From Terriglobus roseus (GTDB lineage Bacteria > Acidobacteriota > Terriglobia > Terriglobales > Acidobacteriaceae): a stretch of DNA of 64,000 nt. The stretch covers positions 2,108,001 through 2,172,000 of the forward strand of contig NZ_FNSD01000001.1 in NCBI RefSeq assembly GCF_900105625.1. Reading direction: 5' to 3'. Shown in pieces: positions 1 through 64,000 of this stretch; position 1 is the first letter of the stretch; each line of letters starts with the position of its first letter. Position numbers and translations under genes: made by a program. The notes under the pieces are model-generated. The model saw only the letters and a list, made by a program, of their open reading frames with translations. It did no database searches and had not been told where the DNA came from.

Positions 1-938
1 GTCTGCGCTGCTTCAGCCGTCGCTGCGCCGTGTGGAGCGGATGGCTCTGGGCGCTGTATCCGGCGGCATTGCAGTACGCTGTCCGCTGGGTCTGGGAGAT
101 GGCTGCGACCGCTGCTGTGTTTGCCGCGATCCTTGTTGTCATGCTGCGGTTGAGCGGTGTTGGCGAGGAAGAGCCACCGCAGCAGCCATGGCAACTGTGG
201 GCTGCGTTCGGGCTGCTGTGGGCAGCACTCGCCATGCTGAATCCGACGCCAATGCTCATGCTGCCGTTCACCGCGCTCCACGCGCTCGCTGCTCCGGGCT
301 GGCGAACGGCGCTGCGTCCGCGAGTGCTCAGGGCTGCGTTCGCAGGTCTGCTGTTCGTCGCTGCGCTCGCGCCGTGGACCGCGCGCAACTACGCGGCCTT
401 CCATCGCTTTATTCCGCTGCGCGACAACTTCGGTGCGGAGAACTTCGAGGGCAACAGCGACTGGTCAACCGGCTTTCCGTGGGGCCGAACCGTGCCGCTG
501 GAAAACCGCACGATCCTCGCGGAATACACCGCAATGGGCGAGCCTGCATGGACTGCCGACCGCGGCGCGAAGGCCAGCGCGTGGATTCACACACATCCAA
601 AGCAATTCGTTGCGCTGAGCATCAAGCGAGCGTGGATGTATTGGGCCGGCGTGCCCAAGTCCGTACAGGAGGCTGGCGTGCTCGAATACGGACGCCTCGT
701 CAGCTTCCAGTTCCTGTCGCTCGCAGGCATGCTCGGCGCGGCGCTGGCCGTTCGGCGACGAGCACCCGCAGCGTGGATCTTCTCACTCAGCATGATCCTG
801 CTGCCGCTGCCGTACTATGCGGTGACGGTGCAGGCGCGCTTTCGGCATGTGCTGGAACCAATCATCTGCGTGCTCGGCGTCTTCCTGTTCCAGTCAGCGA
901 CCCGACGCAGAGTGAAGGATCGTCGTGAATTGGCGTAG
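1..938 (+). CDS. GT39/ArnT-like membrane glycosyltransferase, C-terminal part
   Basis: The reading frame is open from the window edge, so the true start lies upstream; a GTG at 30 is only the first in-frame start seen. The protein alternates hydrophobic segments with a soluble stretch and contains APWTARNYAAFHRFIPLRDN followed by FGAENFEGN. I recognise that signature (R-N-x-x-x-F-x-R-F-I-P-L-R-x-N-F-G) from bacterial GT39-like, dolichyl-phosphate-mannose type glycosyltransferases. Such enzymes use polyprenyl-phosphate sugars at the membrane. The last helices lead into a basic tail (RRRVKDRRELA). The catalytic N-terminal acidic motif would be outside the window, so the sugar and acceptor cannot be guessed. 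The family call is moderately secure. Confidence 0.7.
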   Translation, partial: LRCFSRRCAVWSGWLWALYPAALQYAVRWVWEMAATAAVFAAILVVMLRLSGVGEEEPPQQPWQLWAAFGLLWAALAMLNPTPMLMLPFTALHALAAPGWRTALRPRVLRAAFAGLLFVAALAPWTARNYAAFHRFIPLRDNFGAENFEGNSDWSTGFPWGRTVPLENRTILAEYTAMGEPAWTADRGAKASAWIHTHPKQFVALSIKRAWMYWAGVPKSVQEAGVLEYGRLVSFQFLSLAGMLGAALAVRRRAPAAWIFSLSMILLPLPYYAVTVQARFRHVLEPIICVLGVFLFQSATRRRVKDRRELA

Positions 939-1002
939 TGTCCTCGTTCTCGCTGCGCGATATGCTGGCTGCCATTGACGCACTTCCCGGAGGAAGCTAT
1001 TC

Positions 1003-1557
1003 ATGCGCCGCAGCAATATCGCAACGGTCTCGCTGATCGCACTTGCAACACTCGCGTCCATCGCTCCTGCAGCCCACGCTGAGAGCCACAATCCCGCAGA
1101 CTATCCGTTGCGCGTGCACGTCTTCGGTCGCAGCCAGACGACCTTTTACCACAATCGCCAGGCGGAAGAGGCAAAGGGGGAAGGCCGCGCAAACCTCTTC
1201 GAGGGCGGCGAGGCGAAGGGCGTCGACTTCCAGTACGAGTGCGACCACAAGCTGCAGACATCCTCCGGATTCGAGACCTATCCAGCGAAGTGGAAGAAGC
1301 CAGGTATGGAACTCGTCATCCTGCAGCCGGAGTTCGGCAAGCCCGGCAGCTTTGACACCTGTCATCTGAAGGTGATGATGAAGGACTTCACCTACATGAT
1401 GCGTAACGGAAACCTCGCGATGGAACCCACACCCGTGTACAAGGAGTGGATGACGAAGCACGAGTACGATCCGGAACACGGCAAGAACATGCCGATCGCG
1501 AACATGCCCGCAGCGCAGGGCGTTGCTCCTCAGCCGCCGGCTGCCCCACCGCAGTAG
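1003..1557 (+). CDS. secreted protein of unknown function
   Basis: 184 residues. The N-terminus is a clear Sec signal peptide (basic MRRSN, hydrophobic core, cleavage after AHA near residue 26). The mature part is small and acidic to neutral with two cysteines (in YECDHK and DTCHLK) that could form a disulfide, and it ends in a Pro/Ala-rich tail (APQPPAAPPQ). I do not recognise the family. A strong GGAGG lies 9 bases before the ATG, which fixes the start. A perfect 19-bp hairpin follows the stop and separates it from the convergent gene, so it is probably monocistronic. Confidence 0.75.
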   Translation: MRRSNIATVSLIALATLASIAPAAHAESHNPADYPLRVHVFGRSQTTFYHNRQAEEAKGEGRANLFEGGEAKGVDFQYECDHKLQTSSGFETYPAKWKKPGMELVILQPEFGKPGSFDTCHLKVMMKDFTYMMRNGNLAMEPTPVYKEWMTKHEYDPEHGKNMPIANMPAAQGVAPQPPAAPPQ

Positions 1558-1573
1558 CAATCCATAGACATCA

Positions 1574-1615
1574 GAAACGACAAAGGCATCCTCTGCAGGA
1601 TGCCTTTGTCGTTTC
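1574..1615. terminator. bidirectional hairpin terminator
   Basis: Perfect inverted repeat with two 19-base arms (starting gaaacgacaaaggcatcct) and a 4-base loop (ctgc), lying between convergent genes ending at 1557 and 1632. The arms end in A-rich/T-rich sequence, as expected for a terminator serving both strands. Confidence 0.85.
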
Positions 1616-1631
1616 ACGCTGCACTCAGGAT

Positions 1632-2108
1632 CTAGCGGTGTCCGCCGCCGCCGTGAGCTCCACCGCCACCGCCAGGATGTCCGCCACCGGGGCCGCCCAT
1701 CATGTGCTCACCTTCCGGTCCATGTCCCGGGTTGCCGATGTGACCCTGTCCGTCGCGGCCTTCATTGCCGCGGAAGTGGTTGTAGGCCTGATCACCACGG
1801 CCGGGGAGCGGTCCGCGATATCCGTTGTGCGGATCGAAGCGATTGTCCACGTGGCCGTAGAAGCCGCGCGGTCCATGGAACCAGGGGCCTGCGCCGATGA
1901 AGATACCGCCGTTGAACCAGTCGGGACCGTAGTAGCCGTAAGGCGCGCAATCATACGGAGCGTAGTCAAAGTAGCCGTACGGGCAGCCTGGGGCCGGCCC
2001 ACCAACGTTGACGCCAAAGGAAACCTGCGCCTGGTCGGCACGGGGAGCTGCAAGCATGACGCCGGCAGCAATCACTGCAGTAGTACATAGAGTCTTGAAC
2101 GAAACCAT
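1632..2108 (-). CDS. secreted Gly/His-rich protein
   Basis: About 158 residues from the ATG at 2108. This start is chosen over a GTG at 2123 because GTGAGGTG sits just upstream as the ribosome binding site. Signal peptide with cleavage near ADQAQ, then an aromatic/Gly/Pro-rich middle with repeated YGYF and YGYYGPDWF-like segments, then a Gly/His-rich tail (HMMGGPGGGHPGGGG). Low-complexity exported proteins of this kind are common in Acidobacteria; the His-rich tail could bind metal, but that is only inference. No enzymatic motif is visible. It is convergent with the gene before it and shares the terminator at 1574-1615. Confidence 0.7.
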   Translation of the reverse strand: MVSFKTLCTTAVIAAGVMLAAPRADQAQVSFGVNVGGPAPGCPYGYFDYAPYDCAPYGYYGPDWFNGGIFIGAGPWFHGPRGFYGHVDNRFDPHNGYRGPLPGRGDQAYNHFRGNEGRDGQGHIGNPGHGPEGEHMMGGPGGGHPGGGGGAHGGGGHR

Positions 2109-2184
2109 TGGTCTACACCTCACTCAGTTAGAAACCCGACAGACTGCAGTAGTTGCAAAACAAGTTTGATCGCATCACGCCGAA

Positions 2185-2757
2185 TCAGGCCGCGTCCCTG
2201 GCGAATCCGTCTTCGTCATACTTGTCCTCATCGTCATCCTCGTCATCTTCCTCGGCGTCATCGCCCATCTCTTCCCATTCGCGCAGACTCTCTTCGTGTT
2301 GCAGCAGGTCCGGCGGAACACGATCGGCAGGCGCCATCATCGTGCCGTCTTCACTGGTCACAACCTCGTTCACGGGGTGCCGGGCTTCACTGTGATCGCG
2401 CTTGTGTGGAGCGCAGTTGTTGCTGGCGAGTTGCAGACCGTAGAGCAGCGCCGTCGCCCGGCCCACGTCCATCGCATCGGATGCGAGCGCATTCACCACG
2501 GTCGAGATCGCCATCTGAACGGAGGTGCGGTCCTCCAGCATGCCAAGATCCGGCGTGCGTGCCGCCTGGAAACCGACAGGCCGACCATATCCGATGGTCA
2601 CACCCTCGGTATTGATGAGCGCACGGTCACGCTGCGCATGCAGCGTGGCTCGGTGACGAGCGTACATGCGGTTATGGAAGCAGAACTCCTGGCCGGTAAG
2701 GCGCAGCGATCGGCACTGTTCGCCGCTGGAAAGGATGTGTCGGCAGATGGGCAACAT
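2185..2757 (-). CDS. zinc-knuckle-like protein with acidic tail
   Basis: 190 residues. The N-terminus holds a compact Cys/His cluster (C5, H7, C15, C26, H28: CRH, then QC, then FCFH) of the kind that binds one zinc; basic residues follow (NRMYARHRATLHAQR). The middle is helical, and the last 35 residues are extremely acidic (DDAEEDDEDDDEDKYDED). I recall similar short C/H-cluster proteins in many Acidobacteria but know of no assigned function; nucleic-acid binding is plausible. It is preceded by a hairpin (2780-2804) that isolates it from the ATPase gene upstream. Codon use matches its neighbours. Confidence 0.7.
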   Translation of the reverse strand: MLPICRHILSSGEQCRSLRLTGQEFCFHNRMYARHRATLHAQRDRALINTEGVTIGYGRPVGFQAARTPDLGMLEDRTSVQMAISTVVNALASDAMDVGRATALLYGLQLASNNCAPHKRDHSEARHPVNEVVTSEDGTMMAPADRVPPDLLQHEESLREWEEMGDDAEEDDEDDDEDKYDEDGFARDAA

Positions 2758-2779
2758 AGTTTCTTACTCCTGAATGCAA

Positions 2780-2804
2780 AAGGCCCGCCGGAGAGGCGGG
2801 CCTT
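2780..2804 (-). terminator. hairpin terminator upstream of the zinc-knuckle gene
   Basis: Ten-base arms aaggcccgcc / ggcgggcctt with a 5-base loop. On the minus strand it is followed by further T residues (cctttt), so it would stop minus-strand transcripts coming from the ATPase gene at 3166-5860. Confidence 0.6.
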
Positions 2805-2809
2805 GCTGG

Positions 2810-3165
2810 TGATGGTCGGTTGGCGCGGACAGGAGGGGGTACCCCTCCCCCTGTTTGGGCTAAATATTACTTTCTAAACGAGTTGACGTTTCCCGCTTTG
2901 GCAAAAATTAGATTTCAAAGGGCTTACAGGCAAAAATCAGATAACAAAGGACTTAGGGCACTTCGTGCCGTTCTCGACGCTTCGCGTGTTCGTTGGCGAT
3001 CAGACTTGGCTTGCGCCGGGTCGGTCACTCCTTTCGCTGGCGTGGGAAGGGCTACTTCAATGATAGCGAGTCCGGAGAAATCACCGGCCAACTAGATGTC
3101 GCATGGAATCAATGAGATGCGTGGTCCCGGGACTTGACAGGCATTTTCGATGCCCGGCCTACTGC
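2810..3165. other. intergenic region with AT-rich 29-bp direct repeat
   Basis: No gene is supported here; a 91-codon plus-strand frame (2820-3095) has no ribosome site and no recognisable motif. The stretch holds a short G/C palindrome-like run (gagggggtacccctcccc) and then two adjacent copies of a 29-base unit (2900-2957). Confidence 0.5.
2900..2957 (+). repeat. two adjacent copies of a 29-bp AT-rich unit
   Basis: Unit 1 is 2900-2928 and unit 2 is 2929-2957; both begin GGCAAAAAT and contain CAAAGG(G/A)CTTA. By eye they match at 23 of 29 positions. It lies in an intergenic region that is visibly AT-richer than the surroundings. I recall similar CAAAGGACTTA-containing runs from other acidobacterial intergenic DNA, which should be checked. 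Confidence 0.6.
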
Positions 3166-4797
3166 CTACGCCATTGATCTCTCACGAGCACCGGGAACGG
3201 ACACATCGGCCTTCGGGGGAACTTCTAGGGCACGGCGCTGCCGTTCCAAAGCTTCCCTCCGCGCCCTAAGCTCCCGCTCATAACTCCAGAGTTCGCCAAG
3301 ATCATTGCGCATCTCGTCTATCGTCCGCACTTGGGGAATCCGTCCGGCAGCTCTATCGTGTCCGGAAAACTCGGAAGCACGCTTCATCGCAAAGAAGACC
3401 CGCTTGTAATCCTCGTCGCTTACGTTCACACCTTTGAGCGACTGCGTGGAGACGCCTGGCTGGAATCGTCCCACAACATCATTCAGGAGACATTCCTCTA
3501 CCAAGCGCTCCCAAGTCTCACGGAGTTTCGAATAGAAAGCTTCCGTCCTTTCGAGATTCTCTGGAGGAAAGCTAGTCGCTTGATCAGGCATATCTTGGAG
3601 CATCACCTCCAAGAACTTGTATCGCTCCTTAACCTTCTTCACTTGCCAAGGACCATCGTCGAACGCCACTTTACCAAAACCTTTGCTTCCGTCTCGATAG
3701 ATCCAATTTCGCAACACGGGCACCTGCGCCTCACTTGCCGCGACCCAGAGGGCATAGTAGAAGCCGAGATCGTGGGTGAAAACAATTACCTGTTGTCGCT
3801 TCTCCGCTTCCTTCACCAAGCGTAAAGCGATCTGCTCAACGTGTAAATGATCTAGAGACGAGACCGGATCGTCGATAACAATTCCGTCACGACCAGGTAT
3901 TGTCGTCACCTCGGCCAGGAAGCAAGCTAATGCCAACCCTCTAAATTCGCCTTCACTCAAGATTCGTGAATTTGAGTCCCGACCCGTTTTAGATAAGGCA
4001 GCCCCTATATATGAAGCGCCCTTTGCGCTTCGCCCCTCGACTTTAATGGGAAGGTATCCCAACCCGAGGAACTCTATCTCTTTCTTTAGGTGGCTAGCGA
4101 AGTCCTCTGTGAGATGAGCATCCCGAAGCGCACTACTCTTTCTCGAAATTGCCGTCGTGGCACACTGGGACTTACATTTCCGTAGATCACGGATTTTACG
4201 GAGGATTCGTAATCTCTCTTTCAGGCCTGGTAGCGCCTCGGCGCAGACCTTGCGATCCAAAATTTCCGAATGCTCGTTGCTCAGTTCAATCAATGCGTCC
4301 GAGTCCAAAGATTCCCGCTCTAGCGCAGCCCTTCGTAAATCGAGGCCAGCGATTGCTTCTTGAATCTTGTCAGGTAGGCCCGCATCAAGTGCACTATTTG
4401 GGCAATCACCCTCCGAGACGGAGAGACGCATCCGTTCGGCCTGCAGACAGAACGTGGATATGAGCTTCGAAAGCTCCTCCATCTGTGGAGATGTCGCGAT
4501 GAGCTCAGCAAGCGACTGAATTATTTCAGTCTGCGTAGGAGTGATTAGCGCGCCGAACTCTAATCTCTTAGCCTTAAGCTTCGCTTCGGCTTCTGAAGCC
4601 TTCGCCTGCGTTCGATCAACTAAGAAGTCCCTGAAGCGCTGTAGGCGCTCTACAGATCCACTATCGAATTGTTGCTGGCAGAGCAAGCAGACACGATCTT
4701 GCCCTGTGGAGGGAAAGGGCTCGCCTGGATATATTTGCTCACTAAACGACTCGGCACTTCGAAAGAGACTTCTCCATCCACTCACTGAGTGGTGCAT
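3166..4797 (-). CDS. SMC/AAA_13-like ATPase, C-terminal portion (frameshifted)
   Basis: Up to 543 codons, but only from about position 4770 downward is it homologous-looking; the first dozen residues are an out-of-frame reading. It begins with a CxxC (CLLC, residues 37-40) in a context like the zinc hook seen in Rad50/RloC-type proteins. A long helical, probably coiled-coil region follows, then an ABC-type signature LSEGEFRGLAL (about 280-290), Walker B IVIDDPVSSLDH (306-317) and a switch region VIVFTHDLGFYYAL. These are the C-terminal half of an ATPase whose Walker A lies in the overlapping upstream frame (4742-5860). Together they would give roughly 900 residues. RloC/PrrC-like defence ATPases share this layout, but no anticodon-nuclease motif could be identified. 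Confidence 0.75.
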   Translation of the reverse strand: MHHSVSGWRSLFRSAESFSEQIYPGEPFPSTGQDRVCLLCQQQFDSGSVERLQRFRDFLVDRTQAKASEAEAKLKAKRLEFGALITPTQTEIIQSLAELIATSPQMEELSKLISTFCLQAERMRLSVSEGDCPNSALDAGLPDKIQEAIAGLDLRRAALERESLDSDALIELSNEHSEILDRKVCAEALPGLKERLRILRKIRDLRKCKSQCATTAISRKSSALRDAHLTEDFASHLKKEIEFLGLGYLPIKVEGRSAKGASYIGAALSKTGRDSNSRILSEGEFRGLALACFLAEVTTIPGRDGIVIDDPVSSLDHLHVEQIALRLVKEAEKRQQVIVFTHDLGFYYALWVAASEAQVPVLRNWIYRDGSKGFGKVAFDDGPWQVKKVKERYKFLEVMLQDMPDQATSFPPENLERTEAFYSKLRETWERLVEECLLNDVVGRFQPGVSTQSLKGVNVSDEDYKRVFFAMKRASEFSGHDRAAGRIPQVRTIDEMRNDLGELWSYERELRARREALERQRRALEVPPKADVSVPGARERSMA

Positions 4798-5860
4798 CCT
4801 TCAACGGGTCTTCGGAAAACCGCCCTTCAGATGCGATTTCAGCAGCTTTGCGAGTTTCACGGGCTTCTTCAATAAGCTGCGAAAATGCCTCCACCCCCTC
4901 CCGCGATAGAAGCAGCAGCAAGTTTTCCACTTTGCTTTTCAGGATTTCGAAGGTCGCTTTAAACCGCGCAATCTGGGCGAGAACCTTGTCAGGAGCCGAC
5001 AAGGCTTGGATCTTGTTCTCCAACTCCAGTAGGAGCGGGTCGTCCAAAGCGGTCCAACAAAACTCCGCTTCAAGGCTTGAAGCAGATGGCAGCGGTCCAG
5101 TGCTAGTGCACTGAAGATCTTCAAGTTGCGTTAGGAACTTTTTGCTGCGAACCTTCGGTAACGGCCCCGTGACAAATTTTTCTAGTTCAGCAATCTCTTC
5201 TTCCAAATCCTCTGAGAGAGATTCGCAGAGCTTTCCTAGCCGAGGAAGTACGTCCAACCCGGCTGGTAGAAATTCGATCCGGTTTTGCTTATCTGCGTAA
5301 AGTGGGGCCGTTGAAGAGTCAAAGACTGAAATGCGGTTCAATGCTTTGGGCGCCTCTAAGCCATCTATCCAAACCGTCGAGAACTCCTCTTCATCAGTCT
5401 TGTAGGAAATTGAGGCGCTAGCAGGCGGAAAAGTTGCATCCACAAAGACATTGGCGAGGACCCCTCTCTGCTCATCTCGAGTTCTGCAGACCTGCTTTAT
5501 GATCCGGGCGTAGCCTGTCTTCCCGCTGCCGTTGTAGCCGTAAATTAGCGTTATCCCTGAGTTTGCGAATACTAAGCTTTGGCCTCCCGCCAGACGGTTG
5601 GCATTTTGCACCTCACTGATTGAAGTTAGCGCGGTGACTTCTTGTTCGTTTGAGAGCGGTAGCTTAAGATGGTCCTCTCTGAGGCAGTCGAAGGTGCCTT
5701 CTTCGCACAATGAGTGGGCCGCACGCAGGTTTTGAGTGATCTCTATCGTGTCCTGCAGAGTTAAGTCTGCCTGAGTGCATATGCGCCGCATCGCGTCTTG
5801 CAACCATTTCGGGCTTGCAGAGGCAAACGCTAGGAGTTCTCTTGAAATAGGCTCTAACAC
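4742..5860 (-). CDS. SMC/AAA_13-like ATPase, N-terminal portion (frameshifted)
   Basis: 372 codons. After about 90 helical residues comes Walker A GYNGSGKT (108-115), then a typical ABC-head sequence (GYARIIKQVCR) and a long helical arm. The frame terminates at 4742 just after LSEWMEKSL, exactly where the +1 frame resumes family-like sequence (RSAESFSEQIYPGEPFP). Removing one T of the CTTT at about 4763-4766 (minus strand) joins the two halves. Either the gene is broken, or the assembly has an indel, or the shift is used. Base composition is lower in G+C than the flanks, suggesting horizontal acquisition. No restriction or toxin partner is adjacent. Confidence 0.75.
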   Translation of the reverse strand: MLEPISRELLAFASASPKWLQDAMRRICTQADLTLQDTIEITQNLRAAHSLCEEGTFDCLREDHLKLPLSNEQEVTALTSISEVQNANRLAGGQSLVFANSGITLIYGYNGSGKTGYARIIKQVCRTRDEQRGVLANVFVDATFPPASASISYKTDEEEFSTVWIDGLEAPKALNRISVFDSSTAPLYADKQNRIEFLPAGLDVLPRLGKLCESLSEDLEEEIAELEKFVTGPLPKVRSKKFLTQLEDLQCTSTGPLPSASSLEAEFCWTALDDPLLLELENKIQALSAPDKVLAQIARFKATFEILKSKVENLLLLLSREGVEAFSQLIEEARETRKAAEIASEGRFSEDPLKDAPLSEWMEKSLSKCRVV

Positions 5861-5925
5861 GGTATAACTGCATTATTAACCCCGATTGCCAGCTAAGTCT
5901 TCAACTATTGAAAATAGTTTCTGTC

Positions 5926-6003
5926 AGATCTTCGATACGCGCTGCACACTCGCATACCGTCTCTCGGCGCATGTCCACCGCCAGTTCTTGAGGTGGCGAA
6001 GGT
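5926..6003 (-). pseudogene. partial second copy of the relA 3' end
   Basis: These 78 bases align with the 3' end of the relA gene (6462-6542). Shared blocks include AGATCTT, ACGCGCTG, CTCGGCGCATGT, ACCG and AGGTGGCG, with a net 3-base deletion. Translated on the minus strand it reads ELAVDMRRETVCECAARIED, against KLTVDMRRVPGVREVQRVSK in RelA: the end of an ACT domain. No rest of a relA gene is attached. It is best explained as a diverged fragment of a duplicated relA. Confidence 0.6.
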
Positions 6004-6049
6004 GGTGCTAGGTAATGATAAGGAAAGGCAATTGCTATCAGGAGGTGTG

Positions 6050-6456
6050 GAGTTGGAGTCTTGAGCGGGAGTTGCCTGTCTTTGCTGCTTCTTTCATCTT
6101 TGTCCACGAGGTTTGTCTTCCGACTACCTGCTTGCGCTGCGCGGTGAAGTGTAGCCAAGTTGCTCCGCAGTTCTTGCATTGGCATAGCTCGATGCGGGTG
6201 AGGACTTTGCTGGATGGTTCTTCCGTTGCGGGCCTAGTTTTGGGTACATCTCCAGGAGTTCCTAGTAGCGGCCGTGCTCGATGGAGTCGTGGGCGAGGTG
6301 GATGAAGTTGTCGGCTGCGGCGGTGTCGGCGTCTTCGCGCCCAATTTCTGCTGTCGGCCTTTGCGCCGGAGCTCTTCCCCTCCACGATCAAGAGCGAGGA
6401 ACCTTCTTTGCGGGTCCTCGGTGCGGAGAACTTGCCGCAGCTTTCACACAAGGTGG
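6050..6456 (-). pseudogene. decayed zinc-ribbon protein gene
   Basis: Starting right after the relA stop, the minus strand reads ATLCESCGKFSAPRTRKEG in one frame. It continues as GREDADTAAADNFIHLAHD and SIEHGRY in another, which has an in-frame TAG before ELLEMYPKLGPQ. It then reads KVLTRIELCQCKNCGATWLH in the first frame again. The Cys pairs (CESC; CQCKNC) look like zinc-binding elements. At least two frameshifts and one stop make this a remnant. Its 5' end is cut by the relA 3' end, and a partial relA 3' copy lies on its far side. I do not know the family's function. Confidence 0.6.
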
Positions 6457-6459
6457 CGC

Positions 6460-9078
6460 CTAGATCTTGCTGACGCGCTGGACTTCGCGGACGCCGGGGA
6501 CTCGGCGCATGTCGACCGTTAGTTTGTTCAGGTGGCGGAGGTCGAGGGTTTCTACGACGAATTCCACGGTAGCGGTGGTGCCGTCGTCGTTGGCGCGGGA
6601 GTCTACGGAGCGGATGTTGGTGTCGTCGTCGGAGATGATGGCGGTGAGTTCTTTGAGCATGCCGCTGCGGTCGTCGCAGGTGACGATGAGGCGTACGGGG
6701 TAGCGGGTGGGCTTGGGGGAGGTGCCGCCGCTGGGTGTGTTGCTTTCGGGCATGGGGGCCCACTCGACCTGGATGCGGCGGTCGCTCTCATAGAGCAGGT
6801 TTTGCACGTTGGGACAGCTGCGGGCGTGGACTGCGACGCCTTTGCCGCGGGTGACATAGCCGACAATCTCTTCGCCGCGGATGGGGTTACAACAGCGTGC
6901 GCGGTAGACGAGCAGATCGCCCTGGCCTTCGACCTGGAGCGAGTCCGAGCCTTTGCCGAAGTAGACGCGCTTGACCGCGTCGGACATCTTCGAAAGATCG
7001 GAGGCGGGTACGTTGGCGAGGCTGCCCGTCGGAGTTTCTTGTTTGTGGCTGCTTGTTTCTTGTTCGCTTGCGTCGAGTTTGGTGCTGCCGGGTACGAGTT
7101 TGTTTAACGCCTGGCGGGCGCTGTATTTCCCGAAGCCAATGGCTCCGAGTAAGTCAGGACCGGCGCCGAGGCCGTAGTCGATGGCGACGCGGTCGTAGTC
7201 TGCGTCGTTCAACTTATGCAGACTTACTTTGAATTTACGGGCTTCGCGCTCGAGTAACTTGCGGCCGATTTCAATGGCGCGTTCGCGCTGGTGCTCGTTG
7301 AGCCAGTGCTTGATCTTGTTGCGGGCACGTGAGGACTTTACGAACGACAGCCAGTCGCGCGAGGGTGTGTGGCCGGTCTGCGTGGTGATCTCAACGATGT
7401 CGCCGTTGCGCAAACGATGCCGGAGCGGCACGATCCGACCGTTGACCTTGGCACCGACGGTCGTGTGACCGACCTCGGTGTGGATGGTGTAGGCGAAGTC
7501 GATGGGGCTGGCGTCCTTGGGCAGGACGACAACCTTGCCCTTGGGCGTGAAGGTGTAGACCTCCTCGGGGTACAGGTCGATTTTGAGCGTCGACATGAAC
7601 TCGTTGGGGTCGGTCATCTCGCGCTGCCATTCCATCAACTGGCGGACCCATGCGAGGCGCTGCTCGTCTTTGGCATTGACGGATTCGTTGGCCTTGTACT
7701 TCCAGTGCGCGGCGATGCCGTCTTCGGCGATGCGGTGCATTTCCTCGGTGCGGATCTGCACTTCGAACTGGTAGCCGCCTTCGGCGACGAGCGTGGTGTG
7801 CAGCGACTGGTAGAGGTTGGGCCGCGGCATGGCGATGAAGTCCTTGATACGGCCGGGGACGGGGCGCCAGATGCTGTGGAGCAAGCCGAGGATGGCGTAA
7901 CAGTCCTGCACGGTCTGCGTGATGACGCGGACGGCGAAGAGGTCGTGTACCTGCGAGATATCGTCGTCGCCGCCCTGGGCTGCGTCGGCGACTAACTTCT
8001 GATTGATGGAGTAGAGGCGCTTGATGCGGTACTCGACGCGTCCGGGCAGGCCGTGGCGGGTAAGTTCGAGTTGGAAGCGCGAGACGATGTTATCGAGGAA
8101 TTCTTCGCCGCCGCGGTTGCGGACTAACTCGACGTCCTGCGCGAGTTTTAAGAAGCGGGCGGGATCGACGTACTGGAAGGCCAGGTCTTCAAACTCGCCG
8201 CGTAACTTACCCATGCCGAGTCGGTGGGCGAGTGGCGCGTAGATATCCAGAGTCTCGCGTGCAATGCGCTGCTGCTTCTCCGGCTTCAGGTGGCCGAGGG
8301 TGCGCATGTTGTGCAGGCGGTCGGCCATCTTGATGAGGACGACGCGGATGTCACTGACCATGGCGAGGAGCATCTTGCGGATGTTTTCGGCCTGGTGGTC
8401 TTCCTTGTTGGCGAACTTGATGCGGTCGAGCTTGGTGACGCCGTCGACGATGTGCGCGACCTGCGGGCCGAAGCGTCGGGAGATCTCTTCGGTGGAGACG
8501 GGCGTGTCTTCCACGGCATCGTGCAGGAGGCCTGCGGCGATCGCGGTGGAGTCCATCTTCATCTCGGCGAGGACCTGGCCGACTTCAAGCGGGTGGATGA
8601 TGTAGGGCTCGCCGCTGGCGCGCTTCTGACCTTCGTGCTGCGCCATGCAGAACTGCCAGGCGGAGCGGACGATTTCGAGGTCGTCGCCGGGGCGGTTGGC
8701 GCGGACGGTGGCCAGCAGGATCTCAAAGTCGTGGTCGATCTTTGAGGTCACTTCTTTTGCGAAGTTAGGCAGGTAGAGCGCGGAGGCGAGCGGCGGTGGG
8801 AGCGGCTTCTCAGTGGGCGGCCCGGGTTGCGCGAGGACGCCGGCTGGCTCTGCGAGGGATTCCAGCGCAAGGGCCTCGGGGTCAAGCGGCGCGGGAATGC
8901 CGTTCGATTGGGGCGCGGCCGGCGCGGGCATGGGGCGGCGCAACGAGTCTTCCGGCGCAAGGGGTTTCTGCGCAGGGAGAGCCGCCTCAAGATTCCGCCC
9001 GGAATCGCTGGAGGTGATGGTTGTGGAATCGGTTGTCGCTGGCGCCGGCTGCGGAGAGACCGACTGCGAGTGGTCCAT
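6460..9078 (-). CDS. relA: bifunctional (p)ppGpp synthetase/hydrolase RelA/SpoT
   Basis: 872 residues, full-length for a Rel protein plus a Pro/Ala-rich N-terminal extension of about 110 residues. Domains in order: HD hydrolase (H148, IIHPLEV, LLHDAVEDT 184-192); synthetase with YRIKRLYSINQKL, GRIKDFIAMPRPNLYQSLHT and QIRTEEMHRIAEDGIAAHW; TGS (VYTFTPKGKVVVLP); a CC/RIS segment (RCCNPIRGEEIVGYVTRGKG); and a C-terminal ACT domain. Both active sites look intact, so it should make and degrade the stringent-response alarmone on starved ribosomes. The start at 9078 has no strong Shine-Dalgarno, so a shorter N-terminus is possible. It appears monocistronic. Confidence 0.95.
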   Translation of the reverse strand: MDHSQSVSPQPAPATTDSTTITSSDSGRNLEAALPAQKPLAPEDSLRRPMPAPAAPQSNGIPAPLDPEALALESLAEPAGVLAQPGPPTEKPLPPPLASALYLPNFAKEVTSKIDHDFEILLATVRANRPGDDLEIVRSAWQFCMAQHEGQKRASGEPYIIHPLEVGQVLAEMKMDSTAIAAGLLHDAVEDTPVSTEEISRRFGPQVAHIVDGVTKLDRIKFANKEDHQAENIRKMLLAMVSDIRVVLIKMADRLHNMRTLGHLKPEKQQRIARETLDIYAPLAHRLGMGKLRGEFEDLAFQYVDPARFLKLAQDVELVRNRGGEEFLDNIVSRFQLELTRHGLPGRVEYRIKRLYSINQKLVADAAQGGDDDISQVHDLFAVRVITQTVQDCYAILGLLHSIWRPVPGRIKDFIAMPRPNLYQSLHTTLVAEGGYQFEVQIRTEEMHRIAEDGIAAHWKYKANESVNAKDEQRLAWVRQLMEWQREMTDPNEFMSTLKIDLYPEEVYTFTPKGKVVVLPKDASPIDFAYTIHTEVGHTTVGAKVNGRIVPLRHRLRNGDIVEITTQTGHTPSRDWLSFVKSSRARNKIKHWLNEHQRERAIEIGRKLLEREARKFKVSLHKLNDADYDRVAIDYGLGAGPDLLGAIGFGKYSARQALNKLVPGSTKLDASEQETSSHKQETPTGSLANVPASDLSKMSDAVKRVYFGKGSDSLQVEGQGDLLVYRARCCNPIRGEEIVGYVTRGKGVAVHARSCPNVQNLLYESDRRIQVEWAPMPESNTPSGGTSPKPTRYPVRLIVTCDDRSGMLKELTAIISDDDTNIRSVDSRANDDGTTATVEFVVETLDLRHLNKLTVDMRRVPGVREVQRVSKI

Positions 9079-9133
9079 AGGTCATTCTAGCTTGCGGCCG
9101 CGGGCCGACTGTTAGCAGAAGAGCGGGATTGTG

Positions 9134-10381
9134 TCAGGGCTGGCGCGGTGAGGCGTTGTTGGCCTGGCCATTGGGCGGTGCGGGGGGTGGGCCAATGCGT
9201 AAAAATCCTGCGATCGGCGCTTTGCCGGTGTGGGCCCAGTTCACGAGCTCGTCAAACGCGCGGCCCACTTCTTCCGGTGAGAAGGCGCAGTGGCCTTCGT
9301 GGTGTACGTACTGCTGCACCAGGTTGTCGGCGTAGCCTGCGTGCGCGACTTCCGCAGCGTACAGCGTCAGGGAGTTCGCAGGAATCAGCGGGTCGTAGAT
9401 GGTATGCAGCGCGAGCATAGGCCGCGTAAGCCGGCCGCTGGGCCAGTAGTGTGCCATCAGGTAATCGCGCGCTTTCGGGTCGGGCGCGTAACGGTGCACG
9501 CCGTCATTCAGCGCGTAGTCCGTGATGGTGTTGATGCTGGTGCCGGTGTACAGCCAGTTGCGATTGTCGAAAGGATTACCACCGGCCTTTCGCTGCATGT
9601 CGCCGATGACATACGTGTAATAGCCGATGACGCGAGAGACTTCCACATCCGAATGCAGCAGGGTAAGTTCGCGCATGGCGAGTGCGGCATCGGGCTTCGA
9701 GCGCAGTGCGGCAAGTACTTTCGCGCGCAGGGCGTCGCTCTCCTGAAAGTCTGCGGGGACGGGATCGAGGGGTCCCATCAGGCCCGGGAAGTAGTAATCA
9801 AATGCTGCGCGGGTGGCGAAGCGGCGGTCCAGATGCACGTAGCTTGGGCCGACGGCGCCGCACAGGTCAAGGCCTGCGATGTAAGTGAACTTACCCTTCT
9901 GCTGGGGATTCAGCTCCATCGTGATCATGGTGAGCGCACCGCCCATGCTGCCGCCGGCGGCGTAGGTTTCGCGTGGCTGACCGTACTGCTTGATGAAGTA
10001 GCGGCGCAGCGATTCCGTATCAACATAGCCGGCCTGCAGAGCCCAACCGGTTTCGCTGTAGCCGCTTTGAATGACGGCATAGCCGCGCTTGAACATCTGC
10101 TCCGGCTGTGCACCGATGCTGCCATCGAGGCGGAAACGGAAGGGTGATTCCGAGTAGCCATGGTAGAAGACGACCAACGCGTGGTTCCAGTTTGCGGGCA
10201 CGTCGATGCGGTACTCTGCGCGGCCAAGCACGCCGACCTCGATGGTCCCGGCGGAGGACTTCAGGACTTCCGGCTCGCCCGTGGGCGTCGGCGATGCCTG
10301 CGCGAACGCACGGCCGCATGCTGCCGCGAGCATTGCAGCAGCTACGCAGCAGAGGAGCCGACGCCGAAGATGCATGAACAT
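9134..10381 (-). CDS. secreted alpha/beta hydrolase
   Basis: About 415 residues from the ATG at 10381, chosen because a signal peptide follows directly (LRRRLLCCVAAAMLAAACG, cleavage near AFAQA); the frame stays open to 10447. Nucleophile elbow AAGGSMGGAL (GxSxG variant with Ser), an acid in IYDPLIP and a catalytic His in HHEGHCAF fit an alpha/beta-hydrolase fold. VVFYHGYSE supplies the oxyanion-loop HG. It is probably an exported esterase or peptidase of unknown substrate. A Cys in AAACG could alternatively be a lipobox. It lies downstream of an unrelated intergenic region and is co-directional with relA, with 55 bases between them. Confidence 0.75.
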   Translation of the reverse strand: MFMHLRRRLLCCVAAAMLAAACGRAFAQASPTPTGEPEVLKSSAGTIEVGVLGRAEYRIDVPANWNHALVVFYHGYSESPFRFRLDGSIGAQPEQMFKRGYAVIQSGYSETGWALQAGYVDTESLRRYFIKQYGQPRETYAAGGSMGGALTMITMELNPQQKGKFTYIAGLDLCGAVGPSYVHLDRRFATRAAFDYYFPGLMGPLDPVPADFQESDALRAKVLAALRSKPDAALAMRELTLLHSDVEVSRVIGYYTYVIGDMQRKAGGNPFDNRNWLYTGTSINTITDYALNDGVHRYAPDPKARDYLMAHYWPSGRLTRPMLALHTIYDPLIPANSLTLYAAEVAHAGYADNLVQQYVHHEGHCAFSPEEVGRAFDELVNWAHTGKAPIAGFLRIGPPPAPPNGQANNASPRQP

Positions 10382-10711
10382 CTGGATGTGATGAGGATAC
10401 CGCAGACGCCATGTTCGCAGTGACCGGAGGGGCTTTCTGTCTGCCATGGCCTGGTTGTGGGAGTTCAGCCGCTAAGGTCTGTCGATTGCTTGCGGCGGCC
10501 CGGGAAGCATACCGCGGAGCTGAAGACCCTTTCTTTCGCCGGATTCGGCAGCATCCATACCAACCCTTTGAAGCGAGACATAGGCGCCCTCCGATCGCGA
10601 CTGCCTGCGCAATTCGAATGACACTCCCCTCCGACATCAGGGAGAATGCTTTACACGCGGCTGCCGTCCGACCGATGCGATTGCTGCACACCTGATTCGG
10701 AGGACCACTGC
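10382..10711. other. intergenic region between divergent genes
   Basis: Divergent promoter region between the alpha/beta hydrolase (minus) and the TIGR03435 protein (plus). I see no RNA gene, repeat or convincing promoter in it beyond the GGAGG that precedes 10712. Confidence 0.4.
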
Positions 10712-11548
10712 ATGCTGTTTCTTCTGCGCAATGTCTTGTTTGCAGGCGCGCTTGCGATTGCGCAGGCGCGCTCTGCCGGTGTGGCTCCGCTCACCTCGGG
10801 AAAGTCGCCTCTTGCCTGGGCATCGGTGGCCATCCATGAGAGCGACCCGACAAAAGACGCGACCTCCTGGAACAGTCAAGCCAACGGCGTGGACATCAGA
10901 GGCCTGGGCTTGAAGCAACTGATCTCGCAGGGCTATGACTTCAGCGTGACGCCCTTTCGGGACGATGAGATCTCGGGGCTTCCGAACTGGGCACGGAGCA
11001 CGCGGTATGACATCGTGGCCCGCGTGGATACCGAAGATATTCCGGCATTCAAGAAGATCACCGATCTGTCCATGCAGGACACCATCGCAGCCTTCTCTGC
11101 CCGGCAGGCTACGGGCCAGATGCTGATGATGCAGAGTCTGCTAACGGATCGGTTCCATCTGAAGGTTCACTGGGAACAGAAAGAACGCGCGGTATACACG
11201 CTGTCCGTGGCGAAGGGTGGGCTTCGTTTGCAACCGGCTGCCGATACACTCCATGGTTCGATGATGTTTTCTCGAGGGCACCTTTCGGGGAAAGGTGTGC
11301 CGGTGTCATTCCTCGCAAGCCTGCTCGAAATCCCTTCGGACCGGACTGTGTCGGACATGACTGGCGTGACCGGTTCTTATGATTTCGATCTGCGCTTCGA
11401 TCCTGCAGATGGTGCTGCGGAGACACCTTCCAACGACCCCAATCTGTTCACCGCTTTACAGGAGCAGCTTGGGCTGAAGCTGCAGAGTAGCCGCGCTTCC
11501 GTTCCGGTACTGGTGGTCGATCACGTGGAGCGGCCCACGCCGAATTGA
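10712..11548 (+). CDS. TIGR03435 family (DUF3738) exported protein
   Basis: About 278 residues from the ATG at 10712, preceded by TTCGGAGGACC; upstream in-frame starts lack a ribosome site. Signal peptide, then the pattern of Acidobacteria-expanded TIGR03435 proteins: FAxASVAIHESDP, GLGLKQLISQGYD near residue 70, RYDIVARVD, MMQSLLTDRFHLKVHWEQKE, YTLSVAKGGLRLQPA, VSDMTGVTGSYDFDLRFDPA, and a LGLKLQSSRASVPVLVVDHVERP end. The family is paralogous in this phylum and has no established function; some members sit beside BlaR-type peptidases, but none is present here. It ends next to a REP-like element (11579-11695). Confidence 0.85.
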   Translation: MLFLLRNVLFAGALAIAQARSAGVAPLTSGKSPLAWASVAIHESDPTKDATSWNSQANGVDIRGLGLKQLISQGYDFSVTPFRDDEISGLPNWARSTRYDIVARVDTEDIPAFKKITDLSMQDTIAAFSARQATGQMLMMQSLLTDRFHLKVHWEQKERAVYTLSVAKGGLRLQPAADTLHGSMMFSRGHLSGKGVPVSFLASLLEIPSDRTVSDMTGVTGSYDFDLRFDPADGAAETPSNDPNLFTALQEQLGLKLQSSRASVPVLVVDHVERPTPN

Positions 11549-11578
11549 CTCGCCGCGGGCGTGGACCAAGACTTACTT

Positions 11579-11695
11579 CGCGGGCTTAAACCCGTTATGT
11601 GGGTGATCCTTATGGCAGAGCGGAAGCCATGCCCCTCCGAAAGTCTTCGCTTTGCTCGAAGGCCCACTTATCCGCTTTGCGTAGGAATGGGCCAC
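11579..11695 (+). repeat. diverged REP-like element, copy 1
   Basis: Contains the same ordered parts as the fuller copies at 13324 and 20271: a TTAAA-type palindrome (cgggcttaaacccg), a GGC-rich hairpin (atggcagagcggaagccat), cttcgctttgctcgaaggcccact and gaatgggccac. It is more degenerate than the others. It occupies the gap between the TIGR03435 gene and the glycoside hydrolase gene. Confidence 0.55.
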
Positions 11696-11724
11696 GGGGT
11701 TTGTGCCGCGCTTAGTATGGCGAG

Positions 11725-13338
11725 ATGGATCGCAGGCAGATGTTGAAGGTGACGGCGGGCGTTGCTGCGGGGCTGATTATCGAGGTCGTTGAGGGGCCGG
11801 TTGCGGACGCACTGCCGGGTGCGGCTGAGGGACTGGTGGCTCTCTGGGATTGCTTCGAGGTTTCGCTGCCTGGGCCTGCCGACGGAAATCCGTTTCTCGA
11901 GGTGACGTTTGCGGCGAAGTTCTCGCAGGGTTCTCGTGTCCTGTCTGTGCCCGGCTTTTATGACGGCGATGGCCGCTACATGGTCCGCTTCATGCCCGAT
12001 GCCGTGGGCGACTGGACGTATGTGACGGAGAGCAACGTGCCCACGCTGGCAGGTCATAAGGGCGGCCTTCGCGTGGTGGCTGCGAGCGGTAACAACCATG
12101 GGCCGGTGCGAGTGGCTCATCGCTTCCACTTTGCCTTTGCGGATGGCAAGCCTTACTTCCCTTTCGGCACGACGTGTTACTCCATGGGCTTTATGGGAGA
12201 ACCTTATGAGACGCAGACGCTGGACGCGCTGCGCACCGCAGGCTTCAACAAGGTGCGGCTGTGCCTGATGCCGAAGGGACAGGGCTCGCGACCGGAGCCT
12301 CGTTTGCCGTTCGTGAAGATACCGGCAAACGATGGCAGGCCGTCGCACTTCGATGCAGCGCGGTTCGACCCGGAGTTCTTTCGACACTTTGAGCAGCGCG
12401 TGCTGGATCTGCAGAGGATGGGCATTGAGGCCGATGTGATTCTCTTTCATCCCTATGACGGCTGGGGCTTGAAGAGTATGTCGGCCGAAGAGGATGATCG
12501 CTATCTTCGGTATGCCGTCGCTCGGCTGGCGGCTTATCGCAATGTGTGGTGGTCGATCGCGAATGAGTATGACCTGGTCAAGACCAGGACGATGACCGAC
12601 TGGGACCGACACTTCCAGGTGGTGGTTGCGAGTGATCCATATGAACACCTGCGCTCGATCCATCACAGCAAGGTGGTCTATGACCACGGCAAACCGTGGT
12701 GTACCCACGCCAGCCTGCAGGAGTATGACTTCAACAAGTCCGAAGAGCGGCGGCAGGCGTGGGGCAAGCCGATTGTCTATGACGAAATTCAGTACGAGGG
12801 CAACATCGCTCGCCGCTGGGGGAATCTTTCGGCCGAGGAGATGACACGGCGCTTCTGGCTGGCGACGGTGGCGGGCGCCTATGCGACGCACGGTGATACT
12901 TTTCTCACGCCACCGGGGGAACCTGTGTGGAGCGATGGCGGCAAACTACGTGGTTCGAGCGCGCCTCGCATCAAGTTTCTGCGCGAAATAGTGGAAGGCC
13001 TGCCGACGGCCGGGCTGAATGAGTTTGTGGGTGCTTATTACCTGTCGGCTGGTATTGAAGGTCAGGTGTATCTCTATTACTTCGATTTTCATGCGCTGGC
13101 TGAGTATGACTTTCCCTTGCCTGCAGGGATTACTTTCAAGGGATGGCTGATCGATCCGTTCGCCATGACTCGTATGGAATTGCCGGGCACCTATACCGGT
13201 AAGACGAAGGGCACCTCGGCTGTGATCGATGAGAATGTCGGACAGGCGGCGGCCGGTGGCACGAATCATCTGGTGCTGCCGGGTCGCCCCGGGATGGCGG
13301 CCTTGTTTGTGCGGGTGGGGAGTTCCCTCAGGGGCTAA
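11725..13338 (+). CDS. Tat-exported glycoside hydrolase (DUF5060/DUF4038-like)
   Basis: 537 residues. N-terminus MDRRQMLKVTAGVAAG is a twin-arginine-like signal. It is followed by a beta-sandwich of DUF5060 type (AKFSQGSRVLSVPGFYDGDG, VGDWTYVT), then a TIM-barrel glycosidase region. Probable acid/base N280-E281 (WSIANEYD) and nucleophile in VYDEIQYEG (E354 or E358), plus FHPYDGWG and FGTTCYSMGF, match apiosidase-like/DUF4038 enzymes. A C-terminal small beta domain ends near 525. It would act on plant or exopolysaccharide glycans outside the cytoplasm; the sugar is not predictable. The last codons and TAA lie inside a REP-like repeat (13324-13457), and another copy lies just upstream. Confidence 0.8.
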   Translation: MDRRQMLKVTAGVAAGLIIEVVEGPVADALPGAAEGLVALWDCFEVSLPGPADGNPFLEVTFAAKFSQGSRVLSVPGFYDGDGRYMVRFMPDAVGDWTYVTESNVPTLAGHKGGLRVVAASGNNHGPVRVAHRFHFAFADGKPYFPFGTTCYSMGFMGEPYETQTLDALRTAGFNKVRLCLMPKGQGSRPEPRLPFVKIPANDGRPSHFDAARFDPEFFRHFEQRVLDLQRMGIEADVILFHPYDGWGLKSMSAEEDDRYLRYAVARLAAYRNVWWSIANEYDLVKTRTMTDWDRHFQVVVASDPYEHLRSIHHSKVVYDHGKPWCTHASLQEYDFNKSEERRQAWGKPIVYDEIQYEGNIARRWGNLSAEEMTRRFWLATVAGAYATHGDTFLTPPGEPVWSDGGKLRGSSAPRIKFLREIVEGLPTAGLNEFVGAYYLSAGIEGQVYLYYFDFHALAEYDFPLPAGITFKGWLIDPFAMTRMELPGTYTGKTKGTSAVIDENVGQAAAGGTNHLVLPGRPGMAALFVRVGSSLRG

Positions 13339-13457
13339 AGCCCGGTTTTGGGTGTGATGCTTGATGGCATGGCTGAAGCCATGCCCTCCGAAAGAGGTTC
13401 GTGCTTTACGCGAATGTCCCACTCATGACGATGAAGCTGTCATGAATGAGGCACCCG
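13324..13457 (+). repeat. REP-like element, copy 2 (full length)
   Basis: About 134 bases made of ordered parts: tccctcaggggctaaagccc, ggcatggctgaagccatgcc, ccgaaagaggttcgtgcttt, and the core cactcatgacgatgaagctg with tcatgaatgaggcacccg. The core has a 7-bp perfect inverted repeat TCATGAC...GTCATGA. It matches the copy at 20271-20390 over its whole length and supplies the last codons and stop of the glycoside hydrolase. Confidence 0.8.
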
Positions 13458-13475
13458 GAGTTGTCGTTGCAATGC

Positions 13476-13504
13476 AAAGCGGATGCCCGTTGGGCATCCG
13501 CTTT
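13476..13504. terminator. hairpin terminator of the L,D-transpeptidase gene
   Basis: Perfect 13-bp stem (aaagcggatgccc / gggcatccgcttt) with a 3-base loop, 24 bases past the minus-strand stop at 13528. A/T ends make it usable on both strands. Confidence 0.8.
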
Positions 13505-13527
13505 CTGGTACTGACTGGACTTTTTGT

Positions 13528-15243
13528 TTATGCGTCCTTTTCGGTGACTGCCTTCATTGGTTTCTGAGGATACGGGCGGCCGGCATCGAGTGTCTTTTCG
13601 AGGTCTGCGTCGTAGCCATACATGTCCTTGAAGAAGTGGATCTCGCCGTCGTCAGACCAGGCAGTGGAGTAAAAGATCACTACCGGGATCGGCTTGGGGA
13701 GCGAGACAGACTTGTTGTCGTCGCCGTTGGCCATGGCTTCTGCGATCGTGTCTGCATCCCACTTGGGGTTGTCGCGGAGGACCCAGTCTGCGAGCTTCGG
13801 CGGGTCCTGTACGCGGACGCAGCCGTGGGAGTAATCACGGCGTGTGCGCGAGAAGAGTGCCTTCTCATTGGTGTCGTGCAGATACACGTTGAACTGGTTG
13901 GGGAACATGAACTTCACCAGGCCCAGCGAGTTCGAGGTGCCGGCCTTCTGCCGGACCATGACCGTGCCCTGCGCGATGCGGTTCATGTCGGGCGATGCGG
14001 GCTGGCCCTTCAGATCAACCGTCTCGTAGTTCTTCGCGCCCAGGTAGCCGGGCTGCTTTTCCATGTGCGGAATGATCTCTTTCTTCGCGATCGACGGCGG
14101 CACATTCCAGTACGGGCGGAAGACGAGATACTTCATCTGATCCGCGATCATGGGTGTGTGGTGCGTGTCGTCGCTGCTGGCGCCGTCGACAACATTCATG
14201 CGGAAGACTTCATGATGATCGGCGCCGGTGCCTTCGAAGGCACGTAGCTGAAATTCAGGCAGGTTCACCATGATGGCTGCGTTCTGATAGTCGTCGTTCA
14301 GCCAGCGCCAGCGCTCCATGCTGTCGGCGATCTGTGTGACGCGCGCGGTCACCGGCGTGTTCAGTGCGACGACGACATCGTGCCCAAGCTTGCCGTCTTC
14401 AGCAATGCCGTGGCGATGCTGGAAGTGCTTCAGAGCGTCCGTGACGGTGTTGATGTCTGCCGGCGCATTCGCATCGCCGCCCGTGGAGAGGTCACCATAC
14501 AGCGCCAGCTTCTGTTGCAGCGACTGCATCGCCGGATAACCTGCGGTGAGTGGAACGACCTTTGCCTTGCTGTCGATCTCCGGCAGAGGTGTGCTGTGGT
14601 CCTGCGGGACGAGGTCGAGATAGTGCGCGAGCGCAGTCTTCAACTGGCTGTACTGCGCGGCCTGCGGCTCGACAGCGTCCAGTGCCTTGGTGACGTCGCT
14701 GGCGTCCAACACCTGGCTGCTGAGGATGGCGGAGGCATCGATCTTGCGATCGTCATAACCCTTGATGCCGAAGGTGAAGTGCGCAGGATTCGCGCGGCCC
14801 ATGTGAAGGTCGCTGATGAAGCGCATGGCATTCACCGTCAGTGCCACGTCAAAGATCGCGACGCCTTCGGGCGACTTGAGATTTGCAACACGCTCCTGCC
14901 ACTTGCTGGCGTCGTAGTCGTCCGGGCGAAGGCCGCGCTTGATGGCATTGGAGAACTCGGAGAGCATGGCATTCGCCTGGGCGGTGGGCTTGCCGTTCTT
15001 GATCCAGACCGCGTCAAAGTCGTGCGTGTCATACACGCTGGCAACCTGCGACTGAATGTCCGCGAAGTCCGGATACTTCATACCGTCGAGCTTGCCGGGC
15101 GTGACGTCTGCCTGGATCTGGGCGGTGTAATCCGGCTCGGAGCTGGCGACGTGATGTGCCAGTTGATGTGCGCGCTTGCAACCAGACAGAAAGGACGTGG
15201 CGGAAAGGGCGCCGAGGAGGATCAGTTTAGGGAGCATTCGCAT
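13528..15243 (-). CDS. L,D-transpeptidase (YcbB/LdtD-like) lipoprotein
   Basis: 571 residues. A lipobox (SFLSGC, Cys22) ends a signal peptide, so it is anchored in a membrane facing the periplasm. Order: an N-terminal scaffold domain (SEFSNAIKRGLRPDDYDASKW), a peptidoglycan-binding repeat (VTDALKHFQHRHGIAEDGKLG), and a C-terminal YkuD catalytic domain with the Cys motif YSHGCVRVQDP and upstream H in VYLHDTNEKALFSR. The size and order equal YcbB-type enzymes that make 3-3 crosslinks between peptidoglycan stems. The catalytic Cys and His are present. It probably stands alone: a strong hairpin follows, and a divergent small gene lies upstream. Confidence 0.9.
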   Translation of the reverse strand: MRMLPKLILLGALSATSFLSGCKRAHQLAHHVASSEPDYTAQIQADVTPGKLDGMKYPDFADIQSQVASVYDTHDFDAVWIKNGKPTAQANAMLSEFSNAIKRGLRPDDYDASKWQERVANLKSPEGVAIFDVALTVNAMRFISDLHMGRANPAHFTFGIKGYDDRKIDASAILSSQVLDASDVTKALDAVEPQAAQYSQLKTALAHYLDLVPQDHSTPLPEIDSKAKVVPLTAGYPAMQSLQQKLALYGDLSTGGDANAPADINTVTDALKHFQHRHGIAEDGKLGHDVVVALNTPVTARVTQIADSMERWRWLNDDYQNAAIMVNLPEFQLRAFEGTGADHHEVFRMNVVDGASSDDTHHTPMIADQMKYLVFRPYWNVPPSIAKKEIIPHMEKQPGYLGAKNYETVDLKGQPASPDMNRIAQGTVMVRQKAGTSNSLGLVKFMFPNQFNVYLHDTNEKALFSRTRRDYSHGCVRVQDPPKLADWVLRDNPKWDADTIAEAMANGDDNKSVSLPKPIPVVIFYSTAWSDDGEIHFFKDMYGYDADLEKTLDAGRPYPQKPMKAVTEKDA

Positions 15244-15330
15244 GTGTATGCCAGCTAGGATGCGCGATTTGGCGTGGCGGTTCGTGTGGACCGTGTTTGG
15301 TTGGGTTCAGGGTGCTAGGCTGAGGCCTGC

Positions 15331-15591
15331 ATGGATGCACATTTCTTCAAGCTGGACCTGCGGTTGCTGGGCAATACGTTGTGGCTGCACGCCGATCCCT
15401 CCGGCGATACGCTGGGGCCGGACCATTCGCTGCGCAGTCTGCGGCCTGTGCGCTTTCGGACGGAGAGCGAGGCGCTCCGGGCGCTGACCGCCGCGGAAGT
15501 GGGCACGTGGACGAGCTTTCCGCACGACGGGATCTACGCCACGTTGTCGCACCGGGCGCTGCGGACGATCGGGTTTCGCGGAAACTTCTAG
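15331..15591 (+). CDS. small protein of unknown function
   Basis: 86 residues, divergent from the L,D-transpeptidase. Coding character is reasonable: a regular hydrophobic pattern (FKLDLRLLGNTLWLHADP), an acidic helix (RTESEALRALTAAEVGTWTS) and a short C-terminal motif. A weak GAGG lies 8 bases before the ATG. No signal peptide, membrane segment or known motif is visible. Strong overlapping frames exist on the other strand, so reality is moderately likely only. Confidence 0.45.
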   Translation: MDAHFFKLDLRLLGNTLWLHADPSGDTLGPDHSLRSLRPVRFRTESEALRALTAAEVGTWTSFPHDGIYATLSHRALRTIGFRGNF

Positions 15592-15676
15592 AGTCAGCGG
15601 ATTTTTCGCGGGATCGCGCTTGTCCGCGTGATTCGGCTGTTCCGCATGATTGGGTTGTCGCGTTTTCGGGCGATAT

Positions 15677-15717
15677 CCCACTCATGACGATGAAGCCGTC
15701 AGGAATGGGGCGCCCGG
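15677..15717 (+). repeat. REP-like core, copy 3
   Basis: Only the core is present: cccactcatgacgatgaagc followed by cgtcaggaatggggcgcccgg. One arm base is changed (CAGGAA for CATGAA), breaking the inverted repeat. It is in the gap between two converging genes. Confidence 0.65.
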
Positions 15718-15786
15718 CTTGCGGGCCTTCGCGAAAGTGGGGCAGCCGGATGATCGCCGGTCAATCCATCTGGCATCAACGCCCCT

Positions 15787-16545
15787 TTACAAATCCTGAG
15801 CGGCGGCTTGTAGCAGCATGCTTTCTGCGGCGAGTGGGCCGGTGGGTTCGTCCTCGTGTTTGTAGTAGACGAAGACGTCGCGGGTGGCGCTGAGGGCGTG
15901 GAAGCGGGCGGCGTGGTCGGCGACCGTGGACGCGTCGTAGCCGCCCGGCATGCGCAGGCGGTAGCAGGCGAAGTCCGGGGCGGTCTGGACTTCGGGCGTG
16001 CAGAGGTCTTCGCTCTCGGCGATGCAGACGGCTGCGCCGTGTGCGCGCAGGGCGGTCCAGGTGTCTTCCGTGAACCAGCTTTCGTGGCGAAACTCAAAGC
16101 AGATGCGGCCTGCGTTGGCCATTTGTGGCAGCGCCAGGAAGGCTTCGAGGCGGGGTGCGTCTGCTTTGAAGTTGGGCGGTAACTGGAAGAGCAGGCAGCC
16201 CAGCATTCCGGCGCTGCGGACGGGTTCGAGCGCCGTCAGAAAGCGGTCGATGGCGTCGCCGCAGTCGCGCAGGCGCTTGCGGTGCGTGACGATCTCAGGC
16301 GCCTTGAAGCTGAACCGAAAGCCTGCGCCGGCGGCGGCCATCCAGCCTTCGAGCTGCGCTGCTGTCGGCAGCGCGCGGAAGGTGTAGTTGACTTCGACGG
16401 AGTTGAGGCGCGAGGCATAGTGCTCGAGAAAGCGCTTGGCCGGGAACTTGGGCGGGTAGAAGCCGGGCTTCCATGTCGCGTACGCCCAGCCGGAGGTGCC
16501 GGCGAAGAGGGCTGCTGGCTTCTCGGGTTGGGTCTGATCCGGCAT
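15787..16545 (-). CDS. DUF72 family protein (YecE-like)
   Basis: 252 residues from the ATG at 16545 (a GTG three codons earlier is also possible). It shows the DUF72 signature from end to end: LFAGTSGWAYATWKPGFYPP, KRFLEHYASRLNSVEVNYTF, RFSFKAPEIVTHRKRL, LGCLLFQLPPNF, ICFEFRHESWF and VYYKHEDEPTGPLAAESMLL. These proteins adopt a TIM-barrel related to endonuclease IV/xylose isomerase folds, but their reaction is not established. The length is normal for the family. It is flanked by REP-like elements on both sides (15677 and 16612) and shows no operon partner. Confidence 0.85.
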   Translation of the reverse strand: MPDQTQPEKPAALFAGTSGWAYATWKPGFYPPKFPAKRFLEHYASRLNSVEVNYTFRALPTAAQLEGWMAAAGAGFRFSFKAPEIVTHRKRLRDCGDAIDRFLTALEPVRSAGMLGCLLFQLPPNFKADAPRLEAFLALPQMANAGRICFEFRHESWFTEDTWTALRAHGAAVCIAESEDLCTPEVQTAPDFACYRLRMPGGYDASTVADHAARFHALSATRDVFVYYKHEDEPTGPLAAESMLLQAAAQDL

Positions 16546-16611
16546 GTCTTCCACGCTCTCATATTGCGCGATGGGGTGTCATGTGGACACGGGACTGGGT
16601 GCATTGGTGCC

Positions 16612-16662
16612 GGGTGCTCCATTCATGACGGCTACTTCGTCATGCGTGGGACTCGCGCGGAG
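16612..16662 (-). repeat. REP-like core, copy 4 (inverted)
   Basis: Reads gggtgctccattcatgacgg ctacttcgtcatgcgtggga, which is the reverse complement of the core found at 13418-13457 and 20351-20390, with several changes. Finding both orientations argues for a dispersed palindromic element rather than gene-linked sequence. Confidence 0.55.
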
Positions 16663-16768
16663 CGCAAACGTGAAACCTTCGGCAGCCAGGACGGTCGCGC
16701 TCAGCGCGACATCCCAACCTGGCTTCGCAAGCATTGGGCACCCGTCGTGTCACTGCACCGCAGACGCT

Positions 16769-16796
16769 GAAACGGACACCTTGCGGTGTCCGTTTC
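16769..16796. terminator. hairpin terminator next to tRNA-His
   Basis: Perfect 12-bp stem gaaacggacacc / ggtgtccgtttc with loop ttgc, 9 bases beyond the 3' end of the minus-strand tRNA-His. It is likely its terminator. Confidence 0.7.
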
Positions 16797-16805
16797 TTAG
16801 ATATT

Positions 16806-16882
16806 TGGGGCGGCTAGAGGGATTTGAACCCTCGACATCGGGTGCCACAGACCCGCGTTCTAACCCCTGAACTATAGCCGCC
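16806..16882 (-). tRNA. tRNA-His (GTG)
   Basis: Cloverleaf fits: acceptor GCGGCTA/TAGCCGC, D arm GTTC...GAAC, anticodon stem CGGGT/ACCCG with loop CTGTGGC (anticodon GTG), T arm GAGGG-TTCAAAT-CCCTC. The extra 5' G (G-1, at 16882) pairs with discriminator C73 (16809), the hallmark of tRNA-His, and the CCA end is encoded (16806-16808). Confidence 0.95.
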
Positions 16883-16942
16883 GTACTCTTTCGATTGTAG
16901 CATCGCAGCCACTTCTGCCCCCAATGGCCTTATGCTGCCCCT

Positions 16943-18157
16943 ATGGCGTATGGCGAACGGGCGGAACTCGATCCTGAGATTGCATCCACGGTGGACTCGG
17001 ATGTGGTGCGAACGAAACCGAAGACGGAGCGACTGCTCTCAGTCGATGTGCTGCGTGGACTGACCATCGCCTTCATGATTCTGGTGAATAACCAGCCCGG
17101 GCCGGGCGCGTTCTTTGAGCTGCAGCATGCGCAGTGGAATGGCTTCACGCTGACCGACCTGGTCTTTCCGACGTTCCTGTTCCTGGTGGGCCTGTCGCTG
17201 GTGCTGTCGACTGCGGCGCGGCTGGCTCGCGGCGCTTCGCGGCAGACGCTGTTTCTGCATGCGCTGCGTCGCTCTGCTGTGCTGGCGCTCTTCGGCATCG
17301 TGGTGAATACCTTTCCGTTCGAGCATCTGGACCGCATCCGTTTCTACGGCGTGCTGCAGCGCACGGCGATCTGTTACCTGGTGGTGAGCACGCTTTGCCT
17401 GCTGCGGACGGGATGGAAGGACAAGGCAGCCGTCGCCGTAACGTGCCTGGTCGTTTACTGGGTGCTGATGCGCTTTGTGCCGGTTCCCGGCTTCGGCACG
17501 CCGACGCATGAGATCCCCATCAACGATCCCAATGCCAACCTGACGGCGTGGCTGGACCGGCTGATCTTCGCGCCGCAGCACCTGTATCAGCAAGTGCGCG
17601 ATCCGGAGGGCTTGCTGTCTACACTCCCTGCGGTCTCGACCGCCCTCTATGGCGTGCTGGCGGGAATGTGGCTGCGGACAAAACGTGCGACTGCGGCAAA
17701 GCCGATGGGGCTGGCGCTGGCCGGGGCTTCGATGGGCGTCGCGGGGCTGCTTTGGAACTACGAATTCCCCATCAACAAGAAACTTTGGACGAGCTCGTAT
17801 TCGCTGTGGGCAGGCGGGCTTAGCCTGCTGCTGCTGGCCCTGGCCGTTTACCTGATCGACGTGAAGCGGTGGGGCCGCAGCGGCCTGCCTGCCGATGAGG
17901 CTCCCGCGATCTACAAGCCCCTGATGGTCTTCGGCACGAACTCGATCCTGGCGTACATGGTGTCGGAGCTGCTGCCGGTTGCGGTGGCGCTGATCCACAC
18001 AGCGAACGGCACCGTTCTGCGAGTCTATGAGAACTGGCTGCGGGGTCTGATACCGGTTCGCGGCTGGCCGGAGCTGGTCTTTGGGCTGACGGTCGTGGCA
18101 GTGACGTGGGCAGTGGTCTATCCCTTTTACCGCAAGAGGATCTTCCTGCGCGTTTGA
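16943..18157 (+). CDS. NagX/HGSNAT-like membrane acyltransferase (DUF5009)
   Basis: 404 residues with about 10 membrane segments. The N-terminal signature RLLSVDVLRGLTIAFMILVN, followed by GFTLTDLVFPTFLFLVGLS, is that of heparan-alpha-glucosaminide N-acetyltransferase homologues (NagX/DUF1624/DUF5009). Distal parts RFYGVLQRTAICYLV, INKKLWTSSYSLWAGGLSL and a conserved penultimate helix (LMVFGTNSILAYMVSELL) also match. The human homologue moves acetyl groups across the lysosomal membrane to glucosamine; the bacterial role is unproven but probably sugar acetylation at the cytoplasmic membrane. It is followed after 21 bases by the DUF4112 gene, so the two may be co-transcribed. Confidence 0.85.
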   Translation: MAYGERAELDPEIASTVDSDVVRTKPKTERLLSVDVLRGLTIAFMILVNNQPGPGAFFELQHAQWNGFTLTDLVFPTFLFLVGLSLVLSTAARLARGASRQTLFLHALRRSAVLALFGIVVNTFPFEHLDRIRFYGVLQRTAICYLVVSTLCLLRTGWKDKAAVAVTCLVVYWVLMRFVPVPGFGTPTHEIPINDPNANLTAWLDRLIFAPQHLYQQVRDPEGLLSTLPAVSTALYGVLAGMWLRTKRATAAKPMGLALAGASMGVAGLLWNYEFPINKKLWTSSYSLWAGGLSLLLLALAVYLIDVKRWGRSGLPADEAPAIYKPLMVFGTNSILAYMVSELLPVAVALIHTANGTVLRVYENWLRGLIPVRGWPELVFGLTVVAVTWAVVYPFYRKRIFLRV

Positions 18158-18178
18158 CCTGGCATCAGAAGAGGGATC

Positions 18179-18787
18179 ATGGCACCGATGTCCGAACCCG
18201 AAATTCTTCGCCCACGCATCCGCGCCGGCTCCGAGCTGTTCAGCGACCGCAATCTGGATCTGCTGTCGCACCTGCTCGACGACTTTCTACGCATCCCCGG
18301 CACGCAGATCCGCTTCGGGCTGGACGGTATCGTCGGCCTGATTCCGGGCGTGGGCGACATCATCGGCGCCATGGCGTCGTGGATCATCATCCTGGCGGCG
18401 TGGCTGCGCGGTGTGCCGCGGGTGACGCTGGCGCGCATGCTGGCGAACGTGGCGATTGAGACGATCATTGGTACCGTTCCCGTTCTGGGCGATGCGTTCG
18501 ACATTGCGTGGAAGGCCAATCGGCGCAACTTCGCTCTGCTGGAGCGGTCGATGGGCGCGGTGCCGCATTACACGGCGGACCCTGCCTTAGGCACGGGATT
18601 CGGTGCAGGTGCGGCGAGCGCGCAGACGCGAATCGGAACAACGCCTCAGCAGCAGAAGAAGCACCGGTTCTCTGACTGGATGTTCCTGTTCTGGCTGTTC
18701 TTCGGCATGCTGTGCCTGCTGGCCATCCCGCTGGCATTGCTGGCGTACGTGGCTGGGAAGTTCTTTGCCATGGGTGCGCATCGGTAG
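18179..18787 (+). CDS. DUF4112 membrane protein
   Basis: 202 residues. The DUF4112 core is visible: LSHLLDDFLRIPGTQIRFGL, DGIVGLIPGVGDIIGAMAS, then IETIIGTVPVLGDAFDIAWK and ANRRNFALLE, with two Gly/Pro-rich hydrophobic hairpins. A C-terminal transmembrane segment (WMFLFWLFFGMLCLLAIPLA) is separated from the core by a Gln-rich linker. The function is unknown. GAGGG precedes the ATG at 18179; an alternative ATG is three codons later. It follows the NagX-like gene closely. A REP-like fragment lies just downstream. Confidence 0.85.
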   Translation: MAPMSEPEILRPRIRAGSELFSDRNLDLLSHLLDDFLRIPGTQIRFGLDGIVGLIPGVGDIIGAMASWIIILAAWLRGVPRVTLARMLANVAIETIIGTVPVLGDAFDIAWKANRRNFALLERSMGAVPHYTADPALGTGFGAGAASAQTRIGTTPQQQKKHRFSDWMFLFWLFFGMLCLLAIPLALLAYVAGKFFAMGAHR

Positions 18788-18815
18788 GATTGCGCTTTGC
18801 GCCGATACTAAGTGT

Positions 18816-18866
18816 CGCGCTTTGCGCGAGGCCCACTCATGGAGCCGGCATGGGTGGGCTCCCCGG
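18816..18866 (+). repeat. REP-like element, copy 5 (partial)
   Basis: Contains cgcgctttgcgcgaggcccactcatgg, identical over cgcgaggcccactcatg to the copy at 20271-20390, then diverges (gagccggcatgggtgggctc). It lies between the DUF4112 gene and tRNA-Pro. Confidence 0.55.
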
Positions 18867-18955
18867 TCTGTAAGGCGCTTTCCGTGGCGGGGTTTCGGGC
18901 GCCCGACATCTTGTTGTTCTCGATAGCGGCCGGGCGTCGTAGAATATCTCTTAGT

Positions 18956-19032
18956 CGGGGCGTAGCGCAGCCTGGTAGCGCATCTGCTTTGGGAGCAGAG
19001 GGTCGGGAGTTCGAATCTCTCCGCCCCGACCA
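18956..19032 (+). tRNA. tRNA-Pro (TGG)
   Basis: Acceptor CGGGGCG/CGCCCCG, D arm with GCGC, anticodon stem TCTGC/GCAGA with loop TTTGGGA (anticodon TGG), T loop TTCGAAT, discriminator A and encoded CCA. 77 bases. Confidence 0.95.
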
Positions 19033-19134
19033 TTCCTTCTCAATCTCACAAACTTTCCACTCTGAGGGCAGATTTCGCCTTCGAGGCAGGACTGTTTTGC
19101 GTAGCTGTATGCAGGTCCGCCCTTCGGAGGCTGC

Positions 19135-19622
19135 ATGCGTCTTGCTTCGTTCGTAACCTTCTCCATACTGTCCTGTGCCTGCGGGTCAAGTGCTCTCGCG
19201 CAGGGTCCGGCGATACCTGCTGCGGGATGTCCGGCGTTTTCGCTACGGCCCAACCTGGATGGCGGCCGGATGCTGCCGTCGTCTTCGAAGACACAGAAGC
19301 GCTCCGTGACGGTGATACTGGGCGGCTTCGGCGGCGGTGCCGTCGTGGAAGCGGATGTGACGCTGTTGGGTGTGGAGAGTCCGGCGGGCGTCTATCCCAT
19401 GGTGCCCGCGGCGAAGCCGGTACGGCATCCTTCCACCTGGTCCGGCCAGACGGTTCCGATGGTCCCTTAACTGTCGAGCTTGCGCTGCCCCCGGCCATGA
19501 CCAGCATCAACGGCGCTACGGTGGATGCTGCTTCCTTTCGCAGCGGCCAGACATGGAAAGCGGCAGAGCAGAGTACCTGCATGGTGCGAGTGGGCACCGC
19601 GCTGCTGGCCGACGTGAGATAG
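19135..19622 (+). pseudogene. frameshifted secreted protein gene
   Basis: The first frame (19135-19470) gives a signal peptide (ILSCACGSSALA) and a beta-rich start (KRSVTVILGGFGGGAVVEAD, VTLLGVESPAGVYPM). The homology-like reading then moves to the frame that ends at 19622: GTASFHLVRPDGSDGPLTVE, LALPPAMTSINGATVDAASF, TWKAAEQSTC. The switch is near 19420, where one base indel joins them. The joined product (about 160 residues) resembles a small secreted beta-rich protein I have seen repeatedly in Acidobacteria, of unknown function. As it stands the first frame stops early, so it is probably inactive or a sequencing indel. Confidence 0.55.
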
Positions 19623-19646
19623 TCCGTCGGGTATGCTGGCTGCACC

Positions 19647-20267
19647 ATGAGCCGACCAAACCAGGACTGGCGTGCTGCGCTGATTGAGCGCATTCGCATT
19701 GAGGCGTTGCCACCGGAGAAGTTTTCGCATCAGGCCCGGCTGTATGCGGTGGCTCGCGACCTTGCCGACGCAGGCACCGATCCCGTCGAGGACGATGTCC
19801 TCTTCGGAGCTGCGTGGGTGCACGATCTAGGTGTCTTCACGGGCCACAGACCCGCCGATCCGGAACAGTTGAAGCAGTGGGATTCGACGGCCTATACCGT
19901 TGCACATGCGGGTGCTGTGCTGCTGGAGTGTGGCTTCCCTGCAGACAAGATTCCCGCGGCGATTGAGTGTATTCGGACGCATGAGGGCCATGGATCGCCG
20001 ACGACACCAGAGGGCATCGTTCTGCGGGATGCGGATCTGCTGGAGCAGTTGGGCGCCGTGGCAGTGATGCGGACGACCGCGAAGATCGCGCAGGACACAC
20101 GCTTCATCACCTTCGCCGATGCTGCCGGCTCTTTGCGGCGGGCTTTGGATTCCGTGCCCGGGCTAATTCATCTGGCTGCGGCGCAGGCGATGGCGGAGCC
20201 TCGAATCCTGATCTTGCGGGAGTTTCTCGAGGCTTTGGAGGCTGAGTCTGGCGGCCTGCTTCGCTGA
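19647..20267 (+). CDS. HD-domain phosphohydrolase
   Basis: 206 residues. Metal-binding HD signature: H28 in FSHQARLYAVARDLAD, then FGAAWVHDLGVF (His-Asp pair), a further His in TVAHAGAVLLECGF, and an Asp in LRDADLLEQLG. This is the YedJ/YhdH-like small HD layout for nucleotide or phosphate ester hydrolysis in the cytoplasm; the substrate is unknown. Its length suits the family. No strong ribosome site precedes the ATG. A REP-like element begins directly after the stop. Confidence 0.8.
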   Translation: MSRPNQDWRAALIERIRIEALPPEKFSHQARLYAVARDLADAGTDPVEDDVLFGAAWVHDLGVFTGHRPADPEQLKQWDSTAYTVAHAGAVLLECGFPADKIPAAIECIRTHEGHGSPTTPEGIVLRDADLLEQLGAVAVMRTTAKIAQDTRFITFADAAGSLRRALDSVPGLIHLAAAQAMAEPRILILREFLEALEAESGGLLR

Positions 20268-20270
20268 GAT

Positions 20271-20390
20271 TCCCTCAGTGGCTGAAGGCGGTATTTTTCA
20301 TGGCTGAGAGGCCATGGCCCTTCGAAAGAGGGTCGCGCTGTGCGCGAGGCCCACTCATGACGATGGAACGGTCATGAATGGGCCACCCGA
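20271..20390 (+). repeat. REP-like element, copy 6 (full length)
   Basis: Ordered parts tccctcagtggctgaaggcg, catggctgagaggccatggc, cttcgaaagagggtcgcgct, gcgcgaggcccactcatgac, gatggaacggtcatgaatgg and gccacccga. These correspond part by part to the copy at 13324-13457. The core keeps the 7-bp inverted repeat TCATGAC / GTCATGA. Confidence 0.8.
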
Positions 20391-20395
20391 TCCCC

Positions 20396-20451
20396 CTATT
20401 CCCTATTCCCTATTCCCTGTCCCCTGTTCCCTGTTCCCTGTTCCCTGAACC
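20396..20451 (+). repeat. eight tandem 7-bp units
   Basis: Eight contiguous heptamers with no spacing: ctattcc three times, ctgtccc, ctgttcc three times, ctgaacc. The array ends one base before the stop codon of the minus-strand gene at 20453. It is a likely length-variable microsatellite. Confidence 0.9.
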
Positions 20452-20452
20452 G

Positions 20453-20896
20453 CTACCGGTCCATCACTGCGCCGTCGGCGATCCATTTGCTGATGGCGGC
20501 GATCTCGTCTGATGAAAGCTGTCCTTTGGGCGGCATGGGGCCAGGGTGGCCGTTGGGGCCGGCTGGCCCCTGGTGCTTGATCAGTTGCAGCAGCAGGCTT
20601 TGTTCCGGGTGGCCTGGGACGACGACCACCTTGTCGCTTTCGCCACCTTTGAGCAGCAGTTCGCGTGTGGACAGGTTGAAGCCGCCCTTGTGGTTCATAC
20701 CGGCATGGCAGCGATAGCAGTTCTGCCGCAACACTGGCTTCACGGCCGTGTCGAAGTGGTTAAGCGCTGCTGCTTCCGCAGGTGTCGACGGATGGAAGGT
20801 CGGTGGCGGTTCCGCTGCAGGGCCGCAGCCGAGAAGGGTGACGGTGATGGCCGCGAGCGCCAGCGGGAGGATTCGGTTGGACGTGGCAAGTGGCAT
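20453..20896 (-). CDS. c-type cytochrome-like lipoprotein (planctomycete cytochrome C type)
   Basis: About 147 residues from the ATG at 20896; the frame stays open further upstream, but this start gives a lipoprotein signal peptide (ILPLALAAITVTLLGC). The mature part has one heme-binding motif CYRCH with a distal Met candidate (GPMPPKGQLSSDEIAAISKW), matching the PSCyt1-type domain (DTAVKPVLRQNCYRCHAG; LLLQLIKHQG; IADGAVM). It would be a small electron carrier outside the cytoplasmic membrane. No redox partner gene is adjacent. Its stop is one base from the heptamer array at 20396-20451. Confidence 0.8.
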   Translation of the reverse strand: MPLATSNRILPLALAAITVTLLGCGPAAEPPPTFHPSTPAEAAALNHFDTAVKPVLRQNCYRCHAGMNHKGGFNLSTRELLLKGGESDKVVVVPGHPEQSLLLQLIKHQGPAGPNGHPGPMPPKGQLSSDEIAAISKWIADGAVMDR

Positions 20897-21215
20897 CGAC
20901 ACTTCTAAGGGTACGTTGTCGCTGCACACTCCGCGCGGACACCTCATCTGCGGCGCGATGGCATGGTTGCGATCAGGCGTTTCTGTCGAGCCGATGGATT
21001 TCTGTCCGGCGGATGCTCTCCCGTCGTGAAGATCCGATGAGGTAGTTAATTTGTGGAGTGCGGAGCCGATGCTTGAAGAACCGGATCGAATTTCGTACCT
21101 GGTTTTACACCATGCACATGGGCAATGACGCCAGAACGGCACGTAACCGATCAGTTACGAACCCGAATGGACACTTGGTCGACGACGGCCGTGCCCATAG
21201 GCTGAAGGGGCTCTG

Positions 21216-23375
21216 ATGTTTGATTCTCCGCGGCCGGCCACTGGCATGTCCGCAACCCCATACGGATCCGCTCACCGCCTGCCCGTGCGCGCGATAGCGC
21301 TGGCGCTTGCAGCAACACTGCTGCCCTGCGCTGCTCTCGCTGCCACACGGCACGCAGCGGCACCCTCGCATGCGAAGGCTGTTCCCGCTCGCCATGCGGC
21401 GGCTGTGCCGGTTGCAAGGCCAGCACGCGGCCGTGCGATTGCTGCTGCCCCGGCCAAAGGTCACCATGGCAACGCCGAACTGGCGCGTGCCGAGGCTTCA
21501 ACTTCTCGCACCCCTTCCAGGTCTTCCCGCCACATGACACCGGCCGAGAGCCGCCGCGCCGCCGCCGACGCACGTCGCGAGGCGGCAGCGGAAGCCGCGG
21601 CTGAGGCCGCACCGGTTCGCCGGTCCGGCCGCAATGCAGTTGCCGGGCGCCTGGCAGCGTCCCATGCGCCCGCCGAGCGCGGAACCCCTGATCCAAGCCC
21701 CGCGGCTCGCAGCCGTCGTGCCGCAGTGGCGGAGACGCGCATGCCGGCGCCGGCCAAGGCACCGGAAGAATCAGCGGCAGACCGCGCCATGCAGGATCGC
21801 GTCCACGCCTGGTACCAGTCGCATGGCCTGGCGATGCCGGCAGCGCCCGCACCTTCAGCACCCGCAGCAGAAAAGCCTGTGAAGGCCGTGCGTCCGGCAG
21901 GCCGCGTCACCGTTGCCGATTCCGAGGATGCCGGTTCGGATGATGGCACTGCGGCGCCGATCGTTCGCATGATTGCCCCGACGGCGAAACCCAGGACGGT
22001 TGCGCACACCAGCCCCGCACCGGATCTCTCTCCCGAGCCACGCAAGGCGACGGTTGCCGACTTTGATCGTGCCCTGCAGCAGAAAAATCAAGCCATACGG
22101 GCCGCTGCCGTTGAGGCGCAGGCGCACACCACCGCTGACGATGATGCCGCGGAGGCTTCCACCCAGATCCCCGGTACCGCTCCGACCGAACGTGTCGCGC
22201 TGCCGTTTACGCATGGCGATCTGCTGACGGCTTCGGCGACCTCTGGCGACCTACCGCTGCGGCAAGCGACTCTGACGACGCCGAAGTCTGAGAATCCGGA
22301 CAAGCATCTGAACAAGCACACGGATGCCGATGTGCTTGAGAACTCTGCCGATGCACTGACTGCGACAGACGGCAAGCGGCCGAACGTGCGTGCCATCTCT
22401 GAGCAGACTGCGATGGCCCCGACGCAGAAGCTGCAACTGCCAAAGCCGATCGCCATGGCTCACGGAGCGACACCCGCGGTAAGCGCCGTGAACGCCGCCG
22501 GCAAGAAGCAGCAGGTGGATCCGCAGACCGTCGCCGGCCTGACCGACGAGACCTTTGACGACAACAGCGACCCCATTACAACGGCTCGCAGTGCTGTGAC
22601 AATGGCCGCGAAGTCCTTCAAAACGGCCCCCGTTTCCGATCTGGATGACGACGCGATGCGTGCGACGACTTCAACCGTAAAGGTCAACCTGTATAACGAC
22701 CGCGGCAAGCTGATGATGATCCCCGCGATGAAGGGGACGCACGAGATCCTGGTGCATCAGAACCAGATGGCCGTTGCCGATGGCCTGGACCGCATTGAAG
22801 ACGATGATCAGTTGCTGGACATGCGCCGGTACAAGCTGCTGGTGGCGTTGCCGGACAACGAGGCGTTGCAGGTCGACGATCGCCTGCCTTCGAACCGTCG
22901 TTATGCGCGGCCGTGGTCGGTGCGCTTCCTGAACGACCTTTCGCGTGCGCACTACACACGCTTTGGTACGCCGCTGATTGTCACCAGCGCGGCGCGCACC
23001 GTGGAGTTTCAGAAGCGGCTGGTCCGCATCAACGGCAACGCCGCACCGCCGACGGGCGATATCGCCTCACCGCACCTTTACGGTCAGGCTGTCGACATTG
23101 CCAAGCACGGCATGAGCGTGACGGAGATTGCGTGGATGCGGGCGTACCTGACGCCGGTTGAGACCGAGGGCAAGATCGATGTGGAGGAAGAGTTCCAGCA
23201 GGCCTGCTTCCACATCAGCATCTATCGCCGCTACCTGGGCCTGCCCGCACGCAAGCACACCACGCCCGCAGATCCACTGCCGGAACGCACGCTGCAACAG
23301 GTGAAGGCGACGCCCGATCCGGTGCAGAAGCACCGTCGCCTGCCGACGTCGATTCTTGCGACCGGTCTGCGATAG
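21216..23375 (+). CDS. DUF5715 family protein, M15-peptidase-like
   Basis: 719 residues. A signal peptide (ALALAATLLPCAALAA) is followed by about 430 residues of Ala/Pro/Arg-rich, probably disordered sequence. The C-terminal 230 residues are ordered: LPSNRRYARPWSVRFLNDLS, PLIVTSAARTVEFQKRLVRI, SPHLYGQAVDIAKHGMS and CFHISIYRRYL. SAxRT, HxxGxAxDI and the late HIS recall zinc D-Ala-D-Ala peptidases of family M15, so an action on peptidoglycan is a reasonable inference; DUF5715 itself has no proven reaction. Codon use is as in the neighbours. A 14-bp hairpin (23409-23440) follows. A weak ribosome site (AGGGG) precedes the ATG. Confidence 0.75.
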   Translation: MFDSPRPATGMSATPYGSAHRLPVRAIALALAATLLPCAALAATRHAAAPSHAKAVPARHAAAVPVARPARGRAIAAAPAKGHHGNAELARAEASTSRTPSRSSRHMTPAESRRAAADARREAAAEAAAEAAPVRRSGRNAVAGRLAASHAPAERGTPDPSPAARSRRAAVAETRMPAPAKAPEESAADRAMQDRVHAWYQSHGLAMPAAPAPSAPAAEKPVKAVRPAGRVTVADSEDAGSDDGTAAPIVRMIAPTAKPRTVAHTSPAPDLSPEPRKATVADFDRALQQKNQAIRAAAVEAQAHTTADDDAAEASTQIPGTAPTERVALPFTHGDLLTASATSGDLPLRQATLTTPKSENPDKHLNKHTDADVLENSADALTATDGKRPNVRAISEQTAMAPTQKLQLPKPIAMAHGATPAVSAVNAAGKKQQVDPQTVAGLTDETFDDNSDPITTARSAVTMAAKSFKTAPVSDLDDDAMRATTSTVKVNLYNDRGKLMMIPAMKGTHEILVHQNQMAVADGLDRIEDDDQLLDMRRYKLLVALPDNEALQVDDRLPSNRRYARPWSVRFLNDLSRAHYTRFGTPLIVTSAARTVEFQKRLVRINGNAAPPTGDIASPHLYGQAVDIAKHGMSVTEIAWMRAYLTPVETEGKIDVEEEFQQACFHISIYRRYLGLPARKHTTPADPLPERTLQQVKATPDPVQKHRRLPTSILATGLR

Positions 23376-23408
23376 GAACGATCTTCTTCTTGACGAATGC
23401 TAGTTGAT

Positions 23409-23440
23409 CGAAAGGGCACAGCGGAAGCTGTGCCCTTTCG
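23409..23440 (+). terminator. hairpin after the DUF5715 gene
   Basis: Perfect 14-bp stem cgaaagggcacagc / gctgtgccctttcg with loop ggaa. It is not followed by a T tract, but its position 33 bases past the stop suits a terminator. Confidence 0.65.
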
Positions 23441-23552
23441 CACGCTCCAGTCTTCCTTCACGGACGTAGCGCACCCGACGTTCAAGAATTTTCTTGTGGC
23501 GATGTGGAACGGCGGCGCTAGAATCGCTGCCATCAACACAGGAGCGCGCGCC

Positions 23553-24347
23553 GTGACCGATGCCGCCTTTCCCGCTGCTGCTACTTATGTGGATCTGCCC
23601 CCGGCAGGCCCGCGCGATGCGTACGATGGTCAGCCCGCGTTGACCTCTGTCGAACGCGTGACCAATACCTTCTTTTCACCCACCGAAACATTCGCCGACC
23701 TGCGCCGCAGCCAGTCCTGGTGGCTGCCGTTTGTTCTCGTCGTGCTGTTCAGCTACCTGTTTAGCGGTGTCGCGGTAACGCGCATTGGACTGCCTGCGCT
23801 GGCTGCCAGCGCCATCCATAACAATCCCACGCAGAACCAGCGCTATCAGGACGCGAGCCCCGAACAACGTGCGCAGACGATGACCGGAACGCGGGTGGTG
23901 ATGGGGATTGTGCTGTCTTCCTTTGTGCTGACGGTGCCACTGTTCTGTGCGATCTTTGCGTTGCTGTTGTGGGTGGGGTTCAACTTCATTCTGGGTGGGA
24001 GCGGCACTTTCAAAGGCATGTTTGCCGTGGCGATGTTCGCGTCACTGCCGGGCATTTTGCGATCGTTGCTGATCATCGGATTGATGTTCGCAGGTGACCG
24101 CGACAGCTTCAACATCAACGATCCCATCGGTACCAATCCGGGCTTCTACATGGGCGCGGACAGTTCGGCGTTTCTGAAGTCGGCGCTGTCCTCGGTGGAC
24201 CTCTTCTCTCTGTGGACGCTTGCGCTCGTGGCGATCGGCGGAGCCATCGTCGCTCGCGTGAAGGTGAAGAACGGTGTGACGATGGTCTTTGCCGCGTGGC
24301 TGATCTTCGTCCTGCTGAAGTCGGCTGCGGCTGCGGCGATGAGTTAG
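23553..24347 (+). CDS. YIP1 family membrane protein
   Basis: 264 residues from the GTG at 23553, chosen because CAGGAG lies just before it; the upstream in-frame ATG at 23397 would place the hairpin at 23409 inside the gene. Cytoplasmic N-terminus with SVERVTNTFFSPTETFADLR (the YIP1 entry motif), then about five membrane segments: WWLPFVLVVLFSYLFSGVAV, a central pair, FNFILGGSGTFKGMFAVAMF and a C-terminal pair. NDPIGTNPGFYMG sits in a loop. YIP1 proteins are integral membrane proteins without a defined bacterial role. No partner gene is obvious. Confidence 0.8.
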   Translation: MTDAAFPAAATYVDLPPAGPRDAYDGQPALTSVERVTNTFFSPTETFADLRRSQSWWLPFVLVVLFSYLFSGVAVTRIGLPALAASAIHNNPTQNQRYQDASPEQRAQTMTGTRVVMGIVLSSFVLTVPLFCAIFALLLWVGFNFILGGSGTFKGMFAVAMFASLPGILRSLLIIGLMFAGDRDSFNINDPIGTNPGFYMGADSSAFLKSALSSVDLFSLWTLALVAIGGAIVARVKVKNGVTMVFAAWLIFVLLKSAAAAAMS

Positions 24348-24521
24348 AGCAGGCGCCAGGGATCCGGCTCCATCAACCCATGTCTCGCCGACAACTGGTC
24401 GCACGTTTCAGTCGAGACGTCAGGCACTGCGTCTCACCGACCCGTTTTGCGCTCTCGTGGCGCGCCGTCGCCTCTGCACTACCGGTTCCCGTCGTAAGTG
24501 TGGTGCAATAAAGGCATCCTT

Positions 24522-25586
24522 TTGGACGCCTCGACTCCATTTCATCCGCGACGCTGGCTTTCGAACGGCCACCTGCAGACCATCGTGGGCAACTTCCTGC
24601 CGCGCACGGACCGTCTGCCGCCTGCATCGACTGAGCTGATCCCTGCTCCGTTGCCGACGGAGATGCAGGCGCTGCCCGAGGCGGTCGCGCTGGATCGCGC
24701 GCTGCCCACGCGACTGCTGTGCCACTGCCACTGGCAGCCCGACGCAGACGATGCAGTGACGGTTGTGCTGGTGCACGGTCTTGAGGGTTCGTCTTACTCG
24801 CAGTACGTCATTGGTAACGCGAACAAGCTGTACGCCGCGGGCTGTAACGTGGTGCGGATGAACATGCGCAACTGCGGCGGAACGGACGCGCTCTCCCCTA
24901 CCCTGTATCACTCCGGCTTGAGCGGCGATGCGAAAGCGGTGCTGCAGTGGCTGATCCAGCGTGGCTGCCGCCGCATTGCACTGGCGGGGTACAGCATGGG
25001 CGGCAACCTGGTGCTGAAGGCAGCGGGCGAGCTCGCGACGGGTGTTCCAGATGCGCTGATCGGTGTCGTCGCCGTTTCGCCACCGATGGATCTGGGAGAC
25101 AGCGCGGACGCCCTGCACCACTGGTCGAACCGTGTCTATGAGCAGCGGTTTCTGCGTAACCTGCTGAAGCGTTATCGTCGCAAGGTGCAGCTGTATCCCG
25201 AGGTCTTTGATGGGGCTCGCGCAGACAGGGTGAATTCGATCCGGGATTTCGATCAACTGGTGATGACACCCTACTGTGGGTTCACGGGCGCGGATGATTA
25301 CTACACACGCGCGGCAGCTGCCCGTGTTGTCGACCGGATTGCCGTGCCGACGCTGGTGCTGCACGCGTGCGATGATCCCTTCATCCGCCTAAGCGCCTCC
25401 ACACGCGAGAAGCTCCGCGCCAACCGCCACGTCACTCTGTTAGAGCCGGCGCATGGCGGACACTGCGCCTTTCTGGAGCAGCCAACCGAAAATTACGATG
25501 GGTATTGGGCGGAGAAGATGCTGCTGCAGTTTGTGCGGACATGCGCGGCCGCGACCGCCACGAGGGAACGAGTACCGGCATGTTGA
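24522..25586 (+). CDS. YheT-like alpha/beta hydrolase
   Basis: About 354 residues from a TTG at 24522 with AAAGG seven bases upstream; a GTG at 24498 has no ribosome site. The family signature PFHPRRWLSNGHLQTIVGNF opens it. VVLVHGLEGSSYSQY (oxyanion HG), nucleophile elbow LAGYSMGGNLVLK, acid in LHACDDPFI and His in PAHGGHCAFLE complete the triad. This is the COG0429/YheT group of hydrolases; members act on esters or lipids, and the substrate is unknown. It ends TGA overlapping the ATG of the next gene (ATGTTGA), so the two genes are translationally coupled. Confidence 0.85.
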   Translation: MDASTPFHPRRWLSNGHLQTIVGNFLPRTDRLPPASTELIPAPLPTEMQALPEAVALDRALPTRLLCHCHWQPDADDAVTVVLVHGLEGSSYSQYVIGNANKLYAAGCNVVRMNMRNCGGTDALSPTLYHSGLSGDAKAVLQWLIQRGCRRIALAGYSMGGNLVLKAAGELATGVPDALIGVVAVSPPMDLGDSADALHHWSNRVYEQRFLRNLLKRYRRKVQLYPEVFDGARADRVNSIRDFDQLVMTPYCGFTGADDYYTRAAAARVVDRIAVPTLVLHACDDPFIRLSASTREKLRANRHVTLLEPAHGGHCAFLEQPTENYDGYWAEKMLLQFVRTCAAATATRERVPAC

Positions 25587-26173
25587 GCGAGTGGAGTGCA
25601 GAGTGTGGCGCGGACGATCCCGTGCTGGTGGTGCCGTGGAGCTCGCCCGACGGCGAACTGGAGTGGGTGGACCTGCGCGAGGACCCCTACGCGCTGGACG
25701 ACATCCACGAAGCCAATGACCACCCTGCCCTGATGGCTGCATTGCGTGCGCTGAACGGTCCGCGATCGCCAGTGTTCACGGCCAAGTGCGATGTGTGGAC
25801 CATGGACTCTGACGAGCTGGAAGCCGCTCGCATGGAACTGATGGTGGAAGACGCTGTGGCGACGGCCGGCATGGTCAGCTACATCGACATGGTGTGGCGC
25901 GAGCGCACGATCTTCGCGTCGCGGCCTCGCATGGAACAGATGCTCTATCGCCTGGACCGGATGGCGGTTGAGCTGTCCTACTCGCTGGCGCAGGTGGAAT
26001 ACATTCTGCGGCCCGCCGTCGTGGAACTGGAAGGCGCGGTGGGCGAGGGCTTCGCCGTGACCCTGTACGTGAAGGCCGTCGGCGTGGATGAAGCCGAAGC
26101 AGCCGAGCGCTGGGACGAGGCTCTGCGCGCCGTGACCGCACTCCTGCGCGCCAAAGAACTTCTGGGACGCTAA
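25580..26173 (+). CDS. conserved protein of unknown function
   Basis: 197 residues from the ATG at 25580, which overlaps the stop of the hydrolase gene upstream; coupling decides the start over an ATG at 25505. It is acidic, with a short beta-rich start (DPVLVVPWSSPDGELEWVDL), two helical blocks rich in Met/Glu (WTMDSDELEAARMELMVEDA) and a C-terminal helix. No signal peptide or motif of known function is visible. The operon position hints at a role with the YheT-like hydrolase, which is inference only. Confidence 0.65.
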   Translation: MLSEWSAECGADDPVLVVPWSSPDGELEWVDLREDPYALDDIHEANDHPALMAALRALNGPRSPVFTAKCDVWTMDSDELEAARMELMVEDAVATAGMVSYIDMVWRERTIFASRPRMEQMLYRLDRMAVELSYSLAQVEYILRPAVVELEGAVGEGFAVTLYVKAVGVDEAEAAERWDEALRAVTALLRAKELLGR

Positions 26174-26265
26174 ACGGCTGTCCCCGCGCAGGTTGCGCGC
26201 CTTGGAACATCCAGTCAAGGAATCCTTGCGCCCGCACTGGCCCCGCGCGGTAATCTAGTCACAGG

Positions 26266-26342
26266 GAACCAGTAGCTCAGCCGGATAGAGCATCTGCCTT
26301 CTAAGCAGAGGGTCGCAGGTTCGAGTCCTGCCTGGTTCACCA
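26266..26342 (+). tRNA. tRNA-Arg (TCT)
   Basis: Acceptor GAACCAG/CTGGTTC, D arm GCTC/GAGC, anticodon stem TCTGC/GCAGA with loop CTTCTAA (anticodon TCT), T arm GCAGG-TTCGAGT-CCTGC, discriminator A and encoded CCA. 77 bases. Confidence 0.95.
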
Positions 26343-26651
26343 ATCCCTCGAACGATTCCCGACGACATAACGACATCTCCGCACGGGGCTGTACCGGCTC
26401 GCTCATGTCCATCCGAGTGCAGACCATGTCACGCGAGCGTTCGCTAGGTTGATCCTGTTTCGGCTGTAGACCTGCTCCGCGGAAGATCCGAACTGCGATC
26501 ATTCGCCGCTTGCTGTTTCCGAAAACCAGACTTTGAGGAGCTTCCGCGCAGTTGCGGTCAGTCACGTAACGGACTAAATTCCGCATCCGGCTTTACATCC
26601 CCGCGCCTTACATGGAGACTTGAGCCATCTTGTCCCGTGAGGCTGTCACCT
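26343..26651. other. intergenic region after tRNA-Arg
   Basis: No gene, repeat or clear promoter seen; the long minus-strand frame across tRNA-Arg is an artefact (it contains the antisense reading of the tRNA). Confidence 0.4.
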
Positions 26652-27110
26652 ATGCTGACGCGCAGTGTTCTTCTGTTCTCGTTGCTGGTACCCGCTCTGA
26701 CCTTGCATGCCCAGGATGTAGACGCTAAACGCAAGTTAGGGATGGCTGGTCAGGCCCTTGGCAGGGCACTTGCGACACACGACCAAGTTGCACTCGAAAA
26801 GCTATGGTCACCCCAGATGATCGTCAACGGTCCAAACAATACCGTGCTCACGCGCGCCGAGATCTTCGAGGGCATGAAAAACGGCCTGCTCGATTACGAG
26901 GCTGGCTACAAGACCACGGTCGAGAAGGCCGAGTTCATCGGCGACGTCGCTGTCACCATGGGCGAGGATAGCTACACGCCTGCGTTTGGCCCGGACAAAG
27001 GCAGGCTGCTGCATCGCCGCTCCACCAACGTCTGGCAGTACACCGATGGCAACTGGATAATGATCGCGCGTCAGGCCACGATCTATGATCCTGCCGTGAA
27101 GCACTACTGA
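26652..27110 (+). CDS. secreted NTF2-like (DUF4440/SnoaL) protein
   Basis: 152 residues from the ATG at 26652 (GTGAGG upstream). A signal peptide ends near LHAQD. The mature part is a single NTF2-like domain: GRALATHDQVALEKLWSPQM, IVNGPNNTVLTRAEIFEGMK, VTMGEDSYTP, HRRSTNVWQYTDGNWIMIAR, QATIYDP. Such cone-shaped domains bind small ligands or act as isomerase-like modules; the ligand here is unknown. It starts a region of small genes and remnants. Confidence 0.75.
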   Translation: MLTRSVLLFSLLVPALTLHAQDVDAKRKLGMAGQALGRALATHDQVALEKLWSPQMIVNGPNNTVLTRAEIFEGMKNGLLDYEAGYKTTVEKAEFIGDVAVTMGEDSYTPAFGPDKGRLLHRRSTNVWQYTDGNWIMIARQATIYDPAVKHY

Positions 27111-27597
27111 GTGCATCGGGATGGCGCCCTCCGATAAGGAAGAGAAGTCGCTTGGCATCATTGGCCCCGCCTCCCGCAAAACTGGGTTATCGGAAAATGA
27201 TTGGTCCTTGCAACCGGTATGGGGTTATGTTGCCCGGAATCCAACAAACACGAGCCCTGCGGTCAGAACGGCAATGGTGATAGGAACTGCGAACCACCAT
27301 TTGGTCCCTTGCTGAGTCGCGAGGAGGCCGAGGCCGCAAGAGGTTACGGCGCACACAGCCACCGATCGGTGGCGACAGAGGCCATCCAAACAGGAGGAGC
27401 AGACTGACGATGCCCAGCTTGTCTGAACGAACCATACCCAGATCGTAGCGGCGTTTTTCTACAACCGCGTTATCGGAAACTTCTTCGCCGCTGTTTTCTA
27501 GGATCCGAGGTGGTGCTTCTGCGAGGCTTTCTATCTCGGAGGATTCCCTCGCGATCCGTCAGCGGAACACACATCGCGGAGAGCAACAAGATCCGCA
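27111..27597. other. gene-poor region with repeated GTTATCGGAAA
   Basis: No supported gene in 487 bases; an 82-codon minus-strand frame (27187-27435) has no recognisable content. The 11-mer GTTATCGGAAA occurs at 27186-27196 and 27469-27479, and again at 28306-28316 beyond the truncated permease. It looks like degraded mobile or duplicated DNA. Confidence 0.45.
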
Positions 27598-28147
27598 TTA
27601 TTCCTCGTATGCCAATGCCTTGAGCACATCGATTCGAACAGCCATCCATGCAGCGATGTAACCAGCGGCAAAGTAGATCCCGGCAGCGATCATTCCAGCG
27701 GGTAGCCAAAAGCTGTACGGTGTGTGCAACACGAAGAGATCGCCAAGTGCAGCTGAAATCAGCAAGCCATTCAGGTAAGCAAGAAAGATACCAGCGATCG
27801 TTCCCGGAACCGCCACGAGGAGGGTTTCCTGCAGAAGAAGGAGCAGGATAAGGGAGAACGATCCACCTAACATCCGCAGAATTCCGAATTGCCGCGTCCG
27901 CTCCCGCACTTCGGAGAATCGATGGAACGTCATAAAGAGCGCTGCTGCTCCAGTGGTAAGCCAAGCCATGGCCACAACAGTTAAACGAATCACAATAAGG
28001 ACCTTGTTAGGATGGCTGGTCGGATCCACGGTTGTCCCCGCCAGGGTCAGTATCATCATGACCGGCAAGGCCATCCCCAGGGCGCTCAAGGACGCCTCCG
28101 GAGAGTTATAGCGAAGGTATCCTCGCACTAATGGATGAAGCGCAGGC
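27598..28147 (-). pseudogene. truncated FtsX/MacB-like ABC permease
   Basis: About 182 residues from the ATG at 28147. The C-terminal three transmembrane segments of an FtsX-like permease are intact: AMAWLTTGAAALFMTFHRFS, EVRERTRQFGILRMLGGSFS, LILLLLLQETLLVAVPGTIA, and the last helix to MAVRIDVLKALAYEE. The usual N-terminal helix and about 200-residue periplasmic domain are replaced by a short stretch. No ATPase or membrane-fusion partner is next to it. It is best read as a deletion remnant of an efflux-type permease in the gene-poor patch. A functional mini-permease is unlikely. Confidence 0.6.
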
Positions 28148-28378
28148 ATTCCGCATGTATACCACCTGAGTGTCAAGCACAGCCCGCGTGGAGGCCAAGA
28201 TGTCGCTCACAAAGCAGCAAAGGTAACTGGCGATACGTTTGCCTGCAACAGCATCAAGATGGGCAGTCCCGATAACCCGACTTCGAGGCATGCACCTGCT
28301 ACGGTGTTATCGGAAACAGCCCTTGAGCCCCGGCCGATGTCGGGCATTGTTCTCGGAAGGAATTCTCTCCTGGTGAGA

Positions 28379-28582
28379 TTAGTGAAGGTAGTCTGGCTTC
28401 CGGGTGCTGTGACGCAGAATGCTCTCCTGGACGCGACGTGCGACTGTCAGGTCGCGGGGGATTGCGGAGTGGAGAATCGAGGCAGGATAGACGAATTGCT
28501 GACCATCCTCGAAGTCTACGATCACGTAAGAGTCAGTATTTCGCACGGACAGGATCTTTACTGGCTTGGAAACGTCGGACAT
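28379..28582 (-). CDS. small conserved-looking protein
   Basis: 67 residues from the ATG at 28582, preceded by CCGAGGTG at good spacing. Pattern: VKILSVRNTDSYVIVDFEDG (beta strands with an FEDG turn), QQFVYPASILHSAI, then a basic helix (DLTVARRVQESILRH). I recall similar DFEDGR-x-F-x-YP small acidobacterial proteins of unknown function. No membrane segment. It stands alone. Confidence 0.5.
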   Translation of the reverse strand: MSDVSKPVKILSVRNTDSYVIVDFEDGQQFVYPASILHSAIPRDLTVARRVQESILRHSTRKPDYLH

Positions 28583-28588
28583 CTGCAC

Positions 28589-28936
28589 CTCGGCACCTCT
28601 GGATCGATTCGTTCGCCGAGTAGAATAGCCGACGTGCCGTCGCAGTTGAAGATAGAGCCTCTTAGGAAATTCTTAGGAATTCATAAGGCTTATTGAAATT
28701 CCAGCAGTCGTGCCGACGAGTCGCTTGCTCGAACGTCATCGCCAATCGAATAAGTGCATGCGCAGTCTTTGATCCTGCTGAGGCACCGCCGATTGGGGTC
28801 CTAAGACCAGGGATTAGGGGCACGTAATCATTTACCGAATGCAGCCCGATATCCCGCGCGGCCCATCCAGCATTGACAGACGAATCTCACCATACCGGTG
28901 CGGGCATGTTACTCAACACTGGCTGTGATTCGATCG
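28589..28936. other. intergenic region before the GGDEF gene end
   Basis: No gene or RNA recognised; a short repeated run cttaggaaattcttaggaat occurs at about 28660-28680. Confidence 0.35.
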
Positions 28937-29794
28937 TCAGGCGTAAGTCTTCCTGAGTCTTGTGATTGGTTCGTCGAGTTCATCGGCGATGACGACCCGA
29001 TTGCGGCCGCGTTGCTTTGCGGCGTACATTGCGGTGTCAGCCGCTGCGACAAGGTCGCTGGAGCCTCTGCGAAAGACTGAGTTACTTGCGACGCCGATGC
29101 TCACGGTCAATGGAACGACCTTGCCTTCGACCTTCACTGTCGCACGTGCGACCTTGGCCCGAATATTCTCCGCGTGGCGTTCGGCGAGTGCGGATGACGT
29201 GTTCGGCGCGACGATCAGGAACTCTTCTCCGCCATACCGGCCGATGACATTCGGTGGCTCAACAGCCTTCTTCAAAATACGCCCCACCTCTTCGAGCACG
29301 CTGTCTCCCGCCCGATGACCCAAGGTGTCGTTGATTGTTTTGAAGTTGTCGATGTCCAGAAGCAAGACCGATAGCTGCGTGACTCCAAACCTGCTTCGCT
29401 CACACTCGATATCGAGCAGCGTGTCGATTCGACCGCGTGTGAAGAGCCTTGTCAGCGGATCAAAGAAAGCCGCCCTCTCCAGGCCGTCGATGCGTGCGAG
29501 ATCCTTCGCCGTGAGGAGTGAGACGAAACAGACACCCAGCACGAACACTGCCGACGCCAACAGAGTGCAAGCGATGAGCGAGTCCTCATAGTGGCCCGCG
29601 CCTTCCGTCTGGTTTGTGTAAAGGAAGCCGAAGCAGCCCATGCCCGAAAGGAATAGAAAGCCTCCCAGGGCGGCCCATGCCAACTTCAATCCCTCTTTCT
29701 TGGTGGTATCTCGAATGCGCTGAACTACGAGGACGGAAGCGGACAACAGGAAGATGGTCACTAAGAGAAGAAATTGGACAAGGGTATTGGACAT
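28937..29794 (-). CDS. membrane GGDEF diguanylate cyclase
   Basis: 285 residues. Three N-terminal hydrophobic segments (LVQFLLLVTIFLLSASVLVV; LAWAALGGFLFLSGMGCFGF; LIACTLLASAVFVLGVCFVS) are followed by a linker and a complete GGDEF domain: FFDPLTRLFTRGRID, VLLLDIDNFKTINDTLGHRA, IGRYGGEEFLIVAP (active site GGEEF) and LTVSIGVASNS, AAADTAMYAAKQRGRNRV. It should convert two GTP to cyclic di-GMP at the membrane. The usual RxxD inhibitory site five residues before GGEEF is absent, so product inhibition may be lacking. No EAL domain. The cellulose synthase at 41604, which has a PilZ domain, is a possible target in the same window, though not in the same operon. GGAG precedes the ATG. Confidence 0.9.
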   Translation of the reverse strand: MSNTLVQFLLLVTIFLLSASVLVVQRIRDTTKKEGLKLAWAALGGFLFLSGMGCFGFLYTNQTEGAGHYEDSLIACTLLASAVFVLGVCFVSLLTAKDLARIDGLERAAFFDPLTRLFTRGRIDTLLDIECERSRFGVTQLSVLLLDIDNFKTINDTLGHRAGDSVLEEVGRILKKAVEPPNVIGRYGGEEFLIVAPNTSSALAERHAENIRAKVARATVKVEGKVVPLTVSIGVASNSVFRRGSSDLVAAADTAMYAAKQRGRNRVVIADELDEPITRLRKTYA

Positions 29795-30139
29795 GTCGCT
29801 CCGTGGGCGCGCATTTAGGAAGGCTTTAGCCAGCAGCCTTTTTCATCACTGTTCCAAGGAAAATAAGATGATGGAGCGTTCCTTCAGGTTGCCGATTTCG
29901 GCAGAAGATACAGTGATTTCGCTTCGCCAAAGGGCACAGTAAACCGAACTACTTTTCATTCCGGAGTGGCGGTAACGTCTTTGGAATGAGTTCGTAAGCC
30001 GATCATGCTCTACGCGCCATGCACATCATGGAAAACTATTTCGCGAGACGGAACGGTGCTTAGGGTTTTCAACAAGAACGTGGTTAGTGCTCCCATCCGA
30101 CACCCCCGTTTCATACCTGAGACAGGGGAGCCGGATGAG
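29795..30139. other. intergenic region between GGDEF and poxB genes
   Basis: Nothing supported in about 345 bases; there is an AT-richer stretch near 29840-29890 but no convincing promoter, hairpin or ORF. Confidence 0.35.
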
Positions 30140-31876
30140 CTATCTCCAGAGGTTCGTTTTCGCCATGTCGAGCACCTCGTGGCCGTCGCCGTGCAGCATG
30201 GCCTTCAACATGTAGAGGTTGAAGCCGGCGGCCTGGGCGAGCGTAATGGTGGGCGGCAGTGAGAGTTCCTGGCGAGCGACCACTGCATCGATGACGGCGG
30301 GGCCAGGATGGGCGAAGGCTTCCCGAAGCGCGGGGATGACCTGTTCCGGGGTTTCGACACGCCAGGCGCGTATGCCTGCGCCGGATGCGATGGTGGCGAA
30401 GTTTGTCGGCTTGAATTCGGTGGCGTACGTTTCGACGCCGGCCGCCTTCATTTCCTGCTCCACGAAGCCGAGTGCGCCATTGTTGAAGACGATGACCTTC
30501 ACGGGGAGATCAAGCTGCCGCAGCGTGAGCAGGTCTCCGAGCAGCATGGAGATGCCACCATCGCCGGAGAGTGTCACCACCTGGCGATCTCGCTCCGCAG
30601 ACTGGACGCCAATCGATTGCGGCATGGCGTTGGCCATGGTGCCGTGGTTGAAGCTGCCAATGAGGCGACGCTTGCCATTCATCTTCAGGTAGCGCGCGGA
30701 CCACGTGGTGGGCGTGCCGACGTCGCAGAGGAAGACCGCGTCTTCAGCGGCGAGATCGCTGATGCACTTCGTCAGATACTGCGGGTGGATGGGAGACTTT
30801 CCGGGCTCGCCCACTGCACGCTCATCGAGTTCTTTCCGAACCTTCTGAAAGTGCTTGACGGCGTCTTTCAGGTGGCTGCTCTTATGTTTTGTCAGCAGCG
30901 GCGTCAGGGCCCAAAGAGTGTGCTTCACATCGCCGATGAGACCGACATCGATCCTGGTACGACGGCCAAGCTGTTCGCCTCGTAAGTCGATCTGAATGAC
31001 CTTGATGCCTTCCGGATAGAACTGCGAATAAGGGAAGTCCGTGCCGAGCATCAGCAGCGTGTCACAGTCCTGCATGGCGCGATATGCGGAGGGCATACCG
31101 ATAAGGCCGTTGAGTCCGACGAAGTAGGGATTGTCATACTCGAGATACTCTTTGCCGCGCAGCGCGGTGATCATGGGCGCCTGCAGCACCTCGGCCAACG
31201 CAAGTACTTCCGTACGAGCGTCTGCACAGCCGGCTCCGGCGAGGATGGTGATCTTCTTCGACTCATTCAGTAACTTTGCTGCGCTTGCGAGGGCGGACGC
31301 GGGTGGCAGAACGGAGCCTGCAGGACCGGCGATGCCGAGGTCGATGGCGGGAGACGATGCGAGTTTGGTAAGGATGTCTCCAGGGATGACGACGACCGCA
31401 ACACATCGCTTTGCGATGGCGGTGCGCATGGCAATGGCAAGCACGCGCGGCACCTGCTCGGGCGTTGAGATCACCTCACAGAAGTCCGAGCAACTCAGGA
31501 AGATCTGTTCCGGGTGCGTCTCCTGAAAGTAGTTGGTGCCCATCTCGGCGCTTGGAATCTGTGCGGCTATGGCAAGGACCGGCACGCGGCTGCGATGACA
31601 GTCGTGCAGACCATTGATGAGGTGAAGATTTCCGGGGCCGCAGCTACCGGCGCAGACGGTTAACTGGCCGCTGATCTGCGACTCGCCACCGGCGGCGAAA
31701 GCGGCAACTTCTTCGTGTCGAACCATCTGCCACTCAATGCCGTCGTGGGAACGGATGGCATCCGTGAAGCCATTGAGCGAGTCACCGGCTACGCCGTAGA
31801 CGCGTTTGACGCCTGCTTTCAGAAGTGTTTCTACGAAGACGTCGGCGACTTTGGCGAGGGGTTCTTTCTTCCACAT
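30140..31876 (-). CDS. poxB: thiamine-diphosphate pyruvate oxidase/dehydrogenase (PoxB-like)
   Basis: 578 residues from the ATG at 31876, preceded by AAAAGGAAG; upstream in-frame starts add about 28 unlike residues. Whole-length match to PoxB-type enzymes: VYGVAGDSLNGFTDAI, catalytic Glu region VRHEEVAAFAAGGE, GSCGPGNLHLINGLHDCHRS, FAD region (ILAGAGCADAR; LMLGTDFPYSQFYP; IQIDLRGEQLGRRT), then the TPP motif TLSGDGGISMLLGD...FNNGALGFV and GSFNHGTMANAMPQSIG. The reaction is pyruvate to acetate and CO2, with electrons to quinone at the membrane in the E. coli enzyme. The tail is lipid-binding in E. coli; a similar C-terminal helix is present. It is often stationary-phase induced elsewhere; nothing here shows this. 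Confidence 0.9.
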   Translation of the reverse strand: MWKKEPLAKVADVFVETLLKAGVKRVYGVAGDSLNGFTDAIRSHDGIEWQMVRHEEVAAFAAGGESQISGQLTVCAGSCGPGNLHLINGLHDCHRSRVPVLAIAAQIPSAEMGTNYFQETHPEQIFLSCSDFCEVISTPEQVPRVLAIAMRTAIAKRCVAVVVIPGDILTKLASSPAIDLGIAGPAGSVLPPASALASAAKLLNESKKITILAGAGCADARTEVLALAEVLQAPMITALRGKEYLEYDNPYFVGLNGLIGMPSAYRAMQDCDTLLMLGTDFPYSQFYPEGIKVIQIDLRGEQLGRRTRIDVGLIGDVKHTLWALTPLLTKHKSSHLKDAVKHFQKVRKELDERAVGEPGKSPIHPQYLTKCISDLAAEDAVFLCDVGTPTTWSARYLKMNGKRRLIGSFNHGTMANAMPQSIGVQSAERDRQVVTLSGDGGISMLLGDLLTLRQLDLPVKVIVFNNGALGFVEQEMKAAGVETYATEFKPTNFATIASGAGIRAWRVETPEQVIPALREAFAHPGPAVIDAVVARQELSLPPTITLAQAAGFNLYMLKAMLHGDGHEVLDMAKTNLWR

Positions 31877-32085
31877 GAAGATCGTTAACTTCCTTTTCCG
31901 GTACAGGTACCTGCAGGCTTGGATGCAGAGATGGAATCGGAAGGGCGTTGGCACCGTCACTGACTTGCGAGGCGTGGTTGCAGAGCGCCGGCGGCGATGT
32001 CATTCGCTCCGCCTCTGCGGCGCGCTCATCGTTCACGCGCCACTTTTTTTCTTCATGGTTGCCCGTCTGCTTGCATCTTAGGACT

Positions 32086-32295
32086 ATGGCAAACCGTAAA
32101 AGTGTGTTGCTGTCGTTGGTACTAACCTTCTTCTTCGGCCCGTTTGGCATGCTGTACAGCACCGTGCCGGGTGCACTGATCATGCTGGTGCTGTATGTGG
32201 CGCTGGGCATTCCAACCCTGGGCTGGGCGATCGCAGTGCTGCATCCGATTGCGATGATCTGGGGCGCCATCGCGGCGGATCGCGCGAACCGCTAG
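32086..32295 (+). CDS. small two-helix membrane protein
   Basis: 70 residues from the ATG at 32086 (TTAGG upstream). Two hydrophobic hairpins: SVLLSLVLTFFFGPFGMLYS and PGALIMLVLYVALGIPTLGW, ending WGAIAADRANR. The motif TFFFGPFGMLYSTV is typical of small membrane proteins of unknown function that are widespread in bacteria. It is divergent from poxB and convergent with the monooxygenase gene. Confidence 0.65.
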   Translation: MANRKSVLLSLVLTFFFGPFGMLYSTVPGALIMLVLYVALGIPTLGWAIAVLHPIAMIWGAIAADRANR

Positions 32296-32323
32296 AGTCG
32301 CCGCCCAGACTGCGAAGAGAGGA

Positions 32324-33367
32324 TCAGGCGCCCAATGGCTGCATGACTGAATCGCTGAACCGCTCCATCTCTTCCAACTGCGGGCTGAACTGCAACAGCA
32401 GCAGGTCCACGCCGGCTTCGGCAAAGCGACCGACCTGATCCTGTACTTCTGCCGGTGTTCCGGTAAGTCCGGAGCGAAGGCCACGGTTGGACACGGAGTA
32501 TTCCTGCAGTGACATGCTCTGTTCGAGCTGCGTGCCCTGCAACCATTGCTGGTAGTTGGCAAAGCCTTTCGCGTTGCTCTTTACATCGGTGATGCGGTCC
32601 ATCTCCGTCTTCACTTCCGCGTCGGAATCCCGCGTGAAGGAGTAGCCTGCGACGCCGAACTGCATGGGTCCTAGGCTGAAGCGCTCCCGGCGCTCGCGCA
32701 TGTCTTCGATCTTCTTTGCAATGTGCTCGGGAGAGTCGCCGTGCATGACATAGGCGTCACACTTCTGTGCGATGAGATTTTTGGCTGCTTCCGACTCTCC
32801 TCCTGCGTAGATAGGCGGACGAGGCGAGCGCACGGGTTTTGGTTGCAGCACGGTGTTTTCCGTCTTGTAGTAGCGGCCATCGTGCGAGTAACTCGGCTGC
32901 GTCCACAGCGCGTTCACCACGTCGAGCCATTCGGAGGTACGACCGTACCGATCGTCGTGCTGCTCGAAATCCACGCCATACATCTTTGCCTCCTCCTGCC
33001 ACCAGGAGGAGACAACATTCAATGCCAGCCGGCCGTTGCTGATGCCGTCGATGTTCGCGGCCTGCTTCGCGAACAGCGCGGGTGAGTGGAAGGTGGGGCG
33101 AACCGCCACCATCAACTCGATCGATTCTGTTACAGCTGCGAGAGCCGCTGCAGTCGACCATGCGTCGAGACTGGGCGCGTCGACACCCTTGATGTCATTC
33201 AGGTTCAGTTCCGCAACAAGGCTTAGATCGAAGCCGATCTGTTCGCTGCGCTGGGCCAGTTTTTTCGTATAGGCCCAGCTTGCCTCCATGCCTTCGTCTT
33301 CCACGTTGCGAAGCCATCCGCCGAAGACCGGCATCCAGTAACCGAAACGCAGCGGTTTAGATGGCAC
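32324..33367 (-). CDS. LLM-class flavin monooxygenase (SfnG/SsuD-like)
   Basis: 347 residues from a GTG at 33367; GAGGAG lies seven bases upstream inside the preceding gene, which it overlaps by 11 bases, so translation is coupled. Bacterial luciferase-like features: RFGYWMPVFGGWLRNVEDEG, SSWWQEEAKMYGVDFEQHDD, DRYGRTSEWLDVVNALW, YKTENTVLQPKPVRSPRPPI and YAGGESEAAKNLIAQ. These best fit reduced-FMN-dependent dimethyl-sulfone or alkanesulfonate monooxygenases, which release sulfite from organosulfur compounds in the cytoplasm. No flavin reductase is in the window. The context (ATP-grasp partner, polycysteine leader, two sulfatases) supports a sulfur role. The substrate is unproven. Confidence 0.8.
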   Translation of the reverse strand: MPSKPLRFGYWMPVFGGWLRNVEDEGMEASWAYTKKLAQRSEQIGFDLSLVAELNLNDIKGVDAPSLDAWSTAAALAAVTESIELMVAVRPTFHSPALFAKQAANIDGISNGRLALNVVSSWWQEEAKMYGVDFEQHDDRYGRTSEWLDVVNALWTQPSYSHDGRYYKTENTVLQPKPVRSPRPPIYAGGESEAAKNLIAQKCDAYVMHGDSPEHIAKKIEDMRERRERFSLGPMQFGVAGYSFTRDSDAEVKTEMDRITDVKSNAKGFANYQQWLQGTQLEQSMSLQEYSVSNRGLRSGLTGTPAEVQDQVGRFAEAGVDLLLLQFSPQLEEMERFSDSVMQPLGA

Positions 33368-34367
33368 GCCGAATCTCCTCTTCAAGAAAGTCCGCGAGGT
33401 TTTCGAAGGGGTTGAAGCCGATGACGCGCGGAGCGTCCGCGACAAAGTTTGAGAGTGCATTCACGTCGTAGTAGTAGATCTCTCCATCGCGATCATCCAC
33501 GATGTACTCGATGCCACCGACGTCGATGCCTGCTGCCTGCATGATGCGCTCGACATTCTGAATGACCTCAGGCGGTGGTGTGTAGCCCTCCACCTTCAGG
33601 CCCGACTTGCCTGCTTCCAGCACGCACGCATTGTCGAAGGTTTCGACCTCCTTGATCTGGCAGATGTCTGCGGGGCACAGGTCAAAGGTTTCGCCGGTAA
33701 GGTGCACGTGGATGGCGTAGAGGTACTTGCCGTTGAGCGTTTCGACGCGGGTGATGTAGCCGCCGCGTGCGGGGACAAATTCCTGCACGAGGGCGATGCT
33801 GTCGTAACCGAGGTCGATCTGATCGTTGTCGACAGCACTCTGCAATTCTTCCTTCGAGTTGAAGCGAACAATGCCCTTACCGCTGCCGCCGATGTTGGCC
33901 TTCACGATGATGGGGTAGCGAAGACCTTCAGCCGCAGCGACGGCCTGGCTTGCATTGTGAATCACGCGCGATGGCAGAAACTTTAGGCCAAGCGAACGCA
34001 GTAGCGAGTGCTGGGCGGCCTTCGAGATTTCGTAGCGGAACGCCTTGGAGCCGTTCAGGACTCGCAAGCCGAGCGACTCAAGATGTTCGAGGTACGCAAG
34101 CGTGTGGAAGATGCCGGATCCGTGGTCACGGCTGTTGGCCGACGGGCTCATGCGGTTGAAGAGCACCTTGAACTTCGGGTCGTTGCCTCCGATGTCATAG
34201 AAGTGGTCGGGGATGAAGGCCTTGCCAAACGGAACGCCGCGGCGCTCCAATTCCGCAAAGACCGGCTTGAACCACTCGGGGTGCTCATACAGAAAGACGA
34301 GCGGTGCAGCCGCTTCCTTCGCGGGTGCATTCTGCGGCAAAACTTCTTCAGCAACCTGGCTCGACAT
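33357..34367 (-). CDS. ATP-grasp (RimK-like) ligase
   Basis: 336 residues. ATP-grasp features: LRSLGLKFLPSRVIHNASQA, PIIVKANIGGSGKGIVRFNS (Gly-rich ATP loop with Lys), ALVQEFVPARGGYITRVETL (hinge), and metal-binding IEYIVDDRDGEIYYYDVNALS (Glu/Asn pair). It most resembles RimK/glutathione-synthetase-like enzymes that join a carboxylate and an amine with ATP, but the acceptor is unknown. It heads a two-gene minus-strand operon with the overlapping flavin monooxygenase. Its upstream region is shared with the divergent polycysteine leader and TonB receptor. One Cys-Cys mini-frame (34398-34421) also sits in its leader. Confidence 0.75.
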   Translation of the reverse strand: MSSQVAEEVLPQNAPAKEAAAPLVFLYEHPEWFKPVFAELERRGVPFGKAFIPDHFYDIGGNDPKFKVLFNRMSPSANSRDHGSGIFHTLAYLEHLESLGLRVLNGSKAFRYEISKAAQHSLLRSLGLKFLPSRVIHNASQAVAAAEGLRYPIIVKANIGGSGKGIVRFNSKEELQSAVDNDQIDLGYDSIALVQEFVPARGGYITRVETLNGKYLYAIHVHLTGETFDLCPADICQIKEVETFDNACVLEAGKSGLKVEGYTPPPEVIQNVERIMQAAGIDVGGIEYIVDDRDGEIYYYDVNALSNFVADAPRVIGFNPFENLADFLEEEIRRAI

Positions 34368-34397
34368 GGGCAGACTCCATCCTCTTTTGACTCGTTA

Positions 34398-34421
34398 TCA
34401 ACAACAGTTTAGACGCTGCAC
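34398..34421 (-). other. candidate short Cys-Cys leader ORF (weak)
   Basis: Minus-strand GTG CAG CGT CTA AAC TGT TGT TGA would encode MQRLNCC, 30 bases before the ATG of the ATP-grasp gene; the frame can be extended upstream to another GTG. Two terminal Cys codons next to sulfur genes are suggestive, but there is no ribosome site, no obvious promoter and no terminator. Confidence 0.2.
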
Positions 34422-34488
34422 CAGCGGTCCAAGCTTCGTGGTTTCGTGCCTGTCTTGCCTGTATTCCGCCACGCGCCGGTTGGACAGG

Positions 34489-34519
34489 TTGGCACACGGG
34501 CGTTGCGCTGATGTAGTAT
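34489..34519 (+). promoter_or_regulatory. possible promoter of the polycysteine leader
   Basis: TTGGCA (34489-34494) and TAGTAT (34514-34519), spaced by 19 bases. A start of transcription about 7 bases after TAGTAT would fall at or next to the ATG at 34527, which would make the message leaderless. The spacing is longer than ideal, so this is tentative. Confidence 0.35.
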
Positions 34520-34526
34520 TTTGCCC

Positions 34527-34595
34527 ATGCAATCTTCCTCGATATCTGAGCGCCTGCTCCGCGAAGACTGTTGCTCCTGTTGTTGTTGTCGATGA
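34527..34595 (+). CDS. polycysteine leader peptide (candidate attenuator)
   Basis: 22 codons: MQSSSISERLLREDCCSCCC, then C, R and TGA. Six of seven codons at positions 15-21 are Cys (TGT/TGC). No ribosome site precedes the ATG and a possible -10 (TAGTAT) ends seven bases before it, so translation may be leaderless. A GC hairpin with T6 follows at 34617-34635, then the TonB receptor at 34721 and a sulfatase. This is the layout of cysteine-responsive leader ORFs (leaderless polycysteine ORFs are described in mycobacteria). A shortage of charged tRNA-Cys would stall the ribosome here and change downstream expression. It is too small for homology; the content and place are the evidence. Confidence 0.6.
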   Translation: MQSSSISERLLREDCCSCCCCR

Positions 34596-34616
34596 CTCCG
34601 CTCGTCCAATAGCAAC

Positions 34617-34635
34617 GCGCTCCGGCGCCTTTTTT
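34617..34635 (+). terminator. candidate attenuator hairpin
   Basis: GCGC-TCCG-GCGC followed by C and six T (34630-34635), 21 bases after the leader stop and 85 bases before the receptor start. The stem is only 4 bp but all G/C. A competing antiterminator fold could not be defined by eye. Confidence 0.4.
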
Positions 34636-34720
34636 CCAAAACTCCAGAACATTTCCAGCAGTGACTGAGTGAACGCGCCCCACGCTGCGTTTTCCCGCTC
34701 CCTGCCATGAGGATCACCTG

Positions 34721-37700
34721 ATGCTGGTTCCATCCCGCAGCGGGGAAGACCGTTGGCTTCGTGCGCGCTCTTCCTTCTTTCGTCCCTCCCATGCCGTCAT
34801 GACCGCCGCACTCTTTGCGGGTGCGAGCTTGCCTCTGCACGCGCAGGTGGACACAGGTTCCCTTGCGGGCACCGTCACCGATACGACCGGGGCGGCGATT
34901 CCCGATGCGGATCTCACGTTGCGGGAAGAGGCAACGGGTGTGACGGCTCGGCTGCATACCGCGAGGGACGGCAGCTTCAACTTCAGCCCGTTGAAGCTGG
35001 GAACTTACACGCTGACGGTAAAGCACGATGGCTTCAAGCAGAGCGTGGCGGAACATCTGAATGTCACGATCCAATCGCGACTTGAGGTACAGCCACATCT
35101 TGAAGTGGGCGGCGCGGGAGAGGTGGTGGAAGTATCGTCCACCAGTCCGCTACTTGAGACGCGATCGTCGTCGGTGCAGCAACTGGTCGATGAGCACACC
35201 ATCAATGCCCTTCCCCTGAATGGTCGCAACGCAACGTTTCTTGCGCAGCTCTCGCCCGGTGTGACCTTTGCACAGAGTGACAGTCGCAACTTGCAGTCGA
35301 GTGGTTCATTTGCTGCGAACGGTGCGCGTCGCACGCAGAATAATTACCTGCTGGATGGCATGGACGATAACGCCGCCATCGCCGACCTGGTGAACCAGGC
35401 GCAGTACGTGGTGATGCCGCCGCCGGATGCGCTGCGCGAATTCACGGTGCAAACGAGCACTTACTCGGCCGAGTTTGGGCACTCCGCAGGTGCGGTGCTC
35501 AACGTCAGTACAAAGGCCGGCGATAACAAATTGCATGGCAACGTGTGGGAGTATCTGCGCAACAGTGCGCTGGATGCGAAGGACTACTTTGTTCTTCCAA
35601 CGCAGAAGAAGCCTGCCTTCCGCCAGAACCAGTTCGGTGGCACGCTGGGCGGCCCCATCGTCATCCCGAAGGTCTACGACGGACGCAACCGGACGTTCTT
35701 CTTTGCGGACTACCAGGGCACACGCATCGCACAGGGCAAGACCTACACCAGCACGGTGCCAACACTGGCGGAGCGGAACAGTGGCTACACCAATCTGCAG
35801 GACCTGATCGCGTTGCAGTCGGGAACACTGACCGATGCGCTGGGGCGCGTGTTTCCAACGGGCACCGTCTTCGATCCCTCCACGACACGCGCTCTGCCCA
35901 CGGGCGGCCTTGACCCGGTGACTGGTCTCCGTGGCACTGCGGGTGCGTATGTGCGTGATCCGTTTTACTCGGGCGGACTAAGCGGTGTGAGTAACTTCAA
36001 CACCACGTCAAATCGTGCGTTGCTGAACCAGCTTCCGGCCGGCCGCATTGCGCCGAATGCTGTTCAGTTACTGAACCTGTATCCAACACCGACCGGCACG
36101 ACGCTGCAGAACAACTATGTCAGCAGCCCCGTCAATGTGACACGGACCGACAGCTTTGATGTGCGCTTCGACGAGACACTCAGTCAGCGCGATTCTGCCT
36201 TCGTGCGCTACAGCTTCGTCAACACATCGCAGGTGGTGCCCAGCCCTTTTCCGGGCATTGCGGATGGCTCGGCATCACGCCCCGGCAACGGTCGCACGCA
36301 GTCGCAGAACATTGCGCTGAGCGAGACACACATCATCACGCCGCGACTGGTGAACGAGGCGCGCGTGGGTTACAGCAAGGTTCGCGATACGCGGCTTCAA
36401 CTGAATGCGAATACGCTGGGCATCCCTGCGCAGTACGGCATCCCGGGTATCCCGCAGATTGCCGGCAATGGTGGCCTTCCCCAGTTCAGCTTCGGACAGT
36501 TAACGGCGCTTGGCTCACCCGGAACTTTGCCGAGCGATAAGTCGAGCAAGGTTCTGCAGTTCACTGAGAATGTGACGATCGATCGCGATCGCCACCAGAT
36601 CCGTGCGGGTGTTGAGTATCAACATGTTGCCTTCCCCACCCTGACCCCGACGACGTCGCGCGGCGCTTTCACAAACAATGGCAGTTACACGTCGATCGTT
36701 GCAACGACGGATGCATCGACAGATCGCGCACAGTTCCTGCTCGCTCCGCGGCCCGTGGTTGCAGGCAGCCTGCAGAGTCTTGGTGGATCAAATGCTGTAT
36801 CTGCATCGAGCTTCTCGCCGATCTTCAAACTTGTGCGGCAGTACGTTGGTGCTTACGTACAGGACAGCTGGAAGGCATCCAGCAACCTGACGCTGAATTA
36901 TGGTGTGCGCTGGGAGTTTCTGGGCATTCCGACAGAGAGTGACGGCCGTTTCGCCAACTTTGTGCCGGCCCAGGCGGGCGACACAAAGGACAACACCTCG
37001 CGCTTTTACATACCGCAGTCGCAGGTTGCGAATGTGCCCGTGGCGTTCCAGAACCTGCTGGCGCAGGACGGCATCGCCTTCACGCCCATTGCGGACAAGG
37101 TGCTGGGCTATGCGCAGAAAGGTAACTTTGCGCCACGGGTTGGCTTCTCATACCAGGCGGATTCGAAGTTAGTCATTCGCGGCGGATACGGCCTGTTCTA
37201 CCAGGGTTATGAAAACCATGGACTCAGCATCAGCCCCTGGGTGAACTATCCCTTCCAGATCACCAGCAGCTACACCGCCGGTAGCTCGGTTGCGCCGGTG
37301 ACTGCAGATAACTCCGTCGGACCTATTTCAAATGGTTTGACGAATGTCCCGCTGACGGCTGCGAATGCGTCCCTGGGTGCGTTGTCGCTGTTTGGTGAGC
37401 CGCGCAATCCGAAGACGACTTACAGCCAGGCCTTTAATCTGCAGGTGCAGTACCAGGTCTCTCCGAACACAATTGCTTACGTTGGTTATGTCGGCAGCAA
37501 CGGCAAGCACATCATGTCGTCGCTTGGGTCCAATGCGGTGAGCTCGATCCTTGCACCAACTGCGAATACCAAGGCGAACTCGTTCTTCAAGGACTTCTCG
37601 GTTGGCGGCAACTATGTCTCGCGCAGCGGGTCGACGAACTACAACTCGCTGCAGACCGGTGTGGAACATCGCTTCAGTCACGGCTTCAGCGTGATCGCGA

Positions 37701-38368
37701 ACTTCACTTACTCCAAGTGCCTTGGCACCGCGCGTGACCTGCTGGATAACGGTGTCGGTGGCTACCGTGCGCCCTATGTTGCCGGGTATGGCATCGGTGC
37801 GGACTATGCGCCATGCGACATTGACGTACGACGCATCCTGCATACCAGCGGCAGTTATGAATTGCCCTTCGGCAAGGGACGCAGCTATGCCACGTCGGGC
37901 GTAGCCTCTGCGCTTGCCGGTGGATGGTCAGTGAACTGGATCTACTCCACGCAGGATGGCCAGCCGTTCTCCGTGGCCTGCACAAGCACGACGGCGGCAG
38001 GGCTTGGCTGCTTTGCGTTGAAGGTGCCCGGCCAGTCGTTGTATGCCAGCGGCAACCGGGTGAAGAACTTCCTGAATCCGGCTGCGTTTGCGAATCCCGC
38101 GGTGGGTAACCTTGGCGGCGCATCGGGACAGGTAAGCGGTCCGGCCTTCCGGCATCTGGATCTTTCGCTCTTCCGCCGCTTCAACCTTGGCGAGGCGCGC
38201 TACTTCGAATTCCGTGCGGAGAGTTTCAATCTGACGAACACACCAAACTTCGCGCAGCCGGGTAGCCTGAACTTCACGTCGCCCACAACGTTTTCTTCCA
38301 TCAGCGCAACGCGCGATAATCCAAACGACCCGCGGGAGCTGCAGGCCAGCCTCAAACTCTTCTTCTAG
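34721..38368 (+). CDS. Oar-like TonB-dependent receptor
   Basis: 1215 residues, usual for the acidobacterial Oar-like class. A signal peptide (AVMTAALFAGASLPLHAQ) is followed by a carboxypeptidase-regulatory-like beta-sandwich (SLAGTVTDTTGAAIPDADLT, GSFNFSPLKLGTYTLTVKHD). Then a plug domain (INALPLNGRNATFLAQLSPG, NNYLLDGMDDNA) and a long outer-membrane beta-barrel with GGTLGGPIVIPK, NRTFFFADYQGTR, and a C-terminal strand ending in F (LQASLKLFF). It would import a large or scarce nutrient across the outer membrane using TonB energy. GAGG lies nine bases upstream of the ATG. It is followed after 48 bases by a sulfatase gene and preceded by the polycysteine leader, so a sulfated glycan or sulfate ester is a sensible substrate. 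Confidence 0.9.
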   Translation: MLVPSRSGEDRWLRARSSFFRPSHAVMTAALFAGASLPLHAQVDTGSLAGTVTDTTGAAIPDADLTLREEATGVTARLHTARDGSFNFSPLKLGTYTLTVKHDGFKQSVAEHLNVTIQSRLEVQPHLEVGGAGEVVEVSSTSPLLETRSSSVQQLVDEHTINALPLNGRNATFLAQLSPGVTFAQSDSRNLQSSGSFAANGARRTQNNYLLDGMDDNAAIADLVNQAQYVVMPPPDALREFTVQTSTYSAEFGHSAGAVLNVSTKAGDNKLHGNVWEYLRNSALDAKDYFVLPTQKKPAFRQNQFGGTLGGPIVIPKVYDGRNRTFFFADYQGTRIAQGKTYTSTVPTLAERNSGYTNLQDLIALQSGTLTDALGRVFPTGTVFDPSTTRALPTGGLDPVTGLRGTAGAYVRDPFYSGGLSGVSNFNTTSNRALLNQLPAGRIAPNAVQLLNLYPTPTGTTLQNNYVSSPVNVTRTDSFDVRFDETLSQRDSAFVRYSFVNTSQVVPSPFPGIADGSASRPGNGRTQSQNIALSETHIITPRLVNEARVGYSKVRDTRLQLNANTLGIPAQYGIPGIPQIAGNGGLPQFSFGQLTALGSPGTLPSDKSSKVLQFTENVTIDRDRHQIRAGVEYQHVAFPTLTPTTSRGAFTNNGSYTSIVATTDASTDRAQFLLAPRPVVAGSLQSLGGSNAVSASSFSPIFKLVRQYVGAYVQDSWKASSNLTLNYGVRWEFLGIPTESDGRFANFVPAQAGDTKDNTSRFYIPQSQVANVPVAFQNLLAQDGIAFTPIADKVLGYAQKGNFAPRVGFSYQADSKLVIRGGYGLFYQGYENHGLSISPWVNYPFQITSSYTAGSSVAPVTADNSVGPISNGLTNVPLTAANASLGALSLFGEPRNPKTTYSQAFNLQVQYQVSPNTIAYVGYVGSNGKHIMSSLGSNAVSSILAPTANTKANSFFKDFSVGGNYVSRSGSTNYNSLQTGVEHRFSHGFSVIANFTYSKCLGTARDLLDNGVGGYRAPYVAGYGIGADYAPCDIDVRRILHTSGSYELPFGKGRSYATSGVASALAGGWSVNWIYSTQDGQPFSVACTSTTAAGLGCFALKVPGQSLYASGNRVKNFLNPAAFANPAVGNLGGASGQVSGPAFRHLDLSLFRRFNLGEARYFEFRAESFNLTNTPNFAQPGSLNFTSPTTFSSISATRDNPNDPRELQASLKLFF

Positions 38369-38416
38369 GCATCGAGACGAAAGAGCGCACACTTTAAGAG
38401 AAGGATATGCAGGCAT

Positions 38417-39862
38417 ATGAATCGTAGAGATTTTCTTATGAAGAGCGGCGTCGCAGCTGCGGCCACAGCCTCCTTAGGCAACGGCGCCGTTGCGCAGACT
38501 GCCGTGACGAAGAGCGGCAAGGCGCCGAGCCGGAAGCCGAACATCATCGTTTACCTTTCGGATCAGTTCCGCTGGGACTTTGTCGGCGCAAACGGAGCGA
38601 ATAGCTCCACGAAAACGCCGAACCTGGATGCGATGGCGAAGCGTGGCAAGAACTTCACACATGCGGTCACCAATCAACCGGTGTGCGCCCCGGCGCGATC
38701 CGTTTTGATGACAAGTCGCTTCGCCACGGAGACCAGCGTGTGGCACAACGGTCCCGCGCTCGATAACACGCTGCCGACACTGGCCGGCGAGTTACGCAAA
38801 GCGGGTTACACCTCAAACCTGATTGGTAAGTGGCATCTGGCGCCGTCGGCAGAGAAGGATGGTGGCGGCCCGGGCTATGTGAAGCCCGAGTATCGCGGCG
38901 GCTTTCTTGACCTGTGGGAGGGAGCGAATGCGCTCGAACATACCTCGCATCCGTTTTACGGATCGCTGTTCGATGGGGATGGGAAGGAGATCAAGTTTGA
39001 GGACCAGTACCGTGTAGATTTCCTGACGGATCGAACTGAAAAATTCCTCCGGCAGAAGCATGACAAGCCATTCTTCCTGTTCGTCTCGCAACTTGAGCCC
39101 CACCAGCAGAATGACGAGAACCGCATGGTGGGTCCGAAGGGTTCGGCCGCGCGCTTTATCAATGCGCATGTACCGCCCGATCTGCGCGCGTTGCCGGGTG
39201 ACTGGCATCAGCAGCTCCCGGACTACTACGGCGCCTGCGAAAGCATTGACGCTTCTGTCGGCCGCATTCGCAAGGTGCTGCACGAGACAGGCCAGGCGGA
39301 GAACACTATCTTCGTCTTCATCAGCGATCACGGTTGCCACTTCATGACGCGCAACCAGGAGTACAAACGGTCCACGCACAACAGTTCGGTACGCATTCCA
39401 TTGATCATTGACGGCCCGGGCTTTGAAGGTGCGCAGCAGATTCCCGAGTTGACCGGCATCATCAACGTCGCGCCCTCATTGCTGGAGGCTGTGGGTGTGC
39501 CGGTGCCGAAGACGTGGAAGGGCCGCAGCTTTCTGCCGCTGTTGAATGACACTGCGGCACGCGAGGCGTGGCCGAACAAGGAACTGATCCAGATCAGTGA
39601 GTCAATGACGGCGCGCACGATCAAGACACCGGACTGGACTTACTGCGTTGCAGACATATCCGGTGCGAGGAAGGCTGCGAGTCCGAAGTACCTGGAGTGG
39701 CAGCTCTATGATCAGCGCAATGACCCGCATGAGTTGGTAAACCTTGCAGGTCGCAAGGAGTATCTGGATGTGGCAAAACAGTTGCGCGGCGAGTTAGCCG
39801 AGTTGCTGCAATATGCCGGAGAAGGTACGCCGGAGATCCAGCCGGCGACACTCTATCCGTAG
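38417..39862 (+). CDS. Tat-exported type I sulfatase
   Basis: 481 residues. Twin-arginine signal NRRDFLMKSGVAAAATA. The formylglycine motif CAPAR lies in TNQPVCAPARSVLMTSRFA (CxPxR form). It also has KPNIIVYLSDQFRWDFVGAN, a metal-binding DHG in FISDHGCHFM, KTPNLDAMAKRGKNF and LIGKWHLAP. Activity needs Cys-to-formylglycine conversion; no maturase (FGE or anSME) is in the window. It would release sulfate from esters or glycans in the periplasm or outside. It lies directly behind the TonB receptor gene, with a hairpin terminator after it, so leader, receptor and sulfatase may form one transcript. Confidence 0.9.
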   Translation: MNRRDFLMKSGVAAAATASLGNGAVAQTAVTKSGKAPSRKPNIIVYLSDQFRWDFVGANGANSSTKTPNLDAMAKRGKNFTHAVTNQPVCAPARSVLMTSRFATETSVWHNGPALDNTLPTLAGELRKAGYTSNLIGKWHLAPSAEKDGGGPGYVKPEYRGGFLDLWEGANALEHTSHPFYGSLFDGDGKEIKFEDQYRVDFLTDRTEKFLRQKHDKPFFLFVSQLEPHQQNDENRMVGPKGSAARFINAHVPPDLRALPGDWHQQLPDYYGACESIDASVGRIRKVLHETGQAENTIFVFISDHGCHFMTRNQEYKRSTHNSSVRIPLIIDGPGFEGAQQIPELTGIINVAPSLLEAVGVPVPKTWKGRSFLPLLNDTAAREAWPNKELIQISESMTARTIKTPDWTYCVADISGARKAASPKYLEWQLYDQRNDPHELVNLAGRKEYLDVAKQLRGELAELLQYAGEGTPEIQPATLYP

Positions 39863-39875
39863 ACATTCCGAAGAG

Positions 39876-39899
39876 ATGCCCGCCGAATCCGGCGGGCAT
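39876..39899. terminator. terminator between convergent sulfatase genes
   Basis: Perfect 10-bp stem atgcccgccg / cggcgggcat, loop aatc, followed by tctttat on the plus strand. It serves 38417-39862 and probably also the minus-strand gene ending at 39903. Confidence 0.8.
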
Positions 39900-39902
39900 T
39901 CT

Positions 39903-41330
39903 TTATGCTTCGAGGTCTGCCGCACCAAGCGGCTCGCGCCACGCGTCGCCTGCAGCGAAGCTCTTGCTCCAGGTGTCACATTGCGCACGAAGCTTCGCGA
40001 GCATGCCTTGATGGGACGCATCCACGGCAAGGTTCTTTACTTCGTGCGGATCGTTGCGCAGGTCGTAGATCTCTTCGAAGGGCGCCGCGTTGTCCGTGTA
40101 CTGGATGTACTTCCAGTGCAGCGAGCGAACGGCACGGCTGGAGGGAATCAGGCCCGCGTCCGGGAACTTGTGTTCGACATACCAGGCTCGCTGCGGCCCC
40201 GGCGCTGATCCCCTCATCGTCGACAACAAACTGCGGCCGTGCGTTCCCCCGGGTAAAGGGATACCGGCCAGGTCCAGCAGCGTGGGATGAAGATCGAGGT
40301 TCAGCGTGGGATCGCTGACGCGAACGCCCTTGCGACTGGCCGCGGACCGCGGATCGAAGACGATCAGCGGGATTCTTGTCGGCTCCTCATGTGCGTACCA
40401 TTTCCCTGCGAAGCCGTGCTCGCCATGGTAGACGCCATGGTCCGCGGAATAGAGGATGACGGTATTGTCCGCGAGGCCCTGCGCGGACAGCTCTTTTCGC
40501 AGAGCACCCACGGCATCATCGATGCCGGTGATCAGGGCGTAGTAGCCCTTCATCGTCTCCTGCCGCAGTTTCGTGGTGGTGTAACGGGTGCTCCATCGGC
40601 GGCGATTTTCTGATCGCTGGATGGGCAGCGGAAAGCGCTCAATGTCCGACTCCGGTGCGCCCTGCGGCAGCGGTGGGTTCATGCCCGCATAGCGTGCCAG
40701 CGTTGTGGCGGACGGCAGGTAGGTGCGCGGATCTTCGTCCTGCTCATGTGGCGCCTTGTACGACACGGAGAGGCAGAAGGGTCTGTCGCGCGGCGCCGAG
40801 CGGATGAAGTTCGTCGTCTGTTCAGAGAGAATGTCGGTCAGGTGCGGCCCGGGCTCACCGTTCGGGAAGTACTTGCCCTGCCCGCCGAAACCTTTCCAGA
40901 CGTCGAAGGCGTCGGCTGGCATGGTCGCACCAACGCCGAACTTACCGAGGAAGCCGGTGTAATAGCCGTTGCGTCGCATCTGCCCAAAGTAGGACCGCTG
41001 CACCTGCGCAGGACTAAGCGGTGTGGCGAAGTCGTAGATGCCGTGTGTCGCAGCGTACTGCCCCGTCATGATGCTGGCGCGTGATACGCAGCAGATGGGC
41101 GTGGTGCAGAAGTGGTTGACGAAGTGCAGGCCCTCGCCCGCCATCGCGTCCAGGTGGGGTGTCTTTACGAAGCGATTGCCGGCGCAGCCCAGCGCGTCCG
41201 CACGGTGATCGTCACCCAGCAACAGGACGATGTTTGGTCGCTGTGCTGTGCGAGTCTGCGCTGCCGTTGCCATGTGACTGGATGCGGTAAGCCCCAGCAA
41301 TTCCACAAATTCACGCCGCGTTATGCCCAT
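39903..41330 (-). CDS. second Tat-type sulfatase
   Basis: 475 residues from the ATG at 41330; GGGAGGA lies right before it, and the frame's far upstream ATGs are unlike coding sequence. Tat-like start MGITRREFVELLGL. Sulfatase core: RPNIVLLLGDDHRADALGCA, KTPHLDAMAGEGLHFVNHFC, and the catalytic CCVSRASIMTGQ, where the first Cys of C-x-V-S-R is the formylglycine site and Pro is replaced by Val. YSADHGVYHGEHGFAGKW supplies the DHG. Length and order are normal. It converges on the TonB-linked sulfatase gene and has its own upstream region. Together the two suggest use of more than one sulfate ester. No maturase is visible. Confidence 0.85.
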   Translation of the reverse strand: MGITRREFVELLGLTASSHMATAAQTRTAQRPNIVLLLGDDHRADALGCAGNRFVKTPHLDAMAGEGLHFVNHFCTTPICCVSRASIMTGQYAATHGIYDFATPLSPAQVQRSYFGQMRRNGYYTGFLGKFGVGATMPADAFDVWKGFGGQGKYFPNGEPGPHLTDILSEQTTNFIRSAPRDRPFCLSVSYKAPHEQDEDPRTYLPSATTLARYAGMNPPLPQGAPESDIERFPLPIQRSENRRRWSTRYTTTKLRQETMKGYYALITGIDDAVGALRKELSAQGLADNTVILYSADHGVYHGEHGFAGKWYAHEEPTRIPLIVFDPRSAASRKGVRVSDPTLNLDLHPTLLDLAGIPLPGGTHGRSLLSTMRGSAPGPQRAWYVEHKFPDAGLIPSSRAVRSLHWKYIQYTDNAAPFEEIYDLRNDPHEVKNLAVDASHQGMLAKLRAQCDTWSKSFAAGDAWREPLGAADLEA

Positions 41331-41603
41331 CATTCCTCCCCGGTAACAGCTTATCGGTTTGATACGGACGATAAGTGCCCCGTGGACCAGCATTTTCGAT
41401 GGTTTCGCGTCGTTGTTCTGTGGTTTCCTGCACCAATCACGGTGCATCCACCGGGTGTCTTGAAGTACGTTCGCCGAACCGTTAAGCCCCTGATCCATTG
41501 GGTTGACCATCCGCCAACCACCTCAAACGTGTCATTGCGGTTCCCCACATACCTGCAAAGATTGAGTTCGCGAGAGATCTTTCCAAGAAAGCGTCCCTAA
41601 AGT

Positions 41604-44600
41604 ATGCTGCTCCGCATTTTTCGGATCATCGTTGTCTGCGCCTGTACGTTTGTTCTCTTCCAGTTTGTGAGCCTGTACATGAGCTGGTCGAAGCAGGTGA
41701 TCTTTGGCTGTCTGACCGTGATGGTCGCCATGGCGATCAACCGTGCAGGCAGGAGCCGGCTGCTGACCATCTCCTTAATGCTGCTGTCGATCGCGGCCAC
41801 GCTGCGCTACGGCTGGTGGCGCATACGGATGGTGGTGGGCTACTTCTCGGACGATACGAACCATCGGTTGTCCATCGACGCCGTGTTGATGCTGGTGCTG
41901 CTTTCCGCGGAGATTTACACGGTCGCCATCATGGTGCTGGGTTATATGCAGACCAGCCAGCGACTGGAGCGCAGGCCTGTTCCGCTGCCGGCGGATGAGT
42001 CACTCTGGCCGCATGTGGATGTCCTGATTCCCACCTACAACGAGCCACTTTCGCTGGTGCGCTATACCGCGCTTGCCGCTATCAATATCGATTACCCGCC
42101 AGAGAAGCTGCACGTCTACATCCTGGACGACGGCACACGCAAGGAGTTCCGCGAGTTTTCAGAGCAGGCTGGCGTTGGATATGTTGTCCGGGAAAAACAC
42201 AATCACGCGAAGGCCGGCAACATCAACCATGCGCTGACCCAGATGGATTCGCCGGTGGTCACCATCTTCGATTGTGATCACGTCCCCACGCGTTCCTTCC
42301 TGCAGATGACGCTGGGCTGGTTCCTGGTGGAAGACCGGCTTGCCATGATGCAGACGCCGCACTTCTTCTACTCGCCCGATCCTTTTGAGCGGAACCTGAT
42401 GCAGTACAAAACGATCCCGAATGAGGGCGAACTGTTCTACGGCATCATCCAGGATGGCAACGACCTTTGGAATGCGACGTTCTTCTGCGGCTCCTGCGCA
42501 GTCATTCGGCGCAAGGCACTGGATGAAGTCGGTGGCATTGCGACGGAAACCGTTACAGAAGACGCGCATACCAGCCTGCGCATGCAGAAGAAGGGCTGGA
42601 ACACCGGTTACATGAACGTTGCGCAGGCGGCCGGCCTGGCGACGGAGACACTCGCGGGCCACGTTGGTCAGCGTGTTCGCTGGGCTCGCGGCATGATCCA
42701 GATCCTGCGCACGGACAATCCGTTGCTGGCCACCGGCATGAAGCTGACGCAGCGGCTTTGCTACTTCAACGCCATGATGCACTTCATGTATGCCGTGCCG
42801 CGTTTGATCTTCCTGGTAGCGCCCCTGGCGTACATGCTGGGCGGTCGCACGATTATTCCGGGTTACTGGCTTGCCATTCTCGCGTACGCGCTGCCACATC
42901 TCATCATCTCGAACATGACGAACTCGCGCGTGCAGGGTACGCATCGCCATAGCTTCTGGAATGAGATCTATGAGACGGTGCTGGCGCCTTACATCCTGTT
43001 CCCGACGGTGCTGGCACTAATCAACCCGAAGCTTGGCAGCTTCAATGTTACGGATAAAGGCACTACGCTGGACGAGACGAAGTTTGATCGCAAGATCGCC
43101 GCACCCACCACGTGGCTGTTGCTGCTGAACTTCGCCGGTATCCTGTTCGCGCCGTACCGCTTCTTTGTCCTTGATCCAACGCACCCCGGCGTCGTGCTCA
43201 GCAACCTTTTCTGGATCCTGTTCAACGTCGTCATCCTCGGCGTTGCTGCGGCGGTGGCTCATGAGCAGAAGCAGCGCCGCGCTTCGGTGCGTATCCCGGT
43301 TCGCATCCCGGTGGTTGGCACCACGAGCAGCGGCGTGCAGTTGCTTGGTATGACGGAAGACATGTCCGTCGGTGGGGCCTCGCTCACTCTTTCGGGTGAT
43401 CTGCCGGAGCTGCGGCCGGGTGAGCATGTGAAGCTCACCTTCCCGGTCCAAACCGGTGACCGGACAGTTACAGCCACTGTCATCCGACTGAATTCCGGCA
43501 AGCTGCGCGCGCAGTTCAACAGCCTGACGATTGAAGAAGAAGAAGTGCTGACGTGTGCGCTGTACTCCCGCGCTGACTCATGGGTGAATGTCCGCGCAAA
43601 GGTTGAGCGCGACCGCCCGTTCGTCAGCCTGGGCCGCATCGTTGTACTGTCGCTCACGGGCCTGAAGCAGGTGATGCTGGGTCTGTTGCCGGAGAAGCGC
43701 AGCCCCGCGCCGGTTCCGGCACGCGCTGTTTCCGTCATCCTCCTGGCGCTGGTGTCGCTGGCAGGTCTGCGCATGGGAGCCCAGAACGTCGGGCCTTCGA
43801 TGGCTCCTTTCGCCACTGGGACGACCGTGCCCGGTGGCGTCGCATCCGGCACGCAGATTGCCGGCCCGGAACCGACACACATCCGCTTCAAGGACATGGG
43901 AGTGGCTGGTGAGGCCGAGCTGCGCGGACCGCACTCGTACTACCCGCTCCACTTCATCCTGCCGCACACGCTGATGCCGCGGACCGCAACACTCACCATC
44001 GGCTACCGTTTCAGCGCGGAACTGAGCCACGCCGCGACCGCGTCCATCCGCGTGCTGTTGAACAAGACTCTGATTGCCACCATCACGCCGGACACCGCGG
44101 CGACACGCGCCGGCCATTACTTCATTCTGCCCATCACGGTGCCGACGGACCTGTTGATCCGCGATAACGACCTGACGATGGAGTTCCTTGGGAACGGCGT
44201 TCTGCAGACCAGCGGAAGGGCGCAGGCGGAGGTCCTGGCGCGCATCGCCAATGCTTCCGAGCTGGTTGTTGACGGCGCTGCCCTTCCCTTCCGTACCGAC
44301 ATCTCGCTGCTGCCACTGCCACTGTTTGACAGCGATATGCAGGGCACAACGACGATCCCCTTCGTCTTCCCCACGCAGCCCGATGCCAAGACCGTGCAGG
44401 CCGCAGGCATTGTTGCCTCGTGGTTCGGCATCCTGGCCAGCACTAAGCCCATCCGCTTCCGGGTTGTCGTGGGTGCCGTCCCGCCGGGCAATGCCGTCGT
44501 CTTCGTCAACAAGTCTTCCGGGCAGGCATTCTTCCCGACCACATCGGCTGGCGCTTCGCTGCAGTTGAGTCCCAATCCTTCCGACCCGGATGGCACTGCG

Positions 44601-45983
44601 CTGATCGTCTCTGGCGACAATGGTGATCAGGTCGTCCAGGCCGCACGCGCGCTCTCCCTGCGTGCCAGTCATGTGGATACGGGCGAGCCACAGCAACTGC
44701 TGGGCAATGTGCTGCACGTGGATGACTTCGCACTGCCCACCGAACGGGCCATTGACGACGCACCGCGCTGGGTTCCAACGGATCGCCTTGTACCCCTGAG
44801 CAAGTACATCCCTCAGAACGCTGAGAGCACGGATGGTTCGCGCCCCGTGCCGGTGTACTTCCGTGTGCCGCCGGACCTGTATTACGGCGAAACCGAAAAC
44901 CTGAACCTGCTGCTGCGCTATCGCTATGACGCACACGCCGTCGCCGAAGGGTCGGCGCTGCGTACGTACATCAACGGCACACTGATCAATGAGGCTCCGC
45001 TGCCGGCAGGTGAAAAGCGCGTCGATGGACAGCGTCAGACACTGTTGCCCGTCGCGAACATGCGTCCCTTCACGAACACGCTGCTGTTCAACTTCGACTT
45101 CGTACCCGTGCGCGGCGCGGCGGGCAAGCAGGTGCAGGGCAGCATCCTGAAGAATTCGTCCCTTGACCTGCGCAACCTGAACCACTGGGCCCAACTGCCC
45201 AACCTGGAACTGTTCGCCAACGCGGGGTTCCCGTTCACACAGTTCGCGGACCTGGGGCGCACCGTGGTCGTGCTGCCTCGCCGGCCCAGTGGCGCGGAGA
45301 TCACGCTGTTGCTGGACATGATGGGCCACTTCAGCCGCCAGACAGGCTACCCCGCACTGCGTGTGGAAGTCGCCGGTCCGGACGATCTGGTGCGCGAAGA
45401 CCGGGATTACCTCATCCTTGGAGCCTTCGGCACGCAGCCCGCCTTCGCTGCACTGCATGACAACCTCCCCATTGCGCTGGATGCCGACGGCGTTCACGCC
45501 AAGACCATGGACAACTACCTGACGCGCGCGCAGCGCTGGTGGAACGGCATCACCGGCCAGCCGCTTCCCGATCAGGAGTTTGCACGCGACACAAGCCTGG
45601 CTGATTCGGTGATCGAGGGCATTCAATCGCCTTATGCGTCCGACCGTTCGCTGGTGGCCGTTGCCCTGCGTGACGATAACGTGGAGCCGATATTTGCCGA
45701 CCTGTTCCTGGAGCGGTCGCAGTCGAGCGATATCTCGCGCACGGTAAGTCTTCAGCGCGGCGATCGTTTCCTGTCGTATGAACTGAACGTCGCGCGCTAT
45801 CACGTGGGCAACATCAGCCGGTACACCGCCATGCGCATCTGGCTTACGCAGTACTTCTGGGTACTGCTGGTCTGCGTCGTCTTCTGCACGCTCGTCCTTG
45901 GCCGGTGGCTGCGGGACTCTCTGCAGGCTCGTGCCGATGACCGCCTGAGTGCCGCGAAGAACGAGGCTCATGCGGTCGTCTAA
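41604..45983 (+). CDS. bcsAB: cellulose synthase, BcsA-PilZ-BcsB fusion
   Basis: 1459 residues, an unusual single chain joining two subunits. N-terminal membrane helices; GT2 catalytic core with DDG (175-177), DCD (223-225), FFCGS (293-297), TED (318-320) and QRVRW (356-360); more helices; a PilZ domain with RRASVR (558-563) and DMSVGG (586-591) for cyclic di-GMP. A signal-like helix (about 720) starts the BcsB part, made of carbohydrate-binding and flavodoxin-like repeats, ending in a C-terminal anchor (WVLLVCVVFCTLVLG). It would polymerise UDP-glucose into beta-1,4-glucan and pass it through the membrane. Fused AcsAB occurs in Komagataeibacter. No bcsC, bcsZ or bcsD is next to it here. No good ribosome site precedes 41604. 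Confidence 0.93.
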   Translation: MLLRIFRIIVVCACTFVLFQFVSLYMSWSKQVIFGCLTVMVAMAINRAGRSRLLTISLMLLSIAATLRYGWWRIRMVVGYFSDDTNHRLSIDAVLMLVLLSAEIYTVAIMVLGYMQTSQRLERRPVPLPADESLWPHVDVLIPTYNEPLSLVRYTALAAINIDYPPEKLHVYILDDGTRKEFREFSEQAGVGYVVREKHNHAKAGNINHALTQMDSPVVTIFDCDHVPTRSFLQMTLGWFLVEDRLAMMQTPHFFYSPDPFERNLMQYKTIPNEGELFYGIIQDGNDLWNATFFCGSCAVIRRKALDEVGGIATETVTEDAHTSLRMQKKGWNTGYMNVAQAAGLATETLAGHVGQRVRWARGMIQILRTDNPLLATGMKLTQRLCYFNAMMHFMYAVPRLIFLVAPLAYMLGGRTIIPGYWLAILAYALPHLIISNMTNSRVQGTHRHSFWNEIYETVLAPYILFPTVLALINPKLGSFNVTDKGTTLDETKFDRKIAAPTTWLLLLNFAGILFAPYRFFVLDPTHPGVVLSNLFWILFNVVILGVAAAVAHEQKQRRASVRIPVRIPVVGTTSSGVQLLGMTEDMSVGGASLTLSGDLPELRPGEHVKLTFPVQTGDRTVTATVIRLNSGKLRAQFNSLTIEEEEVLTCALYSRADSWVNVRAKVERDRPFVSLGRIVVLSLTGLKQVMLGLLPEKRSPAPVPARAVSVILLALVSLAGLRMGAQNVGPSMAPFATGTTVPGGVASGTQIAGPEPTHIRFKDMGVAGEAELRGPHSYYPLHFILPHTLMPRTATLTIGYRFSAELSHAATASIRVLLNKTLIATITPDTAATRAGHYFILPITVPTDLLIRDNDLTMEFLGNGVLQTSGRAQAEVLARIANASELVVDGAALPFRTDISLLPLPLFDSDMQGTTTIPFVFPTQPDAKTVQAAGIVASWFGILASTKPIRFRVVVGAVPPGNAVVFVNKSSGQAFFPTTSAGASLQLSPNPSDPDGTALIVSGDNGDQVVQAARALSLRASHVDTGEPQQLLGNVLHVDDFALPTERAIDDAPRWVPTDRLVPLSKYIPQNAESTDGSRPVPVYFRVPPDLYYGETENLNLLLRYRYDAHAVAEGSALRTYINGTLINEAPLPAGEKRVDGQRQTLLPVANMRPFTNTLLFNFDFVPVRGAAGKQVQGSILKNSSLDLRNLNHWAQLPNLELFANAGFPFTQFADLGRTVVVLPRRPSGAEITLLLDMMGHFSRQTGYPALRVEVAGPDDLVREDRDYLILGAFGTQPAFAALHDNLPIALDADGVHAKTMDNYLTRAQRWWNGITGQPLPDQEFARDTSLADSVIEGIQSPYASDRSLVAVALRDDNVEPIFADLFLERSQSSDISRTVSLQRGDRFLSYELNVARYHVGNISRYTAMRIWLTQYFWVLLVCVVFCTLVLGRWLRDSLQARADDRLSAAKNEAHAVV

Positions 45984-46025
45984 GGCGCGGGAGCTGGCGT
46001 CTTGTAAGCTTTAGCCGACCCCTTC

Positions 46026-47198
46026 ATGAAAATCATCCAGGCTACCTTCGGCGTCTTCCACCACTTCGAGCTTGCGCGAGAGCTCAACCGCCGCGGCCAC
46101 CTGGAGCGCATCTACAGCACCTTCCCGTGGAAGCGGCTGGAGCGCGAAGGCGTGCCCCACGACAAGGTAGAAACCTTCCCGTGGCTGCACACACCGCAGC
46201 TCCTGCTGTCACGCAAAAACCTGCTCCCGCAGGCGCTCAGGAGAACCCTTAGCTACCGCGTTGCGACCACTTACGACACTTGGATCGCTCGCCGGATGCC
46301 GCCTTGTGATGCGTTGATCGCGCTCTCTGGCGCGGGGTTGAAGGCGGGCAAGCTGCTGCAGTCGCGCGGTGGAGTCTTTCTCTGTGACCGGGGTTCAACC
46401 CACCACGCGTACCAGTCCAACATCCTGCGCGAGGAATACAGGATTTGGAACGTTCCCTATCCAAGCTACGATCCACGTGTGGAGCCCCGGGAGATTGAGA
46501 TCTACGAGCAGGCGGACGCAATCGTCGTTCCCTCGCAGGTCTGCCGCGATAGTTTTCTGCAGCAGGGAGTAGCGCCCGACCATGTTCACGTGATTCCATA
46601 CGGCGTTCGGCTGGACCGCTTCCACCCGGACGGCGCCCCATCCACGGGCCCTGACGCGCCGTTCGAGGTGCTGTTCGTTGGCGGTGTCAGCCTTCGCAAG
46701 GGCATTCCGTATCTCCTGAAAGCCTTCGCGGCGCTCCCCCATCCGAACAAGCGTCTGCGTGTGATCGGCAGTCTCGATCCCAACTTTGCACCGCTGCTGG
46801 CGACGCTGCCACAGGAGAACGTTGAGTTCCTGGGGTCGCTGCCGCAGCCACAACTCGTCGCGTACATGAGCCGCAGTCACGTGATGGTTCTGCCGTCCAT
46901 TGAAGAGGGCCTGGCGCTGGTGCAGGGACAGGCACTGGCGTGTGGCTGCCCCATCATCGCCTCGACCGCCACCGGCTCGGAAGACCTGTTCACCGATGGC
47001 GTTGAGGGATTCATTGTGCCCATCCGTTCCGTGCAGGCCATCACCGATCGGCTGCAGTGCTTTGTTGACGACCCAACGCTGCGAGACCGCATGAGCGCCG
47101 CTGCGCTGAAGCGAGTGAAGTCCTTTGCCGGGTGGAGTGAGTATGGTGACCGCTGGGAAGCGCTGCTGCACCAGTTGACTCAAACGAAGAAGCGCTGA
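46026..47198 (+). CDS. GT4-family glycosyltransferase
   Basis: 390 residues. GT-B fold typical of GT4: N-terminal MKIIQATFGVFHHFELAREL, donor-binding half with IPYGVRLDRFHPDG, LFVGGVSLRKGIPYLLKAFA, VEFLGSLPQPQLVAYMSRSH, and the E-x7-E region LPSIEEGLALVQGQALACGC followed by STATGSEDLFTDGVEGF. It would transfer a nucleotide-activated sugar to a glycan or lipid in the cytoplasm. It lies 42 bases after bcsAB with no terminator between, so it may be part of an exopolysaccharide operon; a role in cellulose itself is not indicated. Confidence 0.85.
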   Translation: MKIIQATFGVFHHFELARELNRRGHLERIYSTFPWKRLEREGVPHDKVETFPWLHTPQLLLSRKNLLPQALRRTLSYRVATTYDTWIARRMPPCDALIALSGAGLKAGKLLQSRGGVFLCDRGSTHHAYQSNILREEYRIWNVPYPSYDPRVEPREIEIYEQADAIVVPSQVCRDSFLQQGVAPDHVHVIPYGVRLDRFHPDGAPSTGPDAPFEVLFVGGVSLRKGIPYLLKAFAALPHPNKRLRVIGSLDPNFAPLLATLPQENVEFLGSLPQPQLVAYMSRSHVMVLPSIEEGLALVQGQALACGCPIIASTATGSEDLFTDGVEGFIVPIRSVQAITDRLQCFVDDPTLRDRMSAAALKRVKSFAGWSEYGDRWEALLHQLTQTKKR

Positions 47199-47288
47199 TT
47201 TCATCGCCCAGCGGCAGCTTTAGAGTGAGCGTGCAGCAACCTACTGCACCAGGTTTCCGGGTCGACGAACCATTCGCCCTCCACACCT

Positions 47289-47579
47289 TTACCTTGCAGG
47301 CTGAGGCGTATTGGTCGGAGGCGTGGTCGGCGGTGGCGGTGGGCCCTGGGTGGTCGGCGTCGGTGGCTCCGGGCTGGCCGAGGGATTGATCGGATCTGGG
47401 GTCTTTGCGGCATCGCCTGTTGGCGTCGTAGTCGTCGTGGATTTCTTCGAGGACTTCTTGGCCGGCTTTGACTTCGTCGTGGTGGTCGACGTGGACTGTG
47501 CCGTCATTGGCATGGCCACTGGCAACGCCAGTGCCAGGGCGACGCCTGCTATCGCAAACCTATTCAGAAAATGAGCCAT
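47289..47579 (-). CDS. secreted Pro/Thr-rich small protein
   Basis: 96 residues from the ATG at 47579, fixed by GGAGGAAG upstream. A signal peptide (FAIAGVALALALPVAMPM, cleavage near AQS) is followed by a low-complexity tail: Lys/Ser/Thr (KSKPAKKSSKKS), then Pro/Thr. No folded domain. It may be a cell-surface linker or be rapidly degraded; the function is unknown. It is convergent with the GT4 gene. Confidence 0.7.
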   Translation of the reverse strand: MAHFLNRFAIAGVALALALPVAMPMTAQSTSTTTTKSKPAKKSSKKSTTTTTPTGDAAKTPDPINPSASPEPPTPTTQGPPPPPTTPPTNTPQPAR

Positions 47580-47775
47580 CGGTCTTCCTCCATGCCACTT
47601 GTGGCAACACGGAGATAAGAGCAAGGCACAGAGTGGAGGGATGCCCTGAGACTTCGCGGTGCATTGTTGCCCAATCAACAAGTCGGGTGCGTCACGTCTC
47701 GCACCAGACGTGGATTTCCAAGGATTTGGCAGCGTCACGATCCCATGGCTTAGAAGCAAAACACGGTATACCCGC

Positions 47776-49062
47776 TTATTCCACGGGCAGCATTGGAACG
47801 TCGGCGCGCGAGACGTGCCGGGGAACGGGCCGGCCGGTGGCATGACGCCAGATGGCAAGCAGGATAAACACCAGCTCCAGACCACAGATGCCACCGATGC
47901 CGTAGTGCTGCCACAGGATCGGCGACAGGGCCGATGCAATGGCGCCACCCACGAAATAGCACGTCATGTAGATGGTGTTGATACGCGAGCGAGCCGCTGG
48001 CCGCAGCGCGAAGATGCGAGACTGGTTCCCGAGCTGCATGCCCTGCATGCCGATATCCATGAGGATGACCACTGCACCAAGCGTCAGCAGGTAGGGCCAC
48101 AGGTGCAGATGTCCCGCCACCTGCGCGTGGGTCGCGACACGTTCCGTAAGGTATATCCCCACATACGACATCGCAAGAATGCCAAGGCCGACGGACAGCA
48201 CGAAGCGTGGGCCACGGCGGTCGGACAGCTTGCCTGCAGTAGAAGCCACGGCGGCGCCTGCCGCAGCCACGAGACCGAAGGTGCCGGTGACTGCAGCTCC
48301 CTGTCCATGCGACGCCATGACGAAGGCAAAGGTATTCCAGAAGGCCGAGAACGTACCGAAGCTGAGCGCGCCGACGATGCAGCTCTCACGCAGCAGCGGC
48401 TCCTCACGGAGCAGGTCCCACAGGGACCGCATGGCCTCGCCGTAGGTAAGCTTTTCCTTGGGAGGCAGCTCCGGCATCAGGCGTTTGATCGCCGGTACCA
48501 GTGCAGCCGAGACCAGCGCGGCAACGAGGAACACAACGCGCCAGCTCGCGATGCGAGAGGTCATATGCGCGGCCAGTTCCGATACCCATCCGGCGAAGGT
48601 TCGCGCCAGCAACACTCCGCTCAACAGCCCTGTCATGACAACCCCAATAGCCTTGCCACGCTCACGCGGCGCCGCAAGGTCGGGTGCAATGGGCAGAACG
48701 ATATGGGTCACGCAGGCCATCGCACCGGAGGTGGCGCTCAACAGGAGCAGCAGCGGCAATGAGGGTGCACATGCCTGCAACAGCAACGCAACCGACACCA
48801 TCGCGAACATGCGCATGATGAGCTTGCGCCGCTCGAGCGTGTCGCCCAGCGGCGTGAAGCTGAGCATGCCGAGTGCATAGCCAACCTGTGTGGCAACGCC
48901 GACCTGGCCTGCCGCGGCAGCGTTCACGCCAAAGGTCGCGCCCATCTCCGGCAACAGCGGCTGACAGAGGTAGATGGTCGACACACCCACGCCGCAGCAC
49001 AAGCCTAGGAAGCCAAGATGCGCGTGCGGTTTCGTTGTGTCGGGCGGTGCTTCGTGCTGCAT
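47776..49062 (-). CDS. MFS transporter
   Basis: 428 residues, about 12 transmembrane segments. Major facilitator signatures: between helices 2 and 3, LGDTLERRKLIM (variant of GxLaDrxGrr); a second loop with GKLSDRRGPRFVL; and VMTGLLSGVLLARTFAGWVS in helix 5, as in drug/sugar efflux MFS of the YnfM/arabinose-efflux type. It probably exports a small molecule by proton exchange. It is flanked by unrelated genes; no regulator is adjacent. The start at 49062 has GAAGG close by. Confidence 0.85.
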   Translation of the reverse strand: MQHEAPPDTTKPHAHLGFLGLCCGVGVSTIYLCQPLLPEMGATFGVNAAAAGQVGVATQVGYALGMLSFTPLGDTLERRKLIMRMFAMVSVALLLQACAPSLPLLLLLSATSGAMACVTHIVLPIAPDLAAPRERGKAIGVVMTGLLSGVLLARTFAGWVSELAAHMTSRIASWRVVFLVAALVSAALVPAIKRLMPELPPKEKLTYGEAMRSLWDLLREEPLLRESCIVGALSFGTFSAFWNTFAFVMASHGQGAAVTGTFGLVAAAGAAVASTAGKLSDRRGPRFVLSVGLGILAMSYVGIYLTERVATHAQVAGHLHLWPYLLTLGAVVILMDIGMQGMQLGNQSRIFALRPAARSRINTIYMTCYFVGGAIASALSPILWQHYGIGGICGLELVFILLAIWRHATGRPVPRHVSRADVPMLPVE

Positions 49063-49184
49063 ACCTTCAGTTTACTTGGAGCGAGTTACAACTCTCATTG
49101 CGCCGTGTCCCTGAAAGCCGTGCCCTTACGATCCGTGCATACCCTGAAACACCTTCGAAATGCCGTGTAATCCGTCTGATTCGG

Positions 49185-50084
49185 TTACTCGCCGAGTGCC
49201 TTGCGCAGAATCTGATTCGTCTCTGCAAGCCGCGCCTCGGCTGCTTCGCGCGTCATGCCGAGCTTCTGCATGACGATGGCCGCACGAACGCTACCGCCCT
49301 CCTTCAGCAGGGAGGCAGCCTCGTGCGAGGTCACGCCCGTCGCCGCGGCGATGATACGTTCCGCGCGATCGACGAGCTTCACGTTTGTCGTCTGCACGTT
49401 CGTCATCAGGTTGCCGTAGACGTGACCCAGCTTGACCATCAAGCCGGTCGAGAGCATGTTGAGTGCGAGCTTGGTCGCCGTGCCCGCCTTCATGCGCGTG
49501 GAGCCGGTTATGACCTCTGCGCCCGTTGCGGGCGTAATGGCAATGTCACTCGCCGTCTCCACGGGCGAGCCGGGAACACAGGAGAGGCCGATGGTCAGGC
49601 AGCCATGCTGCTGAGCGGTTTCCATTGCTCCCAGGACGTACGGCGTACGGCCGCTGGCGGCAATACCCACCAGGACGTCCTGCCCGGGTGACTGGTTGAA
49701 GCCATTCGCCATCAGGTCGATCCCGCCCTGCTCGCGACTGTCCTCCGCACCCTCAGCACTCACACGCAGCGCAGGATCGCCACCGGCGATGATGCCCACA
49801 ACCAGATCGCGCGGCACGCCGTAGGTCGGAGGGCACTCGCTGGCATCCAGAACACCCAGGCGTCCGCTCGTGCCCGCGCCCATGTAAAAGAGTCGGCCAC
49901 CCTTTTGTACGCGCTCATAGATTGCGTCGACAGCTTTCGCGATCTGCGGGATCTGTTCCGCGACTCGCGCGGCGACGGTTGCATCCTCATCGTTGAAGAC
50001 GCGGAGCATCTGCTCTGTGGGCAGCGCATCGATATGTTCCGAAGCGGGGTTGCGCGTTTCGGTAAGCAGGCTTGCTAACTGCAT
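49185..50084 (-). CDS. murQ: N-acetylmuramic acid 6-phosphate etherase
   Basis: 299 residues, full MurQ length. Signature LTETRNPASEHIDALPT at the start, SIS domain with FYMGAGTSGRLGVLDASECP and PTYGV, AGGDPALRVSAEGAEDS, VLVGIAASGRTPYVLGAMET, AEVITGSTRMKAGTATKLAL, NMLSTGLMVKLGHVYGNLM, and the C-terminal helix bundle. It cleaves the lactyl ether of MurNAc-6-phosphate to GlcNAc-6-phosphate and D-lactate in peptidoglycan recycling. No anmK, murP or nagA accompanies it, so it stands alone. TTGGAG precedes the ATG. Confidence 0.95.
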   Translation of the reverse strand: MQLASLLTETRNPASEHIDALPTEQMLRVFNDEDATVAARVAEQIPQIAKAVDAIYERVQKGGRLFYMGAGTSGRLGVLDASECPPTYGVPRDLVVGIIAGGDPALRVSAEGAEDSREQGGIDLMANGFNQSPGQDVLVGIAASGRTPYVLGAMETAQQHGCLTIGLSCVPGSPVETASDIAITPATGAEVITGSTRMKAGTATKLALNMLSTGLMVKLGHVYGNLMTNVQTTNVKLVDRAERIIAAATGVTSHEAASLLKEGGSVRAAIVMQKLGMTREAAEARLAETNQILRKALGE

Positions 50085-50153
50085 TGCATTGACTCCAAAA
50101 CTGATGTTCCTTCTTCGCGAAGCGTGGGCTTGCTCGCTCTTGACCAGACAAAC

Positions 50154-52025
50154 CTACCGCCGCGGAGCTGTCGGAATAACTTCCTCGCTGGGCTTGTAGC
50201 TTTCCTTCTGCTTCTTACCCGTGGGATCAAGTTCCTCATCATCCGGCGACTGGTCGCTGTCCGTTACGGTGCGCTTCGGTGCGGCGAAGGGCTTCTGGAT
50301 GCCTGCCTCGGCAGCTGCGCGCACGTCCTGCTGAATGCCGGGTGTGTTCAGCGCTGCCTTGTACTCGGCGACGGCCTTGGGACGGCTGTTGCCCCGCTGC
50401 GTGTCATACAGACGGCCGAGGTACACGTGCGACCATGCCAGCGTACGCGGGTCCTTGCTGTTCGCAACAACCTGCGTGAAACGGTCATACGCGGCCTGCG
50501 GGTCACCCTGTGTCAGCTTTACGCGGGCCAGGATATAGAGCGCATCGCCCGAGTTTGGATTGGTTGCGAGTTCCTTCTCGGCAAGCTCTTCCGCGCCGGT
50601 GCGGTCGCCCTTCTGCAGCTTTAACTCCGCCTGATCCACGATCGAAAGCGAGCGGCGTGGCGAGCGTGCGTGCGTAATGCCCGCACCAGCCACCAGGTTC
50701 GTACTGTCCGGCGCGAAGAATGGAATCTTCTTTGCCTTGCTCACCTCTGACGGCACGTCCATCCCGTAGACCATCTCACCGATGCTCTCCTTCAGGCTGA
50801 TGCCTTCACGATCCTGGATCGCCAGCTTGTCGTAGAACGAACCGGTCAAGACCCAGCCCGACTCCATGTCGAGCAGCACCTGCCTGCGACGAACGGCTTC
50901 GGCCTTCTTGTCGTAGTCGATCAGAGCCTGGTTGTAGTCGTCGATCTCCGTACGCGCCTTGACCGCACCGGGCTTGGCCGGCTTCGGGATACCAACATCC
51001 ATGGTGCGCGCTTCGATCGCCTTGATCAGGCATTCCGTCGTCAGCGCGACGATATCGCTCTTGTAGGTGAAATCGATGGGCGCATCGCTCACCGTCTTCA
51101 GCAGCGGCAGCAGGCGATTCGTAGCACCGGCGCGGGCGTAGATGATGGGATCCACGTTGTAGAGCAGATACATGCGCCGAATCTGGTCCATCTGCAGACC
51201 GGCAGCACGGTCGCTGACCGACATACGCGATCCCGGCGAGGTCTTGCTGATCGACGGATCCTCCACCTTCGTTGGCGAAACTGCGATGAAGTAATCCGTG
51301 CCGTAGATGCGAGCGTTCACGGCCTGTGGACTCAGCATTGGCTCCAACAGGACTTCGAAGCGACGGCCGTCATAGCTGGACACCGGCTGGTGCAGATAGA
51401 CGTTGGTCTCCAGCAGCATGCGCGTCACGCTGTCATGCACCTGCAGAACCGCGTCCTCGTACTCCGCACGGTGACGCGCGAAGATGCTGTGTAACTGCGC
51501 CTTCACGGCAAAGTCCCGCAACAGGGGCAGGATGCCGATGACGTTCTGCGAGTCGGGCGGCAGATCGCCTTCGCCGACGGACAAGACAAGATCGGGCGGG
51601 GGCGAAAGGAAGAGTGCCAGCGAGACATACTGCGCCAGGTTCCGCGCGCCGGGCTGCTTGTGTCCGTCGATGTAGGTGCAGAGGGTGTCGTGCGCGGCGC
51701 GGGCTTCAAAGCCTGCCTTCACGGCCGTTGCCATCTCCGCACGAATCGCCGCGCGGACGGGCAGCGAACTCTCAAGCCCGTTGTCATACCCACAACTGTT
51801 CAGCGCCGCGGCCATGGTAAAGAGCGTTTCGCTGGTCTCAAGCGACACGGCCGATCCACCGGCCTCAACCGCGCGACGCACCACGGTGGACGACGGCTTC
51901 TGCGGATCCTGCGCGGAATCGTCCGGCTTGTTGGTGGACGACGAGGACGAGCTCTGTGCAGGCAGCGTGGCCGCGCTCAGGGCGAACGTGAGGAGAAGCA
52001 ACGGAACTCGAGAGAAGAGACGCAC
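50154..52025 (-). CDS. secreted TPR-containing protein
   Basis: 623 residues. A signal peptide (VPLLLLTFALSAATLPAQ) is followed by a Ser-rich linker and a large helical domain without a known motif (LETSETLFTMAAALNSCGYD, SPPPDLVLSVGEGDLPPDSQ, VIGILPLLRDF, SYDGRRFEVLLEPMLSPQ). Then two to three tetratricopeptide-like helices (GDRTGAEELAEKELATNPNS, GDALYILARVKLTQGDPQAA) and a charged, disordered tail. It is probably periplasmic and involved in protein contacts. I know this architecture only as a conserved acidobacterial hypothetical. It is co-directional with the sigma/anti-sigma pair upstream (95 bases away) and could be in its regulon. Confidence 0.75.
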   Translation of the reverse strand: MRLFSRVPLLLLTFALSAATLPAQSSSSSSTNKPDDSAQDPQKPSSTVVRRAVEAGGSAVSLETSETLFTMAAALNSCGYDNGLESSLPVRAAIRAEMATAVKAGFEARAAHDTLCTYIDGHKQPGARNLAQYVSLALFLSPPPDLVLSVGEGDLPPDSQNVIGILPLLRDFAVKAQLHSIFARHRAEYEDAVLQVHDSVTRMLLETNVYLHQPVSSYDGRRFEVLLEPMLSPQAVNARIYGTDYFIAVSPTKVEDPSISKTSPGSRMSVSDRAAGLQMDQIRRMYLLYNVDPIIYARAGATNRLLPLLKTVSDAPIDFTYKSDIVALTTECLIKAIEARTMDVGIPKPAKPGAVKARTEIDDYNQALIDYDKKAEAVRRRQVLLDMESGWVLTGSFYDKLAIQDREGISLKESIGEMVYGMDVPSEVSKAKKIPFFAPDSTNLVAGAGITHARSPRRSLSIVDQAELKLQKGDRTGAEELAEKELATNPNSGDALYILARVKLTQGDPQAAYDRFTQVVANSKDPRTLAWSHVYLGRLYDTQRGNSRPKAVAEYKAALNTPGIQQDVRAAAEAGIQKPFAAPKRTVTDSDQSPDDEELDPTGKKQKESYKPSEEVIPTAPRR

Positions 52026-52120
52026 GGGTATTCGACGGACCTCAGCGAAAGGTGTACCAACCGCTGAGTCTAGGCCGGTGGTATCCCTTGGTCAAACTTC
52101 GCGTGACAGCCTGCGGCGAC

Positions 52121-52765
52121 CTACGCCCGAACGACCACATCGGCAAACGTCAGCACCACGCTGCCTTTGACCGGCTGGCCGAAGACATGTGCCGGCTGGA
52201 AGACCCCCGTCAGCATGCGCTGGCGCAGCGCCGCGGCTTCTACATCGTCCAGTGCGCCGGAGAGTACGTGATAGTCATACACGCGGCCCGAACGGTCGAC
52301 CATCGCCTGCACAACGAGCGGTGCGTCGTTCACACTGCCCACTGGCGGAACGCCAGCAGAGGAGTACAGGTAGCGCGGCGCGGAGAAGCCCGTCAGCGGC
52401 TCGTCATTCGCCTCGACCGCCTGTTGCGGGGCAAGTGCGCCCAGCATCAGGGCGCCGCCCACGATGGCAATCATTCCAGCCGCGACGCCAACCTGCAGGC
52501 TCATGGGCCGCACCGTGTTCTCCCAGAACATTTCGACCGCATGACGAAGGCGGCCGGTCAGCCGACGATCCGCGCGCACACGCTCATGTGACAATGCCAG
52601 CCGGATGCGCAGCGACAGATCGTCCGGCACCGTCACCGGTCCTAGCGCACGCAGGGCATTGTCCGTCAGAGCCCGCTCAAACCCAAGCTCATCGTCAACA
52701 GGCGGCTTGGTATGCAGGCCAACGCGATCCAGCAGGTGCTCCAGCTTCTCAGGGGAGAGACTCAT
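52121..52765 (-). CDS. anti-sigma-like protein with TonB-C-like outer domain
   Basis: 214 residues. A cytoplasmic helical N-terminus (about 90 residues, ending VRPMSLQ), one transmembrane helix (VGVAAGMIAIVGGALMLGAL), and an outer domain. That domain reads VVQAMVDRSGRVYDYHVLSG, ALRQRMLTGVFQPAHVFGQP, VKGSVVLTF, the pattern of a TonB C-terminal domain (V-x-x-x-G-x-V...F-x-P-A-x-x-x-G-x-P-V). Its ATG overlaps the sigma-factor stop (ATGA), so it is coupled to it and probably its anti-sigma factor, though no zinc-type HxxxCxxC motif is seen. Such a sensory domain would sense envelope or TonB-like interactions. Confidence 0.7.
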   Translation of the reverse strand: MSLSPEKLEHLLDRVGLHTKPPVDDELGFERALTDNALRALGPVTVPDDLSLRIRLALSHERVRADRRLTGRLRHAVEMFWENTVRPMSLQVGVAAGMIAIVGGALMLGALAPQQAVEANDEPLTGFSAPRYLYSSAGVPPVGSVNDAPLVVQAMVDRSGRVYDYHVLSGALDDVEAAALRQRMLTGVFQPAHVFGQPVKGSVVLTFADVVVRA

Positions 52766-53523
52766 CGTGCCTCCTTGGATGTTGCTGCGGTTGCGCGCGC
52801 TGCAGATTGTGGTGCCTTCTTGTGCACGGGCCGTGCAAATTCCGGAAGCCGGGCTCCCAGCAGCGTTCGCAGGGCGGCACGACCGCGCATCAGGCGGCTT
52901 TTCACCGTGCCGATGTTGATATTCAGAATCTCGGCGATCTCGTCGTACGCCATACCCTCGACCTCCCGCAGGATGACGACGGTGCGAAAGCTCTCCGGCA
53001 CGTCGCGCAGGGCTGCTTCCACGGTGGTGCGTAACTGGGCCTGACGGGCGTTCTCAAAAGGGGAATCGCGTCCGTCCGCGAGCGTATCGCGCAGGGAGAA
53101 CGTCAGCTCTCCATCCTCATCGGTCGAGGAATCCCCGTCGATCGTGATCTCTGCCTTCTTATGCCGGACCCACCAGCGACGGCTGTTTGAAGCCTCATGC
53201 ATGGCGATGCGATAGATCCATGTACGCAGACTGCTGTCGCCATGGAAACCGCCAATGGAACGGAAGACCTTGATGAACACATCCTGGGTCACATCCGCCG
53301 CATCTGCCGGGTCAGCGAGCGAGCGTAACAGGAGCGAATAGAGCGGGCCACTGTACTGCGAGATCAATTGCCGGAAGGCGTCGTCCGATCCCGCCTGCAG
53401 CGCGGCAACGAGCGCAAGGTCTTCGGCACGCACCTCGGGTCGCGCTGCGGTATACGTACCCGCCTCGCTGAAACCACCGCCGATTGCCCCTGTTACCGGA
53501 TCCATCACCGCTGCCCCGTTCAT
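52762..53523 (-). CDS. ECF-type RNA polymerase sigma factor
   Basis: 253 residues from the ATG at 53523 (GAGAGG upstream); an earlier start exists at 53565. Region 2: QLISQYSGPLYSLLLRSLAD, VTQDVFIKVFRSIGGFHGDS, SLRTWIYRIAMHEASNSRRW. Region 4: LRDVPESFRTVVILREVEGM, AYDEIAEILNINIGTVKSRL, MRGRAAL. Region 3 is absent, as expected for sigma-70 family ECF (RpoE-like). A basic C-terminal tail follows. It would direct RNA polymerase to an envelope-stress or similar regulon. The following gene (overlapping by 4 bases) is its likely anti-sigma partner. Confidence 0.9.
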   Translation of the reverse strand: MNGAAVMDPVTGAIGGGFSEAGTYTAARPEVRAEDLALVAALQAGSDDAFRQLISQYSGPLYSLLLRSLADPADAADVTQDVFIKVFRSIGGFHGDSSLRTWIYRIAMHEASNSRRWWVRHKKAEITIDGDSSTDEDGELTFSLRDTLADGRDSPFENARQAQLRTTVEAALRDVPESFRTVVILREVEGMAYDEIAEILNINIGTVKSRLMRGRAALRTLLGARLPEFARPVHKKAPQSAARATAATSKEAR

Positions 53524-53834
53524 CGCTTGCCTCTCAAAGGTACGGTTTGCGCGCCCCGTGTGCAATGGGGCGGGATGGTTGGAATGGGTGTGCCACCCGC
53601 CGGCGGATGCGGAGTGCTCTCGCTCACTCTGCCTCTATAGACACCGCCGCCTGCCTTGTTTGTTCCCGAAATGCAGGCAATCTCCGAGGAAAAGCGGAAG
53701 TCTGGCGGTATCAATTGTGTCGCGGATCCGACAAAAGAAAAGTCGGGGCCGAGCGCAACCCTCGCCGATGACCCCGTGTCTACCCCTTCGAATCGCCTCC
53801 GCTGCACGGCGGAGTTTGAAAGGGAGATCGCACC

Positions 53835-54137
53835 ATGAAGACATTCACACAAGTCATGCTGATCGCGGGCCTGGTAGGTGCTGCTGCAATTCCTGCCGCA
53901 GCCGATGCGCAGGTGTACGTGCACGTCGGACCGCCCCGCCCCATCTATGAGCGCCGCCCCCCACCGCCTCGCCCCGGCTGGGCATGGCGCGCCGGGTACC
54001 ACCGCTGGGATGGAGCCCGCTACGTCTGGATGCCGGGTGAGTACGTCGCTCCACCGCGCCCCCGCGCCATCTGGGTCGGAGGCGCATGGGTTCACGGTCC
54101 CCGCGGCTATTACTGGCGCGAAGGCTACTGGCGCTAG
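53835..54137 (+). CDS. YXWGXW-like repeat secreted protein
   Basis: 100 residues. A signal peptide (AGLVGAAAIPAAADAQ) is followed by an Arg/Pro/aromatic-rich mature part with W-x-x-G...W units (WAWRAGYHRWDGARYVWMPG, WVGGAWVHGPRGYYWREGYW), the pattern of YXWGXW-repeat exported proteins. The function is unknown; envelope association is likely. GGGAG lies before the ATG. A strong terminator (54157-54180) follows. It is divergent from the sigma-factor gene. Confidence 0.8.
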   Translation: MKTFTQVMLIAGLVGAAAIPAAADAQVYVHVGPPRPIYERRPPPPRPGWAWRAGYHRWDGARYVWMPGEYVAPPRPRAIWVGGAWVHGPRGYYWREGYWR

Positions 54138-54156
54138 GAGCGGTGCGTTTTCGGCA

Positions 54157-54180
54157 GGGCGGCCCTCACACGGGCCGCCC
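54157..54180 (+). terminator. terminator after the YXWGXW gene
   Basis: Perfect 9-bp G/C stem gggcggccc / gggccgccc with a 6-base loop, followed by ttctttc. Confidence 0.8.
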
Positions 54181-54266
54181 TTCTTTCGAGAACAGGTCCA
54201 AACTGTAAAGCCGCGCGAACCGGTGCGGTTTACTCAGGGCCGGAAACCGGGTATCCTGACAGAAGT

Positions 54267-54342
54267 GGGCCTGTGGCGCAGCTGGGAGCGCGCTTCCATG
54301 GCATGGAAGAGGTCACCGGTTCGATCCCGGTCAGGTCCACCA
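54267..54342 (+). tRNA. tRNA-Ala (GGC)
   Basis: Acceptor GGGCCTG/CAGGTCC (one G-U pair), D arm, anticodon stem CTTCC/GGAAG with loop ATGGCAT (anticodon GGC), T arm with TTCGATC, discriminator A and encoded CCA. 76 bases. Confidence 0.93.
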
Positions 54343-54806
54343 AACCTCCTTTACAATCAGTGCTTTAAATCGCTCTCAGCGGTTCACACCTCCAGCTTAG
54401 GTGCTTTCCGGTGTTGAACGCCTCCGGGCCCACAGTACCTCGGATCTTCGCAGTTGCCAGCGCTGCCTTAATGCCGTTCAGGCGAGTTTGCTGAAGTCAG
54501 CGGATCTGCAAAGGGCTGCTGACAAATCCAACTCTTTTTATCGGTCTTACGGTCCCTAACGAACCGTTTCCCAAGCTGACTGGGGCATGCACACGAATAC
54601 TCGGCACTTCAAAGGCTCGCTCGGTTGGTGACTGCGACACAGCGATGGACCTACAGCGGGAAAGTAAAACCAGAGTTCCGCTCACTTGTTCACTTTTATC
54701 CTTCGTCCCGCGATCATGATGCTCCCCGCATTGGCCCGCGATCTTTCCCAGGAAGATGCGGGTCACAAGCGGCCGTCGAGGAAGAATGGCAAGGCTGCGC
54801 TCAGCT
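54343..54806. other. 464-base region after tRNA-Ala
   Basis: No gene supported; a 108-codon minus-strand frame (54497-54823) has no motif or ribosome site. Composition shifts to lower G+C here and stays so through the DUF1501/DUF1800 pair. I found no copy of the tRNA 3' end that would mark an attachment site. Confidence 0.4.
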
Positions 54807-56138
54807 TCAGTTTGAAAGCTCAATGAGCCCGCTTGGAAAGCTCTTTAGATCAACGAAGACATCATTTAATTGAGTGGCATTGAGTCCCATCCATTGCCCG
54901 AGACCTGCCGTCATTTGTGTCACCGATTGAGCGGGGATCCAAGCGCCTAGACCGTTGCAGTCGCTGGGTCCGCCAAATCCCATTTCAGGAAGCGAGCCAA
55001 TCACTCTTCCACCGGAAATCCCACCTCCCAAGATGAAGTGGTGGCCCCCCCATCCATGATCGGACCCGCCGTTCACGTTGGCTTGCAACGTGCGTCCGAA
55101 ATCGCTATGTGTGCACACGATCACCTCATCGGAAAGGCCAAGCTCATCAAGCGCCGCAAAAAATGCCCCAACACCCGCGTCGAGCTCATCGAGATACATG
55201 CCCTGCAGATTTGCCTGATTCACATGCGTGTCGTATTCACCCTGCTGGATGTAGAAGACCTGCCGCGAAGCTCCGATCGTGGATCGACCAGCCATTATCT
55301 GCGCGATTTTTTGCATTCCCCTGCCAAAGGTCGAAATAGGAAAGGGTGTCTTGAGTGTGACCGAACTGGAAGCTCGATCCAAAATCGACTGGCTCGCCAT
55401 GGCCTCCGCGCGCAGTGCTGCATGCTGCTGAACGAACTCGTTCTGCACGGATTTATTGGTAGCTGCCATACTTCCGATCACGGCATTTAAGGAAGCTGGG
55501 ATCGCAGCAAAGGCGGAACCACTCTGAAGAGCTACTGCCTGCACAGACTTTCCGATAGTGAATGTCGCACCACCGCCTGCGGAGATTACTGGAGGCAGAC
55601 TGCCCGAGTCCGAGCTTACGTAATCAGCGATCCTCCCGCCCCAACCCGTATTCACTGTTGCGCTCGCCTGCGCGCTCTCCCATTGCTGAATTCCGATTGG
55701 ATGAGACATCGACATGCCGGGATAGAGGGATGGACTCTGAAGTACCTGTGCCTTCGTGGACGGCTTAGGCAATGAGCCTACGTTCGCCACGACCACGCCC
55801 CGCCCCCTGTTGTGCAAAGCTGCGATGTTCTTGAGCGAGGGATGAAGACCGTACGCATTGCTGCTCGTAGAATCCATGATCGGGTTAAGGGTGTTGATGT
55901 CCAGGGCAATGCTCGGTCGTAGTGCCGTGTAGTCACGATAGGTCTTTGCATCCATCGAAAGAAGGGTGTTATTGCAGTCATTCCCGCCAGGCATCGTAAT
56001 AAGTACCAGTGCTTTGTATGACTGACCAAGTTGAGAGAGCGCCTCGGCGCTGACATGATTAGTCCAGAGCATGGATGCGGACGCAGCCACGCCGAACTGC
56101 GTTCCGAACTTAATGAAGTTCCTACGAGTGATACTCAT
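54807..56138 (-). CDS. DUF1501 protein (Tat-exported)
   Basis: 443 residues from the ATG at 56138 (AGGAG seven bases upstream); earlier in-frame ATGs lack a ribosome site. Twin-arginine signal SITRRNFIKFGTQFG. DUF1501 (sulfatase-like fold) features: ALVLITMPGGNDCNNTLLSM, RGRGVVVANVGSLPKP, YIQQGEYDTHVNQ, EVIVCTHSDFGRTLQANVNG, GSDHGWGGHHFILGGG. The family belongs to the alkaline-phosphatase-like superfamily and is nearly always paired with DUF1800; the activity is not established. It is translated from the same transcript as the DUF1800 gene 10 bases upstream. Confidence 0.9.
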   Translation of the reverse strand: MSITRRNFIKFGTQFGVAASASMLWTNHVSAEALSQLGQSYKALVLITMPGGNDCNNTLLSMDAKTYRDYTALRPSIALDINTLNPIMDSTSSNAYGLHPSLKNIAALHNRGRGVVVANVGSLPKPSTKAQVLQSPSLYPGMSMSHPIGIQQWESAQASATVNTGWGGRIADYVSSDSGSLPPVISAGGGATFTIGKSVQAVALQSGSAFAAIPASLNAVIGSMAATNKSVQNEFVQQHAALRAEAMASQSILDRASSSVTLKTPFPISTFGRGMQKIAQIMAGRSTIGASRQVFYIQQGEYDTHVNQANLQGMYLDELDAGVGAFFAALDELGLSDEVIVCTHSDFGRTLQANVNGGSDHGWGGHHFILGGGISGGRVIGSLPEMGFGGPSDCNGLGAWIPAQSVTQMTAGLGQWMGLNATQLNDVFVDLKSFPSGLIELSN

Positions 56139-56148
56139 CTTCCATCTC

Positions 56149-58320
56149 CTACTGAACAACCATGTAGTTGTCATCATTTAGCGCGAGAAATACTGCAGAC
56201 TGCAGCTTTATCGCTGGATCCGACACCGTGTCGCAGTAAGCCAGAATGGCATCCTGTGTACTCTGCGGCATTCGTCCGTGGTAAAGCATGTGGTTGAGAG
56301 CTTCCAGCATGCTTGCGGGCGTCGGAAAGTTCGTATACAGCCTGCTTCGTGTGGCGTTTGGAATCTCCGTCTCTGTGCCACTTGCGATTCCCCAAAGAAA
56401 TTGGCTGCGTTCGACAGACGTCAACGTGTTTAGCAGCTGAAACTCTGGACTGTTCAAACTTGTGCCGGGTATGTCATAAGCAGGACTGAAGTAGCTGAAG
56501 ACCGTTGGAGCAAACCACCACTCTTCACCGAGACGCCCTGGGACATAGGCCGGTTGCACATCGAATGTGTTTATGTTGAGCAACGAGAGGGCTGAAAGTT
56601 CAAGGTAAAGCGGATCTTGAATAAATCCGTCAGTTGGATTTGTGAGGCCGCCGTCGCCGGCGCGAGCCTCAGCGTCAAGCAGAATCGCCTTGATGACAGC
56701 TCCCAGATTCCCACGCACGCCGCTTCCATCGTTCTTAAAGACCTGCACGATCCGTCGAACGTAATCGCCCGACGGCTGACTCTTCACAAATCGCTGGATC
56801 AGAAATTTCGAGATGAAGGGAGGCAGGTTCTCATTTTGAAAGATGGCTTCTATCGCCTGCTGGCGGTCTTGGGATGCTGTCTGGCCTGCGGGAAGCACAA
56901 CATTCCCAAACAAGATTTTGGAACTCGTGTCATGCTGCGCTTCCGTCGCAACCAATGGAGCCGACCAGTCAACACCGTAAAAGGTAAAGTCGGGATTCCC
57001 TGAACGGACGAAATTCCACCCGGTAAAAACTCGTGACAAACTTTCGATCGTGTCCCCGTCGTAGACGGGCTGGGTGTTACCAGCTTGGTCCAGCTTCGGT
57101 GTACCGTCCTCATTCAACCTGACAGTACCAAGCGAGAACAATTGAACGATCTCTCGCCCGAAATTCTGATTCGGATGTAGCTTGGGGTCGCTTGATGCAG
57201 CGTTTCCCGGTACGTCCAGCATTGCTGCTGGGGCGTACGTACTCGCGGCGTCGAGCAAAATCTGTTCATAGGAACCAAACGCATGCGCCTCGAGCTTGGT
57301 CTCCCAGGGAATCAATGCATAAGTCTTGAAGATGCTCGCCCCTGGAATCAGTATCTGTAATGCCCATGCCGTCCGGTATCGCAGCGACTGGTTGCCGTTC
57401 AGCACGCCTTGCATGAACTGCCAACGCGGGTCCGCAACGGTGCTATAGGGGCTAGCCTGCGACTGGAGTTGTTCGTCTATGTAGCCTTCCAGACCTGTCT
57501 GCTGGATATGCTCGATGAGATCTTCGCGAGGTCCGAATGCCGCCTGGGTTGCGAATCGAGATGCAGTGTCGTAGCTCACCGCTGTCGGCGCAATGCGAGC
57601 CGAGAGACAGTTACAATCTCCGGCGGCCGAAGTAAGAGTAATCGGCACAACGCCGGTCTTCCATGGAGGCAGATAGCCCGTCGCTGACACGGTCGTGGCC
57701 GTCCGAGCGGTAGTTGTAAGTACAGTACCGTCCATCTTGATCCCGGTCTTTGAAGGCAGAGCAGATGTCGATGTAATTGTGAACGAGACGAAACCACCCG
57801 TAACAACGGTGGGGGCGAGAGTAAGCGCGGAGGCTGAAATTTGGGTTACTGGATTCTGCAGAGCAATGGTTGTTTGCGCAGTTTGGCTCGCATATGCATA
57901 CCGCACGATGGCGGCCATGGTCGTAGGCAAGACTGTGGGCGCGGTATATACACCGGCAGCGGTGACGGTGCCGCTTCCGTTACCACCCACAACGGTCCAT
58001 GTGCCGCCGAAGAGCTCCAGATTGCCTTGCATGGCCGTCAGCGAGACAGATGAGCCTAATTGAACCGCAGAAGATGATGAGACGACAGTGATAGGCGCGG
58101 GCACCGCCGATGTGGGGCTCCCTGTGCTCCCAGTAGTACCTGAATTGCCATTTCCCGTTGTGCTGGTGGATGTTGTGCCGGTCGACTTCGCGGTGGCGGC
58201 AGTCGAGACTGTTCCGCAACCAGTCAGCGCAGTGACGAGCACACTCAACATTGAGAACGTGATCCACTGCAGTAGCAATCGCGAAGATAAAGAAGTCTTT
58301 GGCATGAGCATCATCCCCAT
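56149..58320 (-). CDS. DUF1800 lipoprotein
   Basis: 723 residues from an ATG at 58320; several close ATGs compete. The lipobox VTALTGC anchors it. A Ser/Thr/Gly linker (GNGNSGTTGSTGSPTS), then Ig-like beta modules (SVSLTAMQGNLELFGGTWTV). Then the DUF1800 domain: RFATQAAFGPREDLIEHIQQ, TGLEGYIDEQL, RTAWALQILIPG, NQNFGREIVQLFSLGTVRLN, TIESLSRVFTGWNFV, PFISKFLIQRFVKSQPSGDY. The function is unknown; pairing with DUF1501 is the rule in Planctomycetes, Acidobacteria and Proteobacteria. It ends 10 bases before the DUF1501 start. Confidence 0.9.
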   Translation of the reverse strand: MGMMLMPKTSLSSRLLLQWITFSMLSVLVTALTGCGTVSTAATAKSTGTTSTSTTGNGNSGTTGSTGSPTSAVPAPITVVSSSSAVQLGSSVSLTAMQGNLELFGGTWTVVGGNGSGTVTAAGVYTAPTVLPTTMAAIVRYAYASQTAQTTIALQNPVTQISASALTLAPTVVTGGFVSFTITSTSALPSKTGIKMDGTVLTTTARTATTVSATGYLPPWKTGVVPITLTSAAGDCNCLSARIAPTAVSYDTASRFATQAAFGPREDLIEHIQQTGLEGYIDEQLQSQASPYSTVADPRWQFMQGVLNGNQSLRYRTAWALQILIPGASIFKTYALIPWETKLEAHAFGSYEQILLDAASTYAPAAMLDVPGNAASSDPKLHPNQNFGREIVQLFSLGTVRLNEDGTPKLDQAGNTQPVYDGDTIESLSRVFTGWNFVRSGNPDFTFYGVDWSAPLVATEAQHDTSSKILFGNVVLPAGQTASQDRQQAIEAIFQNENLPPFISKFLIQRFVKSQPSGDYVRRIVQVFKNDGSGVRGNLGAVIKAILLDAEARAGDGGLTNPTDGFIQDPLYLELSALSLLNINTFDVQPAYVPGRLGEEWWFAPTVFSYFSPAYDIPGTSLNSPEFQLLNTLTSVERSQFLWGIASGTETEIPNATRSRLYTNFPTPASMLEALNHMLYHGRMPQSTQDAILAYCDTVSDPAIKLQSAVFLALNDDNYMVVQ

Positions 58321-58356
58321 GCTTCTATCGGCTCTTATCCGCTCCCGGATCAACAC

Positions 58357-58965
58357 AATGCATGATTTATATTTCAGTTGACGCTACCGATATGGCACTC
58401 AGGGAAGCCCTTTGGCTTTACGGATATGCTCAATGCGAGAGCGCAAGTTGATGATGTAGATTGGCTTGTCCGTAGCAGATGCGAGTTGCCTGGTGGAGAA
58501 GCTTCGAGCTTTCGGCATGGCTAACATGCGTCCGGCAGTTCCCTACGCAGGCAAGCTCAATGCGCGCCAAGGCTTGCGGCATAGCCGCCGACTGAGGACC
58601 GTTACGGTGGACATGTGTACGTGCCAGGATTAGTGCTTTTGCTTGCGGCCTAACGCGGGGTTATTGCGGGGGGCAGGTCGTCTAAGCAATGCTCAATCGG
58701 TCAGAAGTTCGCTGAGGGCAGATGCGTGCCGACGCTATCACGTGTGTTCAGATAGCTTCCCGTCCGAGCCACATAAAGCTGGTTCGAGCGCATGGCGAAC
58801 AAAGCCGCTGGATCAGCAAAGACCGGACGATGCGCGCTTTCGTCACGAGTGGGGCGATTGGGTTCCGAACCTGAGATGGACTCCACTTATTGCTGACACT
58901 TGAGTATTGCTGCAGCTTTCCATCTCGTTGAAGTGCGCCGAGCGCGTATCGTCTCATAGGGGACT
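58357..58965. other. 609-base gene-poor region
   Basis: No full gene. On the minus strand 58701-58886 a 61-codon frame ends DPAALFAMRSNQLYVARTGS...THLPSANF, which reads like the C-terminal remnant of a protein but is not recognised. There is no RNA gene or repeat. Confidence 0.35.
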
Positions 58966-60189
58966 ATGCATTTCAACAATCTGAACCGCCGTGACTTCCT
59001 CACGAAGTCTGCCATTGCAGCAACAGTGACGATGCTGCCAGGCAAATCATTTGCCGGGATCTCCGCGCATGCAGCGGACCTCCATCAGAGCGCATACGTC
59101 TTTGATGGGCACGTGCACGCGCTCGACCGCGAGTTTTATCACGGTGGCGACGTTACCGACCGTGTCGATATTGGGCAGTGGGATCTCTCGCGCGCAAAAG
59201 AAGGGGGTGTTGACGCCTTCTTCCTATCGATCTACACACCGGAGGAGTACTACCCGGGCCGCTACGAAACAAAGCAGGCGCTTCGGCGCATGGACCATGC
59301 GCTCGACCAATTGCACAAGGCAAATCCGCAACTTGGCCTCGCGCTCAGCGGTCAAGACCTGACAAGGCTGCAGCAGCAAAACAAGATCGCCGCGATACTC
59401 GACATCGAAGGAAGCTACGATCTCGACGGTGACCTGGGCGCTCTTCGTTCCCTTCATCAATTGGGGCTGCGCTCCGCCCAGGTGTCCGCGCACAACTGGA
59501 ATCAGCACTACGCCGATGCTTGCTGCTCTACTCCGCAGTTCAACGGCCTGACGCCCCACGGCCGTGATGTAGTGCGCGAGATGAATCGGCTCGGCATGGT
59601 CATCAATGTGTCTCACTCTGCGGACATCACGATGGCACAAGTCATCGATGTCAGCGATCGGCCCGTGATCGCCACGCATCACGGCCTGCGCCAGGTGAAC
59701 GACATTCCACGTAATATCCCTGATCCATTACTGAAGAAGCTGGTCGATCGTGGTGGCGTCATTGGCTTCCAGATTGGCAGCGAGTTCGCCTACCCTCGCG
59801 AATACGCATGGCTTACCGAACATCGTAAGAAGACGTTCTGGGACACCACGAGCATTCCGGAGCGCACGAAAGGTAAGAGCATCTACGAGATCGATCAACT
59901 TGTAGCTCCCACATTCCCGATGCTCGGGGCCGAGGTGCCTGTTGAAGTCGCGATGCACATCGACGATTGGGTCGGTGTTGTCGATCGCGCCATCCGACTC
60001 GTCGGCGAGGACGCCGTGGCATTAGGCAGCGACTTTGACGGTGGGCCCACACTCGCACGCGGCATGCGCGACGTGCGTGACTTGCCCATGATCACCGAAG
60101 CGATGCTGCGCCGCGGCTACTCCGAGGCCCGCATCCGAAAGTTCCTTGGTGGCAACCTGCGGCGTGCATTCTCCCAAGCCACGGCCTAA
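58966..60189 (+). CDS. M19-type membrane dipeptidase (Tat-exported)
   Basis: 407 residues. Tat signal NRRDFLTKSAIAATVTM. Metal-dependent hydrolase motifs of renal dipeptidase (M19): DGHVH (49-51, where most members have HND), bridging Glu in AAILDIEGSYDL, GMVINVSHSADITM, VIATHHGLRQV, and VALGSDFDGGP. It would hydrolyse dipeptides or beta-lactam-like amides outside the cytoplasm. The H-x-H in the first metal site is a variation to note. It is convergent with the oxidoreductase operon on the other strand. Confidence 0.88.
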   Translation: MHFNNLNRRDFLTKSAIAATVTMLPGKSFAGISAHAADLHQSAYVFDGHVHALDREFYHGGDVTDRVDIGQWDLSRAKEGGVDAFFLSIYTPEEYYPGRYETKQALRRMDHALDQLHKANPQLGLALSGQDLTRLQQQNKIAAILDIEGSYDLDGDLGALRSLHQLGLRSAQVSAHNWNQHYADACCSTPQFNGLTPHGRDVVREMNRLGMVINVSHSADITMAQVIDVSDRPVIATHHGLRQVNDIPRNIPDPLLKKLVDRGGVIGFQIGSEFAYPREYAWLTEHRKKTFWDTTSIPERTKGKSIYEIDQLVAPTFPMLGAEVPVEVAMHIDDWVGVVDRAIRLVGEDAVALGSDFDGGPTLARGMRDVRDLPMITEAMLRRGYSEARIRKFLGGNLRRAFSQATA

Positions 60190-60200
60190 GCCCGACAAAC

Positions 60201-61637
60201 CTACGACTCAAATCCGCGACCGTATGGGGCCTTTGGTGGTCGCGGTCCTGTTTCAAAGAGTGGACCATGCGTTGAGCGATAGCGCATGTTCAGGAACGGC
60301 GTTTCGATACGCCGGCCTACAGACGAATAACGTCCATCCTCCCAGCAAGAATCCATGGTGAAGTCCGTGATCCCGGTGGCCAACAGCAACCGCTCCGCGT
60401 TGAAGGGCTCCTTCTTCGTCACCATCATCTCGATCAGCCAGTGCGAGTGTGCATTTGAGGCGTGATATTGCGAGAAGGGCCCTGGCCACCCCAGCATCGA
60501 GACGATCGTGGGTTCCTTCTGACCTTCTATCTCGCCCGCGTAGGTCCATCCCACATTTGAGCCGGAGATGACGGCGGCTTTCGTTCCGTCGTTGTAGTCC
60601 ACGATGCAGACGTTAGAGCTCTTTTCCTCTTGAAAGCTTCCAGGCCTGAGCGTGAATTGCTTTCGCACCGCTTCCAGCAAACTGGCAGCCCACGGCGTGC
60701 GCTCCACCCATTTCCAGGTTTCGGGTCCACGGATGCACTGCACCGCCTTGACGCCAGTCTCACCGCCCTTCCGGCGATCAACGAATGCCTGCAACGTATC
60801 AACGCAGTGGAACAACGCACCTTCGTCGGCTGTCCCGCCGACCAGAATGGAATGCAAAATCGGCGTGTCTACCGGAAGCTCAATCTCCGGCTGACGAAAG
60901 TAAGCGGGAATGGAAGACCCGCCGGTTAGAGGAAAGCCTAACTCTCTCGACTTGTCATACATCCACTTCGCCTCGTCCCAGTTGTACGAGAGGTGCTTGT
61001 CATTGAAGACGGGGACCGATCGCTTGCTTTTCTCAAACACCGTGATGACCTGCTGATACATCCACCAACGGGGCAGCAACCACTGGCCCTTCAGATTGAG
61101 CGGGTAGTTTCCATGTTCCCCAATGATGACCACACCATCCACGGCGAGGTCGTTGCCGCCCAGCGTGACCGCCTCACCGACTGTCTTGAAGATCGGGATT
61201 CCTTTTGCCTTACAGACCTTCTGTCCCAGCACGCTCGTCTCGAACTGGTTTAAGTAAACGGACACCACCTCCACGCGCGAAGACGTCGGCTCGCCTTTCC
61301 ACCAGTAACCATCGATCAATTTATCGATGATCCAATCTGCGTGGGAGTTGGGGGCGCCCCAGTAACTAACAAGGCAGGCCAGCCGTGGTGGCCGTTGCGA
61401 GGGCTGGGGGACCTCTCCAAAGGCAACATCAGTCCATGCTGCAACACCTGTCATGCCGACCAGTCCCAACATCTGACGTCTCGTGTAGAGAGCATGTGGC
61501 GCCACCGCCTTGTCCACTGCACGGGGATCTACCATCTCTGAGAGGATTGAGTCTTGCGTCGTCTTCATGTGCGGTGTGTCACCTGTCATTCCCTGGATCA
61601 TTCTCTTACAGCCTGCAGACGGCATGTCGATCGTCAT
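60201..61637 (-). CDS. Tat-type protein of unknown function
   Basis: 478 residues from the ATG at 61637, which shares one base with the stop of the oxidoreductase gene (TGATG), so it is coupled. A later ATG at 61568 is the alternative. A twin-arginine-like segment (YTRRQMLGLVGMTGVAAW) begins about 50 residues in. Conserved-looking blocks: RLACLVSYWGAPNSHADWII, DGVVIIGEHGNYPLNLKGQW, SVPVFNDKHLSYNWDEAKWM, PLTGGSSIPAYFRQPEIELP, GGTADEGALFHCVDTLQAFV. It is not recognised; similar proteins appear beside Gfo/Idh oxidoreductases in Acidobacteria and Planctomycetes. The operon context suggests sugar or glycan catabolism. Confidence 0.75.
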   Translation of the reverse strand: MTIDMPSAGCKRMIQGMTGDTPHMKTTQDSILSEMVDPRAVDKAVAPHALYTRRQMLGLVGMTGVAAWTDVAFGEVPQPSQRPPRLACLVSYWGAPNSHADWIIDKLIDGYWWKGEPTSSRVEVVSVYLNQFETSVLGQKVCKAKGIPIFKTVGEAVTLGGNDLAVDGVVIIGEHGNYPLNLKGQWLLPRWWMYQQVITVFEKSKRSVPVFNDKHLSYNWDEAKWMYDKSRELGFPLTGGSSIPAYFRQPEIELPVDTPILHSILVGGTADEGALFHCVDTLQAFVDRRKGGETGVKAVQCIRGPETWKWVERTPWAASLLEAVRKQFTLRPGSFQEEKSSNVCIVDYNDGTKAAVISGSNVGWTYAGEIEGQKEPTIVSMLGWPGPFSQYHASNAHSHWLIEMMVTKKEPFNAERLLLATGITDFTMDSCWEDGRYSSVGRRIETPFLNMRYRSTHGPLFETGPRPPKAPYGRGFES

Positions 61638-62620
61638 CACTTCATCGAGACAACGGGGATATGGACTGAAGCCCCACCTCTCTCCAGACTTTGCTGCGCG
61701 GCGTCCATGACTTGAAAGATCTCCAGTGTTTCGCGCTCGGGGATCGGCGGCCTTCCGGATCGCGCGAATCGTACGATCTGTTCGACAAGCGGTCCATAGG
61801 CAGAGGACAGGTCCATCAACTCTGCCTTCGCGCCACTCTTGAATAGAACGGCGCCATAGGTAGATTCGGGATGGATCAACCGGACGGTACCGATTCGCCC
61901 GTCAGACCATGTGAGTCGCAGAATATCCGTGTCGCCAGTGCGTGACTGAGCCACTTCCACAACGCCGGGTCCCATGAGACTGAAGAGTGATTCGATGGAG
62001 TGGATGCCGTAGTAAGTCAGGTCTAAGGGGAAACCGTCGATGTACTTGCCTGGGCCCCACGTCTCCGCACCGGTCAGATTCTGCGGCCGTTGCTCGTGGC
62101 CGTAGCGTAGAGAAGAGCTGCTGAACCATGGGATCTGGCGCGCATCCAGAAGTTTCACGACGGCAATCGCATCTGCCAGCGAACCCGCGAGCGGCTTATC
62201 GATGAAGATCGGCTTGCCACATCGAGCCGCTTCCTCCACTTCTTTCAGACGCACACTCACGTCCACGCTCAACAGCAGAAGCGCATCGGAGGTCACGCAG
62301 AGGTCGCGGATCGAGGCGACGAAAGGGATCGACCAGGTGTGCTGTAGTGTGTCGGAAAGCTTGGCGATGCGGTCACGACTGATGGAAAGCGTCGCACTGC
62401 CCCCACGGTAGGCTGCGGTTACACGTCCGCCACTCACATGATCCTTCGCGGCACTGTCATTCAGAATGCGCGTGAATTCCACAGCATGGGTCGAATCCGT
62501 TCCCACGATGCCGAAGCGAAGCTCGCCAGACTGCGCATGGCCCGACACCGACCCCAGCCCAAACATTGCGGCCAGAATCCATGCGGACCATGCGTATCGC
62601 GAGTTACTGCCTGACTTCAC
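61637..62620 (-). CDS. exported Gfo/Idh/MocA-like oxidoreductase
   Basis: 327 residues from a GTG at 62620 with AGGAG five bases upstream, partly inside the stop of the receptor gene. A signal peptide (YAWSAWILAAMFGLGSVSGH) makes it an exported member. Nucleotide-binding start LRFGIVGTDSTHAVEFTRIL (GIVG-type), and the family EKP-like motif as FIDKPLAGSLADAIAVV (IDKP). It usually oxidises or rearranges sugars with NAD(P); an exported form must carry its cofactor, as in glucose-fructose oxidoreductase. It lies between a TonB receptor and the unknown Tat protein in one operon. Confidence 0.82.
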   Translation of the reverse strand: MKSGSNSRYAWSAWILAAMFGLGSVSGHAQSGELRFGIVGTDSTHAVEFTRILNDSAAKDHVSGGRVTAAYRGGSATLSISRDRIAKLSDTLQHTWSIPFVASIRDLCVTSDALLLLSVDVSVRLKEVEEAARCGKPIFIDKPLAGSLADAIAVVKLLDARQIPWFSSSSLRYGHEQRPQNLTGAETWGPGKYIDGFPLDLTYYGIHSIESLFSLMGPGVVEVAQSRTGDTDILRLTWSDGRIGTVRLIHPESTYGAVLFKSGAKAELMDLSSAYGPLVEQIVRFARSGRPPIPERETLEIFQVMDAAQQSLERGGASVHIPVVSMK

Positions 62621-62628
62621 AGACACTC

Positions 62629-64000
62629 CTAGAAGATCAGTTTCGCACCGAGCTGCAGGATACGTGTCGTCCCGGCGCCGGTGATCTTGCCGAAGGATGC
62701 GGCGCCTACTGTCACGCCCGGTGTGTTGTAGCTGGTCAGATTCAGTGCGTTGGTGCCGTCTGCGCGGATCTGCAGGCTGCTCTCTCGGAAGAGTGGAAAC
62801 TGACGCATCAGCGACAGGTCCACGTCCTTATAGAAAGGTCCTGTCATCATGTTGCGCGAGGAGTTGCCATCGATGGCTACTCCCGTCGTAGCAGCGTTCT
62901 GCTGGAATGCTGCTGTGTTGAACCACTGATTGATGCTGCGATTTGCCAGGTGGAAATCACCGACTAACTGCGCGCGGTCACCCGTGGTGCTGCCGTCCAG
63001 GTTTGCGTCGAGGCCATTCAGGATCGTGTACGGTGTTCCGCTGTGGAACTTGCTGATGGTGGACACCTGCCACTCGTTGAGCACGGAACGCAGAAGCCGG
63101 CGATCGCCACGATATACCGTGGGCTTCCAGACAATGGCGACGGAGGCCATATGGCGGAAGTCATCCGAGGCGCGACCGCGTTCCGCAGCCAGATTGTAGT
63201 TATCCTGCGCGCCGGAGAAACTCGTGGTGCTGCCGAGGTCCACGGTATCGATCGTCTTGCTCCACGTGTAATAGCCGTTCACGCTGAGTGAGCTTCCAAG
63301 CCGCTGCCGCACTTCAACCTGCAGCGAATCGTAATACGCGCTCTGTGTCGAGTCGATCAGGTTCACTGGGCCATAGATCGGGTTCGGCCGGCGTGATAAC
63401 ACATTCGCCGCAGTGGTCGTAGCCGTAGCATTGGGTCGCGGCGCGTTGACGTCCGGCCCATAGGGAAGGTGCTTACCCAACGAACCGACATACGCCACCT
63501 GCACACCAAGGCTCTTTGTGACCTGCTGCTGGATGGAGAAGTTCGTCTGATACGTATAGGGCCACTTGAAATTCTGCCCGATGCCGGATGCGGCAGCGCC
63601 CGTCACGAAGCCGAAGCTGAAGGGAAACGGATTCGCGATGTTGCCGGTCGTGTTGGTTCGGTACGGGTTAGCAAGCGTCGCTCCCGTGATCACACCTGCA
63701 TTGGGATAGCTGTAACTCAGGGCGAAGGGCTGGTAGTTCTGCGGAATATTCCACTCGTTGCCGGACACACTACCGAAGTACATACCAAAGCTGCCGCGGA
63801 TGGATGTGGTCCCGCGTCCGCTGGGATCGAACGCGAAACCAAAGCGTGGCGAAACGTGCCCATACTTGACCGCTACGATGCCGCGTGTGATGCCCGGATC
63901 CCCCGGGAAGAGCTGGCCTACGGGTGCATTCGGATACACGATCGATTTGGCTCCCGGAACGTACGTGGTGTTCTTATTCTGCGGATCGGTGGGTGGCGTC
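62629..64000 (-). CDS. Oar-like TonB-dependent receptor, C-terminal part
   Basis: The frame is open to the window edge (in-frame sequence TDPQNKNTTYVPGAKSIVYP before the first internal start), so only the last 457 residues are seen. Barrel features: KYGHVSPRFGFAFDPSGRGT, TSIRGSFGMYFG, QQQVTKSLGVQVAYVGSLGK, NGYYTWSKTIDTVDLGS, ending with the outer-membrane strand ILQLGAKLIF. It is the same class as the receptor at 34721. It heads the minus-strand operon with the Gfo/Idh-like protein and the unknown Tat protein; the ligand is probably a carbohydrate, by context. Confidence 0.88.
   Translation of the reverse strand, partial: TPPTDPQNKNTTYVPGAKSIVYPNAPVGQLFPGDPGITRGIVAVKYGHVSPRFGFAFDPSGRGTTSIRGSFGMYFGSVSGNEWNIPQNYQPFALSYSYPNAGVITGATLANPYRTNTTGNIANPFPFSFGFVTGAAASGIGQNFKWPYTYQTNFSIQQQVTKSLGVQVAYVGSLGKHLPYGPDVNAPRPNATATTTAANVLSRRPNPIYGPVNLIDSTQSAYYDSLQVEVRQRLGSSLSVNGYYTWSKTIDTVDLGSTTSFSGAQDNYNLAAERGRASDDFRHMASVAIVWKPTVYRGDRRLLRSVLNEWQVSTISKFHSGTPYTILNGLDANLDGSTTGDRAQLVGDFHLANRSINQWFNTAAFQQNAATTGVAIDGNSSRNMMTGPFYKDVDLSLMRQFPLFRESSLQIRADGTNALNLTSYNTPGVTVGAASFGKITGAGTTRILQLGAKLIF

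Follow-up and report, generated by a model that had tools for sequence, protein, structure and literature searches.

A polycysteine leader ORF ahead of a TonB-type receptor-sulfatase operon, a probable ribosome-based cysteine sensor in Acidobacteriaceae

What is the role of a very short open reading frame, crowded with cysteine codons near its end, that lies ahead of the genes for a TonB-type receptor and a sulfatase? The question is raised by one locus of a 64-kb stretch of DNA (64,000 nucleotides), referred to here as the window, from a soil acidobacterium of the same genus as Terriglobus roseus. The initial annotation had described a 22-codon ORF with six cysteines in positions 15 to 21, placed as a leader before a TonB receptor-sulfatase operon. 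Translation of 34527-34595 gave MQSSSISERLLREDCCSCCCCR followed by a stop codon, with cysteine at codons 15, 16 and 18 to 21, which confirms the first part. The operon is borne out by the Pfam assignments, by the common strand and by the gap of 48 nt that separates the receptor gene (domains OMP_b-brl_4 and CarboxypepD_reg) from the sulfatase gene. The features of the locus are collected in Table 1.

Table 1. Features of the leader region and of the operon that follows it, in positions of the window.
Feature	Positions	Strand	Basis or remark
Possible -35, TTGGCA	34489..34494	+	19 bp before the -10
-10-like hexamer, TAGTAT	34514..34519	+	7 nt before the leader ATG
Polycysteine leader ORF	34527..34595	+	22 codons and stop; kept upstream of orthologous receptors
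Cysteine cluster CCSCCCC, codons 15-21	34569..34589	+	Common part of the diverged orthologous peptides
Hairpin 1	34579..34616	+	z -4.14; 0/200 shuffles fold as well
Hairpin 2, GCGC-UCCG-GCGC, then C and T6; weak terminator candidate	34617..34635	+	z -1.60; 17/200 shuffles as stable
Likely Shine-Dalgarno sequence of the receptor gene, GAGG	34709..34712	+	-
TonB-type outer-membrane receptor, 1215 aa, 4 Cys and 5 Met	34721..38368	+	Pfam PF25183, PF13620; composition
Sulfatase, 481 aa, CAPAR motif at residue 90	38417..39862	+	Pfam PF00884; motif

The window has no second short ORF with six cysteines within seven codons, and none appeared in ten first-order Markov shuffles of the same DNA. A search of NCBIfam with the 22-residue peptide returned no family up to E=0.001, peptides this short being easily missed. 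Rfam held no curated element for positions 34300-34900, where the single match up to E=1 was a snoRNA model on the minus strand, at 19.9 bits against a gathering score of 85.

A lack of conservation of the cysteine run had been named beforehand as the first of several findings that would refute the leader. The receptor sequence, used as query against 398 genomes of the family, led to 30 loci. Twenty-four of them, the window included, showed at least 57% identity and had usable upstream DNA; L147 and L159, cut by contig ends, and four loci of 45-50% identity were left out. Under one rule (an ATG-started ORF of 7 to 45 codons, with at least three Cys in five codons near its end, within the 450 nt before the aligned receptor), a Cys-clustered short ORF was present at 18 of the 24 loci, one of which (L143) is atypical because its ORF lies further upstream. 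When the same rule was applied to the antisense strand of these 24 regions it found no ORF, every other residue scored 0 to 2 in the sense direction, and 20 shuffles gave 0 to 1. The presence of a polycysteine ORF upstream of these receptor-sulfatase genes is far from chance. The orthologous leader peptides, such as MQSSWISDRAFSEDCQLCCCCR in Terriglobus roseus, MRLSSVELVRLFRQDCCLCCCR in T. albidus and MAFSGLCPVAPRSGCCCCFCCR in Granulicella sp. S156 (for which a longer form from an earlier ATG is possible), diverge from each other, and the terminal cysteine cluster is the part that is kept. Direct DNA matches to 34480-34740 among 200 family genomes were full length in the window's own genome only, and the short, weak matches led to other classes of leaders, which are described below.

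A second scan, of named genomes, gave 80 receptor loci, 77 of them with enough upstream DNA. A strict form of the leader was found before 13 of the 20 receptors that are at least 54% identical to that of the window and before none of 57 less similar paralogues (Fisher p 4e-10, the loci being related to each other). Two of the seven strict misses, L195 and L203, show an ORF with a -10 at a gap of 6-7 nt that ends in two adjacent cysteines; a relaxed rule of at least two Cys in the last four codons gave 14 of 20 receptors of at least 54% identity and none of the 57 more distant ones. The cysteine run is kept across genera in both scans, and the leader thus withstood the first refuting test. Concerning the second gene of the operon, the receptors of T. 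roseus (G201), T. albidus (G148) and G128 are followed by a counterpart of the window sulfatase that is 83-91% identical to it. Among the 13 strict loci of the named-genome scan, a sulfatase at least 62% identical to that of the window starts 20-151 nt beyond the aligned receptor in ten; the other three have a distant sulfatase (L201, 30%), none (L204) or a contig edge (L211). The receptor-sulfatase pair does not depend on the leader, since at L195, L198, L200 and L208 a sulfatase also comes after a receptor that has no strict leader.

The receptors themselves were compared in their sulfur content. A low proportion of Cys and Met is a known pattern in proteins made under sulfur limitation. The comparison comprised 27 distinct orthologues, after removal of near-identical ones; the leader-bearing set includes two assigned by the relaxed rule, L140 and L142 being equated with the genomes of L195 and L203. 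The mean Cys+Met content was 0.65% in receptors with a leader (n=22) and 1.21% in those without (n=5; p=0.002), a difference that weakens to p=0.08 under phylogenetic contrasts. Less similar receptors showed a mean of 1.53% (n=55), and the nearest of them, 40-53% identical, a mean of 1.14% (n=12). The low content of the leader-bearing receptors therefore supports, without proving, their use in sulfur shortage.

The TAGTAT that had been reported seven bases before the leader ATG is indeed located there. Where the window has the possible -35 TTGGCA, T. roseus and G290 carry TTGGCT, at a spacing of 17 bp. The promoter scan of the window listed no sigma-70-type site at the leader because the -35 spacer is 19 bp. 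We collected by hand 22 leaders of five classes, several of them closely related. In 15 of the 22, the window's included, a TATAAT-like hexamer has its end 6-7 nt from the ATG; at every other gap from 0 to 39 nt the hexamer occurs in at most one leader. Class B leaders conform to TTGAC(C/G/T)-17-TA(T/C)nnT-6/7-ATG and the class E leader to TTGACA-17-TATGGT-6-ATG, while the -10 motif is absent from class C leaders by the gap criterion. As judged from sequence, this register is the one that a leaderless mRNA would need. The earlier proposal of a possible leaderless start is partly supported: the -10 is suitably placed in the Terriglobus relatives, but the spacing of 6-7 nt is found in 7 of the 20 named-genome orthologues of at least 54% identity and in none of those at 54-59%.

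The cysteine codons also appear to take part in RNA structure. In hairpin 1, Cys codons at 34579-34588 are predicted to pair with 34607-34616, and 34591-34595 with 34602-34606, with the leader stop codon inside the stem. The fold is common to the window, T. roseus, RYN_15, G290 and dw_53, where 75 of 75 cells of the alignment are paired and two pairs are changed on both sides; slid controls reached 25-73% paired, and the support of the five-sequence alignment against shuffles is modest (48/500). In the T. albidus group hairpin 1 is not the local fold. At five of the 18 positive loci the Cys run pairs with RNA downstream of it better than shuffled sequences do (p<0.05), and the alignment of the group of 56-58% identity was too poor for folding.

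Taken by analogy, the region is quite probably a cis-acting, ribosome-based cysteine sensor, similar to the polycysteine attenuators of mycobacteria but found in Acidobacteriaceae, and on the best account of the locus it would control the uptake and desulfation of sulfate esters. Transcription would probably start at or beside the leader ATG, to judge from the position of the -10, and the polycysteine ORF would be translated as a leaderless message. When charged tRNA-Cys is scarce, the ribosome would pause in the cysteine cluster, as the analogy suggests, and could keep the Cys codons out of hairpin 1, a role that we infer from a pairing predicted in the window and conserved in five relatives. 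With hairpin 1 blocked, expression of the receptor-sulfatase operon would rise, and its gene content suggests that the operon would bring in sulfate esters and free their sulfur. The last step could be intrinsic termination, Rho or translation initiation.

A sensor of this kind could act on translation of the receptor, either by masking of its ribosome-binding site or by coupling or re-initiation, as reported for mycobacteria. We regard this form of the last step as a real possibility, somewhat short of even. It is consistent with the similar lengths of the spacers between leader stop and receptor Shine-Dalgarno sequence (91-144 nt in the 18 loci) and with a Shine-Dalgarno sequence that is mostly paired in predicted folds, and it matches the scheme given in PMC13236596, where occlusion of the Shine-Dalgarno sequence is relieved by stalling on an upstream ORF. 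However, when ribosome stalling was modelled in 13 loci by folding the RNA with the stalled stretch of the leader taken out, the Shine-Dalgarno sequence was not consistently opened.

The same sensor as a transcription attenuator, in which stalling on the Cys run decides whether hairpin 2 and its T-run terminate transcription, is a doubtful form of the last step. The GC hairpin followed by T6 was found where it had been noted before (GCGC-TCCG-GCGC at 34617-34628, then C, and T6 at 34630-34635). Hairpins 1 and 2 abut, with T6 directly after, and T. roseus keeps a hairpin in which the UCCG loop is unchanged and the stem has become GUGC/GCAC, which would favour termination at this place. Yet the stem has four pairs, so that the terminator scan of the window, which wants at least five, does not list it, and T. 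roseus lacks the U-run. Furthermore, terminator-like sites occur in 6 of the 18 leader-receptor spacers against 2.6 expected, and a conserved intrinsic terminator between leader and operon, such as those of trp/his-type systems, was not found in these spacers. The intrinsic attenuator of the initial annotation is thus not a conserved part of the arrangement.

That the ORF encodes a functional Cys-rich peptide, binding metal or thiols, and is no leader at all, we find very unlikely. The cysteines are the conserved part, as such a peptide would have it, but the remainder of the peptide diverges, every locus found has the ORF a little way upstream of the operon, and the Cys codons take part in a conserved RNA hairpin and are biased to TGT (TGT:TGC is 79:16 in leaders versus 14:32 in eight window genes). 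A chance run of TGY codons in non-coding DNA is hardly credible in view of the residue, strand, shuffle and paralogue controls, the promoter register and the conservation across genera, even if TGY runs are common, there being 111 TGYTGYTGYTGY places in the window's own genome, mostly in coding DNA.

Leader-peptide attenuators of the trp/his type combine a leader rich in the sensed residue with alternative hairpins nearby, and they carry ribosome-binding sites and strong terminators. The acidobacterial region resembles them in the first two respects, whereas a ribosome-binding site and a strong terminator are not seen here as conserved features. Polycysteine-encoding leaderless short ORFs of mycobacteria were reportedly treated by Canestrari et al. 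in 2020. Such ORFs are described in PMC9031893, PMC13236596 and PMC9094748. The leaders found here share with them a run of adjacent Cys codons towards the end of a short ORF, a promoter that in part of the loci would suit a leaderless start, a conserved position as first gene of sulfur-linked operons and the occurrence of several loci per genus. They differ in their host family, in their targets, which are TonB-type receptors and sulfatases, and in that, for part of the group, a conserved hairpin has the Cys codons as one of its arms; the comparison is one of layout, not of sequence. The Cys-rich small ORFs upstream of mycobacterial cysA2 and other genes, as presented by Shell et al. 2015 (PMC4633059), also have a C-terminal cluster of Cys codons and a conserved position upstream of an operon; 70S occupancy by ribosome profiling is given for them, while the present leader is known from sequence alone. 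No acidobacterial polycysteine leader appeared in the literature searched, which consisted of titles and the openings of abstracts. If the sensor reading is correct, polycysteine-leader cysteine sensing exists outside Actinobacteria, in an abundant soil phylum, and it controls outer-membrane uptake and desulfation, a direct connection between the supply of an amino acid and the use of organic sulfate esters. It would then also be a means to pick the likely sulfur-scavenging receptors among the many TonB-type receptors of acidobacteria, and the leaders are short enough to be tested as reporter constructs, in a genus of which strains are in culture.

Cys leaders were found at other places as well. 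Class C leaders (MLLSP...CCCC(L/R) or FCCCR) precede a sulfatase-receptor operon in T. roseus, G180, G031, G095 and the window's own genome, which thus carries a second leader, ahead of another such operon (near 550 kb of C1). In G031 the class C operon continues with a PPIase gene and a gene with an FGE-sulfatase domain. Of 28 class C sulfatase loci, 6 carry a Cys ORF; this set alone is not distinctive, since the rule gives similarly high counts for Arg (8) and Ser (5). Class B leaders, MHIASRLCCCCR or near variants, are located about 105 nt before the gene of an AhpC/TSA-ResA-like protein in G031, G095 (two copies) and G180. In class D, known from G031, G095 and G180, two Cys ORFs stand in tandem ahead of another receptor. 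Class E is a single leader in T. albidus, where the next ORF, of 278 aa, has no family match and a long RHS-repeat/CBM60 protein is encoded some 900 nt further on. We lean slightly towards the view that Acidobacteriaceae have their own cysteine leader network, possibly evolved independently, in which unlinked sulfate-ester and thiol operons would each have a leaderless polycysteine leader, the Cys codons would serve in part of the group both as sensor and as 5' arm of a switch hairpin, and the controlled receptors would have lost Cys and Met, as expected when sulfur is scarce.

Pattern searches gave the following counts. CCCR-stop occurred at 105 places in 19 genomes of the genus, against 51 for the reversed control; follow-up covered 30 loci and 40 stretches (three of these chosen for other places or for places already covered), and many places inside long open frames were set aside by eye. 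In the window's own genome, CCC-x-stop occurred at 31 places against 16 in the control, with two convincing leaders among the 30 examined and a third candidate, MALFRVPTSGPNTNDKYLEQCSDVCCCQ, at L281. Across the class, CCCCR-stop was matched in 77 of 299 genomes, and no leaderless leader was seen among the 30 loci listed, all from other families of the class. A possible leaderless Cys ORF, MSDFLKSVASCCCTCCCCACVCAGAGRRLT, follows TAGAAT in the family genome G190 (L041, minus strand, near 1590).

Upstream of the window leader, the opposite strand encodes an ATP-grasp protein and an SfnG-like flavin monooxygenase. The initial annotation had also named flavin-monooxygenase genes as places to search for Cys leaders; none that is convincing precedes this divergent pair, upstream of which a minus-strand frame ends in Cys-Cys-stop and lacks a convincing start. 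The two proteins had no tblastn match in the T. roseus, T. albidus and G128 loci.

Some minor observations were made along the way. The longest ORFs of the divergent pair (32324-34367, minus strand) overlap by about 100 nt. The sulfatase-family proteins at 39903-41510 (minus strand) and at 3398-5005 of L125 lack the [CS]xPxR active-site motif by a simple pattern, unlike the sulfatase starting at 38417 with its CAPAR. In T. albidus an amino-acid permease gene (L123, 7826-9160) comes after the receptor-sulfatase pair on the same strand. The tandem Cys ORFs that precede one receptor in three species (L040, 1348-1520; L104; L111) read, for example, MVIRSFAACTCCCR and, as the second, ...ANPCCCCR; they may be a pair of sensors acting in series, or a single leader together with a remnant. 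In T. roseus G201, two places about 460 kb apart (L165/L192 and L095/L096) are identical over the stretches compared, the start of the class C operon included, which suggests a large duplication or an assembly effect. Finally, a single ORF of 1459 aa at 41604-45983 joins the catalytic part of a cellulose synthase, with PilZ, to a BcsB part, an apparent BcsA-BcsB fusion.
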